From Arctopsyche grandis (Eukaryota; Arthropoda; Insecta; Trichoptera; Hydropsychidae): a stretch of 64,000 nucleotides of DNA. The stretch spans positions 2,945,001 to 3,009,000 of the forward strand of contig NC_135366.1 in NCBI RefSeq assembly GCF_051622035.1, given 5' to 3'. This document shows positions 1-64,000 of this stretch, piece after piece. The position numbers were made by a program, and so were the translations under genes. Position 1 is the stretch's first letter, and every line of letters begins with the position of its first letter. The notes under the pieces were generated by a model. The model was not told the DNA's origin, did not search any database, and worked only from the letters and a program-made list of their open reading frames with translations.

Positions 1-392
1 AAAACATCTAGAATACATATATTAATGAGAAAAATTTAAACGTCCATTACAAAAAAATTGTGTGCATTTCTAAATGTGCATTTATAAACTTTGCTTTGAT
101 CATTGAAATAAATATTTGCTACTTAAAAAGCGAATGAAATGTGTATTAAAAAAATGACAGATGAACTGTATCGGCAGCGTCGCGAATACCAAAATACGAA
201 CCGACAACGACCAACGCTTCTCTCTACAGGATTCCATCTTTTTTACTAGTCGGCTTGCGACCTTCGACACCTACGACCTTGGCTTTGACTCTACGACCTG
301 ACATCATCATTCATATTCATACGTAATACGTTAACAAACTTTTTGTATCTATTCTAATGTTAAAATCTATTTTTTAGAATGATAGTTTCATA
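1..392. other. AT-rich flank, no gene seen
   Basis: I see no coding signal, RNA gene or clear repeat end here. The stretch is ordinary AT-rich intergenic DNA leading up to the first TIR element. Confidence 0.5.
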
Positions 393-401
393 TTTTTTTA
401 A

Positions 402-951
402 GGTTGCGGCTATTTGCAGGTACTATATCTGCAAATTATTGGCTATTTGCAGGTACTATATCTGCGAATTATTGGCTATTTGCAGGTACTATATCTGCGA
501 CAGGCGCAAAGCCTTCTGCGCATGCGCGTGAAATGTCACTGTCAGCGTGTTTACTTTTAAAATTTTGTTTTAAGCCTCTTAAAATATAGTCAGAACTCGT
601 AAAGTGATGTAGAGTAAAAAATATAATCCAAATTAGTTAATATTATTAATTGTTATCATATACAAGGTATAATACCTACATACAAGTACAAGCCGCAAAC
701 TAGCTAAATGATATAAATCTATTATAATAACGTCCGAAATTTATTTGCCTCGTGTATAATTAACGATTGATTTAACAAGTCTAGCATACATTAAATGTAA
801 GAAATTATAATCGGATTATAAATCCACGCGCATGCGCAGAAGGCTTTGCGCCTGTCGCAGACATAGTACCTGCAAATAGCCAATAATTCGCAGACAGTAC
901 CTGCAAATAGGCAATAATTCGCAGATTTAGTACCTGCAAATAGCCACAACC
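402..951. mobile_element. TIR element A, GGTTGTGGC family, 9-bp TSD
   Basis: A 550-bp non-autonomous DNA element. It begins GGTTGCGGCTATTTGC and ends in the inverted form GCAAATAGCCACAACC. The 9 bases before it (TTTTTTTAA, 393-401) match the 9 after it (TATTTTTAA, 952-960) with one difference, as expected of a target-site duplication. Each arm carries three tandem copies of a roughly 33-bp unit (TGGCTATTTGCAGG, TACTATATCTGC, GAATTAT), followed by an inverted segment with GCGCATGCGCG. Two relatives lie at 53335-53832 and 63250-63706. A 9-bp TSD is typical of Mutator-like elements, but no transposase is present, so the superfamily is inferred. The short reading frame across the repeated arm is not a gene. 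Confidence 0.85.
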
Positions 952-960
952 TATTTTTAA

Positions 961-1514
961 TGGTCACTTTATAATGCCAAAATATTTAATTCGATGCACA
1001 ATACGAGATTGTTTAATGCACAAACATTTTTTTTAAGATACAAAGTATTTTTCTCAGCGTACAGTTAAATCACACCCATATTATATTGACCTAGAAACTG
1101 GCCATCGCTCATCTCATATGAAATATCCCTAGTTTAAAAGACGAGATTTTACAAATAACATTAACATTTTATACTTGTATTTAGTGAATGTTAAATGTGT
1201 GACTTGTGGCCAAATCCAGTTCTATTAGTATTATTTACCACGTATATATTGTTGTACGTTAAGTCGTAAAAATGAGTCAAAAACAAAAACCACTATAAAC
1301 TAAATAGAAAATTATGCATGTACATATGTATGCATCATCTCCATAGTGCTTCAGTAAATGAAACGAAGCATAAATTTTAGTTTAGTACGTTTTACATACA
1401 AAATAATTATAATTCAAAAAATTCTCCTAATTACCTAGCTCGGTACGGATCAGAAAAAAAAAAAACATAAATCAGACCAGCACCGACATTTCAAAAACCT
1501 AACGTGTCAAGAGC
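961..1514. other. 3' flank of the hydrolase gene
   Basis: AT-rich DNA just downstream of the minus-strand hydrolase stop codon. It probably includes the 3' UTR. I could not place a convincing polyadenylation signal or any other feature. Confidence 0.4.
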
Positions 1515-4500
1515 TCACACCTTCTGCAAAAAGTCAACAATGTGTTTGATAACTTTTTTCGGTTCGTTCAAGTGCACATGGTGCGTCCCCTCCACTTCGT
1601 AATACTCCAACTCTTCTGCGGTCTCTTTAATCTTATCTAGAACCATCTGATAGTGCGAGGGATTCTCCCACTTCATGCCGGGACACGCCTTCAGGTTCAA
1701 AACCCGACACGTTATCTTAGAAGCGTACTCCATCACGTGATCGATGCTGAACATGCCGAGACGGGACACCTTCAACCGCACATCCCTCGAAAAGTGGTAG
1801 CCCTCGTTGTTCAAATGCGGCGGAGCCTTCGCCATGCCTCGCTTCATCATAATCACGCACGACTCCCTGCTGATGGATCCACCGTAGCCGTTCAAAGCCA
1901 GATCGACCATCTCGTCGTGAGTGTAGCACGGAATCTTATCTTCCGTCAAGTTCTCATACTTCAAAAACAAATCTACAGCGTCTCCGGTGTTCAGTACGAT
2001 TTTTTTCATATCCCTAACAGAAGGACTCGCTATATCCAAACTAATGTAACTATCGACTTCATCGGGATATGTAGCGGCGTATAAAAAGCTCAAAGCGCCT
2101 CCTAACGAGTGTCCTAGGAGTGTTATCTTGGACCAGTTGAAATGTTTGACGATTCGCCGTATCAAAATGAGGCCGTCCCAGAATAAGTAATACTGGAGGC
2201 CAGGTGGATAGTGCGAAGATTTGCCATGACCGGGTAAGTCTATGCAGAGTATTGCTACACGTGCCGGGAACAATGGTGCTAAAGTGTCCCAAGTTCCAGC
2301 GTTGTCTTGCCAGCCGTGGATGGCTATGATGGGTTGTTTGTCGCGAGGACCCCACCATTTTGCACTGACCTGTCCCCAGGGTACGGGTATTTCGATCTCA
2401 GATGGTGTCCTGGTTTTAGAATTGTCTGGAAATAATAAAAAGGAAAATTAATTAATTCAACCGAGCTGAGGAGGACCTTATCCTTGTCAAAATAAACTAT
2501 TCTCCTTTTTATTATAATAAAGAGGTCGAAAAATATCTTCAAAATTAGGGATGCGGTGCATCCGCTCTAAAATCGCCAGACAAATTAACGGACGGCTGCT
2601 TTAAATGCAATTCTCATCTTCTCGAATGATAGATTGCACATCAGATGACGGGTAACCTTTCGATGTGCACAGATGCAATTATTAAAATTGGGTTTGTATC
2701 TTTCAGGCAAGTTTAATAAGGCAAGATTCGATAAGTTCCGAATCTTGCCGTATTAAACTCGCCAGAAAGATCCAACTCAATTTTAATAATTGCATCTGTG
2801 CACATTGAAAGGTTACTCGTCATCTGATGTGCAATCTATCATTCGAGAAAACGAGAATTACGTTTAAAGCTGCCATTCTGTTAATCTGGCGATTTTAGAG
2901 CGGATGCACCAAACCCCAAAATTAGATATGCATCAATTAACCCTTTGAATGCTGACCAACGCCGATTGGCGTTTGGCAACAATTCCAAGAGCCGGAAATA
3001 CGCCGATAGGCTTTGTATTTTGAGCATGTAGAAAGTAAACAAAAATACTACCCGCTAAGCCTTTCCAGGTAGCATTGAAAAAAAAATGCATTGAACATGG
3101 GTCATGTAATCCATGTCAATGTTTATAAAGACGGGTTTACACCGGAATTTCTGAATTTATAACCGTAGCAGAATTTCTCGATGAGTATTTTAGATTGTGG
3201 CTTGGCATTTAGATTGTGAGCATTACATTTTAACAACAATGAAGAAGACGGAACTAGTTTTGGAAAAATACAATCATTAATAGACTTCTTTTGTTTATTC
3301 TATATTGTTGCAAGATATATTCGAGAGTCTAAACACACCTTTACAAAGCTCGAAATCCTCAGCGGTAGTTATATAGGGTTTGTTTGGATTAGCTACAATA
3401 TTTATACCTGCTTTCTATTGGATTTCTAAATAATTCTAGTTGGAAATGTTGGCGAAATTTTCTGCGTGGCGGCTTTCAACAGAAAAGGCGTCAGCACTCT
3501 TGGTCTTGATTGAATGGTACTCCAAGAAAGGTTCAACTTGGTTTAAAAAAATATTTTGCATTCGTAATTCTTTGCTATATTTAAGTCTGTCGTCCATTCG
3601 AGAAGCAATATTCATCGTCAATGAAGTTTTGAGAACCAAATAACTTTTTAAAAAAAGTTGTCAAAAAAAATGGGTGGGTTCAGGATCCAAATGATAGGCG
3701 AAATAAAGTTGGAAAATCTAAATTATATTTTTTTGGTAAGTCTATTCTATGTTGCTAAAAAAAAGACATGGGGTTGGTTCGGGATCCAAATGAAAGGCCA
3801 AAGTCACTTCACAGCATTTATTCAAGGATCCAAATGATAGGCGAAATATAGTTGGAAATTTTCAGCGTGGCGGGCTTTCAACAGAAAAGACATCAGCACT
3901 CAAAGGGTTAAGAAACTCTATATTATATTTTTTTGTTAAGTCTATTATATGTTACTAGGCACATTAAAATTAAAAAATGTATTATAATATCATTAAGTTT
4001 TTATAATTCTTATAAACATAACCAATCATATCAGAATAAATGATTGGTTGTGCAAAAATTTATGTGGAAAAAAATCATGGCATAAAAATACGATAAAGCC
4101 TCGATTATTCCGATTGTTAAAAACAAACAAAGTTTTACGATTTTGCTGCTTTGAAATGCATACAGTTGTCTTTAAAATTCAATACTCAAGGACGTTTGTT
4201 ACTTGAAAATTTGATCGCGATTTAAATATTTATTTTTTGATATTACTAATATGGAAAAGAAAATGTGGTGTTAATACACCACGTTTTCTTTTTGATAATT
4301 CATTAAAAGACAAATTAGATACAACACTGTTCGACACGAAAAACGGTTCAGAGACGAGATATGAATTTTCTTTTAGATCTATGCCCAGTAAACATGAATC
4401 TGGTAATAAAAAATGTTGATTGGCCCGAGATTAAATCGCGCGATTTTTCTATATCTTGGTGTTGTTCGGTCGATGTCTCAAAATCTGTCAATTTCCAGTT

Positions 4501-6434
4501 CAAAATGAATATTGGAATCTATAGTCGGGTATTTTATATTTCATTTGTAGTACTTTTCAGCTTTCAAATCTCTCTAAGTAGTCGTCCAGTTCAAATCAAA
4601 AGTTTCTTAGTGGAAAGTCAATTTAATATATTATCCCTATTATTAAAATTCAGATTCGTATAAATACTAGTACGAGCTTTTAGCTCGCAATTTTACCGAT
4701 TTAAAATTCAGCACACTTCCAATTAACTCTTTTAAACGAAAACAAAAAATAGTGTGGCCAGAACACTATCCCAATAAACATGTTTCAATAGAAAATACTC
4801 AATATAAAATAGTATTAACAGTGGGAAAAAATCCCAAGTGAAAATACGTACTTTTGACTTTTGATTTGAACTGTACGACTACTTAGAGAGATTTGAAAGC
4901 TGAAAAGTACTACAAATGAAAGATAAAATACCCGACTATATATTCCAATATTAATTTGAACAGGAAATTGACATATTTTGAGACATCGACCGAACGACAC
5001 CAAGATATAGAAAAATCGCACGATTTAAAAAACACATATCTCCGAATCTCGATCCAATCAACATTTTTTATTACCATATTCGTGTTTACTGGTCATAGAT
5101 CTATAAGAAAAATCATATCTCGTCTCTAAACCAAAAAAAAAGTCGTCATTTGTCGAACAGTGTAATCAACGCTTTAAAATAATAATCGTAAGTGAAGTAT
5201 AAAAGAGGTATGTAATAAGCGGTGTCTCAGGACGTTATTCGTCAAATAAATATAATGTTGTCAACGACCTCGGATATAAAAAACATTATGAAGTTTACTG
5301 ATTCTTTAATGTCAGAAGATGGAAGCTCAGATCGTAAGGTGATGAAAAAATCAGGATATGAACAAGTCGAAGAGTGTATTTTTATGTGATTCATTATTTT
5401 TATGTGATCGATCGTCTGGATAGCAAATATCTGATCTTCAAGAAGAACAGCTAACTTTGAGCAAAAGTCTTAATAAAGAATAATTTAATGTTGATCTTCA
5501 TATTATTATATATGTAAATGTAGACAAATAAAAATTGAATGAACACGTATTTCTCTGTGAATTGTGATTTTTTCAATTATCCGGACTACCTTCATCCCCA
5601 ATTAGTCCGAATAATCGAGGTTCTACTGTATTAAGGTACAATACATAGCTCGTACTAAATATATGACACCATACACCTTGAATAAAGTAACTGAGAAATT
5701 ATCTACCTTGAAATGTCGACCGATGGTTTCAAAACATCGACAAATAATTGAAATGGTAATTAATGGTAAGTATCGGTGAATTTTCATAATAACCGAGCCG
5801 ACACTCTCATTACTGTATAAAGGTCAAATTTTTTTACCTAACAGAACATTTTTTACAATTCATATATAGTAAAAGTCAAATCCTATAAAAAATTACTTCA
5901 CATGAATAATTCAAGAAGGTCAAAAATATACAAAAAAAAACATTCAATGCCTAAATAAATATATATGTATACACTGTAAAGATATGTTTATTAACAGTTT
6001 AGAACGATATCTATCTAGTATTTTACAACTTGATAAGATCTTGGTGAACTTGAACTATTGCAACAGAATACACTACACGTGTAATTTCGCGCTATATTTT
6101 CATTTTAAATCGTTTGTACTGTAATCATCCACAGCAATATAAACCAGACTGATAATCTGAAGAGCGATCACTTTTATTATTAATTTCAAACTCATGAACA
6201 CGTGCCGATCACGTGTACATATTATACATTTATGTATGAAACTAGTATAAAGTAAACTATTCAAAATGAATATTTACAGAAGGTGTTTGGACTATTAATC
6301 ACCGTTTCCTGTTAAATAATATATGCATGCACGAGTGGCGTGGAGTATATCACATGGTATATTATATGCTTAATATGGGTTGGATTATATATACCGGTAT
6401 TTGTGGAAATTCCATTCTGTTGAGGTGGTTCCAT
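1515..6434 (-). CDS. Alpha/beta hydrolase, SERHL/kraken-like serine hydrolase
   Basis: Exons on the minus strand are 6434-6395 and 2425-1515. Together they give 951 nt, or 316 aa, close to the usual size for serine-hydrolase-like (SERHL/kraken) proteins. Visible motifs, in order, are the oxyanion-hole segment HGWQDNAGTW near residues 50-59, IDLPGHGKS, the nucleophile elbow GHSLGG with Ser about 120, and the C-terminal GTHHVH with the likely catalytic His about 295-298. Family members are soluble or peroxisome-associated hydrolases of poorly known substrate; no signal peptide or membrane segment is visible. The last exon is certain. The 40-nt first exon (MEPPQQNGISTNT) is inferred: it has an ATG in good context, a GT donor after phase 1, and it joins exactly to the 2-nt overhang at 2425 after a CAG acceptor. 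The 4-kb intron is full of transposons. Confidence 0.88.
2549..2916. mobile_element. Foldback MITE copy 1, 9-bp TSD
   Basis: A 368-bp near-complete palindrome. The left arm runs GGATGCGGTGCATCCGC and the right arm returns GCGGATGCACCAAACCC. The exact 9-bp duplication CAAAATTAG flanks it at 2540-2548 and 2917-2925. The centre is a hairpin of GGCAAGATTCG and CGAATCTTGCC. Copies 2 and 3 are at 49630 and 55259. The TSD length suggests a Mutator-like origin. It lies in the hydrolase intron. Confidence 0.88.
2941..3907. mobile_element. piggyBac-like MITE in hydrolase intron
   Basis: The element is flanked by TTAA at 2937-2940 and 3908-3911. It starts CCCTTTGAATGCTGACC and ends GCACTCAAAGGG. TTAA duplication plus CCCTTT/AAAGGG ends is the piggyBac signature. 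There is no transposase frame. An internal repeat of the right-end motif (GGCGGCTTTCAACAG near 3467) suggests rearrangement. Relatives are at 23720-24178 and 35634-36557. Confidence 0.75.
4090..5632. mobile_element. Tc1/pogo-like (Tigger-type) remnant, low certainty
   Basis: The right end reads TAGTCCGAATAATCGAGG then TTCTACTGTA, which resembles the inverted terminus of pogo/Tigger elements. A degraded partner, AAGCCTCGATTATTCCG, is at about 4098. Between them a short frame at 5255-5388 (MLSTTSDIKNIMKF and onward, ending at TGA) could be a transposase fragment, but I cannot confirm it. A large foldback is nested inside. Confidence 0.5.
4300..5166. mobile_element. Long foldback element with about 320-bp arms
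   Basis: The arm at about 4300-4630 is repeated in inverted orientation at about 4840-5166. Outer ends are ACACTGTTCGACA and TGTCGAACAGTGT. The central 170 bp is unique to the element. Only the right half recurs at 18280-18770 in a KSR intron, so the family is dispersed. The small reading frames here are symmetrical consequences of the palindrome and not genes. Confidence 0.75.
5633..6394. other. Remaining hydrolase intron, nothing recognised
   Basis: AT-rich intron sequence with no recognisable element boundaries or coding similarity. Confidence 0.4.
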
Positions 6435-6925
6435 GGTAATTACGGTTAATGGTGTAATTAGGAGTAATACAAAAGACGACTACCTCACGGAACCACGATC
6501 AGACACACACTGGCGTACTAAGATTGACAGTGACGAAAGTAGCAGTTGCTCTCGATCTACTTTCTGTCTGTCTAATATTCTACATATAATATATCGTTGG
6601 AAGGAGACTAGATATGTAAGTTCGGAAGAAAGATTAAAACACTTGCGTTTGGTGAATATCTATTCGATATTTGAGATTCATGAATTGTATGTCTTTATGC
6701 ATACAAATATTTTAGGTTTCTGGCATTTTATATTTAAAATATCAGCAAAATTGACTATGCGTCCCAAATTATGTACTTCAAACGCGCTACATTTATACAG
6801 GTCTGTTACCGAGAGTTGGTTCGTAGAAATGCGCTTGTGTAGTGTCAGTGAATAGGTGTATAGCATGCTGTCACACTGCTGTCACGCTGTCAGTGAATAG
6901 GTGTATACATGCTGACGCTCTGTAT
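6435..6925. other. 5' flank of hydrolase gene
   Basis: This is upstream of the inferred hydrolase start codon and should hold its promoter and 5' UTR. A plus-strand frame at 6433-6855 shows no similarity I recognise and overlaps the hydrolase first exon antisense, so it is not called as a gene. The short direct repeat GTCAGTGAATAGGTGTAT occurs at about 6843 and 6889. Confidence 0.4.
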
Positions 6926-7105
6926 GGCACCGTCCACACACGATATCTAAATACGATATTTCCATATCCAGTTCCTAAATAGCAACCACAGGTTGCAACA
7001 TAGGAACTGGATATGGAAATATCCGGTCTCCGTGACGAGCCAGAATGTTAAATTACAGAAAACGTAAATATCGGAAGGCAAAGATCGAAAATCGAAAGAT
7101 CTTAA

Positions 7106-7255
7106 GTTGAAAGATCACAAAAAAGGGTGCATGGTAAACGTTACATACTCACTTAATTCGCGCGAGCAGGATACAACAGGAACAAGAGGAACAGGCTTTT
7201 CCTCCCGTATTAATGTGCGCGTACCGTTTACCATGCACCCTTTTTTTTTGATCTT
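7106..7255. repeat. Foldback repeat (GGGTGCATGGTAAACG)
   Basis: GGGTGCATGGTAAACG at about 7125 pairs with CGTTTACCATGCACCC at about 7227. Between the arms lies a conserved core, CGCGAGCAGGATACAA. The same core and arms recur at 28440-28810 and 36049-36447, so this is a dispersed family. Confidence 0.7.
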
Positions 7256-7264
7256 TCGACTTAA

Positions 7265-8223
7265 CCCTTTGGCTGCTACGAGGTTTTTCAATGTCCAAGC
7301 GAAAAATGCTAACATTTGTAATTATTTTGAAAAAAAATAAATATAATATTTTTTTTTACATACTTACTTCGCCGAACACTCGTAATTTTTATAATACTTT
7401 ATATACATTTTTAAGAAGCAGTCGTGAACTCGTGCTCTCTCTTTCTGTCTTGCTTTTACATGCGTGCGTGCGAAAGAGATACCTACATATATACACTAAG
7501 TAAGTTTTGACGATTGTTTTCCGAGGCTTTATTCTTTTCAATAATCTATTTTTAGATATCGATGTATCCTTACAACATGCGATATATTCGAAACAGGTAG
7601 CGGTTTCTCTCTCTTTCTTTCTTGGTTTTAATTGTGTACGTATGAGCGAGACACACAAGGATGCGAAGTTTCTAATAATCAAATAATTTTTCAACATGTA
7701 TCATAAACATTTTGTATGCATTTCAGTTGCATTTGATTGATTGCATGAATTCGTGACGTCTCGTGACCTATATAATTGAAAGCGGATTTCTATTGTTTTT
7801 TGCCATTTATTTTAACTCTGCAAAATGATATCGGACAGTGAAAGTGATGAAAGCGAAATAATAGCTCCTCGCCGAGGAACTCGACAAATCAGCAGCTCTA
7901 CTGATTCTGAAAATGAATTTATCGATAATAATCAATTCCCAAGTAATAACTCCTTATATGACATTGACAACGAACCCGAAATTTACTTTGATGATGAACC
8001 CGAAATTGAAGAGCTTTTATTTAAAAAATTGATAAATATTTATAAAGCTTGATTGAAAAATAAATATAAATACGTATATAAAAAAAATGTTTCGTGCCAC
8101 TGATGCGCTGGTGGCTCAAAGAAAGTATTGAAATACGACAATTAATGACGTCAACAACGATCGTCGTAGCAATCTTCGCCGATTTCAAAACAACGATTTA
8201 TCGTTGTTGTAGCAGTCAAAGGG
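7265..8223 (+). mobile_element. piggyBac-like element, internally deleted
   Basis: TTAA flanks both ends (7261-7264 and 8224-8227). Termini are CCCTTTGGCTGCTAC and its near-perfect inverse GTAGCAGTCAAAGGG. It sits in a sequence whose uninterrupted paralogue is at about 36362-36400 (CTTTCGACTTAAGATC), which serves as the empty site and shows the insertion was at the central TTAA. It contains an N-terminal piece of a transposase-like frame and then goes straight to the right end. Confidence 0.82.
7825..8052 (+). pseudogene. Truncated piggyBac-type transposase N-terminus
   Basis: A 75-aa frame from ATG: MISDSESDESEII, a basic patch (PRRGTRQ), then a very acidic stretch (DNEPEIYFDDEPEIEELL), stopping at residue 75. 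Acidic, serine-rich N-termini are usual in piggyBac transposases, and the frame lies inside an element with piggyBac ends. The DDD catalytic domain and C-terminal zinc finger are absent, so this cannot be an active transposase. The assignment rests mainly on context. Domestication as a small acidic protein is possible but unsupported. Confidence 0.55.
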
Positions 8224-8546
8224 TTAAGATCTTTTAATTTTCGATCTTTGCCTTCCGATATTTGTGTTTTCTGTAATTTAACATTCTGGCTCGTCACGTA
8301 GACCCGGAAATATCGTATGTAGATATCGTGTGTGTGGACGGCGCCTATGGTAGCGTTAGTACTAGCGGTATCTACCGCGGTATTTGATAGATCTGTAGGC
8401 GGGGTACGATGTGTTGACCGTATCCCGGCCTAACGAAACACTGTTGTGTGGTTCAAAGATGGGGTCACCAATGTAGGCGGGGTAGCGATGTGTTGACAGC
8501 GCTGTTGGATGATCAGAAGGTTGCGTAGATCACGTCGGATTAGTAC

Positions 8547-9643
8547 TGTGGCGGCTCGCTTATACGACATGGTCGAGTTTGGTTGCCTTCCTGCGAGTGG
8601 GGACCAACCCGGCTGGGTTCGGAGAGCTGCTACCCACTCCGTCTTCAGCTGTCATATAATAAACACGTGCATTAACATGCCAGTCGTCTCATTCGTTCAT
8701 CCCCTATACTGGTGACCCCCGACATCGAGCCACGCAGCCTCGATCAATTTCAACATGCCGCTCATCCCTGCCTCGCCGAGCCAGGCGGGGAAGCTACCCG
8801 CCGCGCCCCCATCGCCATCAACACGCGTCGCGGCCCGCGGGTGACAATAAACGAGCAGACACGGCTACCTACCTATCTACCTATCGACTGGAGTCCAGCC
8901 ACAACGTCGACGACAGATGTTTTTAAAAAATGGGGGAGCGAATGAGACGACGATCTTGACAGCTGGATGTGGAGTCATGCGCGATCCACTACACATAGAA
9001 CGGTCATCCAGCACCACAAGACATACACCACCTCAGCACCATCATCATCATCATCATCATCAAGGCCCCGTCCGTCCCCACGAGCGTCGTCACGCCGAGA
9101 CGGGCGGTAGCGCTACAACACCTCCACGAGCCACAACGACTCACAGTCCAGCTCGGAGTATCATCAACCACATCGATGCCCCTGCCACCGCTGCCGCCCC
9201 CGCCGCCCCACCAACCGACATCAGCCTCGGAAGAGCGGCGCCGCCGCAGCATCGCATTGATCGGCGCGACCATCGGACCACCCACCGTCCTGCTCGCGAC
9301 GTTACCGCCCTCGTATGTACCGACCATTCAGGGCGGTACACCTACATAGCGGATGACCCACGTCAACAATTTTTTTTCTCCCCACGTAATAATTTTTTCT
9401 CTTTGTGTAACAATAATTTTTTTCTTTTGTAAAATTTGTTTCTTTGTAATTTTGGTATCGCTGATGCTGGGGGGGGAGTGATGTGGCGGCTCGCTTATAC
9501 GACATGGTCGAGTTTGGTTGCCTTCCTGCGAGTGGGGACCAACCCGGCTGGGTTCGGAGAGCTGCTACCCACTCCGTCTTCAGCTGTCATATAATAAACA
9601 CGTGCATTAACATGCCAGTCGTCTCATTCGTTCATCCCCTATA
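8547..9643 (+). mobile_element. TRIM-like miniature LTR retrotransposon, copy 1
   Basis: Two identical 162-bp LTRs (8547-8708 and 9482-9643; TGTGGCGGCTCGC to CATCCCCTATA) flank a 773-bp interior, with TSD GTAC at 8543-8546 and 9644-9647. The interior begins CTGGTGACCCCCGACATCG, as expected of a primer-binding site directly after the 5' LTR. It ends with the polypurine tract GGGGGGGGAGTGA before the 3' LTR. The LTR holds AATAAA. The interior is GC-rich with a CAT/CAC run and has no gag-pol frame. Identical LTRs mean recent insertion. Mobilisation must depend on another element. Confidence 0.9.
8709..8727 (+). promoter_or_regulatory. Primer-binding site of TRIM copy 1
   Basis: CTGGTGACCCCCGACATCG abuts the 5' LTR. 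The TGG would pair with the CCA end of a tRNA primer. The tRNA was not identified. The same sequence follows the 5' LTR of copy 2 at 11058. Confidence 0.7.
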
Positions 9644-10016
9644 GTACCAATGTAGGCGGGTTACATGTGTGTTGACCGTATCCCGGCCTAACGAAACACT
9701 GTTGTGCTAGTTTTATAAAGTTTTATTGTTTGCCTATGGTTGTACAAAGGTATGGTATTTGTGGGCAAAAGTATGTCGTTCAGCGGTCTCTGGATATGGT
9801 AGAGTGTCGCTGGCTCAGCATTCAGCTATGTACGGAAGGTCTCTGGATACGGCAGTGTGTTGCTGGCTCGTCCGGCTGGTTGATCTTCCAAGTCCGCGTA
9901 GTGTAGTGGTGGCTGGTCAGGAGCTGTATGTTGACTGGTCTGCTGCTGTGTGTCGACGCTTGCTGCTGTGGGTCGACTGGCGTTGTTTGGGTTGTACCTC
10001 CTTTTATAGTGTTTTT

Positions 10017-10170
10017 GGAATGCTTGGTGGAAGTGGTTATTGACGCGTACGAAAGGAATTTTGTTTTCGTCGAGGCGTCGAATTTTCTGGAATGCTTGAT
10101 GGAAGTGGTTATTGACGCGTACGAGAGGAATTTTGTTTTCGTCGAGGCGTCGAATTTTCTGGAATGCTTG
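10017..10170. repeat. 72-bp tandem duplication within the LTR
   Basis: GGAATGCTTGGTGGAAGTGG and the following bases (to GCGTCGAATTTTCT) occur at 10017 and again at 10089, with the start of a third at 10161: two near-identical 72-bp units. The related LTR at 26557 lacks the duplication. Confidence 0.85.
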
Positions 10171-10487
10171 GCGCCTTTCCGCTCGATGTATTTTAATGGT
10201 GGCGGCGTGTTTCGACCGTTTTGGTTCCACTCGACTGGTAGGGGCGTTCCGCCTGAGTTTAATATAATGACTGCAGGTGCATGTCGTCTGGGTTTCGGGA
10301 ATGTAGTTTGTTGTTGCGGAATATTCTCGAAGGTTTCGATGACGATGACGACGACGAGATTCCTACAGATCTATCAAATACCGTGTGTTCGAACGCTATT
10401 ACTCATGCGTACGATCTGCGGTATTTGATAGATCTATCAAATACCGCGGTAGATACCGCTAGTGTTAACGCTACCTATGAGAACGCG

Positions 10488-10891
10488 CCAACTCTCAGTA
10501 ACAAACCAGTACATGCACTGATATTATTTATTGACTTAATGTGGATAGTTGCTAACGTCACTTGTTAGTATTGAAACCATGCCAAATGTAGATTACTTTA
10601 ATGTTAAATCTGATCTGGTAAAATTTGATTGAAATGGACTTCTACAATATTTTATTTCACGGCTGCTTGCAGTGGAAATGCAACTATACAATTTCTATTA
10701 ACCAGCTAAGATGTCCTAGCAAATGGAAATCAAGTATGTATTTTGAAGATCAACAAACCTTTCAACCAATATGGATCGAGATTTAAAATTTGTGGTTGTG
10801 TTTTGTTTCTTAGAAGTGAATAGAAATATTCAGATCAAGGTCAACTTTATATGAACGTATGGAAGCAAGATAGCATCACATTGTTTGTATT
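10488..10891. other. Spacer between LTR nest and TRIM copy 2
   Basis: AT-rich DNA without a recognisable gene or repeat end. Confidence 0.4.
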
Positions 10892-10895
10892 ATAC

Positions 10896-11969
10896 TGTGG
10901 CGGCTCGCTTATACGACATGGTCGAGTTCGGTTGCCTTCCTGCGAGTGGGGACCAACCCGGCTGGGTTCGGAGAGCTGCTACCCACTCTGTCTTCAGCTG
11001 TCATATAATAAACACGTGCATTAACATCCCAGTCGTCTCATTCGTTCATCCCCTATACTGGTGACCCCCGACATCGAGCCACGCAGCCTCGATCAATTTC
11101 AACATGCCGCTCATCCCTGCCTCGCCGAGCCAGGCGGGGAAGCTACCCGCCGCGCCCCCATCGCCATCAACACGCGTCGCGGCCCGCGGGTGACAATAAA
11201 CGAGCAGACACGGCTACCTACCTATCTACCTATCGACTGGAGTCCAGCCACAACGTCGACGACAGGTGTTTTTAAAAAATGGGGGAGCGAATGAGACGAC
11301 GATCTTGACAGCTGGATGTGGAGTCATGCGCGATCCACTACACATAGAACGGTCATCCAGCACCACAAGACATACACCACCTCAGCACCATCATCATCAT
11401 CATCATCATCAAGGCCCCGTCCGTCCCCACGAGCGTCGTCACGCCGAGACGGGCGGTAGCGCTACAACACCTCCACGAGCCACAACGACTCACAGTCCAG
11501 CTCGGAGTATCATCAACCACATCGATGCCCCTGCCGCCCCCGCCGCCCCACCAACCGACATCAGCCTCGGAAGAGCGGCGCCGCCGCAGCATCGCATTGA
11601 TCGGCGCGACCATCGGACCACCCACCGTCCTGCTCGCGACGTCACCGCCCTCGAATCTACCGACCATTCAGGGCGGTACACCTATGTACACAGCGGATGA
11701 CCCACGTCAACAATTTTTTTTCTCCCCACGTAATAATTTTTTCTCTTTGTGTAACAATAATTTTTTTCTTTGTAATTTTGGTATCGCTGATGCTGGGGGG
11801 GGAGTGATGTGGCGGCTCGCTTATACGACATGGTCGAGTTCGGTTGCCTTCCTGCGAGTGGGGACCAACCCGGCTGGGTTCGGAGAGCTGCTACCCACTC
11901 TGTCTTCAGCTGTCATATAATAAACACGTGCATTAACATGCCAGTCGTCTCATTCGTTCATCCCCTATA
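10896..11969 (+). mobile_element. TRIM-like miniature LTR retrotransposon, copy 2
   Basis: LTRs at 10896-11057 and 11808-11969 (162 bp each) differ at one base (ACATCCC against ACATGCC). TSD is ATAC at 10892-10895 and 11970-11973. Both LTRs carry the same two variants relative to copy 1 (GTTCGG for GTTTGG, CACTCTG for CACTCCG), as reverse transcription of a single template predicts. The interior matches copy 1 apart from small deletions in a CCGCTG run and near the TTTTCTTTG tract. No coding capacity for retrotransposon proteins is visible. Confidence 0.9.
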
Positions 11970-11973
11970 ATAC

Positions 11974-12387
11974 GTCTTCTGGGACTGATTGATTTAAATT
12001 AATGCTAGCAATGACAAGATGACTTATATCGAAATTCTTATGATAAAATAATGGAGAGTGGTTGCAGTGAAACGACTATTTAATCTGACGAGCGGGAAAG
12101 AAATGAAACAGCGGCAAACCAACATGGCCGAATCAGTCCCAAATAATAGGATGGTAACCGAAACTCAACCATGTCGTAAAACTACTACAGAATAATTACC
12201 TGAAATAAGAAAAGGGTTACTTTATCGCAACGGTCTCGTTAAACCATGAATTGCACAAACAAAAAAATTCTATAGATTCCATTCTTGTCACGCTCGTAAG
12301 TTTGATTGTTAGTACCAAAATTTTTTGACAGCTCACCTCGTTTACTTCGTTATAACCTATATAGTCCGTCAACAACTGGACAGAAAT
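11974..12387. other. 5' flank of Rrp40 gene
   Basis: Only about 420 bp separate TRIM copy 2 from the Rrp40 start codon, so this stretch should hold the promoter and 5' UTR. No TATA box in a convincing position is visible. Confidence 0.4.
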
Positions 12388-13089
12388 ATGATCATATCAA
12401 TGGGGGTGGTCCTCCCCGGAGACGCGATCCAAGAAATAGACCTAAAAAGCAACGTAAAGATTATCTTAGGCCCTGGCCTACGGAGAGATGGTGAGAAAGT
12501 ATACGCGTGCAAAGCTGGAGTACTGCTTAAAAAGGAACCGAAGACTTTCTGGGTGGACAACCATCAGAAGCGATACAACGCAGTCAAAGGCGAGAACGTC
12601 GTAGGAGTGGTCACCCAGAAAGCCGGGGACTACTTCAAAGTGGACATCGGCACTAGCGAACCCGCCAGCCTGTCATACTTAGCCTTCGAAAACGCCACGA
12701 AGAAAAATAGACCCAACGTCAAAGTTGGCGACGCCGTCTATGCCAAATTACTAGTTGCCAACAAAGACATGGAGCCAGAGCTGGTCTGCGTCGATTCGCA
12801 CGGCAGGAAAGGTAAACTTGGAGTTATCGAAGAAGGTTTCATTTTCACATGCAGTTTACATTTAGTGAGAAGGATTTTAAACAAAGATTGTCCCTTACTG
12901 GAGCTGCTCGCCAATGAAATTCCATTCGAAGTCGCAGCCGGGATGAATGGAAAGATTTGGATTCAAGCAAACTCGACAAAAGAGACTATAGCCGTCGGTA
13001 ATGCACTCCTCGCCACGGAATACACAACAGACGATAATTTGAAAAGGATGTGTAAAAACGTTTCGGCTTTGTTGGCCTGTAAGATGTGA
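12388..13089 (+). CDS. Rrp40: Exosome complex cap subunit Rrp40 (EXOSC3)
   Basis: An intronless gene of 233 aa, matching the size of insect Rrp40. Rrp40 is one of three S1/KH cap proteins of the RNA exosome, which guides RNA into the 3'-5' degradation and processing core in nucleus and cytoplasm. The protein opens with GVVLPGDAI, the typical N-terminal motif. It continues with an S1 domain (GENVVGVVTQ, DYFKVDIG, VGDAVYAKLL) and a C-terminal KH domain with the diagnostic GMNG loop at about residues 185-188. I chose ATG 12388; ATG 12400 (MGVVLPGD) is equally possible. The open frame extends upstream without another ATG. The gene body is less AT-rich than its surroundings and shows no damage. 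Confidence 0.93.
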   Translation: MIISMGVVLPGDAIQEIDLKSNVKIILGPGLRRDGEKVYACKAGVLLKKEPKTFWVDNHQKRYNAVKGENVVGVVTQKAGDYFKVDIGTSEPASLSYLAFENATKKNRPNVKVGDAVYAKLLVANKDMEPELVCVDSHGRKGKLGVIEEGFIFTCSLHLVRRILNKDCPLLELLANEIPFEVAAGMNGKIWIQANSTKETIAVGNALLATEYTTDDNLKRMCKNVSALLACKM

Positions 13090-13099
13090 TATTAAAAAT

Positions 13100-13105
13100 A
13101 ATAAA
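13100..13105 (+). promoter_or_regulatory. Polyadenylation signal of Rrp40
   Basis: AATAAA lies 11 bases after the TGA stop, so the 3' UTR is probably very short. Confidence 0.6.
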
Positions 13106-14848
13106 TATGTTTAAATGTTCATGAAGTAAACTCATCGTTTATTTACTATAATACACTAGAATTACCAAAACTACTATCCAACAACATCTCTTATTATGCT
13201 TACTTTTTTTGTTACTTTTCGAAAACATAAATTAAATAAATATAGCATCACAGCAAATTGTAATTATCCTTAAATAGCATCGCAAGCTAACTTTATGTAC
13301 ATCTCACTTTTTCATGTATATATACATATGTATATACATATAATATATATACATATATATATATATACAGAGACAACTTGGAATGTACAGTAATCTATTT
13401 TTAAAATAACATTCACTTTGATCATAATATTTGATTAAGCTCTTTTACATTTGTTGACAGTATAAGAGACATAAAAATAATAAAAAAAATTTTGAAAAAT
13501 ATAATATAAATAAAAGAAACTCGGATTTTTACAATCTTTGGATCGTTTATGTATATATGTCAACATTAAAGTAGCATAATGTATATAATAAAGATTTTTG
13601 AAATTCAAACATTCAATTGTTTTATTTGACGAAAAATATATGTATAGTAAAAATTTTCATAATTCAAGAATTTTCAATTGTTTTTCATTTAAATTGAAAT
13701 GAAATGTTATATAAAACTTTGGAATAATACATATGTATACATGTATATATATAACATTTTCATTTTCGGATATTTAATAACAAACCCTATGTGAAAAGGT
13801 TTATTCTAAATATACATAATTAAAATAAAGTAAAACTGAATAAATAATGATAAAAATTTAACACCTACAATTGACTAGAACTGAGACTTAAGATTGGACC
13901 ACCTTTGTGGATTGAAATAATACGTATTATATGTAATTCTTTTAATATTTAATATTTATTTTAAAATATTTTTCTTTTTTCCATAGCATGTACTTATTTT
14001 ATACTATATAGGAAATAATTTTTTTTTTATATTTGTACAGCGTATCATAAATATCCAATAATAATTTGAAACTGAACTATTTTTATATAATAATAATAAT
14101 GATCATATATATATTTATTTCACCCTCGCATTTTGATTATATACAATATACACAAAAGATTGCCATATAGGAAAATAACAAGATATTTTTAAAATTTTTT
14201 GCATTAGCTTATAGACTTTTTTCTGTATAATATAATATAGATAAAACATTTGTGACAGTCAACGGAGATATACATAACTGGAAATTTCTTTAATATGATT
14301 GCCAATAGATGCCTTATTAGACAATTAACCATTTGTTTCAAGACAATTAAATTCTGTAATTCTATCTTCACATAGTATGTATTAGAGGAGAGACTATAGT
14401 ATTGGCCCGTTTAAAGTAGTTGGCAACTTGAATTTTTAAATAAAAATAATATAAATGGGAACTTTTTATGCAAACTGGTTGAAATATTATAGTCCCTCCC
14501 CAATTTCAAACAAAAACAATACTTTTCATATATGACGGTATGTAAAGCAAAAATAGACAGACTGCAATAACAAATGAAACTAATATAAAACCTGTAAAAA
14601 TGAAAATTTAGATTGTATTAATTTTCAATGAACTCTTATAATTATAATTTTAATTTATAAATATATATAATACTTTCTATTGGAACTACTTGAGATCTTT
14701 GTTGAAAATTTCACGTACAGGAAAGCTTTAATTAGCGAGTGTATTTTGGCATCTAAAGGTCACTTTTCAATAGATAAGAGAAATTCATAATTAAAACGTC
14801 ATAACACAATAACGAGTATTGTACAGAATAATACAATAAAATATAAAT
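13106..14848. other. AT-rich convergent intergenic region
   Basis: This lies between the 3' ends of Rrp40 (plus) and KSR (minus). It contains TATATACATATGTA-type simple sequence (about 13316-13370) and probably the KSR 3' UTR. No genes or element ends are recognised. Confidence 0.5.
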
Positions 14849-17425
14849 TTAAAAGACCGACTCGGCCGATCGGGAGAGGTGCACAGGATGTGACGGCGAT
14901 CTCGCCAACCGCTTCTTCGGTAATTTCTCCAAAGTCTTCAAAAGTAGGCCAAAATCAGGCCTCTCCTCCACTTTGTAAGACCAGCACAACATCAAAATAT
15001 CCTTAAATACAAAATAAAACATTAAAATACGTAATATACATATAACGTACGCAACAAAATATTTCTACGATAACAATTACTTTGACATCTCTGGACGCTT
15101 GTAGATTAGCTAGGGTCTGTTTAATTCCTTTTCCAACCTGCCATATGACAGCTTCCGGAGGTTGACCTTTGAATGGCCACTCGCCACATAACAACTCATA
15201 CCAAACAGTCCTAATGAAACAAAATACAAATATTACATTATTTTGATTAAAACTTAATCTAGATCAGTGGTTCGTAACCTTGTTGGAGGTAATGAACCCC
15301 ACCAGTTTCATATGCGCATTCATCGAACCCTTCTTAAATTGGAATCCTTCTTAATTGGCACCCGAATCATATGATTCGGGTGTGTATCTTGACTTTCCCC
15401 AAACCCCTGGGGTTTGATCGAACCCAGGTTAAAAACCACTGATCTAGATGGAACTTTTAGTGATAGATTTTTACACATTTATAAGTATATTTTCCTATTA
15501 ATAGTATATTACAGTGTATAAAAAGTATAATATAGTGTAACGTGGAAACGTGAGAGAGTATCCAATGTCTAAGTGCATTCGTGGGTGAACAATAGACCCC
15601 GGATTAGGCTAACGGAACTCAGTGAGTGCCCGAACAAAGGATAAACTGGAGTTTTCACAGACTTGGGCGAGAGCGTGCGTACACAATAGACTTGTCAGGC
15701 CTTTAACACTATGGTGGCCGCTGACTCATATTTGTATCATGTTGGGTGCATAACGCTTACTGGATTCACGACTGCGCGAACTGTTTCAGTCTGCTGAAAT
15801 ATTTTTGTATCACGTTTTCAAAAATTTATGATAGGTATTTTTTTCTAAAATTTTTCGCATATTAAAAATATATAATAAACCAGCATAATAGTGGTTATCA
15901 TGTAATGCTTTGAACGGAGTGGTCATGGTTTCATATCCCACTGGTTTCAGCTGGCCAGACCTTGGATTTATGACTCCAGGTCGATCGTTTCCTATCAAAG
16001 TTTGCCAATTTATCTGATTCTCATTGAAACGGTCCCAAAAATTTGGCAAAATATCGAGTTTTCAGCAATCTCGAATTTCGCTGAATCGCATAAATGCTGC
16101 AAATGTACAAATTTGACCATAAATGTCTCTGTAGATGTTAATTGATATGTATTTATATACTTTGTATAATACTAATAATATTTATATGAAATGTACAATG
16201 TTTCTGGCCAGAAACGCGCATTGGGGTTATCTGTTAAACCTAATATCTTTCAAACCAAAGAACATATTTTATTATTTTTTTTTATTAGCTTCCTAATAGT
16301 TTTTTTATACATCTGCACTAAACTAAACAGTCCAGGTATGTATATTCGGGTATGTAGTGGTACACGAGCCATTTTTCGACCATATTCATTGTTTCATTAG
16401 AGTTCATTGAGTCTTCGGCCCGTTGAAATGGTTTTGCTAAGACTCGTATGCGAGTCCACGGCCTGCTGATTTTGTTTTAGCAAAGACTCATATGCGAGAC
16501 TTCGGTCGTTAACTTGTTAATGTACTAACACAAAAACCTACCCAAAGGCATAAACGTCCGACTCGTTAGTAAAAGGAAGATCATCGGCATGCAGAGTCTG
16601 CCTCGGTTTAAGTTTGCGCACAAGTTCCGGAGCCAAATAACACAACCAACCGGGAGGTATCACCAAGGAATCACCAGTTCTGTAAATCACAAAACAAAAA
16701 AGAAATAACACAAACTCCAAAGAACCAACATCAGAAACTACTCAACAGAAAGAAAAAAAAAACCACATACTTATTACTATCACATAACTTCGTAACACCT
16801 AATAAACCAAAGTCGGTAATGACGACTTTTCCATTTTCTAAGAAAATATTTTTACTCTTAAGATCTTTATGTACTATTCCGCGTGCATGAAGATAACCCA
16901 TACCCTGTAAGAAAAATGAATAGAGCACGTTAAAAATATAAAACACTTCAATAATCAAAATAAACACACACACACACACAAATTACCTGTGATATTTGCT
17001 GAGCAACTATAGTAGTTTTATTCATAGTAAACTTATCTTTTCGTAAATGTATATGTGTATAGAGGGTCATTCCTTTGCACAGCGAGGTGACGATGGCGAA
17101 TTTAGGATGTTTCATGCACGCCCCCATGAAGAGGACAAGGTTCTCGTGTCGCGTTTTGCGAAACGTAGCCACCTAAAATTTATCAAATAGACAATGTAAT
17201 ACAAACAACCACATCATATAATCATCACATCTGTATAGTAAAAGGCATTACTTCGTGTTTGAAACTTTCTAATGCGGCAGGATCTTCCAGATTGTGATCG
17301 TTGAGAAGCTTCACGGCGACATCTCCATGCCAACTGCCTCGATACACTGTGAAGAATCTGCCCGTTCCGAGTGGGTCGGTAACACGAAGCTCGGTGAACG
17401 GTATATCCCATTCTTTCATTGACAA
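14849..17425 (-). CDS. ksr: KSR exons 12-17: kinase-like domain and C-terminus
   Basis: Exons 17425-17252, 17172-16987, 16904-16771, 16679-16542, 15210-15081 and 15001-14849. Visible are the Gly-rich loop [11 protein letters not shown], the beta-3 lysine in VAVKLL (retained as in fly KSR, whereas mammalian KSR has Arg), [10 protein letters not shown] where most kinases have HRD, DFG intact in VITDFGL, APELV, and DVYAFGTVWYEL. The protein ends with the family-specific tail [20 protein letters not shown] in place of HRD marks KSR as a weak or pseudo-kinase that acts as a MEK allosteric scaffold. Confidence 0.96.
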
Positions 17426-20400
17426 CTGAAACAATCGCATATGATTTCTATAACATTTATGTTTGCATTTTGACCACTGAAAATGTTTCATTTACCCAGA
17501 GACATTTTCAAATGCTATAAATATGTTAGTCGGTCGTTTCACTATACTATTTTAGTATAATTGAATAGAACAAAGACTCATATGTCAATAATAACAATAT
17601 TTTAAACAACTATGGCTTCCCTCAGGCAATTTTGAAAAAGTTTTTAGCCAAGTCCTGATCTAACATCCTAGTATGTATATATATTAGGTATTCCCGGAAT
17701 TATTATCGTTTTTGTAATATGCAATTTTGATGTGTCTTATGTTTTTTTTCTTCTTCTGGATTCATTGCGTTCCTTTTGAACAAAAAAAAATCTTTTGTGC
17801 CCCATCCAGAAAAAATGATAGAGACGTGTCCATCAGAAGCTCATTTAAGGAGCAGTATGTATGTTATTGTTGTTTCAGGCGAAAAAAAGGGCCGTAAAGG
17901 CTTCAAAATTCATTTGCGACATATACTGGATGTAAGGAAGTGCCATCGTTGGTTTAAGAAATTTCAATCGGGCAATCTCAGCTTGGATGACGAGCCTCGA
18001 AGTGGACGGTGCATTCAAGAGGATTAAGCATCTCTAAAGGCGGATACCGAAGCAAATCCAATGTTGACTCTTGATCATATACGTCTTGATGAATTATAAA
18101 TAATTAAAAAAATTAAGTTTAAATTTTACTATGAAAAACGACATCAATTCCGGGACGACCTAATATATAAAATGTAGACTTTTAACCCTTTGCTGCTACA
18201 ATGTTTTTCAAAATCCTAGTGAGTGAGTCGAGCGTACAGTCTACACAAAGCAAAGCCGTGCTCAACTAATACGATTTTTTAGCTTGCAATTTTACCGATT
18301 TAAAATTCAGCACACTTCCAATTAACCCTTTTAAACGAAAACAAAAAATAGTGTGGTCAGAGCACTATCCCAATAAACATGTTTCAATAGAAAATACTCA
18401 ATATAAAATAGTATTAACAGTGGGAAAAAATCCCAAGTTAAAATACGTACTTTTGACTTTTCATTTGAACTGGACGACTACTTAGAGAGATTTGAAAGCT
18501 GAAAAGTACTACAGATGACATATAAAATAACCAACTATAGATTCCAATATTCATTTTGAACAGAAAATTGACAGATTTTGACACATCGACCAAACACAAC
18601 ACGAAGATATAGAAAAATCGCGCGATTTAAAAAACACATCTCCGAATCTCGAGCCAATCAACATTTTTTATTACCAGATTCGTGTTCACTGGGCATAGTC
18701 TATAAGAAAAGTCATATCTCGTCTCTGAACCAAAAAAAAAAGTCGTCATTTGTCGAACAGTGTAATAAGTATAAATACATATAATAATAATAAATTTATA
18801 TATACATATACATTGGTATATGTATAAATTTTCATAACAACGATGAACTGACCATTCGTCGTCAAAAACGATAGTTATTGGCAATCCTCACCGTTTTCAT
18901 AAACAACAATATATCGTTGTTTAGCATTCAAAGGGTTAAACTGTTTTTATACCATTCCGTCGTACGTCAGTCGCAGGTCGCAACAACTGCTTCCAGCAAC
19001 ACCATCATTCATACTGAAAACTACACAAGTTTATCTCATACAACAAATTCTTTCACAGAAAATAGCACACACGTCTGATAAGCGAGTGCCTACCAACCGT
19101 ATTGGAAATTTATTTTAATGGCGACTTCCGTTGATAATAGTAATACATAGATAGACCACACATTTAGTTTAGTGTTCATATGAATTTAGATGCCGCAGTT
19201 TGTTCTCTTCTCCTGTGGCACATACCAATTTGACGATTTCGTCACCTGTTCCAAAGCGCATCAACACCTCAACCAGATTTCTTTCAAATTTGAATTTGTT
19301 TAATCTAATATATGCTGATCTGATTGAGGGATTGTTCAATTTGAGATCGTAAATGCGTTCTAATGTAATGCTTGTTTTTATGTATTAATTTATTTGTTTC
19401 ATACTTTATCTTTAGGCTATTATCTTATTTTGTTTTTGCATCCATATTTATTCTTGTAAAAATTCTGTAATGTCACCATGACAAAATTGTAAATAAAATA
19501 TACATATATGCATGTGTGTACATTACATTAAAGAATATTTTACTCCTGTTGGTTATATTAGGCTTAATTTAACACACTTGCACTTCTTCGCTCTATGTAT
19601 ATACTTACACTGTTCTGACGAGGCCACTTTGCAGACTCTGCCCGTTGCAATGGATCTCCGTCCAACGAATCGGTGCGACCGCCGGGCGTACGCTCCGAGT
19701 CCTCGGAAGCGGATCCGCTCAGAGATATAACACTGTCGACTTGGGTGTTGCTGCTGCTGCTCCCTTCGCCATTCTTAGTGTCACTTGGACCCAATTTTTT
19801 AACATCTGATAAATGACAATCAAAGTCACGACTCAAATTCAAAACTATGTAAGTATCTGACAATCGTCGAATATATACGAACCGGGAAAATTGAATTGTT
19901 GCCTATTGTGGGTGGGAAGAGGACCGGGAGGAGGAACATTGTGGGCGACTACCGGGACGACACTATGAGGAGTGCGAGGAGTGTGCGGCGTCTGCGGAAG
20001 AGCGTTGTTGGAGACGAGAGCTGGTGATGATGGCGACGAGCTGTTGCAAGACGACGTGTTGGAACTTGAATCAGGACCACCCTGCATAATGAAATCAGTG
20101 ATATATTCAATATATACGTATGTTACAATTGAAGTGTATCTTCCAGTTGTAATATATTTGGAATATACATATTACATCCAACCTGTTACTAACTACCGTT
20201 ATAGTTGAAGTGTATTTTCAGTTGTAATATATTGTGACTATTTGGAATATATTCCACGTAAGTTGATTCATATGGAGAATGACATTACCAACTGGTCAAA
20301 ATATATTACTACTGAATATACAGTTCAACTATAAATTGGTACCAGGTTAGATGGAGTGGTTTGATTTCCTTGAAAACGTCACTCAACTAGTAAATTGAGT

Positions 20401-23400
20401 TGGAAAGTCACATTTTTGTTTTGAACACATTCTTAGAGTTATCGTCATACTATACTCATTGCCTTTATTCGTAATACCCAACAAATATTAGCGCATTATT
20501 GAATTCTAAAGCATTCGTAATAACATCAGAGCTGTCAAAACTCAACTGTTATATTACAACTAGAGCACATTATTGAAAGTGTATTTGCTCTTGTACAGAT
20601 ATAATTTACTGGTTGAATTGTATTCGAATATAAATGAACTAAAACGCCAGTTGGAATGTATTACAACTGAAAATACACTTCGACTGTAACACATACATAT
20701 ATCTCATTGACTTGATATCCATTTATATTACACAAACAGGAAAAGTCAAGTTATTCAATGTTATCAATCAAATGTTACTTACAGGGAAAGACGGATTGTT
20801 GGCGCTTAGCTGATGTGGATGAGATCTTTTTCTATTATTCTTCAATGCAGACAGTAATCCGGGCGACGTGTGCTGCGGACTTCGTCCTGATGATGGAGAA
20901 TTAAATGGGAAGCCTGTTACATATAAAAATGATCTCATTATCGGATTAAACTAAACCTTAAATACAAACGATGATGTGTTTACTTACTATCAGGCTTTTC
21001 ACCGTGTAGTTTTTTCTTGAACTCATCGATCAGTGCAGTAGGTAGGCCGCATGAAGGTGGTACTTTACTTTCACAATCCCTTAAGTTCATAAAATAAAAT
21101 ATAAATCGACTGTTTCAAATAATTCTATTGAATCTACATACATATGTATACAAATAAAATTGGGTGCTACTTCAGTATGCGGTCTACCTTATCATGCGAT
21201 CTACCTTTGAATCGCGATCGACTATTTTTTTTATTATTTGTATCGTAGCAACGAAATGACTATTACAATTTTTGTTTTTTCCTGACGCCCCATAATGTTG
21301 TCGAAGCATTTCTATCAAAATATCGTCAGCAGATACATATCTCTTAACCAAATCTTAAATGAATAGGGCCAACCTTAACTTAACCTAACCTATCCTGACC
21401 CTTGAATAAATAGGTTTTGGCTGCTAAGATATGTTTTTTTTTTGTGAAAATATTGATGAAATATAATTAAAAAAAAAAACATATCTTAGCAGCCAACACC
21501 TATTTATTTATATAGCAAACTGCTAATACATATGACACAAAATAACAACAAAAAATTATAAATCATCTTCCACAAAGGTATCCATTAACAAGCAACCCTT
21601 CAAGAAAGCACTAATGTTATTAGAACTTCTAATGCTTTCAGGAAGGGAATTATAAATTTGAACACCTCTGTGAAAAACACCTCCTGCAGTTTTAGCTTTC
21701 TTAACTCTACCTATAATAAATTTATTCCTATTTCTCGTTTTATAATTATGTATATCTCTATTCCTAACTATATGATTATTAAAATATTTGGGTAATAGAT
21801 TCTTATCTAGCTTATATTTAAGGGTCAGGATAGGTTAGGTTAAGTTAAGGTTGGCTCTATTCATTTAAGATTAGGTTGTTAGGGTCGGTATTATTCAGTC
21901 GCATTGTCACACGCGAGAACTGAGACAGAGTGAGACCGCGTATTAAAGTAAAAACGTGAAGGTAGATCGCATACTAAAGTAAATATGTGAAGGTAGACCG
22001 CATACTAAAGTAGCACCTAAAATTGAATGTAAGTTTTTCCAATATAATAATATCCCATTTTATTATTGATATGATAATGTGGACATTTTCCTTGGAATTG
22101 GCAATTATCATTTGAATGTCTATAGTGAAAAAAAATTACTGAAAATAATCGAAGACTTATGGGGCAACCCAGTACGTTGAAGACTAGCTAAGGTATAAGA
22201 TGTAATTACCTATGACATTTATATTTGCACTCTTTGCATCGTAGACCAGGTCCTAGGAACATTTGCTTATCACAATAATCGCACGTGGCGATCATCTTAA
22301 ACGTTTTAGTAAAACGATGCGCAATATAATGACACATCCCTCGCGAGACAGGCGTTCTTGGAGACCGCGGCACAGTCAAATTAACAGCTGCAAAAGAAAA
22401 CCGACAAATCAACAACAATTGCAACACACTCCACACTGTAAAGGTACACATAAAACTCACATTTAAAATTATCATCACTGTCCGACTGTTGCAGCAATGT
22501 CCCCTGACTCAACCTGTACGGTGGGGATCTAATCGGCGAGCACAGAGCAAGTGGAGAATTCAATATTCCCGGCTCCGTGGGCAATCGGACACGACCCGGA
22601 CAAATGGGCTCGACGCTGTAAAATTTCAACAAACATAAACAAAAAAAAAATCACCGAATAAACCATCATCAAACTAAATCTTCATTCGCATCCGTTTTAC
22701 CCATGATTTTGATGATTCGGATCGGCACCGTTCACCTCGCCGTCTAATTTAATTCCTAATTGCGATTCGTGAGACTTAGATTTAGTGAGCGGTGGTCCGT
22801 CGTAGATCAGAGGAGGGAACGGATGACCCGGTTGATGTTTGCGCTTTGCCGGCGGAGTCGTAGGAAACTTGATGCCTAAAAGAAAACGGAAAACGACAAT
22901 TAGAAACCGCTCCGACGATCCTAAGGTGCAAATAAAATTGCAGTGTATGAACCCCCGGACGGAGCACCGTTCGGCACAAGCAACAAAGCATCTTCAGACG
23001 GTACCGAAGCACGAGCGTGCCTGATGTAAAATCTCGGCGAACCTTTTAATACGTTGGGACGATCCCACGAGTCCCAATACAGTGGAATTCCGGGATCTAC
23101 GGCTCCGTTATTTCCGCCGCTCTTGATTAAAATCTCTGTAAATACAATTTGTATTGAGTTCAAGAATTATTCAAAATCGAAACACAAAAAAAAATAAGTT
23201 TTAACGATTGTAATTGCTGACCTGTGAATCTTTTTAAATTTTGTATGGCACAACTTAGTCTCCTTACTTCTTCTTCACGGGCGTTTCCCAATAAAAGTTT
23301 AATTTCCTTGTCCGATTTGTTTTGTAGAGATTCCATACAACGAACCTTGATACAAATCAGCTGAGAAATATATAATAAATGGTGATCATCATACTCGTTA

Positions 23401-26137
23401 TTTTATTCCAACATACATATGTAACTTTGCAGACGCGATACAATACCTTGATCGATTCTGAGCCTAGGCCGACGACTTGCAACCATTGAATGAGAGATGG
23501 AATGTTACGAAGCTCAGTGGGTATGTCCTCTTCTTTGAATTTTGCTTTAGTTACAAGTTGGTGAGAAAATAGTTTGATTAATTTTTCCTGAAAAAAAAAA
23601 AAAAAAAAAAGTTAAAACCAATTAATATATTTAACTAGCTGACTTTATTGAGAATCAGATCAATAGTCAACTGTTCTATAAGAAGTTATGTGAAAACATA
23701 GTTAGTGGAATGAACAACGCAGATTGGCGTCCATGGATCTGAAAAACTTTCTGTATTTTGAGAATGTTCAAAATAAACAAGAATACTACCTGCTAAGCCT
23801 TTCCAGGAAGCATTGAAAAAAATGCATTGAACATGGATCGTGTAATCCGTGTCATTAATTTGTCAACGTTTATAACGACTGGTTTACACCGGAATTTCTG
23901 AATTTATAACCATAGCGGAATTTCCCAATGGAAATCCCTAACTGCAGAGTATTTGAGATTATGGCTAAGAATTTAGATTGTGAGCATATTACATTTTAAC
24001 ACCAATGAAGATGGAACTAGTTTTGGAAAATACATTTATTAATAGACATAGTGATCTAGGGTTTGTTAGGATTAGCTACAATTTTTATACCTGCCTTCTA
24101 AATAATTCTACTTGGAAATGTTGGTGAAATTATCAGCGTTGCAGGCTTTCAACATAAAAGACATCAGCACTCAAAGGGTTAATGGAAACGTGAGTAATGT
24201 TTTGATATTGTCTTTATTTTTTATGCAATATAAAAACAAACATAGTTGCCAAAAATGTATAATATCTATGGGTTGGTTGTATTAGATTAAAATAAATCTA
24301 CTTCAAAATGTTTAATTTTATTCAATTTAAATATTTCAACAAGCATTTATTTTTCTACTATCATAAATTCTTATATAAAGTATTCGATTGTGAGTCTAAT
24401 ATGTAAATAGTGCAAATGATGAAAAAAATGTAACTTGGGAACATGAGAGAGAGTATCTACAGTCTAAGTGAATTTGTGGGTGAACAATGGATACCCTGGA
24501 TTAGGCTAACGGGACTCTGTAAGTTCCCGAACAAAGGATACGCTGGAGTTCTCACAGACCTGGGCGAGTGCATGCGTAAGCAACAGATCGGGGAAGCTGT
24601 TATAAGGAGGTACACACAACAGATTAGATTATTATGGAGTGAGTGGTGGTTCTGTGTGGACCTCTTCCATCGTTGAATAAATGCTGTGAAGCTACTGTGG
24701 CCTCTTATTTGGGACCTGAATCTAACCCTACGCAACAATAATATAAAAACATTGATATTCAAAATGGTTAAAGTTGTGCAAGGGCTGAAAATGGCAATGA
24801 TAAAATAAATAAAAGGAATTAGTATATTAAAGCTTTACTCTCGTTGAACAATTGTAGCTTAGCTTAATATGTTTGCTAAGAAAGGTGATGAAATCAACAT
24901 CAATAATATAAACTACAGATTGTGCAAGCAAATATAAACAATTGCACAAAGATATAATTTGAGATTATACAGAAAGAGGAGGCGGAGACCAGAAAGGATG
25001 AGTATCTCGTGGTCTAAAATTTTAATTAAGTGATTCGGCGAAACTATTCAAATTCTCAGTCTTCAAGATGCAAACCTTCACGATAGTCGCAAATCGTTAA
25101 AACATTAAATCACAAGAAGAATAATAGCAGTTAAGAAGTCATAGAAAATTTTTAATTTTTATTTAAAGGTCATTGTTACATATATAAAATGAATGTGATA
25201 CTGAGATTGGAAATTTCTAGTGATATTTCAAAAACATTTAGTGCACTGCAAACCATCAGGATAAGATTGCATTAAATTACCACACAATTATAAACCGTTC
25301 ATGAACGTATGCATTTTCAACCACTCTTTTTTTACATAATATAATAATGCAATTATAATTTCCAACACTTTCGTGACACGTTCGTACGCATTCGAACACT
25401 TGTGCAGTTTGATTATGTGCATACATATATAGGCCAACGCTTTGACCTGCAGACGGTAAAAAGGTCAAGGGCAAGTTTATTGTGACTGGCCGAAAATTAC
25501 TGTGCAATCGCACGCAATAGTTGAAACGACCTTCGACATCACGGACAAGCGTCCATCATCAGAAGAACCGTCCATTCGGATCGAAGGCCGTGACCTTGAG
25601 AATTTCGAAATTTTACAATCGCGTTATCGATTGTAAAACCATCCCTTCTAAATTGTAAATTTTCAGTGAATGCGGAAAATTTCATACACTTTCGGCCAAA
25701 AAATCTGAAAAATCCAACAGCAGAAACGTTGCATCTTCCGTCTCGCTCTCGCTTTAGGGAAGTGTGTGTTAGAGCGAGACGGGGCTATACAATAACGAAA
25801 TCGAAAGAGAATTTGACATTTGGCGCAGGCAGACAACCCGACGACTGTCGAAGGAGATGGTGGTGGTGGTTGCAGATGTGACAGTTGACGGATGAGCGGA
25901 TGATGCATGCGTGTAATGTGAGATGGGGATTCAAATGGTAACCTCGAGAGTCCTGATCTCGTGCTGCGTGAGCTCCGCGCTGGTGGAGCAGTGCGTGCGT
26001 AGGCCGTCGAGGCGCCCCGCGGAAATGTCGATCATCGACTGCAGCATTTGCACGGACTCGGCGAGGCGGGGGACGCTCGACGCCGACGCCCCCGCGCCCC
26101 CTCCCGCTCCCGCTCCCCCTCCCGCCACCATAGACAT
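14849..26137 (-). CDS. ksr: Kinase suppressor of Ras (KSR) scaffold, complete gene
   Basis: Seventeen minus-strand exons: 26137-25943, 23587-23447, 23360-23222, 23135-22968 (donor uncertain), 22875-22701, 22615-22461, 22387-22210, 21079-20988, 20913-20783, 20081-19883, 19805-19609, 17425-17252, 17172-16987, 16904-16771, 16679-16542, 15210-15081, 15001-14849. The sum is 2,685 nt, about 894 aa, near Drosophila ksr length. KSR binds RAF, MEK and ERK at the membrane and promotes MEK phosphorylation in Ras signalling. Domain order is the CA1 coiled coil and SAM-like region, Pro/Ser-rich linker, an atypical C1 zinc domain and a kinase-like domain. Every junction is GT-AG and in phase. For exon 4, an earlier donor near 23047 also keeps phase and would remove about 26 aa. 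All introns are small except those with transposons. Confidence 0.95.
15265..15441. mobile_element. hAT-type MITE in KSR intron
   Basis: A 177-bp element with ends CAGTGGTTCGTAACC and GGTTAAAAACCACTG and a perfect 8-bp TSD ATCTAGAT (15257-15264, 15442-15449). CAGTGGTT termini and 8-bp TSDs are hAT hallmarks. It is non-coding. Confidence 0.88.
15535..15700 (+). mobile_element. Truncated LTR of the TGTAACGTGG family
   Basis: TGTAACGTGGAAACGTGAGA then GTGGGTGAACAATAGACCC and TTAGGCTAACGG match the 5' part of the LTR at 24429-24737 and, inverted, those at 42618-42952 and 46475-46832. The 3' half is missing here. Confidence 0.7.
15880..16045. repeat. Dispersed repeat, two copies in the window
   Basis: The block around CTGGCCAGACCTTGGATTTA, CGATCGTTTCCTATCAAAG and TTGCCAATTTATCTGATT recurs at 46270-46410 with about 80 percent identity by eye. 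It has no recognisable ends and could be a SINE-like or old element piece. Confidence 0.55.
16046..16541. other. KSR intron, nothing identified
   Basis: Intronic DNA with a short near-duplicate of AAGACTCGTATGCGAGTCC and AAGACTCATATGCGAGACTT (about 16438 and 16485). No gene is seen. Confidence 0.4.
17684..18163 (+). mobile_element. Internally deleted mariner element in KSR intron
   Basis: Ends TTAGGTATTCCCGGAATT and AATTCCGGGACGACCTAA are inverted repeats flanked by TA (17682-17683, 18164-18165), the mariner pattern. Inside, 17890-18027 encodes a mariner N-terminal helix-turn-helix segment. The catalytic DDD domain is missing, so it is a 480-bp deletion derivative. Confidence 0.85.
17890..18027 (+). 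pseudogene. Mariner transposase N-terminal fragment
   Basis: The translated piece contains [19 protein letters not shown] and [10 protein letters not shown], which match the second DNA-binding helix-turn-helix of mariner transposases (WFkkFrsGdfsLeDepRsGR). The first helices before KCHRWF appear shortened, the frame stops at 18027, and no catalytic domain follows. It lies antisense to KSR within its intron. Confidence 0.85.
18186..18935. mobile_element. piggyBac-like MITE in KSR intron
   Basis: TTAA at 18182-18185 and 18936-18939. Ends are CCCTTTGCTGCTACAATG and TTTAGCATTCAAAGGG. It has a nested half-foldback repeat at 18280-18770 and no transposase frame. It is closer to the element at 7265 than to the one at 2941. 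Confidence 0.78.
18280..18770. repeat. Right half of the 4300-5166 foldback
   Basis: The sequence from TAGCTTGCAATTTTACCG to GTCGAACAGTGTAAT is nearly identical to 4680-5166. The left arm is absent. It is nested in the piggyBac-like MITE. Confidence 0.82.
18940..19608. other. KSR intron, nothing identified
   Basis: AT-rich intron DNA up to the exon-11 donor. No coding similarity or repeat ends recognised. Confidence 0.4.
19609..20913 (-). CDS. ksr: KSR exons 9-11: Ser/Thr/Pro-rich linker
   Basis: Exons 20913-20783, 20081-19883 and 19805-19609. The sequence is low complexity with polySer runs, [12 protein letters not shown] repeats and clusters of acidic Ser ([14 protein letters not shown]). 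This is the expected disordered region between C1 and kinase domain where ERK docking and feedback phosphorylation occur in relatives. An exact FxFP ERK-docking motif is not seen; the nearest sequence is FNFP at the end of exon 10. Confidence 0.9.
20121..20692. mobile_element. TIR MITE in KSR intron
   Basis: GTTACAATTGAAGTGTATC and CAGTTGTAATATAT at the left reappear inverted at the right (AATACACTTCGACTGTAAC). The unit CAGTTGTAATATATT is repeated several times internally. It is non-coding. A clear TSD could not be settled. Confidence 0.6.
20988..22387 (-). CDS. ksr: KSR exons 7-8: C1 zinc-binding domain
   Basis: Exons 22387-22210 and 21079-20988 join across a split Arg codon to give [32 protein letters not shown] and PSCGL. 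That is the full His/Cys pattern of a C1 domain (two zinc ions). In KSR this domain is an atypical C1 that helps membrane recruitment rather than classical phorbol ester response. The intervening intron carries a nested repeat complex. Confidence 0.93.
21156..22022. mobile_element. TIR element with nested RT remnant in KSR intron
   Basis: AATTGGGTGCTACTTCAG and TATGCGGTCTACCT (21158-21190) are inverted at 21990-22025 (AGGTAGACCGCATACT, AAAGTAGCACC). A second pair of inverted repeats lies inside (GGCCAACCTTAACTTAACC at about 21369 and its inverse at about 21837-21856). Within that is a minus-strand non-LTR retrotransposon tail. There are three levels of nesting inside one KSR intron. Confidence 0.72.
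21498..21830 (-). pseudogene. Non-LTR retrotransposon RT C-terminal remnant
   Basis: The minus-strand frame encodes [18 protein letters not shown] then [19 protein letters not shown], the conserved C-terminal block of Jockey/CR1-type reverse transcriptases (YNsLPesiR), ending at TAA. A (TAAA)n-like tail follows at about 21500. A diverged copy of the same block is at 59420-59600. It is strongly 5' truncated. Confidence 0.8.
22461..23587 (-). CDS. ksr: KSR exons 2-6: rest of CA1 and Pro/Ser linker
   Basis: Exon 2 (23587-23447; [16 protein letters not shown]) and exon 3 (23360-23222; [20 protein letters not shown]) complete the N-terminal helical region that pairs with BRAF in other species. 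Exons 4-6 encode a linker with [11 protein letters not shown] and [10 protein letters not shown] motifs rich in Ser/Thr-Pro sites, which are likely phosphorylation or 14-3-3 regulatory sequence. Confidence 0.88.
23720..24178. mobile_element. Degenerate piggyBac-like MITE in KSR intron 1
   Basis: The right end GCACTCAAAGGGTTAA is intact, and the body matches the element at 2941-3907 (CTAAGCCTTTCCAGG, GGTTTACACCGGAATTTC). The left end has decayed. Confidence 0.7.
24429..24737 (+). mobile_element. Solo LTR, TGTAACTTGG family
   Basis: A 309-bp unit beginning TGTAACTTGGGAAC and ending CCTACGCAACA (TG to CA). It contains AATAAA (24674), consistent with LTR structure. Flanking tetramers are AAAA and ATAA, so the TSD is imperfect. 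Other copies are at 15535, 42618 and 46475. Confidence 0.72.
24738..25942. other. KSR intron 1, nothing identified
   Basis: No element ends or coding similarity seen. The part nearest exon 1 (25740-25940) becomes GC-richer. Antisense frames across this part and exon 1 are shadows. Confidence 0.4.
25943..26137 (-). CDS. ksr: KSR exon 1: start and CA1 coiled-coil segment
   Basis: ATG at 26137 begins [14 protein letters not shown], a Gly/Ala-rich leader, followed by [18 protein letters not shown] and the hallmark CA1 block [11 protein letters not shown]. This ends exactly at a GT donor in phase 0. ELTQ.EIRTLE is found in KSR proteins from worm to human. A second in-frame ATG lies two codons later. 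Confidence 0.92.
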
Positions 26138-26552
26138 GTCGCTCGGCCGCCTCACCGCAACGCACCGCACCGCACCGCACCGGACAGCCTCACCGCACCC
26201 CCATTTCGCGACCGCAATTTCGCCGCGCGCTACTGGCCGTTCGCCGCTCGCCGCACTCAAACCCAGACTCGCTCTTCTGCCACCCCGCCTCACCCCCTCG
26301 CCCTCGCCCTCTCCCGCACTGCTGCCAACGTCGCCGATGCGCACACCATTGATCCACACTCTATATACGCGTTCACAAATCTCGATTCGACTATTCCATC
26401 GATGCTCTCGCTTTAGAAATCCCTTCTTCGTTTTTCTATTCTTTTCGAAATGTTCTCGATCAGTTTTATAGGGCGGGTTAAAGGTTTGGACCGTTTCCCG
26501 GCCTATGGAAATTCAGTTGAATTTTGAAGAGGATCTTTATTACTCGATTAAA
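26138..26552 (-). promoter_or_regulatory. KSR 5' UTR and promoter region, GC-rich
   Basis: The 300 bp upstream of the KSR start are GC- and CpG-rich (CGCACCGCACCG, CCCTCGCCCTC) in an otherwise AT-rich window, which marks a likely promoter and 5' UTR. The exact transcription start is not visible. Long open frames here on both strands follow from base composition. Confidence 0.5.
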
Positions 26553-26556
26553 GGTC

Positions 26557-27059
26557 TGTAGGCGGGGTAGGATGTGTTGACCGTATCCCAGCCTAACGAA
26601 ACACTGTTGTGCTTGTTTTAATAAAGTTTTATTGTTTGCCTAAATATGGTGGTACAAAGATATTAGAATATTTGGGCAAAAGTATGTCGTTCAGCGGTCT
26701 CTGGATATGGTAGAGTGTCGCTGGCTCGGCATTCGGCTATGTTCAGAAGGTCTCTGGATGCGGCAGTGTGTTGCTGGCTCGTTGTTCGGCTATGTTCAGA
26801 AGGTCTCTGGTCTGCTGCTGTGTGTCGACGCTTGCTGCTGTGGGTCGACTGGCGTTGTTTGGGTTGTACCTCCTTTTATAGTGTTTCTGGTTGCTGGCTG
26901 TTGTTGATGCGTGTTTTTGTCGATGGGGTAGACTTTTCTGGAACGATTGGCACCGTTCCGCTCGATGTAGTTTAATGGCTGCAGGTGTGCTTCGACTGGT
27001 TTTGGGAATGTATTCTGCGTCGCAGTAAATGTTTTGATGAATGTGACGAGATTCCCACA
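26557..27059 (-). mobile_element. Solo LTR (minus) inside Harbinger terminus
   Basis: A 503-bp LTR (TGTAGGCGGGGTAGG to GATTCCCACA) flanked by TSD GGTC (26553-26556 and 27060-27063). It is homologous to the LTR at 8394-10367 over most of its length. Removing it restores GGTCTGTTCATA, the terminal repeat of the Harbinger remnant. Confidence 0.85.
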
Positions 27060-27388
27060 GGTCTGTTCATATCTAGTCGGCACGAACCGACTTCAGCAGG
27101 TATCCGGCCGTACGAAGAGTATTCTTTGGTACATTTTGTATGGGTATGTTCATTTCAACCGTCACGTTTACGCCACGGCAGGCTTACAGCAGTACCCGAC
27201 ATTTCCTGTTCATACCTTACAACAACATCCGTCAACGTATCGTATCCGTCTTTTGGGCCATCGTGGAGATATACACGCGAATTACGTGCCATGAGTCTGC
27301 CGCTTTGCTGTTTTGGACCAATTATCGATAGTGACAGTTGACAGCTGTTCAATCTTTCGACATGGTTTTGGCGCTGACAATGACTTTT

Positions 27389-27745
27389 TTACAATGCTTC
27401 CTTAAATTTTGTAGATTTTTTGGTGATTTGTGTTTTTATTTTATCCAGTATTGTTTCAAATTGGTATCGGTTCATACGGAAATATTTAAAAAAAATTTGT
27501 CCATCATCCACAAGCTCCTTATACAGTGTCCAAAACTCTCTTTCGGTTTTTCTATTTATTAACATGGGATGCACATCAAAACGCCTCCGTGCTTTTTTAT
27601 TGCCTTCTTGAGCTTCTCCTTCCAACAACAGCGCGATTATACATAATTTTTCGTTCGATAAACGTCGAAACATTTTTGCTGTCTTGTATTCTGACGCGTA
27701 GCTACGAATGCATGTGTATGCATTCATATTGTAAGTACTCGACAA
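27389..27745 (-). pseudogene. Harbinger-type nuclease fragment (HARBI1-like)
   Basis: A frame of up to 118 aa with FWTLYKELVDDGQIFFKYF then FRMNRYQFETILDKI, matching the region just before the DDE nuclease domain of PIF/Harbinger transposases (typical FRMs..tFd.LL). It stops where REAI and the catalytic domain should begin. The first residues before MFRRLSNEKL are unreliable. Non-functional. Confidence 0.7.
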
Positions 27746-27966
27746 TACAACGTAAGCAATATTGCGCCGTATCGTCTTGGCCTGTAATGTATAAGTAAGC
27801 CGATTTTGCCTTGCACTCGACCAAAGTGCTGTATACGTGACGTGACCACGACGTGTAGATAGATATGAATAGAAATGTAATAAAATTACATATTTGAAAC
27901 GGAGTCGTGCAATGCTGAAGCCGTGCAGTGCTGTTAAGTATGAACAGACCTTAATACAGGTGTATT

Positions 27967-28352
27967 TGTATGTACAGCAAAGTAGGTAGGGAAGCTGAAG
28001 CTCACTGATATCTGGGGACGATGCGTTGGTTTATAAAGGTGTTGCTTGAGCAACGTGTAGCTGGGCTGGTGAGATCACGTTCTGGAAGATTCCAACGGGG
28101 TCGAGATCTTCCTTTGTGTTCTATGTTTGATGCGAAGTTACGTAGCTCCTTGGGATTTCCCGTGTACTCGTGATTGCATATCTGGAGCGAGTCGAATCGC
28201 CTTTATGGGTAAGCTGGACGAACTATTTCGGCCAAGGCTGACTTTCGTGTACGAGAACAGGACGCAATGATGTCATTTGTAAACATTAAGTTCGATGAGG
28301 GAAATATCATCGACCTAGATTCGTATGGTACAAGTCGTGCTATATCCCTACA
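27967..28352 (-). mobile_element. LTR-like element (minus), TGTAGGGATATAGCACG family
   Basis: Read on the minus strand it begins TGTAGGGATATAGCACGACT, matching the LTR at 58842 (TGTAGGAATATAGCACGACT), and ends near GTACATACA. About 386 bp. The TSD is not convincing. A third relative is at 41251-41622. Confidence 0.65.
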
Positions 28353-28439
28353 GTTTATTTCGTCGCTTGTTTAATTTATGTCACTGCAAAACATATGTAT
28401 AGTTCGGGTGAACGTCACCGCAACGAATGTTAAAAAATC

Positions 28440-28810
28440 GTAAATGTTCGTTTACCATGCATATGTACATATGAAAAACGGTTAGTATATATATATATAT
28501 ATATATCAGTAGCGTGCGGTAAAACTCTCTCTCTCCCCCGTCGTACATCCTCACTTAATTTGCGCGAGCAGGATACAAGAGGAACAGGCTTTTCCTTCCG
28601 TATCCTGCGCGCGCACATTAAACAAGGCTGTATGAAAAAAAGAGAGATAGTTTCACCGCATGCCACTGATGTATATTATATAAACATAGTACCGTTTACC
28701 ATGCACCCTTTTTTATCTTTCGATTTTCGATCTTTGTCTTCCGATATTTGCTTTTTTTTACAAACCTCCTTTACATTTCACTTATTCGATCTTTTGACTT
28801 TCGGTTCCGT
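28440..28810. repeat. Dispersed repeat with CGCGAGCAGGATACAA core
   Basis: It is homologous to 36049-36447 across nearly its whole length and to the core at 7106-7255. It includes a short (TA)n tract and CTCTCTCTCTCCCCC. Non-coding. Confidence 0.7.
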
Positions 28811-29569
28811 GAGGTAGACCCCTCTAGTTCTTCATTGCTCATATATATGTATGAGAAACGCTACAAAAAGCGATCTAATCTAAAGTTACTACGGCAGAGC
28901 CGCACCAGAATAGTGGTAATTGGATTATTAATTACACTGCGATCGCCCAAAATTAGTTTTACTCAAATCCAATATAACTGATACGAAATATCTATTCGAT
29001 AAAATATTCAAAATAAAGCTGGATGATGCGTTTACATACATGCAAATATGGAAAAGAAAACTACGCGCCACTGAGCGACTCATAAACTATATATAGATAA
29101 TCTAACCGCACAATCGAAAAAGTCAAACAAACCGACGATAATTTAATGTAAACAAAGAAAAACGTCTAACTTCCTCTGCAATAGCATATTATATGTAAAC
29201 ACGGGGCTTTTTATTGAAAAAAGGGGCCAAAACTCACTTCTTGTCAAGTTTTTTATTGGAAAAGATTATATTTAAATTATATTATATAGAATATTCGTTT
29301 GAAACATAAAAAAATGCTGAAACAAAAAGGTGCCGGAGCACCGTTCCACCGCGTTACATGGAAAAAAAGCCCTGTGTAAACATATAGAAAAATCTACGCT
29401 CACGCAACACTGAGTCATCACTCGAATGAAACGGTCCGGTGATTATTCCGCCCAAAGCGATCTCGCACGCGTCACTAAAATCTCGATCATGGAACATCTG
29501 GTACCCGAAAATTCTATCCATCGAGAATTACACACGCGAATTATCATACCAATGAGAACTCGAGTTTCA
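28811..29569. other. Intergenic, nothing identified
   Basis: No coding similarity or element termini recognised. Confidence 0.4.
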
Positions 29570-30690
29570 AATTTTTATTTTATTTCATAGAACATACATA
29601 TACACTCGCCTTAGAGATCGCCCCAAAGCGATGAGTGCACTTTAAGCAGATAAATACATTCAATCAATCAATACAACACATAAGCATTTTATACAAACAT
29701 CCACAGTGACATCTATGGAGAAATTTAGTACAGTAATAATAATTGCCTGCAATGATCTATAAACCTCGTATTTAATTTATTTATTTTCATACAATTTCGC
29801 CATAGAGACTTTACAGATTAGCTCCATTCGTCACTATAGCTACACAAAATGAAAATTATAAAACATAAAACAAATATAAAATATAAAACAAATATAAATT
29901 TTCAAAAATATAAAATATAACATAATGGTTAGTAAAATATTTTCGTTTCATTTGTGTATTGTGTGAATTGCGTTCTCGTATTTGATATATGTATAGGAAG
30001 TCCGCTGGGTAGTAGGGAGGATTGCAGGAGAGAGAGACAAGTAAAAGCGATCTCAATTCAATCTTATACGTTTATTTGAGAACAATTGGTACTCGATGCG
30101 CGTACGCACCCGGTCGCGTCAAGGCGCGACTCTACTGTCGCTCCCGGACAAGGTTCGGGAGTACCAACCTTAACATTAATACATATTTATTTATTTATTT
30201 AACATATTAGCCATAGTGACATTACAGAGATCTCCAACGCGTCGCTGTGGCCGGTCATTCAGTAATAATAACATGATAACAGTAATAATAGCTTATAATA
30301 ATAACAATATTAACACAACATCATTAAAATCATAAAATCATAAAAAAAAAGAAAAAACATAGATAAAGTAATAACAATCATTAATATTTATAATAGGCAA
30401 AATCAACCACTGGCATTCCTCAATAACCACTCAACCAGATTAGTATATTTTATATTGAAGAGGTCAATTTCACCAGAAATCCTGTTAAGCAGATATATCG
30501 CTCTAGATATAGGAGCCGTTGACAACATATTTGTGCGAGCCACAGGAGGAACAAACAAATCACGATTTCTCAAGTCCCTGAATTTACAAGGTGCATTAAA
30601 CCTAAATTCCTTTAGAACCTGAGGATTGTGTATTATCCCATTCAACAGCTTAAAAAAGTGTCTTCCCAGTAACATATTCATATGGTATAT
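29570..30690 (-). mobile_element. Cluster of truncated non-LTR retrotransposon 3' ends
   Basis: Three minus-oriented tails lie in series: near 29575, near 29773 (ATTTATTTATTTTCATACAA) and near 30182 (TATTTATTTATTTATTTAAC). The last belongs to the RT remnant at 30403-30681. Each is a 5'-truncated insertion ending in an (AAAT)-type tail. Confidence 0.65.
30403..30681 (-). pseudogene. RT C-terminal remnant, same family as 37621
   Basis: The fragment reads GRHFFKLLNGIIH, FRFNAPCKFRDLRNRD, then VPPVARTNMLSTAPISRAI and YLLNRISGEIDLFNIK. It aligns with the end of the fragment at 37621-38409 (VPPARTVLFRMAPIPRAI, RLLNEI), which identifies it as the C-terminus of a non-LTR reverse transcriptase. 5' truncated. 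Confidence 0.75.
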
Positions 30691-30699
30691 GTGTATAAT

Positions 30700-31457
30700 A
30701 CCAACTGTTCGGCATGAGCCACATCATTATACATAATTATAATCATTTTATATTAATATCCTACATATGTAGTTCGAAATTTTCGGATAGTTATTTTATT
30801 TTAAATGAAAAATTCGATAGCTTGATTTACTATAGTTTTATTTTCAAATTAATAAAAGACTATAAAAGAAATTCGACGAATCAACTCGGGCTCAGTGATT
30901 AGCAATATTATCGATTGAACATGAAGAAGCCTCTAAAATGTCTTTGTAAGATGTGATTACAGAATTTGTGACTTTGAAGGCGAGTAAAAGAACATTTAAA
31001 TTATGTAAGCTAATTATCAATTTAATTTTAATAAAGTAAAAATACTAAAAGGGGGGCCTTTTCCTATAATTTGCATGCGGGCCCAATTTTTTTAGTTACT
31101 CCACTGCTCGAAGCCAAGACTGCGTGCCGTGCCGTTCATCTCTATGTGTCACAAACCAAGGTCTGGCCAGCTGGACTCTAATAAGAATCAAACCCGTGAC
31201 ACTCTCAACCCGGTTATAGATATCCCGTATTTTTGTGGCAACGATTGTCGTGTGCGCGATCGCAATGTGCCTAGGAATCCATTTACCGAACGACAGGATT
31301 CAAAGGAGCGGGCGGATCGGGCATACCCCAACATGCCAACCAAAATGATCGAAGTCGCTCAGTAGCGGTTGATCCGCGACGCTAGTTGGAGGTGTTCGGA
31401 GGCACGCGAGTGTCGTCGAGCGTCGGGCGTCGAGCGTCGAGCTTCGGGCATGTTATC
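30700..31457. other. 5' flank of the Ig/FN3 gene
   Basis: AT-rich up to about 31080, then mixed and GC-richer from 31370 (GTCGAGCGTCGGGCGTCGAG), which is probably the promoter and 5' UTR of the gene starting at 31458. Confidence 0.45.
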
Positions 31458-34400
31458 ATGTCGCTCGGCGGCGCCGTCCGACTCTCGGCCATCGCGCTGC
31501 TCCTCAGAGGTACAACACCACTCAAATAAACTAACAGGCGAAAGCCACGCGCATCCCATATCGAGCTTTTCCGCTTCCGCTTTCCCACCCCGCGCGGAAA
31601 ATGGAAAGCGCGCCCACCACCCCCCTCCCCCCCCCCAACCCCGACTAAAATTTATCGAAGCCCATCTCTCCGTGGTGTAATAACTAGATATCGATCGCAC
31701 TCGTATACAAGGAAAAACACTATCGATTTTCCGGATTCGCGTGAAAATGCATCGATCGGTTGTGCGTGCATGTGTGTGACCCCACACACACTCTCGCTCG
31801 ACCCTATAACGAAACCCCCGAGACCCAATTTCGCAAGATGGAGCACTCTTCCCAACCAATTTGTATGTCGTCACGCAATCACTTAAGGTCTGCTCTGATG
31901 TCTATCGGTTTTAATAGAACGAAATGGTTCCCCTGGGCGGAAATGCACGTCTGAAGTAATAATACTTAAATATTCACCTGTAAAGAATCCGTAGAAAGAG
32001 TTTGGGGATATCAAGCTACTACTAATAGTAGTATCTATTGTTTTGTTGTGTATTTCTTTATTGAATGATCGTACTTGTTTCTACATATAAGATGAATTCA
32101 ATCCATTTCAATTCCTATTTGACAAAATCTTTGTTGAAAAATATGAATCGCGGTTTTCTTTCTACTGCCCAGTTTACTGAGGAAATGAGGAATGATTTTA
32201 AAACTTTATAATACGTACATAGTTGGTAACAGCTTTTCGGCACTGTAGCGTTTTCCAATGTAAAAAAAAACATAAAAAAAAAAATTAAGGAAAAATTATA
32301 AATTATAAAAACTAATAAAAATCAAAATTTAGAGTTTGTTTACTGCCAATATACGACAGTCTCGTTATTGGAATTGAGCCGATCTGAGAATGTCTCATGA
32401 ATATGGGAATAAACTTAATTGGCTTTTATTCAGTAATAACCATTCTTTGTTATTAATAAAATAGCAATGAATAAACTTTGCTTTTTAAAGCAATTATAGT
32501 TTATAAGTCATAACGTTGAATCAAAATAGTGGAACATAATTGAGTTAACTTTCCAGGTTATACCTATTATTACTCAATTCTTTGGCTACTACAATGTTTT
32601 CCAAAATTCTATCGAGAAATGCTAACATTTATATTATTTATACTATTTATTAACATGCTTCATTAGCCGGGCCTGCTATACTTTATTGTGCATTGTATTT
32701 GAGACAATACATTTGTAGTGGGTGTTCGGTAGCTCTCTCTCTCTCTCTTTCGTGGTTGTAAATGCGAGCGTACGAGTGAGATGCAATAAAGGGTGATATT
32801 TTATGATTTTGGTATCGTAAACATTTGTTGTGAATTTAATTGCACGACAGCTCGTGACCTCTATAATAAAAAACGATTTCCCATTGTTTTTGTTATTATT
32901 CAATATTATTATAGATATAAAATAGTGGAATTAGAAAAATACCTGAGAAAGAAAAAGTTTGCGTTGGTATAAATATACATATATGTATATAATATAATAA
33001 TAAATTGATATAACCAATGATATACTGGCTCACAAGTAAGTATTCAAATACGACCATTATAGTGTCGACCACAATCGTTGTTAGCAATTCTCGCCTTTGG
33101 CATTCAAAAGGTTAATATCCGGTTGACACGATACGAGTGCACTCAGACCGAGTCCGCTAATTTTGGACGTTGCCACGTTACGAGAAACGTCCGAGTGACT
33201 CAGTCTGAGTTTACTCATATCGTGTCAACCCGGTATTAGAAATAATTTAAATGAAAAATTTTACATTTATTATATTGATTGAAAAATGGTCGATTTAGAA
33301 TTTCCCACTCGTGATTTATTTCTTGAAGTGAAGTTGTTTCTATACATTATATCTTAAGAATATTACTGAAAATGTTTACATCCAGCATTCGTTCGTACCT
33401 TTGGATCAAAACATATTTTGCAACACCTAAATTCTGAATTGGCAGCATCGAAACGATTACGATTTTTATTAGACTTCGAGTTATTTTGAATGCTCGTGGC
33501 TTTTATAGCCTATAGATAGCATACTCTCTAAACCAAACGTATCAATATTTACCCCAACAACAGAATGCCATTACGATTCCAATAAGCATCCAAATAAATT
33601 ACGTATCACCCATTAGACTGTGATTGGTTTGAAAATTTTTACTACGCATATGATGGAATCACTTTTTAATTGCCTATTAGACCGTACGACTCGCCCGAAA
33701 CAAAAATTGCGTTTTAGTAATTGAGTAAGCACTGCATAAGCAACTTCATCATCAGAAAATAGTAGGTTCACGTCATTTAGCCTATTTGTTAAAGACGACA
33801 CTTATGGATATCGCATCCCATCAACTCAACCCCACGTTTCAAATTGAAACGAAGGATGTATTGCATATTTTATTCCATGTTATCTTGTAGAAATGCTTTT
33901 TAATATGTACATAAACGTTGAAGATTTTATTATCAAAGTCTATTGTGCGGTATTCGATGAGTATTCCAACATCTAATGAGGTTTTGCTGAAATGCAGCCG
34001 ACTATTCAATAAAAAAATAAATTGGAACGCAGACTTCCATATTGGAATACTCTTGAATGGAGTACTTGTGGGTATAGCAGTACCTATAAACACAATGGCG
34101 ACCGTATTATTGAGTTTTAGAGTGCCAGACAGCGACAAAGGATCTGTACGATCTGTGGAAAAGAAAATCCTTCTTATTTCAGAGTTTTTTTCATAGTTAG
34201 AATGTAGTACGTAATAAAAAAAAAACGGATGTGACCAAACCACGACTGCATCAATGTATTTGAGGAATATAAGACGGTTTAAAACAAAATTCGATAATTA
34301 AACATGCATACACGTTCACTCATAATGGCCATGAGAGCATTTTTGATACAAGTTTGAGCGCTAATGTAGGGAAACTCAAACAAGACAAAAGTTCTACTTC

Positions 34401-37400
34401 CGGTTGTCGGATTTTGTTCAAAATTGTTTATTACTTAACATAACTATACATATTATAAACATAAAAAACAAGAAGATAGAAATAATTTAAAAAGGTCAAA
34501 ACAAAATTTTGTTTTAAAAAAATTACTATTTCCGGTTTACGAATTCTAACCAAAACCTTGTCAAATTGGTACATAAAAAATATAAATTTTCAGCTTGATA
34601 TGTTGAGTGGTGCGGAAAAAGTCGTGTAATCACAACATTTTTGAATTTTCCAAGAGGAAAAAATCCCACTTCCGGTTTATTAAATTTGATGATTTTTTTT
34701 TACTGTCATCAAATTGATACATGAATTATACTCCAATTTTCTCGTGAAGAACACACATATTTTAAGCATCGAAAATAATAGTGGAAGAAAAATCGAACAA
34801 GAGTAAACTGCCACTTTCGGTTGACGTGTGTTCACCAAATTTTATATACAACTCGGTATTAAGCTTAAACTTAGGTATTAAGCTTAAAAAGATATGAAAT
34901 TTATTTTCAATATATTGAGAAATGAGGCTTCTGAGAAAAACAGCAAAATGATGATATGTTTTTCTCTGATGTAAAAGTACTACTTCCGGTTGAGATAAAA
35001 ATACAAGTGTATGAAATTTATCATTTCTATTACATGTAAAAATGAGCGGCTTTAGAGATAATCGAATCCATAAACTTACAAGGGGGGGTACAACTCAAAA
35101 TTCCGGTCAATTTTACGTAGTATCAATTAACATTTCAGTAACTGGTAGTAAGTTTCACTTTGATAGGACTAATGGTGTTCAAAAAACACAATTTTTTCTA
35201 AATCATGAAACATGTTACTAAGTGCATAGATAAAGTAAAATATATATATGTACACGAAGCATAAGCTTTCCCAAACGAGTATTCAAAAGTTTTGAAGTGG
35301 GTTCTTTGGATGCAAACTCACAGCAGCTCAGCAGAAAATATACAGAAGTAAAATAGAGATTGTTTAAAGTACATTGGGTCGTTAAACCAATTTAACTATC
35401 TTCCATGCTACAGCAGCGTTGCTATAAACTTAAAAGCATTTCATTTTTATTTTCCACAGATTTAAAATGAAAATGTTACATTTGCTCGTTATTGATTTGC
35501 ATTCGTCTCAGAACGACCTCGAAATCTTTCAGGCCAGAAACGTAGACGGATTGAGCTAATTGAAAGCAAAAACTTTCGTGCTACACAAATGCTTTCATAA
35601 AATCTCCCATTTTTTCCATCCACCTACATACGTTCACCCTTAGAATGCTGACCAACGCCGATCTGTGTTCTGCCAACAAATCCATGGACCGATAGGCTTA
35701 TTTTGAGTATGTACAAAGTAAACAAGAATATTACCCACTAAGCCTTTCCAGGTAGCATTGAACATGGGTCGTATAATCCGTGTCAATGTTTATAAAGACT
35801 GGTTTACACCGGAATTTTTGAATTTATAACCATAGCGGAATTTCTCGATGGAAATCCCTAACTGCTCAGTATTTTAGATTGTGGCTTGGCATTTAGATTG
35901 TGAGCATTACATTTTAACAACAATGATGAAGATGGAACTAGTTTTGGAAAAATACATTCATTAATAGGCTTATTTTGTTTATTTTATATTGTTGCAAGAT
36001 ATATTAGAGAGACTGGACAAACCTTTACACAACTTGGAATCCTCGGCGGTAGGGGACCGTGAAAACGTCGAAGTGAAAAAGTCGAAAATATTCGTTTATC
36101 ATGTATACATATGAAAAACGGTTAGTATATGTATATATCAGTGGCGTGCGGTAAAACTCTCTCTCCCCCCGTCGTACATCCTCACTTAATTTGCGCGAGC
36201 AGGATACAACAGGAACAAGAGGAATAGGCTTTTCCTCCCGCATCCTGCGCGCGCACATTAAACAAGGCTGTATGACAAAAAGAGAGATAATTTCACCGCA
36301 TGCTACTGATATATATTATATATACATAGTACCGTTTACCATGCACCCTTTTTTTTCTGATCTTTCGACTTAAGATCTTTCGATTTTCGATCTTTGCCTT
36401 CCGATATTTGCTTTTTCGACCTTTTCACTTTCAGTCCCGTGAGGTAGAATTTTTATACCCGCTTTCTATTAGATTTCTAAATAATTCTAGTTGGAAATGT
36501 TGGCAAAATTTTCAGCGTGGCGGGCTTTCAACAGAAAATACGTCAGCACTCAAAGGGTTAAGTGCAATATAAATAAATTTCAATCCCTACAAATTACAAT
36601 ATTGACTCACTGGGATATTCCCGTCTTCCCGGTGACTCAAAACACCCTCATTGTAAACCATGTGAAAATATGAGACATTTTAGTAAAGTCTCACAAAAAT
36701 CTTGATCCAGTTGTTGAGCACTTACAGCAGATTAAATTTGTTGGTTTATGTTCATATGCTGCTATCGATTGGCAATGAACAAGACCACCATTGCGGGCAC
36801 ATAATATTCTTACTAAAGTCGTGTTTTAATTTCAAAATCAGTGACCAAATAATTTGAATTCCTTCCCATTCACCCCTTGTATAAAATAAATCAATCTCGC
36901 TCTTTTGCATTTGTGTTCCATTTCCAATTGGAAATCTTATTTTACGACGGCGAAACGAACACTTGAAATTTATATATATCTTGTTTATATTGGAAGTTCG
37001 CTCATAACCATGAGTTTACTTTATATGTATTTTCATACATTTATAGTTATACGATATTTTTAGATTCGTTTGTTCGTGAATTGCTAACAATGGATCACGT
37101 TGTAGTCGAACGTTGCAAAATGCAACTGGTTGTACATTCGCAATAAAATCTTCAATTAAAAATTACATATATACATATATGTACATATATGCATATATGT
37201 ATGTAGGTATGTATATAATCCATACAAATCATGAGAATAATCACGATGTGTTATTATCGTAGACATGCATGACATATCTAATCAGAGTTCAAGGATTGCT
37301 TTTATAGAACATATGTATGTATGCTTTTAAGTATGACAAGCTCACATGCTTTGTGCAAGTAATTCGAGAAGTGTTTCCCAACGGGGTGCAATTAGAAAAT

Positions 37401-40400
37401 CATTAATATTTTTATTTTATTAAGAATTCCACGTGCCGAAATCGATTTTTAAATCTGAAATAAATAAGTTAGAAAATAGGTCAACAATAAATTAATTTTT
37501 TTCTACACAATCATAGTTAAAGTCGAGCTCTTAACCTCTTAATCGCCATAAGCGCACCGGTGCGCGTTCTTTCGTGTTTAACTATCGCTTTCGCTGCTTG
37601 TCATTACATATATCGCTGTCTTGGAGTTTAGTTCTAGTTTAGGCCTTGAACTTAATTTAAACAAATGTGCAATTATGAGCTATGGACGTGCACATTCGCT
37701 CTATTGTCACGGATATTCCATTAGATCCGTCTTGTTGAAGCGTGTGGAATCTATTGTCGATTTGGGTATCACTTTTGATCCTCAGCTCACCTTTCACAAC
37801 CATATCAAGAAAGTCGCTGACGTTTCCTTTCGTCGACTTGGATTTGTTTTGAGATATGCAAGATTATTCTCCAATCCTTTGTCTTCTCGCTTGCTTTTCA
37901 ATTCGCTTGTGAGAAGTAAGCTAGAGTATAATGCGATTGTGTGGAATCCGCATGAAGCAAATTACTCTCTGATGATTGAGAAAGTGCAAAAAGCATTTCT
38001 TCGTTTCCTATATAGGAAAGAATATGGGTATTACCCATATCTCTACCCCACTCCTTTCCTTTTGGGCATGCTTGGGTATAATTCCCTTGAACTTCGGAGA
38101 AACTTCTCATTAATTCGTTTCGTTCTCCTGCTCTTACGTGGTAATACGTCATGCCCGTTGTTGCTGGAGCAGTTGGGACTTTATGTCCCTAATCACTATG
38201 TGCGTGGTAGACATCATCATTTGCTGGCTGTACCTCCTGCCCGCACAGTCCTTTTTCGAATGGCTCCTATTCCAAGAGCTATCCGACTTCTTAATGAAAT
38301 CGTTGCTGCCGAAACTGAATGTGATATTTTCCACCTTAGTGAGCGTAAATTGTCGGAAATTACTCTAACCCATTTGTCTGGTAGTCTGCGCTCATCATTG
38401 TTTTCATGATTGATTGTGATTTATGAGTGAAATTTTGATTAACTCTCTTCCATTTGGGCCTTACAGGGATGTTTTGTATTTGTAGTTGTTTCTTACATAT
38501 TTATTGAAACTGGCTGTAGGTGCAAGGCATTCCTTATGCTATATTTTATTTGATATTTTTACTTTATCTGTTATTATTAAATGCTATTTTTTATGTTTAT
38601 GTATGGATGTATTTATGTTTACGTTTAATTGTTATTTTGTTTTTTTTTTCTTTTTTGTGTTATATTTTTGACCATTGTGGCGCTTTAGGAATTCCTGTTA
38701 TGCCACAATGGTCTGTTTAAAATAAATAAATAAATAAATATATACATGTTTACCACTTGATTTTTAAAATTGATAAAATATCTTGTGATACTAATGAAAT
38801 TGATACTAAAATGTCTGTATTTTCCTTAGTTTGTAATGTATTCAAGAGGTAGTGTCAAGGGTTGGCACTAAACACAAACATAAAGTTGCAAGTCAGTTGA
38901 ACAGAGCGCACCGACCATATATATGTACATATCATTCAGGGGTAGCCCGAAAAATGGTATCATGGGAAAATTTTATTGGGTCCATCGGCTATGCTGCCCT
39001 TCCCAAATGTAAATAAATATAATATATAACTATGGTAGGGGGCATGGTGGTTTTTGAGGCATTGAATTGGGGCTTGGCACATAAAAGGTTGGGAAACACC
39101 GAGCTAGATTGCATATATGTACATATTACACAACATTACGCAATTTCAAGTCCAAAGGTAGAAATTATCATATTACAATGCACCCAAATGGCTATTGCTT
39201 TTTTATAATATTTTGAGTGTTTTTGGTAGGATTTCAGAATAACAATGAGCCTAATTGACTACCGTTTTTGTGCGTTAGCCAATTAGACTATGACTAGGGT
39301 CAACACTCAAAGCTTGAAATCTAATATATAATTTCGAAAGAAACTTTGTATGTACCTATGTAAGTTTTGGTTCGTAGAATCCGTGGCGTTATCGAAAAAA
39401 ATCAATTCCGCTTTCGATTCCATTTTCGATTTCGATTTCTATTCCTTTATCATTTCCGGATCCAGATTCTTTTTTCAGTTCCGGTTCAGGATTATTTTTT
39501 CAGTTCCGGTTCCAGACTCTTTTTTCAGTTCCAGATCCGAATTTCTGTTTCAGTTTCGGTTCCCGATTCATTTTTCAGTTCCGGTTCCCGATTTTTCCTT
39601 CAATTACGGATTCCGATTCTTATTTCAGTTCCGGTTCCGGATTCTTGTTTCAGTTCCAGATTCAAAAACAAATGAATGTATACTATATATTAAATAGATT
39701 AGCCATGTTTCAGCGGTTTATACTATAAATACCGAGCAAAGCCAGGTAAACCCACTAGTATGATATAGAATATAAAAGCAAAAAACAATTTAAATATGAA
39801 CGTTTTTGACACATTTTATTTTAATAAACAAATACATACAATACATTTTCGGGGTGCAATGTCATTAATCAGAAAATAAATATTTATATCATATCTAATC
39901 AAATGACCAAAACGTCTCATTTGCATATCACATTTTTGATAGAATTTGGTGTCTCCTTTTACCATGTCATATTTGTTGAGCCTGCTACGGATTGTCAGCC
40001 ATCAAATAACCCAAAATCCGCATCTCCAACTTCAGCTCATCCTGAATCTTAATGACGAATACTGATCTAACTGTTTAAATTTTTCAGTTGCACGCGATGC
40101 ATCTTGCACCACAACCCGTGACTACTCCGCCGATATCGGCTCCAACATCACCATCCCTTGTAATGGACTTTCGGAGCTGACGAACGTCAGCGTCATGTGG
40201 GTCTTTCAAAAGAAGGGAGATAAGGAAGTCATCAGACATGTCGTTAAAGTAAGTATTTTCCTCGTGAATATATCGATGCAAATACTTACATAATTGCACA
40301 AAGTATGCATCAACGCTGAGCATATGTAAATTTAGCTTTATTATTCTTCCCTTAAATATTCAACGGGACTTTACATGAGTCATAGCATTGCTGGAATGCA

Positions 40401-43400
40401 TCGCTGACGTCACATCAGCACTTATGTATAACTTTACTATTGTATTCTGTTGATTGTCATTCGTGATAATACCCTACTATCATTAACGCTGTATGAAACA
40501 AATAGTATACCTAATACACATGTAATTATATAAACCACATGCAGTGTATTATTACAGCGTTTTTACAGAACTAAATCAGCGAATTTATATCAAAAGAGAG
40601 TCTAAAGATTATAACTATTATTTGGTGTCACGACGAAACGTCCCCGGACGAAACGTCGAACGATACAACATTTCCGGCAAAATGATAACACGACATAATA
40701 TCTACGGACAAAGCCAATTCGCGATATAATGTCCACGGACAAAATGATACCGCGACATAATAATTTTTTATCGAAAAAAAACGTACAATAATTCAATAAA
40801 ACGTGTGATGACGAAGATATTACACACGTCCTCTGGCATGATGAATAAATGAATATTAGATAAGCCATCCTAATTGACATTTGATCGTAAATAACACACT
40901 CTATCATTAGAACTTTCGAATTATTTGTATTAATAAGAAAACAATGGTTTTGTTCACTTTATTTAGTGGGCGTCATTTTCTTGCTTCTTTTGAGTATACT
41001 AAATTATAAGTATTGGTCGTTATAATTATTTATTATAGTGTCAATTGTAAATTATTTTCACAATCTACAGAATTATGTACATAATGTTAACGTTCTGTTC
41101 ATCATTCAAGAATTTTTTTTTAAATAATAGGTTATTAATAGTACCATAATGATCGTACAGATTTTGAAATATGTAATGATCGTTATTGATACGTAAACTC
41201 GGTTGAGTTTTTAAGATTACCTTTATTTATGTTCAGTATACAAATATTACTGTATGTACGGCGAAGGAGGTAGTTGCTCGACTTCGAAGGAGTGGTTTGG
41301 CTGAACTCCAGAGGCTCACTGGCATCTGGAGCTGGTGTAATAGTGTGTATCCTGGCGATGTCATTTTACTTCCAGGAGTTCCTACGGGCTCGAGGTTATT
41401 CTTTGTATAGTTGTCCCTTAAGGTTGCCCCTTAAGGTTGAGTATGCAGCGAGTCGAATCACGTATTTACCCTTGTGTGAGCGATGATAATTTCAGGTGAG
41501 GTTGGATCTGTATGCTCGTACAGGAACGTGATTATGCAATCGTGCAACTTATGTTTTATGGAGAAATAGGTGAGATCATCAACCTCGATTCAGGATCATA
41601 CAAGTTGTACTAGATTCCTACAATACTATGTAATTACTGTGCAATAATTGAGAGTAATTACTCTAAGTGTACAATAATAGATCATTGTTGCACAATTTTA
41701 AGTCAACTCTTTTATACATGTACAAAAATAATATGTACATACATATATACTTATGACGCAACAAAAATCATAGTCAAATCGAATCGAATAAAAAATATTC
41801 TTGTTCTACATTCAAATTAAATTGAATTTTAATTTACAGGATGATGGAAGTCTGACGTTGAACTTTGTCGATCCAAACGACACTGGAAATTACTCGTGTA
41901 CTGCCGATTTGGAAAATAGCAACAACAGCATAATTATAGAAAATGTCCGCGTAATTGTCAAAGGTCAGTTGTGTTATTGTATCGATAAAATGGAATACCA
42001 TGCTTGAGAATTAGGTTTTAATGCATTTAATTGTATTTTATCTATTGTTGCTGATGCATGCCGAACATAAATAAGCATGGATATGTAAACATCCACTCAA
42101 TTAATCAAATTATAACAGTTTAATATGGCAATAAATATTAAATTGTTTATGTTTCATAAACCATTGAGGAAAATTGGCTTATTTTGACATTAAATCGATA
42201 TTGATCTCAACTTGTTTACAGATGTACTGACATACTTATGTAAGTGCACCAGTACTTGATTATTATATATTACTATATTATTGATATTTTGTTTTTTTGT
42301 GCTATATTATTTTTGAACATTGTGGCGCATTAGGAATTCCTGTAATGCCACAATGGTCTGAACTTTAAAATAAATAAATAAATTATAAGGAAAAAAATAA
42401 ATTATTATATTTTCAGCCTCTAAGACTAATCAGATTAGATAACAATTAGTAGTAGACATGCAAATGTACCGGTTGATGATATATGTAACTATATAGCTTA
42501 TGTTTTCTTATCTTATTTTTGGTACTAAGATCATTTTACTTGTACAATCATTTTTCGTACATAGATTTGGTATATTTTATTTTAGAGTTTTGTTTGAAAG
42601 TGACACTGATACAGTATTATGGCGTAGGAGTGGGTTCAGGATCCAAATGAAAGGCCAAAGTCACTTTACAGCTCAAAATCCCAAAGGTCTACACGGAACT
42701 ACCGCTCACTCCAGAATAATCTGATCTACCAACACAGCTTCCCCGATCCATTAATGTGTCTATTGTCTAGGCACTTAAATGGCCACCCTGGCGAGTCTAT
42801 TGTTCACGCACTCACTCGCCCACATCTGTGAGAACTCCAGCGTATCCTTTGTTTGAGCGCTTACTGAGTCCCGTTAACCTAATCCAGGGTCTCTATTGTT
42901 CACCCACGAATGCACTTAGACAGTGGATACTCTCTCATGTTCTCACCTTACAGTATCAATTACTAGTCCAGTATCAACTACTATGTACTATCAATTATTG
43001 GCACCTTAAGATCTATCAAAGTCAGTATCAACTACTGTTTCTGTTTCAATCATGAGTACTGTTTCATTCTCTATTACCAAATATGTAAAATATCAACTGC
43101 CAACTCAGCATCCATAACTGGTACAGTATGAATGTACACACATTTGCAATATTTACAACCAGTACAAAATCAACTAAAGGTGCACTTATCATATGTATAT
43201 ATGTATATATTCAATTTTAAACAAACACTATACCTTATAATTAGGGATTGCAAAAATACCAGAATTTCCGATACCGGTATTATCGAAATAAAAAAAGAAC
43301 GATACTAGTATTATATTACCGGTACTTTCGGTATTTTTTTTAATTAATTAATTTTTAGTAAAAAAATTTAAAAGGCTTGCGAACTCGAGACACATTGTAA

Positions 43401-44942
43401 GGGGGCCGCGATACCGAAAATGTTGCCGAACATTATATTTAACGATATGTATCGGAAAACAGTAAAAATAAAAACAATTTAAAAGACGTGTGGCGTGATA
43501 AAATAAAGAGAGATCGAAAGCAATTTATAAAATAATAACTCGCTCAATATTGCGCATGCAAAATATGGTAAACGGGCTAAATCCCAAATGTGAATTGCTA
43601 CCAGGATAACAGCCGCTACGAAAATCGCTCGCGCGGATTTCGTGTCGCACAGGAAAATTTCCGTACAGAAAACTGCCCAAATATTGCTCAGCAAATACTT
43701 TTTTATACGAGATTTGGGCAGTTTTCTGTAAGACAATTTTCCTGTGTGACGAATTTTCATGCAACAGGAGACGCACGCGAGCGATTTTCGTAGCGGTGGT
43801 AATACTGGTAGCGATTCACATTTGGGATGTGTTTACCGAACCGCAAAATATATACGCATCGGTCGTTTTCGTAGTTTTTAGCCATGGAGATGTTGTTTTC
43901 GACAAATAAAATGTACAAATATGAAAAAAATCGATACTATCGGTATTTCTTTTTTTAATACCGGTATTACCAAAGGCTTATTTTCGTCAAATACTGAAAC
44001 TACTGGTATCGGTACTTTCGATATTGCAATCCCTAATGAAAATCTGAACGATTAGTAGGTACATAATAGTTAATTTGCATGTATAGTATGTAAAACCACA
44101 ATTTTATCTAAATTTCTGTACAATATATGTAATGTTTAATGTTGTTTTACCTTTCTTTTTTTCCATGATTAATGTGTAACTGTGTTATCAGGTCCCCCAC
44201 CACCCTTAGTAAACGTTACGACCCACCTATCCACAATTTTGGGACTAATATTTTGGGATTTAGCTGGAGACGGCGGCTATCCCATAATTGATTTTACCGC
44301 AGAGTATCGTGCTGCATTACCGCCTATCGGCCAAACAACTTTAGAACCCTGGCGTCCAATCTCACCCACTCATATCAGTCCTAACGCGGTAATTAAAGTT
44401 ATTTTACCATTTATAACAATAAGGATTAAAGAAACATTTACTCAAACCGTTCACTATCAGCTCAGTGTATATGTACATACATATGCATAGGTATGCAGGT
44501 ATATTTATGTTTTGCAAATGTTATAGTTTCCATATAGAATTCATTATACACAGGTACTACTAAACAAATAACATCGACAATACATAAATATATATTATTA
44601 ATTCATATATTTGTTTATAAATGGTTTAGATTTCAATTCACTAAATCCACCTAATGAAAATTTTGGTAAAGTCGAAGCCGTCGCTATAAAATTACAGTTC
44701 TGAAGTTTTCCTGTACAGATTATTGTATTTGGCGGTTTCATAACAGATATCTGGTGCTCTAAACAAGCAGGGCCGCGCCTACCATATGTACAAATGTGTG
44801 CAACGCACACAGGCGGCCGAAATATAAAGGCGGCCGAAAGAAATGAGAGTTGTAACGAACGTCTCGCGAGTTGATGCAGAGGGCGTTTACGTCGTTCTTC
44901 CAAGGGTCGGGATCTATGGAAACGTGGACTAACCTTGGGATA

Positions 44943-45021
<79 letters not shown>

Positions 45022-48000
45022 GGGGAGGTTCCTGACTGCAAATCGTCTCCGTTGAAGCACCGCTGGTCGGGTCACAGCAGCGGGAGGGGGAGGCAGGAGA
45101 CAAACTCCGTACTGCCTCGTGTGGACACAAGATGGCGATCTCTGGACGTCTCTGAAGACGCTCGGCGGAGATGCTGGATAGGGAGGTCCTTCCCGGACGA
45201 CGGCTGGCAACAGAGAGAAGAGGCTCTGCGGTCCTCTGGTCGGTCCTCTCACGGCTGAGGTTTCTCCGGAAACGGCGTGAGGAATGCAGGGGACGTTGTG
45301 CTGGAACTCAGGGGAGGGAGTGATGCTACACTCGACCTCAAAGCGGTTCTTCAGCACTGATGGTGGATCTCTGGGCCCCGTCTCCCCCTGGAGACGTGCA
45401 CAGGAGAGATCTTTCTTCGACGGGCGATCGCGGGTGAGAGAGGCTCGCTCTACATGCGCGCGCGCCTATAAGGCTTTTTTCTGGGTGGCCACTCGAAATA
45501 AAAGGCGAGTGTTGCCCTATGGGACGATGGGGAGAACGTCGCGTTACAGAGTCGAAAATATTGTATTCCTTAAAATATACGAAACAAGACATCGCACTGT
45601 TGTATACTTGTAACACACCCGAACCATAATTCGTGGAAACATCAGGATAGCAGGTATAGCTTCGGTCCGCATAGAGCTACATCAGTATTGTATGTTATAT
45701 TATCTTTGTGACTGTCAAATGTATTTCTTCAAGGATGTCGAGTATTGGTTGGTCATCGAAAGAACAATGTCCAAGATGTGGGATTAGGGGTAAAAGCACT
45801 ATGTTTTCATGAATGAACTTAAAAACGTTCAGTCTCTCTTGTCTGGTCCTGTTCAGAACTAAATCTTTTGATTTTCAGTCAGTTTTTCTGGTTAATTTTT
45901 ATTGTGATTAAAATGTTTTATCCCGAATTAATATTATTTATACAAATGCTGATAAAATTAATGAGCAGCCAATTTAAGTGTACACAAGCAACTAACCTCA
46001 TTGAATTTGCATTCAAACATTCCAGATAAACGTTCACTCGAAAGCTCGCACAAAGACTTCTTCGTTGAAAAATAGATACCCCAACAGTACAAATTCAACC
46101 ACCACAACCTTATCATAATAAGAATGTTGTTAACTTCACAACTATTTTTCACCATGGAGTAGAAACGCAACTACATACATAGACTTCATCATGAAGTAGA
46201 ACAGAAAAGCTCTATCTTATGTGAAAAACCATTAACATGTTAGCGTATAATTCTAACAATTGAAGGATCACGGGCTTGAGCTCCGATCCAGTATTGCTGG
46301 CCAGGCCTTGAATATATGTGATTCCAGTTCGATCGCTTCCTATCATAGTTTGCTAATTTATATGATTTCATTGTTGAAGCGGTTCCTACCAAATTGGCTA
46401 CCTGTCCTCATTTGTCACCATTATTTGAATTTATAATAATGTTATAAATTTATAAAATTAAAATTAAATAATAATGTTGCGTAGGGGTGGGTTCAGGACC
46501 CAAAGTCGCTTCACAGCATTTATTCAACAATTTGGGAGGTCCATACGAAACCACCGCTCATTCCAGAATAATCTGTGTGTACCTCCTTATAAAGGACAAG
46601 TTGCACAACACAGCTTCCCCGATCCATTAATGTGTCTAATGTGTAGGCACTTAAAGGTCTACCCTGGCGAGTCTATTGCTTACGCACGCACTCGCCCAGA
46701 TCTGTGAGAACTCCAGCGCATGCTTTGTTCGGGCACTTACTGAGTCCCGTTAGCTTAATCAGGGGTCTCTATTTACACCCACGAATTCACTTAGACAGTG
46801 GATACTCTCTCTTTCTCAGTTCCCACGTTACAATCATTTCATTGGCTATGCTAATATCTTCTCGTTTACCTGTAACGAGTATGACACCACATTTGCACCA
46901 TTATGTCTAAAAGAATCCACATCGAGATGGCTAGAACAGCATTTGTAAAAATGAAGGCGGCGCTTACAAACAAGCATCTCAATCTTCATACGCGGTTGAG
47001 ATTCGCGAAGAGCTACGTCTGGACAGTATTACTACACGGATGTGAGACCTGGACTCTGAAGACCAAGATGATCAGTCGCATCGAAGCTTTTGAGATGTGG
47101 GTCTACAGGCGTATGCTGAAGATTCCGTGGACCAAAAAGATATCAAACGAAGCTTTGGAACTTGTTTCTGTCATCAAGCGGAGAAAGATGGAGTACCTCG
47201 GACACATGATACGGGGTCCAAAATACGAATTTCTCCGTTTGATAACCAAAAAATGGATTGGCAGGACACATGCGCATGTGGAGCGATATGAGCGCCGAAG
47301 ATCTGTTCCGAGCCGCTGAAGACCGATGCGGAAATCTTCAAATAATCGACGAGGTGGTCGCCAACGTCTGGATGCGGACAAGGCATTAATAAGAAGAAGA
47401 ATAGAAGGCAATCTACATAACTACATACATCGCTCATATATAAATCATTGTTGAAGGGCCAAATTCCGATTACTAAACAACCATAATATATTTCATGGCT
47501 GACAACTCTCAGAGCGGGCCTGCTTAGCTCACAGTGTCAATCAATCGCGACGGCTTCGATTTAACTCATTGCATTTTGTAAACCTTATAGCATACATACC
47601 CAAGTATTAGCAAACACGTAGAACCACTACCAAACCAACACACACCCATTCACTTCCATACATATGCCACAGTGTCATATTGGGGTGACCTGTGAAGACA
47701 CTGTGGTATACTTATGTATTAAAAATAAATAAATAAATATGTACATACAAATCTGCAAGCCAAATCACATTCCCATACTTTTCAAACTGTACGTATGCAT
47801 TCCAGAGACAAATCGACGTTTACCATTTGCTACCAAACACTAGCTATTGGTTCAGAGTGTGGGCAACTAACGTCAGGGGATCCAGCGATCCCGTCGAAGC
47901 TTTGGGTCACACTTTGTACAGTGACGTAGAAAAGGGTATTTATCATCTAAATCGAATCTTACTACTGTCCTATTAATTCGTTTCGTTTACGACGGCCCAC

Positions 48001-51000
48001 TCCCAGTTCATTGAAAAAATGCGCAATAGCACTTTTCAGTACAAAATCCCAACGTGCGCATGTTTTCCGTGGAGTGGGGGTGGGCCTTCGTGAATGGGGC
48101 GATTTCTACGTATGTTTCATGTGATTTTTTGATCAGAGTTGGCTCGTGTCTTCCTAAATGGCGTTGAAAATTTCGACACTCGCGTGTGGATAGCTGCGGT
48201 GGCCATCGTCATGGGTACCCTTTGTATCCTCACTGTTGGAACATGCCTTCTACTATACCGTGAATGCCGAGTGCCTACCGGTGAGACAAATTTAAACAAT
48301 GCCGATACGAATCACTTATTTTAAAATAATCAATTCTTCCCCATGTTCAATATATAATGATTTCTCCTATTTATTTGAACCGCCAAAAATGTTGACACTG
48401 ATTTATGAATAAATTTTTATATATTCATATAAATATATAATATTCGATTTGATTATGATTGAAGATTGGTATGTAAGAATTTTTCTTAAATTGATGTTGA
48501 TGTTTATGATATACAATACATATATAAATCATACGTACTTCCAAATGATCACAATAAAAGATGAACTTTATCACGTCCTATATATACATATATACATACA
48601 TATATACGTCATTCATGTGTATTAATTTTATTAAGTACTTATTCGATTTCATTTCATTATTGATCTTCCAAATATATTAGTAATTTATAGTATTTTTATT
48701 ATTAAAATTAAACTTACATAGTCTTTTGCTTGTCTTCTTAGTTAATATTTTCTTACTTGACGCTTTTCAATTTTATTTTGCTTTATTAACAATTGAATAT
48801 TTAATCCCCGATCCGGGGAAGGATACTATGAAATAATTAAACTAATTAAAATATTATATATATTCATAAAACATATATATATATATATTTATAAAATAGC
48901 AATATGTTTAGTCGTAGATTATAGTACAAACATATTTACATGTAGATAAAACTTTTGCTGTTTTCATTTTAAAACCACATTATATACATTTTTTTTTAAA
49001 TATTACATTAAAAGTAATTGAACCTCTTGAAAATATTCTTCAAACTACATACATATATAGGACCAATTTATTACGAATATACGTATTTTAGCTTAATAGA
49101 CCACAATGTAGACACTTTTAACACATACTTATTATTAAAAGTTATTCATATATACATGCATCTTACATACATTATATTATACATAATAAAATATTCTTCG
49201 TAGATTTAAAAAATATATACATATATGTAAGAACATATACATGTAATATATGAAATCAAAACTTAAAACAGTTTAAATAATATAGACAATTTTATCTAAC
49301 CGGTAATTGAAGAACAAAGTTGACCAAAACTAGCACAATCAATATTAAAAGTATTTATATAAATTTTTAATTATTTCTGTTATTTTAATCAAAACGGTAT
49401 GTAAGTAATATAATATTTCCTAATTTAGAATTAATTCGAGTATTTAGTAAATAATCTATTTTAATGAATTGATAAAAATTTATCGTCCATTCATAAGAAT
49501 TATACTTTTCATTTGAAGATAAGCAAGGAAAAAAAAATACTTTTAATCAAATTTACGACAGTAAAAAGACACAGATACACAAAAATCCTTACCTATATGT
49601 ACTAGGTATGAACTTGATATTGAAATCTGCGATGCGGTGCAAACGATCGAAAAACGCCAAACAGACTGAACCACAGATTAACGACACGTGTACCTTAGCG
49701 TGCGCACTGCTCGCACTTACACTAAGCGAAATCTACCCGAAGTCCCGACATACACCTACCCTGTATACGTTCTGTGCTTCTTATACTTTAGTTCCGAATT
49801 TTTCCTTATTAAATTATTAAAAACTCGCCAGAAAGATCCAACTCAATTTTAATAATTGCATCTGTGCACATCGAAAGGTTACTCGTCATCTAATGTGCAA
49901 TTTTTCATTCGTGAAGTCGAGAATTGCGTTTAAAGCAGCCATCCAGTTAATCTGTGGTTCAATCTGTCTGGCGCTTTTCGATCGTTTGCACCAAACCCTG
50001 AAATCAGCCCCATTTTGCCAAAGTTTCTGAGACAAAAGTTCGTTTACCTAAAACATAGCTTTTTTGATGAACAAAATTACATCATGAGTTTTTGTATTTA
50101 ACATTGCTGAATGAGTACTTCTCCAAGACTCTTCCATTCTTATCTGTTCTCGACAATACTCATCCGTCTTACCCCAAATATTTTCCTTATTTCGTCCAGC
50201 CATTTCTCTTATGGCCTTCTATAGGTTCTTTTATATACTCTTGGATACCATCCATTAGCATTCCAAACTTTTCACTGCACATCACTTATCAGGTGATCAT
50301 CAATCTTATTACTCCTTAATGATTATTGTGAAAAATATTGATGAAATGGTTTTTAATTTCAATTTTGATACTTGGAGTCCTCAAGCATATTAACCGAAGG
50401 GTCCGACTTGGGATGTGCCGGCCATGTTGGTTACATCTCATGAACTTTAGTAAATAAACAAGATTCAATATCACACCTTGCTTTCCTTCTAAATGAATTA
50501 TATAATTCGATTGTTATATTGCACTTATTTATATTATAGGTATAATATATTCAATATTTAAATTAATAATCGCTTATACATAAATCACAGTACAATTTTT
50601 AAAATTTTAGATTATTTATATAAATAATTACTATACATATATTATAAAAAATACAATGCTTAAAAGTTTTTCTCACAGTATTTAATAGTTATTAAAAATT
50701 AAAAAGTATTTTACTATAATGAAATGAGATAGTGTTTGTACATTTGTACATGTTATGAAATATTGACTTAGTTTATTTATTACCAAACGCTTCTTTATTA
50801 ATAATTTATTTTAAATCCAACCCCAAATACTATATTAACTTTCTTTAAGATTATTTGATTATTATTATATTATATATGAAGCTTTGACAATTCGACAAAT
50901 TTTCTATATAAAATTTGACTATGCACGGCATTCGCTCACTGGTGTATTTCTATCTTTCTTCTCTTTAACTGCACACATGCATCTGCCTACTGCACATCAT

Positions 51001-51322
51001 CTTATACTACGCCGGTGCGTCTCTGAAACATCATCACTCGCTGCTGTCCGTACCTTTTCATTGTTGGAATTACTGTTGTGGTGGTCGGCGGGTCGCTTCA
51101 CTCTCCGGTGATGGTTAACGTGCACACTCACACACGAACACAGATTCGGACGAAGAGCAAGATGTGATGGAGTTAGTGCCTAATATCATACTGAACCCGG
51201 GCTTCGTGGATGGACACTTGAGAAACGACGACGGGAGCGGGGACACGCCCGCGGCTGTCATCATCCGTTCCAACGGCAAGTACTCCCGGGCCAACGGATC
51301 AGCCGAGCCGAGAAAGGTTTGA
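31458..51322 (+). CDS. Type I membrane protein with one Ig and one FN3 domain
   Basis: Seven plus-strand exons: 31458-31509, 40088-40248, 41840-41963, 44192-44388, 47806-47935, 48137-48280, 51144-51322. They sum to 987 nt, or 328 aa, and all junctions are GT-AG and in phase. Exon 1 encodes a signal peptide core (LSAIALLL). Exons 2-3 form one Ig domain with Cys about 42 and 91 (ITIPC, GNYSC), Trp in VMWVF and the DTGNYSC motif. Exons 4-5 form an FN3 domain ending NTSYWFRVWATN. Exon 6 carries a single membrane helix (VWIAAVAIVMGTLC and onward, about 238-261). Exon 7 gives an acidic tail of about 65 residues. Several N-glycosylation sequons are visible (SNIT, TNVS, VNVT, PNTS). It is likely a cell-surface adhesion or recognition protein. 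I do not recognise the orthologue. Exon 1 and the gap before exon 7 could hide alternative exons. Confidence 0.85.
31510..32570. other. Ig/FN3 intron 1, proximal part
   Basis: A C-rich tract (CCCCCCTCCCCCCCCCC, about 31618) and a GT-rich stretch follow exon 1. No element or gene is identified, and frames here are composition artefacts. Confidence 0.4.
32571..33114. mobile_element. Degenerate piggyBac-like MITE
   Basis: The left end CTTTGGCTACTACAATG and right end GCCTTTGGCATTCAAAAGG resemble the termini at 18186 and 7265. Internal CTCTCTCTTTCGTGG and GCGAGCGTACGAG match the body of the 7265 element. Both TTAA flanks are altered or partly lost. Confidence 0.6.
33118..33237. mobile_element. 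120-bp foldback MITE
   Basis: CCGGTTGACACGATACGAG is inverted at the right end (ATATCGTGTCAACCCGG), and the arms continue with ACTCAGACCGAG and CTCAGTCTGAGT. It forms a long hairpin with a short loop. Non-coding. Confidence 0.75.
33238..34389. other. Ig/FN3 intron 1, nothing certain
   Basis: Overlapping frames at 33839-34243 (minus) and 33918-34196 (plus) lack recognisable motifs and are probably chance. Confidence 0.35.
34390..35110. repeat. Diverged tandem array, period about 120-170 bp
   Basis: CTTCCGGTT-type motifs preceded by CTAC, CCAC or TACT recur at about 34397, 34529, 34669, 34813, 34979 and 35100. The intervening text is loosely similar (CAAATTGATACAT, AATTTTCAGCTTGATATG). The spacing is near nucleosomal length. 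It looks like an old tandem repeat rather than dispersed insertions. Confidence 0.55.
35111..35633. other. Ig/FN3 intron 1, nothing identified
   Basis: AT-rich intron DNA with no recognised features. Confidence 0.35.
35634..36557. mobile_element. piggyBac-like MITE with nested repeat
   Basis: Left end CCCTTAGAATGCTGACC, right end GCACTCAAAGGG followed by TTAA (36558-36561). The body matches 2941-3907 on both sides of the nested repeat at 36049-36447, which therefore inserted later. Confidence 0.75.
36049..36447. mobile_element. Nested TIR element (GGGACCGTGAAAACG)
   Basis: The left end GGACCGTGAAAACGTCGAAG and right end CTTTTCACTTTCAGTCCCG are imperfect inverses. The core with CGCGAGCAGGATACAA is shared with 28440-28810. 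It contains CGACTTAAGATC, the empty-site counterpart of the piggyBac-like insertion at 7265. Confidence 0.68.
36562..37617. other. Ig/FN3 intron 1, nothing identified
   Basis: AT-rich, with a TACATATATGTA-type simple repeat at about 37166-37215. No genes. Confidence 0.4.
37618..38752 (+). mobile_element. 5'-truncated non-LTR retrotransposon
   Basis: It contains the C-terminal part of a reverse transcriptase (to 38409), a 330-bp 3' UTR, a terminal stem-loop (CATTGTGGCGC with GGAATTCC in the loop and GCCACAATG) and a tail of TAAATAAATAAATAAATA. The truncation point is near 37618. Confidence 0.85.
37621..38409 (+). pseudogene. Reverse transcriptase C-terminal fragment (Jockey/CR1-like)
   Basis: The fragment has 262 residues and is open to its stop. 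It starts just after the catalytic YADD region, at LELNLNKCAIMSYGR. It continues through VDLGITFDPQLTFHNHI, LFNSLVRSKLEYNAIVWNP and VQKAFLRFLYRK to RMAPIPRAIRLLNEI. These are thumb and C-terminal motifs of non-LTR retrotransposon RTs. The catalytic aspartates and endonuclease are missing, so it is dead on arrival. The open frame suggests a fairly recent insertion in the Ig/FN3 intron. Confidence 0.9.
38753..39439. other. Ig/FN3 intron 1, nothing identified
   Basis: AT-rich DNA with no recognised feature. Confidence 0.35.
39440..39670. repeat. Minisatellite, about 25-bp unit
   Basis: About seven imperfect copies of CAGTTCCGGTTCC plus GATTCTTTTTT. The frames FRFRFHFR and SVPVPDS across it are repeat artefacts. 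Confidence 0.85.
40249..41250. other. Ig/FN3 intron 2, proximal part
   Basis: A short irregular repeat of ACGACATAATATCTACGGACA (about 40650-40760) is the only structure seen. Confidence 0.4.
41251..41622 (-). mobile_element. LTR-like element (minus) in Ig/FN3 intron 2
   Basis: On the minus strand it starts TGTAGGAATCTAGTACAACT, related to the LTRs at 27967 and 58842. On the plus strand it opens TGTATGTACGGCGAAGG, like 27967. Flanks are TTAC and ATAC, an imperfect TSD. Confidence 0.65.
41964..42290. other. Ig/FN3 intron 3, proximal part
   Basis: AT-rich intron DNA, no features seen. Confidence 0.35.
42291..42385 (+). mobile_element. Non-LTR retrotransposon 3' end only
   Basis: CATTGTGGCGCATTAGGAAT then TCCTGTAATGCCACAATGG and TAAATAAATAAAT is the same terminal stem-loop and tail as 38670-38752. 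It is an extreme 5' truncation. Confidence 0.78.
42618..42952 (-). mobile_element. Solo LTR (minus), TGTAACGTGG family
   Basis: On the minus strand it runs TGTAAGGTGAGAACATGAGA to CTACGCCATA. TSD GTAT is at 42614-42617 and 42953-42956. Homologous to 24429-24737. Confidence 0.78.
42953..43239. repeat. Short degenerate repeats of TCAATTACTA
   Basis: CAGTATCAATTACTA, CAGTATCAACTACTA and TATCAATTATTGG recur from 42951 to 43050. The origin is unclear. Confidence 0.5.
43240..44035. mobile_element. Large foldback element with inner palindrome
   Basis: Outer ends TTAGGGATTGCAAAAATACC and GATATTGCAATCCCTAA. Many GATACCGGTATTAT-like motifs lie in both arms. The inner palindrome 43545-43860 pairs ATCCCAAATGTGAATTGC with its inverse, and CAGAAAACTGCCCAAAT with ATTTGGGCAGTTTTCTG. 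Non-coding; opposing frames are mirror artefacts. Confidence 0.75.
44945..45018. repeat. (TA)n microsatellite
   Basis: About 37 uninterrupted TA units. Overlapping frames read as YIYIYI and are not genes. Confidence 0.95.
45019..45619. mobile_element. GC-rich LTR-like block
   Basis: This block is sharply GC-richer than its flanks. It contains CTATAAGGC (about 45467) and AAATAAAAGG (about 45499) and ends TTGTAACA, compatible with the U3-R-U5 order of an LTR. The left boundary is masked by the (TA)n tract and no second copy is in the window. Confidence 0.4.
46270..46410. repeat. Second copy of the 15880 dispersed repeat
   Basis: ATTGCTGGCCAGGCCTTGAA, GATCGCTTCCTATCATAG and TTTGCTAATTTATATGATT match 15880-16045. 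Confidence 0.55.
46475..46832 (-). mobile_element. Solo LTR (minus), TGTAACGTGG family
   Basis: On the minus strand it is TGTAACGTGGGAACTGAGAA to CCTACGCAACA, 358 bp. Flanks ATAA and ATCA are a near TSD. It is the longest copy of this family in the window. Confidence 0.75.
46903..47395 (+). pseudogene. RTE-like retrotransposon RT C-terminal fragment
   Basis: IEMARTAFVKMKAALTNKHL, WTVLLHGCETWTLK and RMLKIPWTKKISNEA are nearly identical to the minus-strand copy at 61047-61991. Relative to that copy there are in-frame deletions (nine residues after ISNEA, and pieces around KKWIGR) and then frame loss. It ends GGCATTAATAAGAAGAAG, the family 3' end. Confidence 0.85.
47640..47740 (+). mobile_element. 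Non-LTR retrotransposon 3' end only
   Basis: The stem-loop CCACAGTGTCATATTGG and GAAGACACTGTGG is followed by TAAATAAATAAATA. It is a diverged relative of the tails at 38670 and 42291. Confidence 0.6.
48281..49620. other. Ig/FN3 intron 6, proximal part
   Basis: Very AT-rich, with TATATACATATATACATA-type simple sequence at about 48580. No gene or element end recognised. Confidence 0.4.
49630..49998. mobile_element. Foldback MITE copy 2, 9-bp TSD
   Basis: The arms begin CGATGCGGTGCAAACGATCG and end CGATCGTTTGCACCAAACCC. The TSD is TGAAATCTG (49621-49629) and TGAAATCAG (49999-50007), with one difference. The right half matches 2549-2916 closely. Confidence 0.88.
50008..51143. other. Ig/FN3 intron 6, distal part
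   Basis: AT-rich intron DNA. A frame at 50092-50319 lacks recognisable motifs. Confidence 0.35.
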
Positions 51323-53325
51323 TTCTCATCCATACTCAACCTCAGGTTGTTTTATTGCTCCGAATGACGACGACGAATCGACGACGATGATGATAATAAA
51401 CGCTTCTGATGTTTTAAATGTGAAAAAAATTCAATAATTGTAAGCATCCGTAGTTTATATATATAATAAATATGATATTTATCGGCGACAACCAGTGCAA
51501 CAATATGATTATTTTTTTATAATAATTAAAAATAAAGGTGTTCCGTGTAACCCTGAGGTGCTGTATTTAAATATTACATGTATGTACATTATATATAACC
51601 ATTACATATCAACGGTTTCAGGTGGAGTAAGTGTTTCAGTATTATAATACTTTTTTTTTCATCTTGAGTGCTCCATTCGAAAGCGTTGCTATATTTTGCC
51701 TATATATATATATATATGTAAATACAGTTGACATATCGGTGAAAGGTGGTTACGCATCATCAGCTCTATCTGTGCTTTACATACAATTGTCGTTGTCGTT
51801 GTTAACCAGGATATATATATTATAATCAGGATTCTCCTCAGAGAATTTTCCAGCAGGTTTGCAGAGAAATAATGTTTTTTTCAAATTAAAACGCATTGCC
51901 TGTAATTATTTCAAGACTTGCTATAAAAATGCAAAGCAGTCAAATTTTTGTTGAGCGGTAAGTATTACATGTATAATTAACCGGAAGAAAAGGATCCGGG
52001 GAAAATGCTGTTATAATATATGCCTCATTTCAAATTAAATTATATAAAACACAGACAATGAATATTTACCAATGTACGGTTGTAATTAATTATGAAAACA
52101 TGTGTATTGTGTGTATTAATTTGTGCCTTTAATAAATATATTTTTGCCACGAAAATGCCGCGTATGGCTGTGCTTGAATAGCCGGAATAGACTTAGTTTG
52201 CAAAGTAAATTTAATTGAAGAAAAAAAAATGATAGTTTACAATAGTGTCTTAAAATTAGTTTTCTAGAAGTTACTTTTTTGATGGGGAAAAAAAATGATA
52301 AATAAATGAAAAAGGCACACAATAGTACTAATTTATATATTATATTATATAAATTGACTGAAAAAATAGTATATTTAATAAGCAATATAATATTTTTAGA
52401 TTACACTAATATACTTTATATACACAGTGAATATGAACGATGATTTCGAAGAAAAATAAATAAATAAAAAATAACGATGTATTTTTGGGTCGTCTTATAC
52501 GTGATTTGTTAAAAATTTGTTGTTCGATTATTTATATTTTTGTAATAATGAACAGTGTTAGTATTGTTTGATTTCCGTTTACAATTTTACAATTTTAATT
52601 TCAACACTGTTGATCTTGTGTGAACGAGCGATGAGACTTTTATACATTAAGTGTATTACTGAAAAAAATTAAGTAAAATCGCACATACATAAATATCTCA
52701 CAATGCTCATTTTACTTAACAAAACAAAGACTTGAACAAAATTACTAACTTCTGACTTCAATGAATTTTTCACTTTGTGTATCTTAACTTCATAACAATA
52801 TTGATGTTTCCGAGGGCTCAAATTATAATATTATGCTTAATTAATCCATTCTTTCGATATTCAATCTGTCTACAATGCATAATAAGGATGTTCGATCAAA
52901 TGTGTAGAATTGGTATTCATAAGAAACTGTACTACAAAAAAATTGCTCACAAACGACTAATAATCTACCACGCTATCTAACTAATGTATGTATAAGAAAT
53001 AAATGTTTCAGTACTCTTTTTGTATTTTACTTGGCAAATTTCAACTTTAATTTACGCATTCTTGTTTAGCGTACAAACTTTAGACCGTTTATATCGGAGA
53101 ACATTTAGGTAGACAATTTGCATTTGTAAATCATTTGAGTTTATGTATTGTATAGGGAAATCATTTGAGGTTATGGATTTCAAAATGGCGCCCAATAAAT
53201 TTGCTCAGATTCTAAAACGTGTCTAAATGGCATATAAACACTGAAATGTCAATCATTTTAGATATACATACTACTACAATAATTTGCTGGTCTATAATAG
53301 TTGGCCTGATGGAACTTTTATAGTA
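51323..53325. other. 3' UTR and flank of the Ig/FN3 gene
   Basis: AT-rich. Several AATAAA-type hexamers (about 51465, 52456) could end the transcript. No gene seen. Confidence 0.4.
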
Positions 53326-53334
53326 AATTCATAT

Positions 53335-53832
53335 GGTTGTGGCTATTTGCAGGTACTATATATGTGATTTATTGGCTATTTGCAGGTACTATATCTGCGA
53401 AAGGCGCAAACTCTTCTGCGCATGCGCGTGAACTGTCACTGTCAGTGTGTTTACTGTTAAAATTTTGTTTTGAACCTCTTAAAATTTAGATCGAACTCGT
53501 TAAGTGACGTAGAGTAAAACATATAATCCAAATTAGTTAATATTATTAATTGTTAGAAAATTATTATCATATACAACGTATAATACCTACATACAAGTAC
53601 AAGTCGCGAACTAGCAAAATGATATAAATCTATTATAATAACGTGCGAAATTTATTTGCTTCATGTATAATGAACGATTGATTAAACAAGTCTAGCATAC
53701 ATTAAATGTAAGAAATTGTAATCGGCTTAAACCAAAATTTTAGCAGTAAACACGCTGACAGTGACAGTTCACGCGCATGCGCAGAAGGCTTTGCGCCTGT
53801 TGCAGATATAGTACCTGCAAATAGCCACAACC
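53335..53832. mobile_element. TIR element B, GGTTGTGGC family, perfect 9-bp TSD
   Basis: TSD AATTCATAT is at 53326-53334 and 53833-53841. Termini GGTTGTGGCTATTTGCAGG and its inverse are perfect. It has two arm units at the left and one at the right, against three and three in element A. Confidence 0.92.
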
Positions 53833-53841
53833 AATTCATAT

Positions 53842-54682
53842 ACTTCTGACGATTAGCAGTGAAGAAGAGTATCATTGTGGATACAATATGCTTCCACTAA
53901 TGCTATTTTTTAGCCTTAGAGTTCAGATATTCGACTATTTTTGTAGTGTAATATTTTTATCTGAATTGTCGAAATGTGTTCTTCGGTATAAATGCGTCGT
54001 TAGTTTAAAAGTAAACACTTAATAATTCAACGAACACGTGTCAATTCTGTAATCAGCACAATAGTAATTAAAAGTTAATATATCTTAAGCTTCTGTGATT
54101 ATTATTACAAATAAACTGGTGCTTCTTATATTGTATTTGACAAATTTTTGTTTTTATTAATTTTGCACTGCAAATTGAAATAGAATATTATATTTGAGAA
54201 TTGTATGTAGATGAGGAGGTATTTGATTAGACGATTTAATGAAATAATTCCCAAACTTTTTTAAGAATTTAAGCGATTGTTTAGTACAGTTTGGGAATTG
54301 TCGATTAAAAAAAAAAGCAACGCTTTGAGCACTATTTTGCCAATTTTGTTTTATTTTTAACAAAAATTTAAGCACAATGACAATTCTCAACTTCCTCGAG
54401 ATCAAATTAGACGCATTTTCATGTTGTTAGATAGCAAATTCGCAGATATATATAATAAATATACAAAATATATATTAAAAGTTTTAAAATGTGTAGCGTT
54501 TTGATTTGTATTTTCAAATATATGGTAAATATTGACACAATGCCTTGTAAGCTAAATTAAAGAGTATATTGGAAATATTATTCTATGTACATCGGCAAAA
54601 ACGCATACATTATTCTTAATACCGTATGAATATAATATTTAGATTCTTATAGATATTTGGTATTACGAATGATGTTTATCAT

Positions 54683-54756
<74 letters not shown>

Positions 54757-55249
54757 CATTATTAGCATCAATAACATTTCATATGCAACGGAAACCTTAT
54801 CTGTATTGATAAATTATTTCTAATTAATAACACTGACTAAAAAATGTGTGTACCGGCAAAAAAACCATCATAATCAATAATATTTAGTATTTTTTTCAAA
54901 TATAAATAGCTTTAGCGCATGCAATATAACATTGATTTACTTGTTTCCAAATAAAAAGTGACTTTTCGTTCATTTTTATTTTGTTATGCAATTGTTTTGA
55001 ATAAAAAGGAAAGTGTAAATAATACATTACATTAAAGTTGAGGCGTATTTGTATTTTTGCATGGATCTTTTATGATATTATTCATTATGATCAGTACTTT
55101 AGTGCCTGCGAATAGTTCAATAATATTTATTTGACATATTTAATTATGCCAATTAAAGGTTTTGCAGCATGTAGTCGGATATACCGAACCGAAACCGTTC
55201 AAAGTATATATTTAATTAAAATAATGATTTCATTTGCCTGTTCTGTAAT
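53842..55249. other. AT-rich intergenic DNA
   Basis: Contains a long (TA)n tract at about 54685-54754 and no genes. The minus-strand frame 54157-54405 has no recognisable motif. Confidence 0.45.
54685..54754. repeat. (TA)n microsatellite
   Basis: About 35 TA units between ATTATATT and GACATT. Confidence 0.93.
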
Positions 55250-55258
55250 ATAAATACT

Positions 55259-55683
55259 CGGTGCGGTGCAAACGATCGACAAGCGCCAGACAGACTGAAC
55301 CACAGATTAACTGTACGTGTACCTTATGCGTGCGCACTGCTCGCACTTACACTAAGCGAAATCTACCCAAAGTCCCGACATACCTACCCTGTATACGTTC
55401 TATGCTTCTGATACTTTAGTTCCGAATTTGCCTTATTAAACTCGCCAGAAAGATCCAACTCAATTTTAATAATTGCATCTGTGCACATCGAAAGGTTACT
55501 CGTCATCTGATGTGCAATCTATCATTCGTGGAGTCGAGAATTGCGAGAACCGCTTAGACGCCCAGCCGACGTGCTGAGCGTATAATAGATACGGCTGTTT
55601 GCGCCTTAAGGCGCTTTGGGCAGCTAAGCGGTTAATCTGTGGTTCAGTCCGTCTGGCGCTTGTCGATCGTTTGCACCAAACCC
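55259..55683. mobile_element. Foldback MITE copy 3, perfect 9-bp TSD, with inner hairpin
   Basis: TSD ATAAATACT is at 55250-55258 and 55684-55692. Arms run GTGCGGTGCAAACGATCG to CGATCGTTTGCACCAAACCC. Compared with copy 2, an extra hairpin (AACCGCTTAGACGCCC to GGGCAGCTAAGCGGTT, about 55559-55634) replaces a short segment, probably a smaller nested element. Confidence 0.9.
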
Positions 55684-55692
55684 ATAAATACT

Positions 55693-58098
55693 ATATATAA
55701 ACATTTGGTTTGATTTGTTTTCATTTTCATTTGCATGCTTTGTTTTTTTGATCTTCTACTTTGTGTAATTGACCGATGTGTTTATTCGGATGAAATTATT
55801 ATAACTGACATTATATTTATTTGTTGCTATGTTACAATCTGTTTCAATCTCACATTGATTTATTTCATTTCGTATTCGTAATTAATGTAATCATTTTGTC
55901 GACATAAACTTCAATATGGTTTGTATTATAGAAATGAAAAAGATTTGCAAAAAGTGTGCCTTTATAAATTTGAATTTTATCTCTTCATTTTTAAACCGTA
56001 AATAAAATCGCACCCTGTTTTTATATATGAAAATATTAACTATGCTTAATTTAATATATTAACAATGATTTTATTTAATTACGTAATATAATCTACATAT
56101 TTACTCTCGTGTATTATTGATACAAAATTAAATGTACTTGAAATTTTTTTTAAAACTGTTTGTATGTAACGGTCTTGACTTTTGTAAATATTTGCGTATT
56201 ATTATATTGTGTAATTGAGAAGGCTATCCATTTGATACGTCTAGTTTTTAGATGTACGCTCTTTCATAGAAAAAATTATATTGAGAGGTTAGTTGCATAT
56301 ATTTTAAACTTAACCATTGAAAAATAATATAATTATTTTCATACAATTCAGTCGAATTAAAGAAATGGGTATGTAAATTTATTTTTTAGATTCGCAATTT
56401 TAACTGAATTAGTAGTTTATTGAATTTTCTGTTTGTTTGCCTTTAATAAAGAATAAAAAAATACTTTTTAAAAACCGTAAAAATTAATGTATTTTTCAGA
56501 ATCTTACCAAAAATGTATGAAGAAATGATTCAAATCATAAAAGTAGTTTTAAAAGATTTGTATTTTTGCAATTTCAAAAAAATATGTATATCCAATTATG
56601 TATTTAAAACACCACATTGGTGTGTATTTGTAAACTAACAAAAAAAATAATTAATTTAGCTTAAAATCAAAACTTTTTACTTTATTTTAGTGCATACCAG
56701 AACATTTCGTAAATGTAAATAGAATATAATAAGCCTAGCATATCATTGTAAGTCATCATTACATTTATAATTAACGATTATTACAAAATAAGTTTTCTTT
56801 TTATTTTAAACTCAAAACTTAATTGTAAGCTACGTATTTATAAACCAATAGGAAATCACTAATTTTAATTTTCTTGCATTCAATTATCACATCTCATATA
56901 AAATCTAACATTTAGAATAAACACTGAATACCGTTTTGACAGTATTATGTACCTTTTCAATAATATTTTTTGTCATTGATTTTTATATTAATAAATTATA
57001 TATGAGTATATCGTTTATCTATAATGAACATCACCTATAAATATGTACGAACATATGTACATATATTATGAGTACTTCTTTAAAAATACCCATGTATAAT
57101 TATTTATGAAACTGTATTTTATTTATATATTTTTTAATAAAAACTCATGTATCTTATGTGAATTTATGTACGTTTTTTAAGTCAATATTATTTCGAAATA
57201 ATAAAACCCTTTTCTTCAAAAATGTCTGTATTTCAAATAAAGTAACTCAAAATAATGTTGTATTTTTATTATTTATTGTATTTCAAATTAATCCCATACA
57301 AAAAAATTACAAACATACATATATAATGTCGCTATTCTGTGTGTCTGTCTGTGTGTCGGTGTAAGATAACGCTCACTGTACTATAATAGTCGTTTCGATT
57401 CGACATACATACATATATACGACACAGCTAAAACAACACAAAAAAACAACTACCAACAAAGCGTACAAAAGAAAAACTTCTATATATACGGTTTGCTACC
57501 AATGTTTCCACTAGGCTTATAGACGGTGTTAAGTCTCTGAGCATTTACCGCCATCTATTGAAAATTTCTTTAATTAATTCATTAATTTTTTTCTATTGGT
57601 TTTATATTGTTTATATGTACGTAAGCCAGAGAAATGTTATAATAATAGAAGGGCCCTAACGAATAAATAAACTGTGTCAATATTACGCGGTACGTCTCCA
57701 AAACTAAGCTACAACGCACGGAATACAATAAAATGAAGATGTTTATATTAATTAAACTTAAATAATTGGTTATTAATATAGAGTATTCGGCGCCACTAAG
57801 AGAAATGTTTTTAGATTTATTTTAAAATATTTTTCTGGTGCCACCCCTGAAATTTTATGTAGAATGCGGGAGATGGCGATGACACTTTTAAAAACTGTCA
57901 AACTACGATGTTAATTTAATAATATGTTACTTAAATGATCAATTTACTTATAAAAATGTATCCCATGTTGTTTATTGTGTGATTTTGAATGAATTGTGCA
58001 ATTTTTAACGATGCTTACCCATCTTGCAAGTATATAAACAAACAGAGAAGTTTTTATCAGAAATATATGTATGTACGTCGAGTACCAAGCGACTGATG
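55693..58098. other. AT-rich intergenic DNA before the caspase 3' end
   Basis: No genes or element ends recognised. It may contain the caspase 3' UTR at its right edge. Confidence 0.4.
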
Positions 58099-61000
58099 CT
58101 AAAATTTTTTAGGAATGTCTGTCTGAATGGCGACATTAAATCTCAACAATGCGGTCAACGTGGATTGCACCTGTGGAATCATTTTATTATTAATCTGATT
58201 ATTAGTAGATGATTCATATTCGAGAGCTACTCTTTTGTTGACAAGCGTTAGCAATTGCAGAAGGTCCCAATACGATGCTTCTTCTTCAAACACTTCACAC
58301 AGAGATTGAATGAACCATGAGCCATCAACATCGCTTTCAATATTGGAATCTGTTATTAACATAAGAATAATAAATTAAAAACGCCCTTATTGAACTATAA
58401 TATATTATTATATTCCAATATTTATGTGGATGAATAATAAAAGCGTTGTGAGTGATGTGATAATGGATGGGAGAGTGGTAGAAGTAGTAGATGATATTAA
58501 ATATTTGGGCATTTATTTGAATTGTAAATTATGGCAAAAAAAGTTGGTGTACTTTGTAGGTTAGGAAATTTATTAAGTATAAAAAGTAAAATATGAATAT
58601 ATAATTGTATTGTACGGCCACATATTGTATGTATATTGTGCTACAGTGCTCAATCTATTTAGTGGATTGTGTATTGATAAACTGCAGAAGGTACAGAATA
58701 GAGCAATGCGTGCAATTTTGAATGTGAGGAAACGTAAGAATGTTAGAAGTATGTTAGATGAATTGAAATGGTTGGATGTTAGAAATAGTCTTAAATTGAG
58801 CACTTTAAAATTTATATATAAGCTAATAATCATATAGCTAGTGTAGGAATATAGCACGACTTGTGCTATTACGAATCAAAACCAGTGAACTCATCATCGA
58901 TCCTGTACAAACATGCATAGATCAAGGGCAACGTCCCCATCGACCATTCCAGAAGAAAGAGTTCATCGCTCGATCGTAAAACGAACGAAACCCAACAGTG
59001 ATGTCATCAGGCAACCGCAACACATGTCTTGAAAAGTCGTTAATGCGTGGCACACGACCCCATTCTCAAACGAACGACGTCCTGGCGCTGACCCCATAGC
59101 TATAAACCACACGTGTACCGAAGACACGTGCCTCGAAAACAGGTCAACACGTGACCCTAACACACGTGTCCTGGAAACGAAGACAAAGCATCTGCACACG
59201 GCACGCTTCAAGCCAGAACGTATAAAAAGCGATGCACCAGCTCTCAACACCAGAGTGAACCTCTGGAGTTCAACCAGCTCACTTCTCCGAAGCTCAAGCT
59301 CTTCGTACATACAATAACCATTGTAACAATTGAACAAAAATAAACGATCCTCTTACAAACTACAAAACATGTGTTTCGTTAGGCCGGGATACGGTCAATA
59401 TACCTTCCCTGCCTTACACTAGGAATAGAGATATACATAATTATAAAACTAGAAATAGGAATAATAAATTATGTAATTATAGGTAGAGATAAGAAAACAA
59501 ACACTGCAGGAGGTGTTTTCCACAGAGGTGTTCAAATATACAATGACCTTCCTGAGAGCATTAGAGGTGCTACTAACATTGGTGCTTTCTTAAAGATGAC
59601 GTAATTATATACGTAAGTTTAACAAAATGCTACGTTGAATTATATTATATTATTTTAGATTTAGTAATTATAGTTTTGTTAATTTTGCGAACTATTTTAT
59701 ATTATAGCTGTTAGTTTAAGTTTGAAATTGTTAATTGTGAAATTGTGAAATAATTCATTAGCAATTTGCTATTTAATAAATAAATAAATAAATTTACCCT
59801 CATATATGGAATGCATGTGTAAAAAGTCAGCCATCGATGGTATTTTCGAATTGGCTGGTGAAGTTTCAACAAAAGTGTCCGTTACTGAAAAACCACTATC
59901 TATTACTGAAGAACCACGATCTATCTTTTCGATATGAGTGCCTTTTAGTGCCTGGAATTAATTATTTTTATTGCAATAATTGATCAGTACGAAACATTTA
60001 TTCCTAAAATTATGATCTTATTACCTGAATAAAGTATAATTTGGGTATTCCGGCCAAATTTGGGCATTCAGTCGCAGACAAACCATTCCATAATATATTG
60101 GTCTCGTATGATGAATCTGCAGCTTCTAAAGAGCCTGGGCTGCCATGAGTCATAACCACAATAATTAAACAACTAATTTCACGTGGTTTTTTATTTTGAA
60201 CTGAAAATATTAAAATGGATTAATTGTTCTATTGGTGTTTTCTATTGTTCATATGTACCTATAGGTAGGTAGATAGTTTTTACCATTATTATTATATCAT
60301 ATTAAACAACTAAATGTAAATATTAAATTAAATATATTCAAAAGGTATTTGAATAAAATTCGACCGCGTGCGGATCGAGCAGAGGACCGAAACGTTTCTT
60401 TTAATTTTTTTTTTAAATTTAATAACATAATATGCCAACACCCATGTGATATTTCATCGGGTACAACACTAGTATGTATATTTATATTTACAATGATTTT
60501 CTAGAAGAAGAAAGCTTGATTATAATGACTAGAGACACGTACATATTTTGGGCATTTTGCTATTAATGCTTAATTGATGCTAAAATTCGGAATATATGCG
60601 AATAGATGCTAAATTCGTAAAATATGCGAATAGATGCTAAAATAACAAACAAAAGTGAAATTTGCATAAAATTAATAGACAATTTAGAAGGGTCTTCCTA
60701 TCCCTTTGCCCATTTATTATGTGAAGAAATTGAGAGGATAAAACAGAGCTTGCAGTTTACCATAGAAACCAAGCAACTGCTTTTGTCTACTACTGTAAAC
60801 AAAATAAGACAGGTGGAGCTGTGTATCCGAAAGGCTGCTGAAAAGCGTGTTAAAACTAGACTAGCATTCAAGACTAAATGAGACAATTCTATTCCTCCAA
60901 ACATTGAGTAAACTATTCAATCCATCTGTGGCAGGTACAAAATATAATATTAATGTTAAAGAAACAGTTAGAAACCTGCCATTGTTTAATGTATTAACAG

Positions 61001-62818
61001 AGGCTCAATGTTTGGAAGGATGTCAGCACTTTTTTAGACATTTAATTTCTTCTTGTTAATGCCTTGTCCGCATCCGGACGTTGGCGACCACCTCGTCGAT
61101 TATTTGAATATATCCGCATCGGTCTTCAGCGGCTCGGAACAGCTCTTCGGCGCTCATATCGGTCCACATGCGCATGTTTCGAAGCCAAGATAACTTTTTC
61201 CTGCCAATCCATTTTTTTCCTTCTATTTTCCCCATGGTTATCAAACGGAGAAATTCGTATTTTGGACCCCGTATCATGTGTCCGAGGTACTCCATCTTTC
61301 TCCGCTTGATGACAGAAACAAGTTCCCTGACTCTCCCCATCATGCCGAGGACAGCTTCGTTTGATATCTTTTTGGTCCACGGAATCTTCAGCATACGCCT
61401 ATAGACCCACATCTCAAAAGCTTCAATGCGGCTGATCATCTTGGTTTTCAGAGTCCACGTCTCACATCCGTGTAGTAATACTGTCCAGACGTAGCTCTTC
61501 GCGAATCTCAACCGCGTATGAAGATTGAGATGCTTGTTTGTAAGGGCCGCCTTCATTTTTACAAATGCTGTTCTAGCCATCTCGATGCGGATTTTTAGAT
61601 CTTCATCTGGGTCCATCTCTTCATTCAGCCAGGTACCCAGGTATTTGAATCTTTTTACTCTTTCTATCACCTCTCCATCCAAGGTTAGATTCCCGGTGTC
61701 TGTTTGCATTCTATCTACTATCATAAATTTTGTTTTCTTTAGATTTATGCGCAGACCTCTTCGATTGCTTTCTTGATGTACACGGTCTAGAGATCTTTGC
61801 AGGTCTGCTAAATTTTCAGCGACTAGTGCCGTGTCATCAGCATATCTTATATTGGTGATCGTCTCGCCGCCCACCTTGATGCCCTCCGCCTCTTGGAGAG
61901 CATCGTGGAAGATGGATTCGGTGTAGGTGTTAAAAAGAGTAGGTGATAGGATGCATCCTTGCCTGACGCCCCGTTCTATAGGAATCTTCTATAGACATTT
62001 AATAGAGAATATAAAAAGTGAATCCACGCCGGATATATTGCTATTATTGATGGCAACAAAAATTAAATATGAAGAGTTTGGTTGTGCAGCTCTAAAATCT
62101 ATTCGGTGTCCCGTCAATAGTGTGGATGCTGAAAGGTATTTTAGTAAATACAATATAATTGTTACCGATGTCGCTAAAATTGAACATTTTTAATGCCCTA
62201 AAATGCAAAATGAAAATGCTAAAATTGCCAAAAATAGATGCCCAAAATACGTGTCTCTAATAATGACGTTTAGACGAAAATTGCCCAACTAACAAATATT
62301 ATATTTTGGGAAATTTTTTGGACAAAATAAAAATGTATACATACTCAACTTCAGTTGACTTTTTATTTCAGCAACTTTTAAATCATCAAATATTGTCACA
62401 TCGAAATTTAAATTTTCCAAACAACTTTTCAGGTCAAAAATGTCAAATTCCATGCCCTCTTGATTTGGAACCTTCACTTCGCTGTATTCCTTTGATATAT
62501 ATTCATAATGATTAAATATAATCGCTTGGCCCTTTTTAATCATTTCGTAACTGAATAATGATGGATTGTATCTGCGTATAGTTTGAAGATCCGTGACATG
62601 TTGACTTGAATTGTAAAAAAAGATATTATATTTACAATTATTTAACTATACCTAATTCTGAAAGTGTTCCAAGGATGATGACCTTATATTCAGGTGTTAG
62701 GAATCAATTTTAATAATGCCTTAAAAAGCTTAAATGATACTAATAAATATGTATTTTACCTTGGAGTAGGTAACTCTAAAACTTTTCCATCAGTTTGTGA
62801 TTCACCTCTGATATCCAT
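58099..62818 (-). CDS. Caspase homologue lacking the catalytic cysteine
   Basis: Minus-strand exons are 62818-62760 (start), 62604-62345, 60200-60025, 59951-59798 and 58349-58099. They give 900 nt, 299 aa, the size of a short-prodomain caspase. The p20 part shows GQAIIFNHYEY, FDIFDLKSCLENLNFDV, the catalytic-type His in MTHGSPG (His 125) and AGIPKLYFIQ. The p10 part has DGSWFIQSLCEVFEEE, LLTLVNKRVALEYES and MIPQVQSTL. The active-site pentapeptide is QALKG (Leu 167) instead of QACxG. The residue matching caspase-3 Arg64 is Gln 68, and the one matching Arg207 is Glu 221. It should thus be proteolytically dead yet folded. The frame is intact across five exons, so it is not an obvious pseudogene. 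The exon with the start extends in frame upstream to 62841, so a further 5' exon is possible. Introns carry an hAT element and retroelements. Confidence 0.87.
58430..59790 (+). mobile_element. Degenerate non-LTR retrotransposon, split by a solo LTR
   Basis: The remnant reading contains DDIKYLGIYLNCKL, then LQKVQNRAMRAILNVRKR and DVRNSLKLSTLKFIYKL. After the LTR it continues [14 protein letters not shown] and the HRGVQIYND-like block. It has several stops and frameshifts, and a TAAATAAATAAAT tail at about 59778-59790. Same family as 21498-21830. It lies in the caspase intron, antisense. Confidence 0.8.
58842..59418 (+). mobile_element. Solo LTR with perfect TSD CTAG
   Basis: 577 bp, TGTAGGAATATAGCACG to CCCTGCCTTACA, flanked by CTAG at 58838-58841 and 59419-59422. 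TATAAAAAGC (59221) and an AAATAAACG poly(A) site (about 59338) are in the right order for U3-R-U5. Its end GTTAGGCCGGGATACGG is shared with the LTRs at 8394 and 26557. Removing it rejoins the retrotransposon text AGCTAGGAATAGAGATATAC. Confidence 0.9.
60624..60881 (+). pseudogene. hAT transposase-like internal fragment
   Basis: An 85-residue frame (CIKLIDNLEGSSYPFAHLL and onward) ending at TGA. It lies within the hAT element and is compatible with a transposase segment, but shows no diagnostic motif by itself. The following text has several stops. Confidence 0.45.
61047..61991 (-). pseudogene. RTE-like retrotransposon, 5'-truncated, nested in hAT
   Basis: A minus-strand frame open for about 310 codons. 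It reads IPIERGVRQGCILSPTLFN (RT motif), then the catalytic IRYADDTALVAENLADLQ, GLRINLKKTKFMIV, FKYLGTWLNEEMDPDEDLK and HGCETWTLK, to EELFRAAEDRCGY. The N-terminal endonuclease and first RT motifs are missing. A 12-bp TSD TAGACATTTAAT (61035-61046, 61992-62003) proves target-primed insertion into the hAT gene. The intact frame suggests youth. A deleted relative is at 46903-47395. Confidence 0.93.
61992..62193 (+). pseudogene. hAT transposase C-terminal (dimerisation) fragment
   Basis: TKIKYEEFGCAALKSIRCPV then NSVDAERYFSKYNIIVTD matches the hAT family C-terminal dimerisation motif (the S/A-x-x-ERxFS pattern). It follows the RTE insertion directly and stops at 62193. Confidence 0.75.
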
Positions 62819-62841
62819 TTCGGTCACCGGAAAGCCAACGA

Positions 62842-63240
62842 CTTAAAATTAAAATTATCATCGAAAATATATTTCGAACGATAGGAAAACAGATATGCAC
62901 ATACATATTAACAAATATACATTTGATAAGATTAGGGTTAGAATGAGACGTACATACGTATTATGTATTTTGATTCAATATCAAAAGAACATTTATTGAC
63001 ATACCCACACTTCACGGAAATCCATCCGATAATTTCACATATGAAATAAAATATCATAAATTTAATATTAAAGCATTATTTTTTATTCAATTTATCTTCA
63101 TTTTTAAATTATTATAACTTTTTCTTCAAAATTAAGTTAAATAATAAAATTTAAAATAATGTTGTTTATTTTTTATTTATCATAAATATGTACACATATA
63201 CATGTAGGTAGGTATGTACATAATATAAAATTGTATCTCA
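62842..63240. other. Caspase intergenic spacer
   Basis: AT-rich DNA between the first caspase and its upstream paralogue. It should hold the promoter of the first. No TATA box is evident. Confidence 0.35.
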
Positions 63241-63249
63241 TATTTTTTT

Positions 63250-63706
63250 GGTTGTGGCTATTTGCAGGTACTATATCCGCGACAGGCGCAAAGCCTTCTG
63301 CGCATGCGCGTGAATTTGTTCAATCAATCGTTCATTATACATGAGGCAAATAAATTTCGCACGTTATTATAATAGATTTATATCATTTAGCTAGTTCACG
63401 TCTTGTACTTGTATGTAGGTATTATACCTTGTATATGATAATAATTTTCTAACAATTAATAATATTAACTAATTTGGATTATATTTTTTACTCTACGTCA
63501 CTTTGCGAGTTCGTTTAACTAAATTTTAAGAGGTTTAAAACAAAATTTTAACAGTAAACACGCTGACAGTGACGGTTCACGCGCATGCGCAGAAGGCTTT
63601 GCACCTGTCGCAGATATAGTACCTGCAAATAGCCAATAATTTGCAGATATAGTACCTGCAAATAGCCAATAATTTGCAGGTATAGTACCGGCAAATAGCC
63701 ACAACC
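63250..63706. mobile_element. TIR element C, GGTTGTGGC family, perfect 9-bp TSD
   Basis: TSD TATTTTTTT is at 63241-63249 and 63707-63715. It has one arm unit at the left and three at the right. The body is inverted relative to elements A and B. It lies between the two caspases. Confidence 0.9.
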
Positions 63707-63753
63707 TATTTTTTTAAATATTTAACAAAAAATAATACACATATAACTATAAT

Positions 63754-64000
63754 TCATACCGGAGTTTCATTTAAACTTTTGACGACTTTAAATTTTAACA
63801 ATTTAGTCAACATAGATTTAACCTGTGGGATCTGTTTCATTCCATCAGTGGATTTCTGGGTTTTAGTGGATGATTCATATTCATAAGCTACTTTTTTATT
63901 GACGAATGTAAGCAATTGAACAAGATCCCAATATAATGCTTCGTTTTCAAGCACTTCACACAGGGATTGAATAAACCATGTGCCATTACTTTCTCTCCAG
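63754..64000 (-). CDS. Second caspase, C-terminal (p10) exon, partial
   Basis: The frame runs from the window edge to a stop at 63754. It reads WRESNGTWFIQSLCEVLENE, then YWDLVQLLTFVNKKVAYEYES and MKQIPQVKSMLTKLLKF, the p10 small subunit of a caspase. It is closely related to the last exon of the gene at 58099-62818 (FIQSLCEV, QLLT.VNK.VA.EYESST), so the two are tandem duplicates. Unlike its neighbour it keeps the WR of the SWR substrate-pocket motif. The catalytic Cys exon lies outside the window. Confidence 0.9.
   Translation of the reverse strand, partial: WRESNGTWFIQSLCEVLENEALYWDLVQLLTFVNKKVAYEYESSTKTQKSTDGMKQIPQVKSMLTKLLKFKVVKSLNETPV

Follow-up and report, generated by a model that had tools for sequence, protein, structure and literature searches.

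A predicted catalytically dead caspase beside a paralogue in Arctopsyche grandis (Trichoptera)

We identified a five-exon caspase-like gene in Arctopsyche grandis whose predicted product has lost both the catalytic cysteine and part of its substrate pocket, and which adjoins a caspase paralogue on the same strand. Judged by its sequence, the 299-aa protein belongs with effector-type pseudocaspases that have a short prodomain. Among solved structures it comes closest to the effector caspases of insects, and its catalytic death is well supported by the alignments. The explanation that we consider best overall, at a probability of roughly one half, is a constrained pseudocaspase that perhaps serves as a non-catalytic dimer partner, by analogy with CASPS18 of Aedes aegypti or FLIP(L). 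Taken separately, it is probable that the gene product is both dead and constrained, and more tentative, by the same analogies, that its mode of action is to pair with an active caspase. A few inactive caspase relatives of this kind are already known, and the present gene looks like another: an inactive copy adjoining its relative, with a possible present role in regulating other proteases. Should orthologues confirm it, the gene would be a further insect pseudocaspase adjoining a paralogue, with the substrate pocket lost besides the nucleophile, and it would help show how frequently caspases are regulated by dead copies in insects. Among the literature matches listed, none was recognised as a paper on this gene.

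Gene model and class assignment

The window, by which we mean the whole stretch of 64,000 nucleotides that was analysed, holds the gene on its minus strand, running from 62818 to 58099 (Table 1). The spliced coding sequence comprises 900 nt including the TAG stop and encodes 299 aa. All four introns (155, 2144, 73, and 1448 nt) have GT...AG boundaries, the spliced frame contains no internal stop, and in-frame stops lie upstream of the ATG. The intact five-exon frame of 299 aa proposed in a first-pass annotation of this DNA is therefore borne out.

Table 1. Coordinates of the caspase-like gene, its neighbour, and adjoining elements within the window
Feature	Coordinates	Strand	Remarks
Exon 1	62760..62818	-	Short prodomain; translation start at 62818, preceded by in-frame stops
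Exon 2	62345..62604	-	Large subunit, first part; Gln68 at Arg64 position
Exon 3	60025..60200	-	Catalytic His125; last residues FIQ165
Exon 4	59798..59951	-	ALKG, Leu167 replacing catalytic Cys, then intersubunit linker
Exon 5	58099..58349	-	Most of small subunit, interface strand, TAG stop
AATAAA	57971..57976	-	Possible polyadenylation signal, 123 nt past stop; chance-frequent in such AT-rich DNA
Upstream paralogue, last exon	63754..63999	-	81 aa and TGA, coding 63757-63999; cut by window end
MITE-like inverted repeat	63250..63708	.	Between both caspase genes
LINE reverse-transcriptase fragment	61056..61988	-	In intron 2; RVT_1 E 1.4e-20

Peptidase_C14 (PF00656) is the sole Pfam family found in the 299-aa protein (E 9.3e-35, residues 45-284). 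The match scores 120.8 bits against a cut-off of 21.4 and covers positions 2-231 of the 233 in the profile, thereby spanning both the large and the small subunits. With the exons as predicted, 44 residues precede it, corresponding to a short prodomain; any non-coding exons further upstream would leave this number unchanged. The top matches among PDB entries were 1m72 (125.3 bits), 3sir (124.4), and 2nn3 (120.2), the next entry scoring 99.5. We take 1m72 and 2nn3 to be Spodoptera effector caspases and 3sir to be drICE; of the other chains, 5jft is presumably from zebrafish and 3nr2 from human.

The neighbouring exon upstream also belongs to this family (Pfam C14, E 1.2e-11), and it is 65% identical to the 299-aa protein over a 69-column alignment. 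It retains the pocket Trp-Arg, as the first-pass annotation had stated for the adjacent paralogue. The description of the locus as tandem caspases holds insofar as a C14 exon neighbours the gene on the same strand, and the second member is represented by that one exon of 81 aa only. A tblastn search of the window with the 299-aa protein found no further caspase pieces, giving two chance-level matches (E 3.8 and 7.0). The same type of search gave no match in phages, and six short peptide patterns, which reach close relatives only, confirmed no relative in viral or genome contigs.

Residue losses and constraint

Alignment with solved caspases places Leu167 at the position of the catalytic Cys, within a motif that reads QALKG (residues 165-169). 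The catalytic His125 is kept in MTHG, as are Gly126 and Gln165. Both the QALKG in place of QACxG and the retained His had been noticed at first pass, and both stand. The Leu167 codon, CTA, is three changes away from any Cys codon, and a single sequencing error was rejected as its source for that reason.

The S1 pocket is altered as well. Its positions are given here by the caspase-3 numbers Arg64 and Arg207. Gln68, encoded by exon 2, occupies the Arg64 position in the alignment, in agreement with the earlier reading. An ungapped count backwards from GSW sets Glu221 opposite the Arg207 position. In the alignment with the codons of the neighbour (W-R-E-S--N-G-T-W against N-I-E-S-D-V-D-G-S-W, with the gap placed by hand), the Trp206/Arg207 positions are instead taken by Asn219/Ile220, and two extra codons follow Ser222. 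Arg207 is lost under both alignments (Glu221 or Ile220), such that its loss, as first claimed, is upheld and the naming of Glu221 as the replacement depends on the alignment chosen. With nucleophile and pocket Arg both missing, a protein would be expected to be unable to cut an Asp substrate or to trap one.

The intersubunit linker (exon 4, 59798-59951) is longer than in the two solved insect chains. Glu194 aligns with the Asp of TETD-G in these chains, and VTD190 is another possible processing site.

Beyond the pocket, we compared the protein with columns that are near-invariant among four solved caspases, with at least three letters present. It keeps 43 of 63 such columns and has lost 20. 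Those kept include His125, Gly126, and Gln165, together with G226-S-W, L233-C, P275, and L281-T in the small subunit. Losses fall on four of the seven columns that we count as pocket and on 17 of 57 elsewhere, which is not a significant concentration (Fisher P 0.20). The catalytic-Cys column was added to the pocket count by hand, since the 3nr2 row reads QAARG and the column hence lay outside the invariant set. This lack of concentration points to general relaxation as well. When each solved caspase was held out in turn, the 299-aa protein keeps 60-68% of columns, compared to 63% for the held-out caspase-6 and 79-90% for the other three chains. In its overall divergence the protein thus roughly equals the most divergent of the solved chains compared, and it has lost the pocket and undergone some general relaxation.

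The tail of the paralogue allows a comparison at the codon level, for which 70 of its 81 codons were taken (three stand opposite a gap, and the last eight, without clear alignment, were omitted). The same residue is encoded at 47 of the 70, and differences at codon positions 1, 2, and 3 number 12, 14, and 26 (chi-square P 0.037). Across four methods (NG86, LWL85, YN00, and ML), dN is 0.21-0.24 and dS 0.53-0.92, averaged across both branches and the 70 codons. The NG86 bootstrap, which likewise averages both branches, gives a median omega of 0.31 (95% 0.12-0.65), with values of at least 1 in 0.4% of 499 replicates. When the 23 residue differences are set against solved caspases, the paralogue alone matches at seven, this copy alone at six, both at two, and neither at eight. 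The seven paralogue-only and six this-copy-only matches indicate no excess change on the tail of the dead copy, in a test of small counts and low power. Near-invariant tail columns are kept at 14 of 20 in the dead copy and at 16 of 20 in the paralogue.

A young pseudogene, in which a tandem duplicate has lost its function and has yet to gain a stop or frameshift, would accommodate the 20 lost columns and the lack of significant enrichment in the pocket, and the transposon pieces in introns 2 and 4 would suit it too, though intronic insertions are ordinary. We regard this reading as unlikely given a simulation of neutral decay. Under neutrality, some 43 to 68 substitutions that create a stop are expected in the frame for each substitution per site. 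The probability of no stop then reaches 0.05 at t = 0.044-0.070 and is no higher past that point, yet a minimum of 3 + 1 + 2 substitutions, six in all, is required for Leu167, Gln68, and Glu221. Under full neutrality, an open frame combined with six or more substitutions across the three pocket codons has a joint probability of no more than about 6e-6 for any value of t tried. With the Cys loss granted, the upper limit is about 4e-4 among the eight values of t that were tabulated; the calculation presumes an ancestor with Cys, Arg64, and Arg207 and leaves out multi-base mutations. The intact splice sites also speak against a young pseudogene, as does the range of tail omega, itself a two-branch average. 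Fully neutral decay of a dead caspase frame fits poorly, and the simulation and the paralogue comparison support selection on the reading frame. Both favour the initial proposal of selection rather than decay, which is weakened on one side by the absence of significant enrichment among the pocket losses.

Two further explanations concern what the frame encodes and how its product would work. An exon or isoform outside our model could restore QACxG and make this an ordinary caspase, and the junction falling exactly at FIQ|ALKG means that exon choice could change the motif. We consider a missed catalytic exon very improbable. Uninterrupted QACxG is absent from all six frames of the window, a scan that would miss a motif divided between two exons and by which an alternative QACxG exon in uninterrupted form was rejected. 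Also absent is [ACGST]CxG from the minus frames of 58350-60200, a span that includes the 73-nt intron dividing FIQ|ALKG. Moreover, exon 4 runs in frame into the domain, and both pocket Arg residues are lost in other exons. Alternatively, a constrained dead caspase could work through another surface, e.g. by occupying inhibitor-of-apoptosis proteins or an upstream initiator, with no caspase pairing involved. The joint loss of pocket and nucleophile with much of the fold signature retained would fit such a role, as would the regulation of CASPS18 and CASPS19 activity by IAP1 described in PMC4840389. Against it stands an interface strand that is still recognisable, and we hold this alternative to be somewhat unlikely, less so than a young pseudogene.

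Possible role and known pseudocaspases

Among the nearest analogues is CASPS18 of Aedes aegypti, presented in PMC4840389 as a decoy without its own catalytic domain that acts as an enhancer for CASPS19, both being Decay homologues. The likeness lies in an insect effector-type caspase without catalysis and with a paralogous caspase present; the difference is that enhancement of CASPS19 has been reported (PMC4840389), whereas for the present gene it would be a prediction. For the pseudocaspase FLIP(L), the heterodimer formed with caspase-8 is described as favoured over the homodimer (PMC7586951). FLIP(L) likewise has a caspase domain without catalysis, and it maps to the chromosomal region that also holds its active paralogues, caspase-8 and -10 (PMC7586951). 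However, FLIP(L) carries tandem DEDs, has His and Cys replaced by Arg and Tyr, and partners an initiator, while the present protein has a short prodomain, keeps the His, and resembles effectors.

More distant comparisons come from nematodes and Lepidoptera. CSP-2 (with a VCCRG active site) and CSP-3 (with no active site) of C. elegans are likewise caspase homologues with altered active sites, though CSP-2 keeps a Cys in its motif and the lineage differs (PMC3591282). Inhibition of apoptosis by these proteins was reported by others; in PMC3591282 itself, neither csp-2 nor csp-3 had a detectable role in apoptosis. The noctuid Lep-Caspase-1 and -2 are tandem effector caspases of an insect in the same orientation, as here, but the pair in H. 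armigera is intronless and treated as active, unlike the present gene (PMC3141678). That 2011 survey of Lepidoptera found no separate decoy genes, but sequences entered it on a binding and/or active-site motif (PMC3141678), a criterion that would disfavour them. In Bombyx, DroncS, which is without the core active site, is put forward as a decoy in PMC3091752.

For the constrained pseudocaspase that we favour, we hypothesize that the dead protein would fold like a caspase and would be unable to bind or cut an Asp substrate. Its domain might be kept for pairing, through the interface strand of the small subunit, with an active caspase, for which the adjacent paralogue would be the simplest candidate. 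Such pairing would alter activation of the active partner; our first guess is enhancement, as with CASPS18, and the second is dominant-negative pairing. The decoy-partner pair suggested at first pass is of this type and has the standing of an analogy.

The interface strand reads IPQVQSTLTALLRF in the dead copy and IPQVKSMLTKLLKF in the neighbour. At the position of caspase-3 Cys264, both copies have Gln and all four solved chains have Cys. At the position of caspase-3 Val266, which we take to be at the dimer interface, the dead copy has Gln278 and the neighbour Lys, and the four solved chains have Thr, Thr, Val, and Ala. Changes at Val266 of caspase-3 are described as setting its activity, V266H being inactive and V266E constitutively active (PMC13170818). 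Judging from these residues, an altered and possibly preferential pairing of the dead copy with its neighbour is thinkable. A stronger proposal, which we rate as quite improbable, is that both genes form an obligate pair of effector class. Two facing Lys residues would weaken the homodimer of the paralogue and the dead copy would relieve this, such that the active enzyme would be mainly a heterodimer carrying one active site. FLIP(L) is known to pair in this one-site manner with an initiator, whereas the obligate pair proposed here would place such pairing in an effector.

Repeats and other frames in the window

Several transposon-like pieces lie in and around the caspase genes. The LINE fragment of intron 2 is flanked on both sides by TAGACATTTAAT (61030-62010, read directly), which looks like a target-site duplication. 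ORFs around it appear hAT-transposase-like by eye, two of these being without a Pfam match, and a partial copy of the element of this region, 86% identical, occurs at 46906-47398. The MITE-like repeat has 60-nt arms that are 97% complementary and a 33-nt terminal unit in three tandem copies; similar copies are found at about 388-958 and 53334-53836.

Neither Rfam nor ARAGORN returned any match or gene in the window, and Pfam searches of ten further ORFs gave three matches, all under the curated cut-off. Elsewhere, an open single-exon frame at 12313-13086 matches the exosome subunit RRP40 (PF21262, E 8.5e-35), and an alpha/beta-hydrolase frame (PF00561, E 3e-21) lies on the minus strand at 1518-2447.
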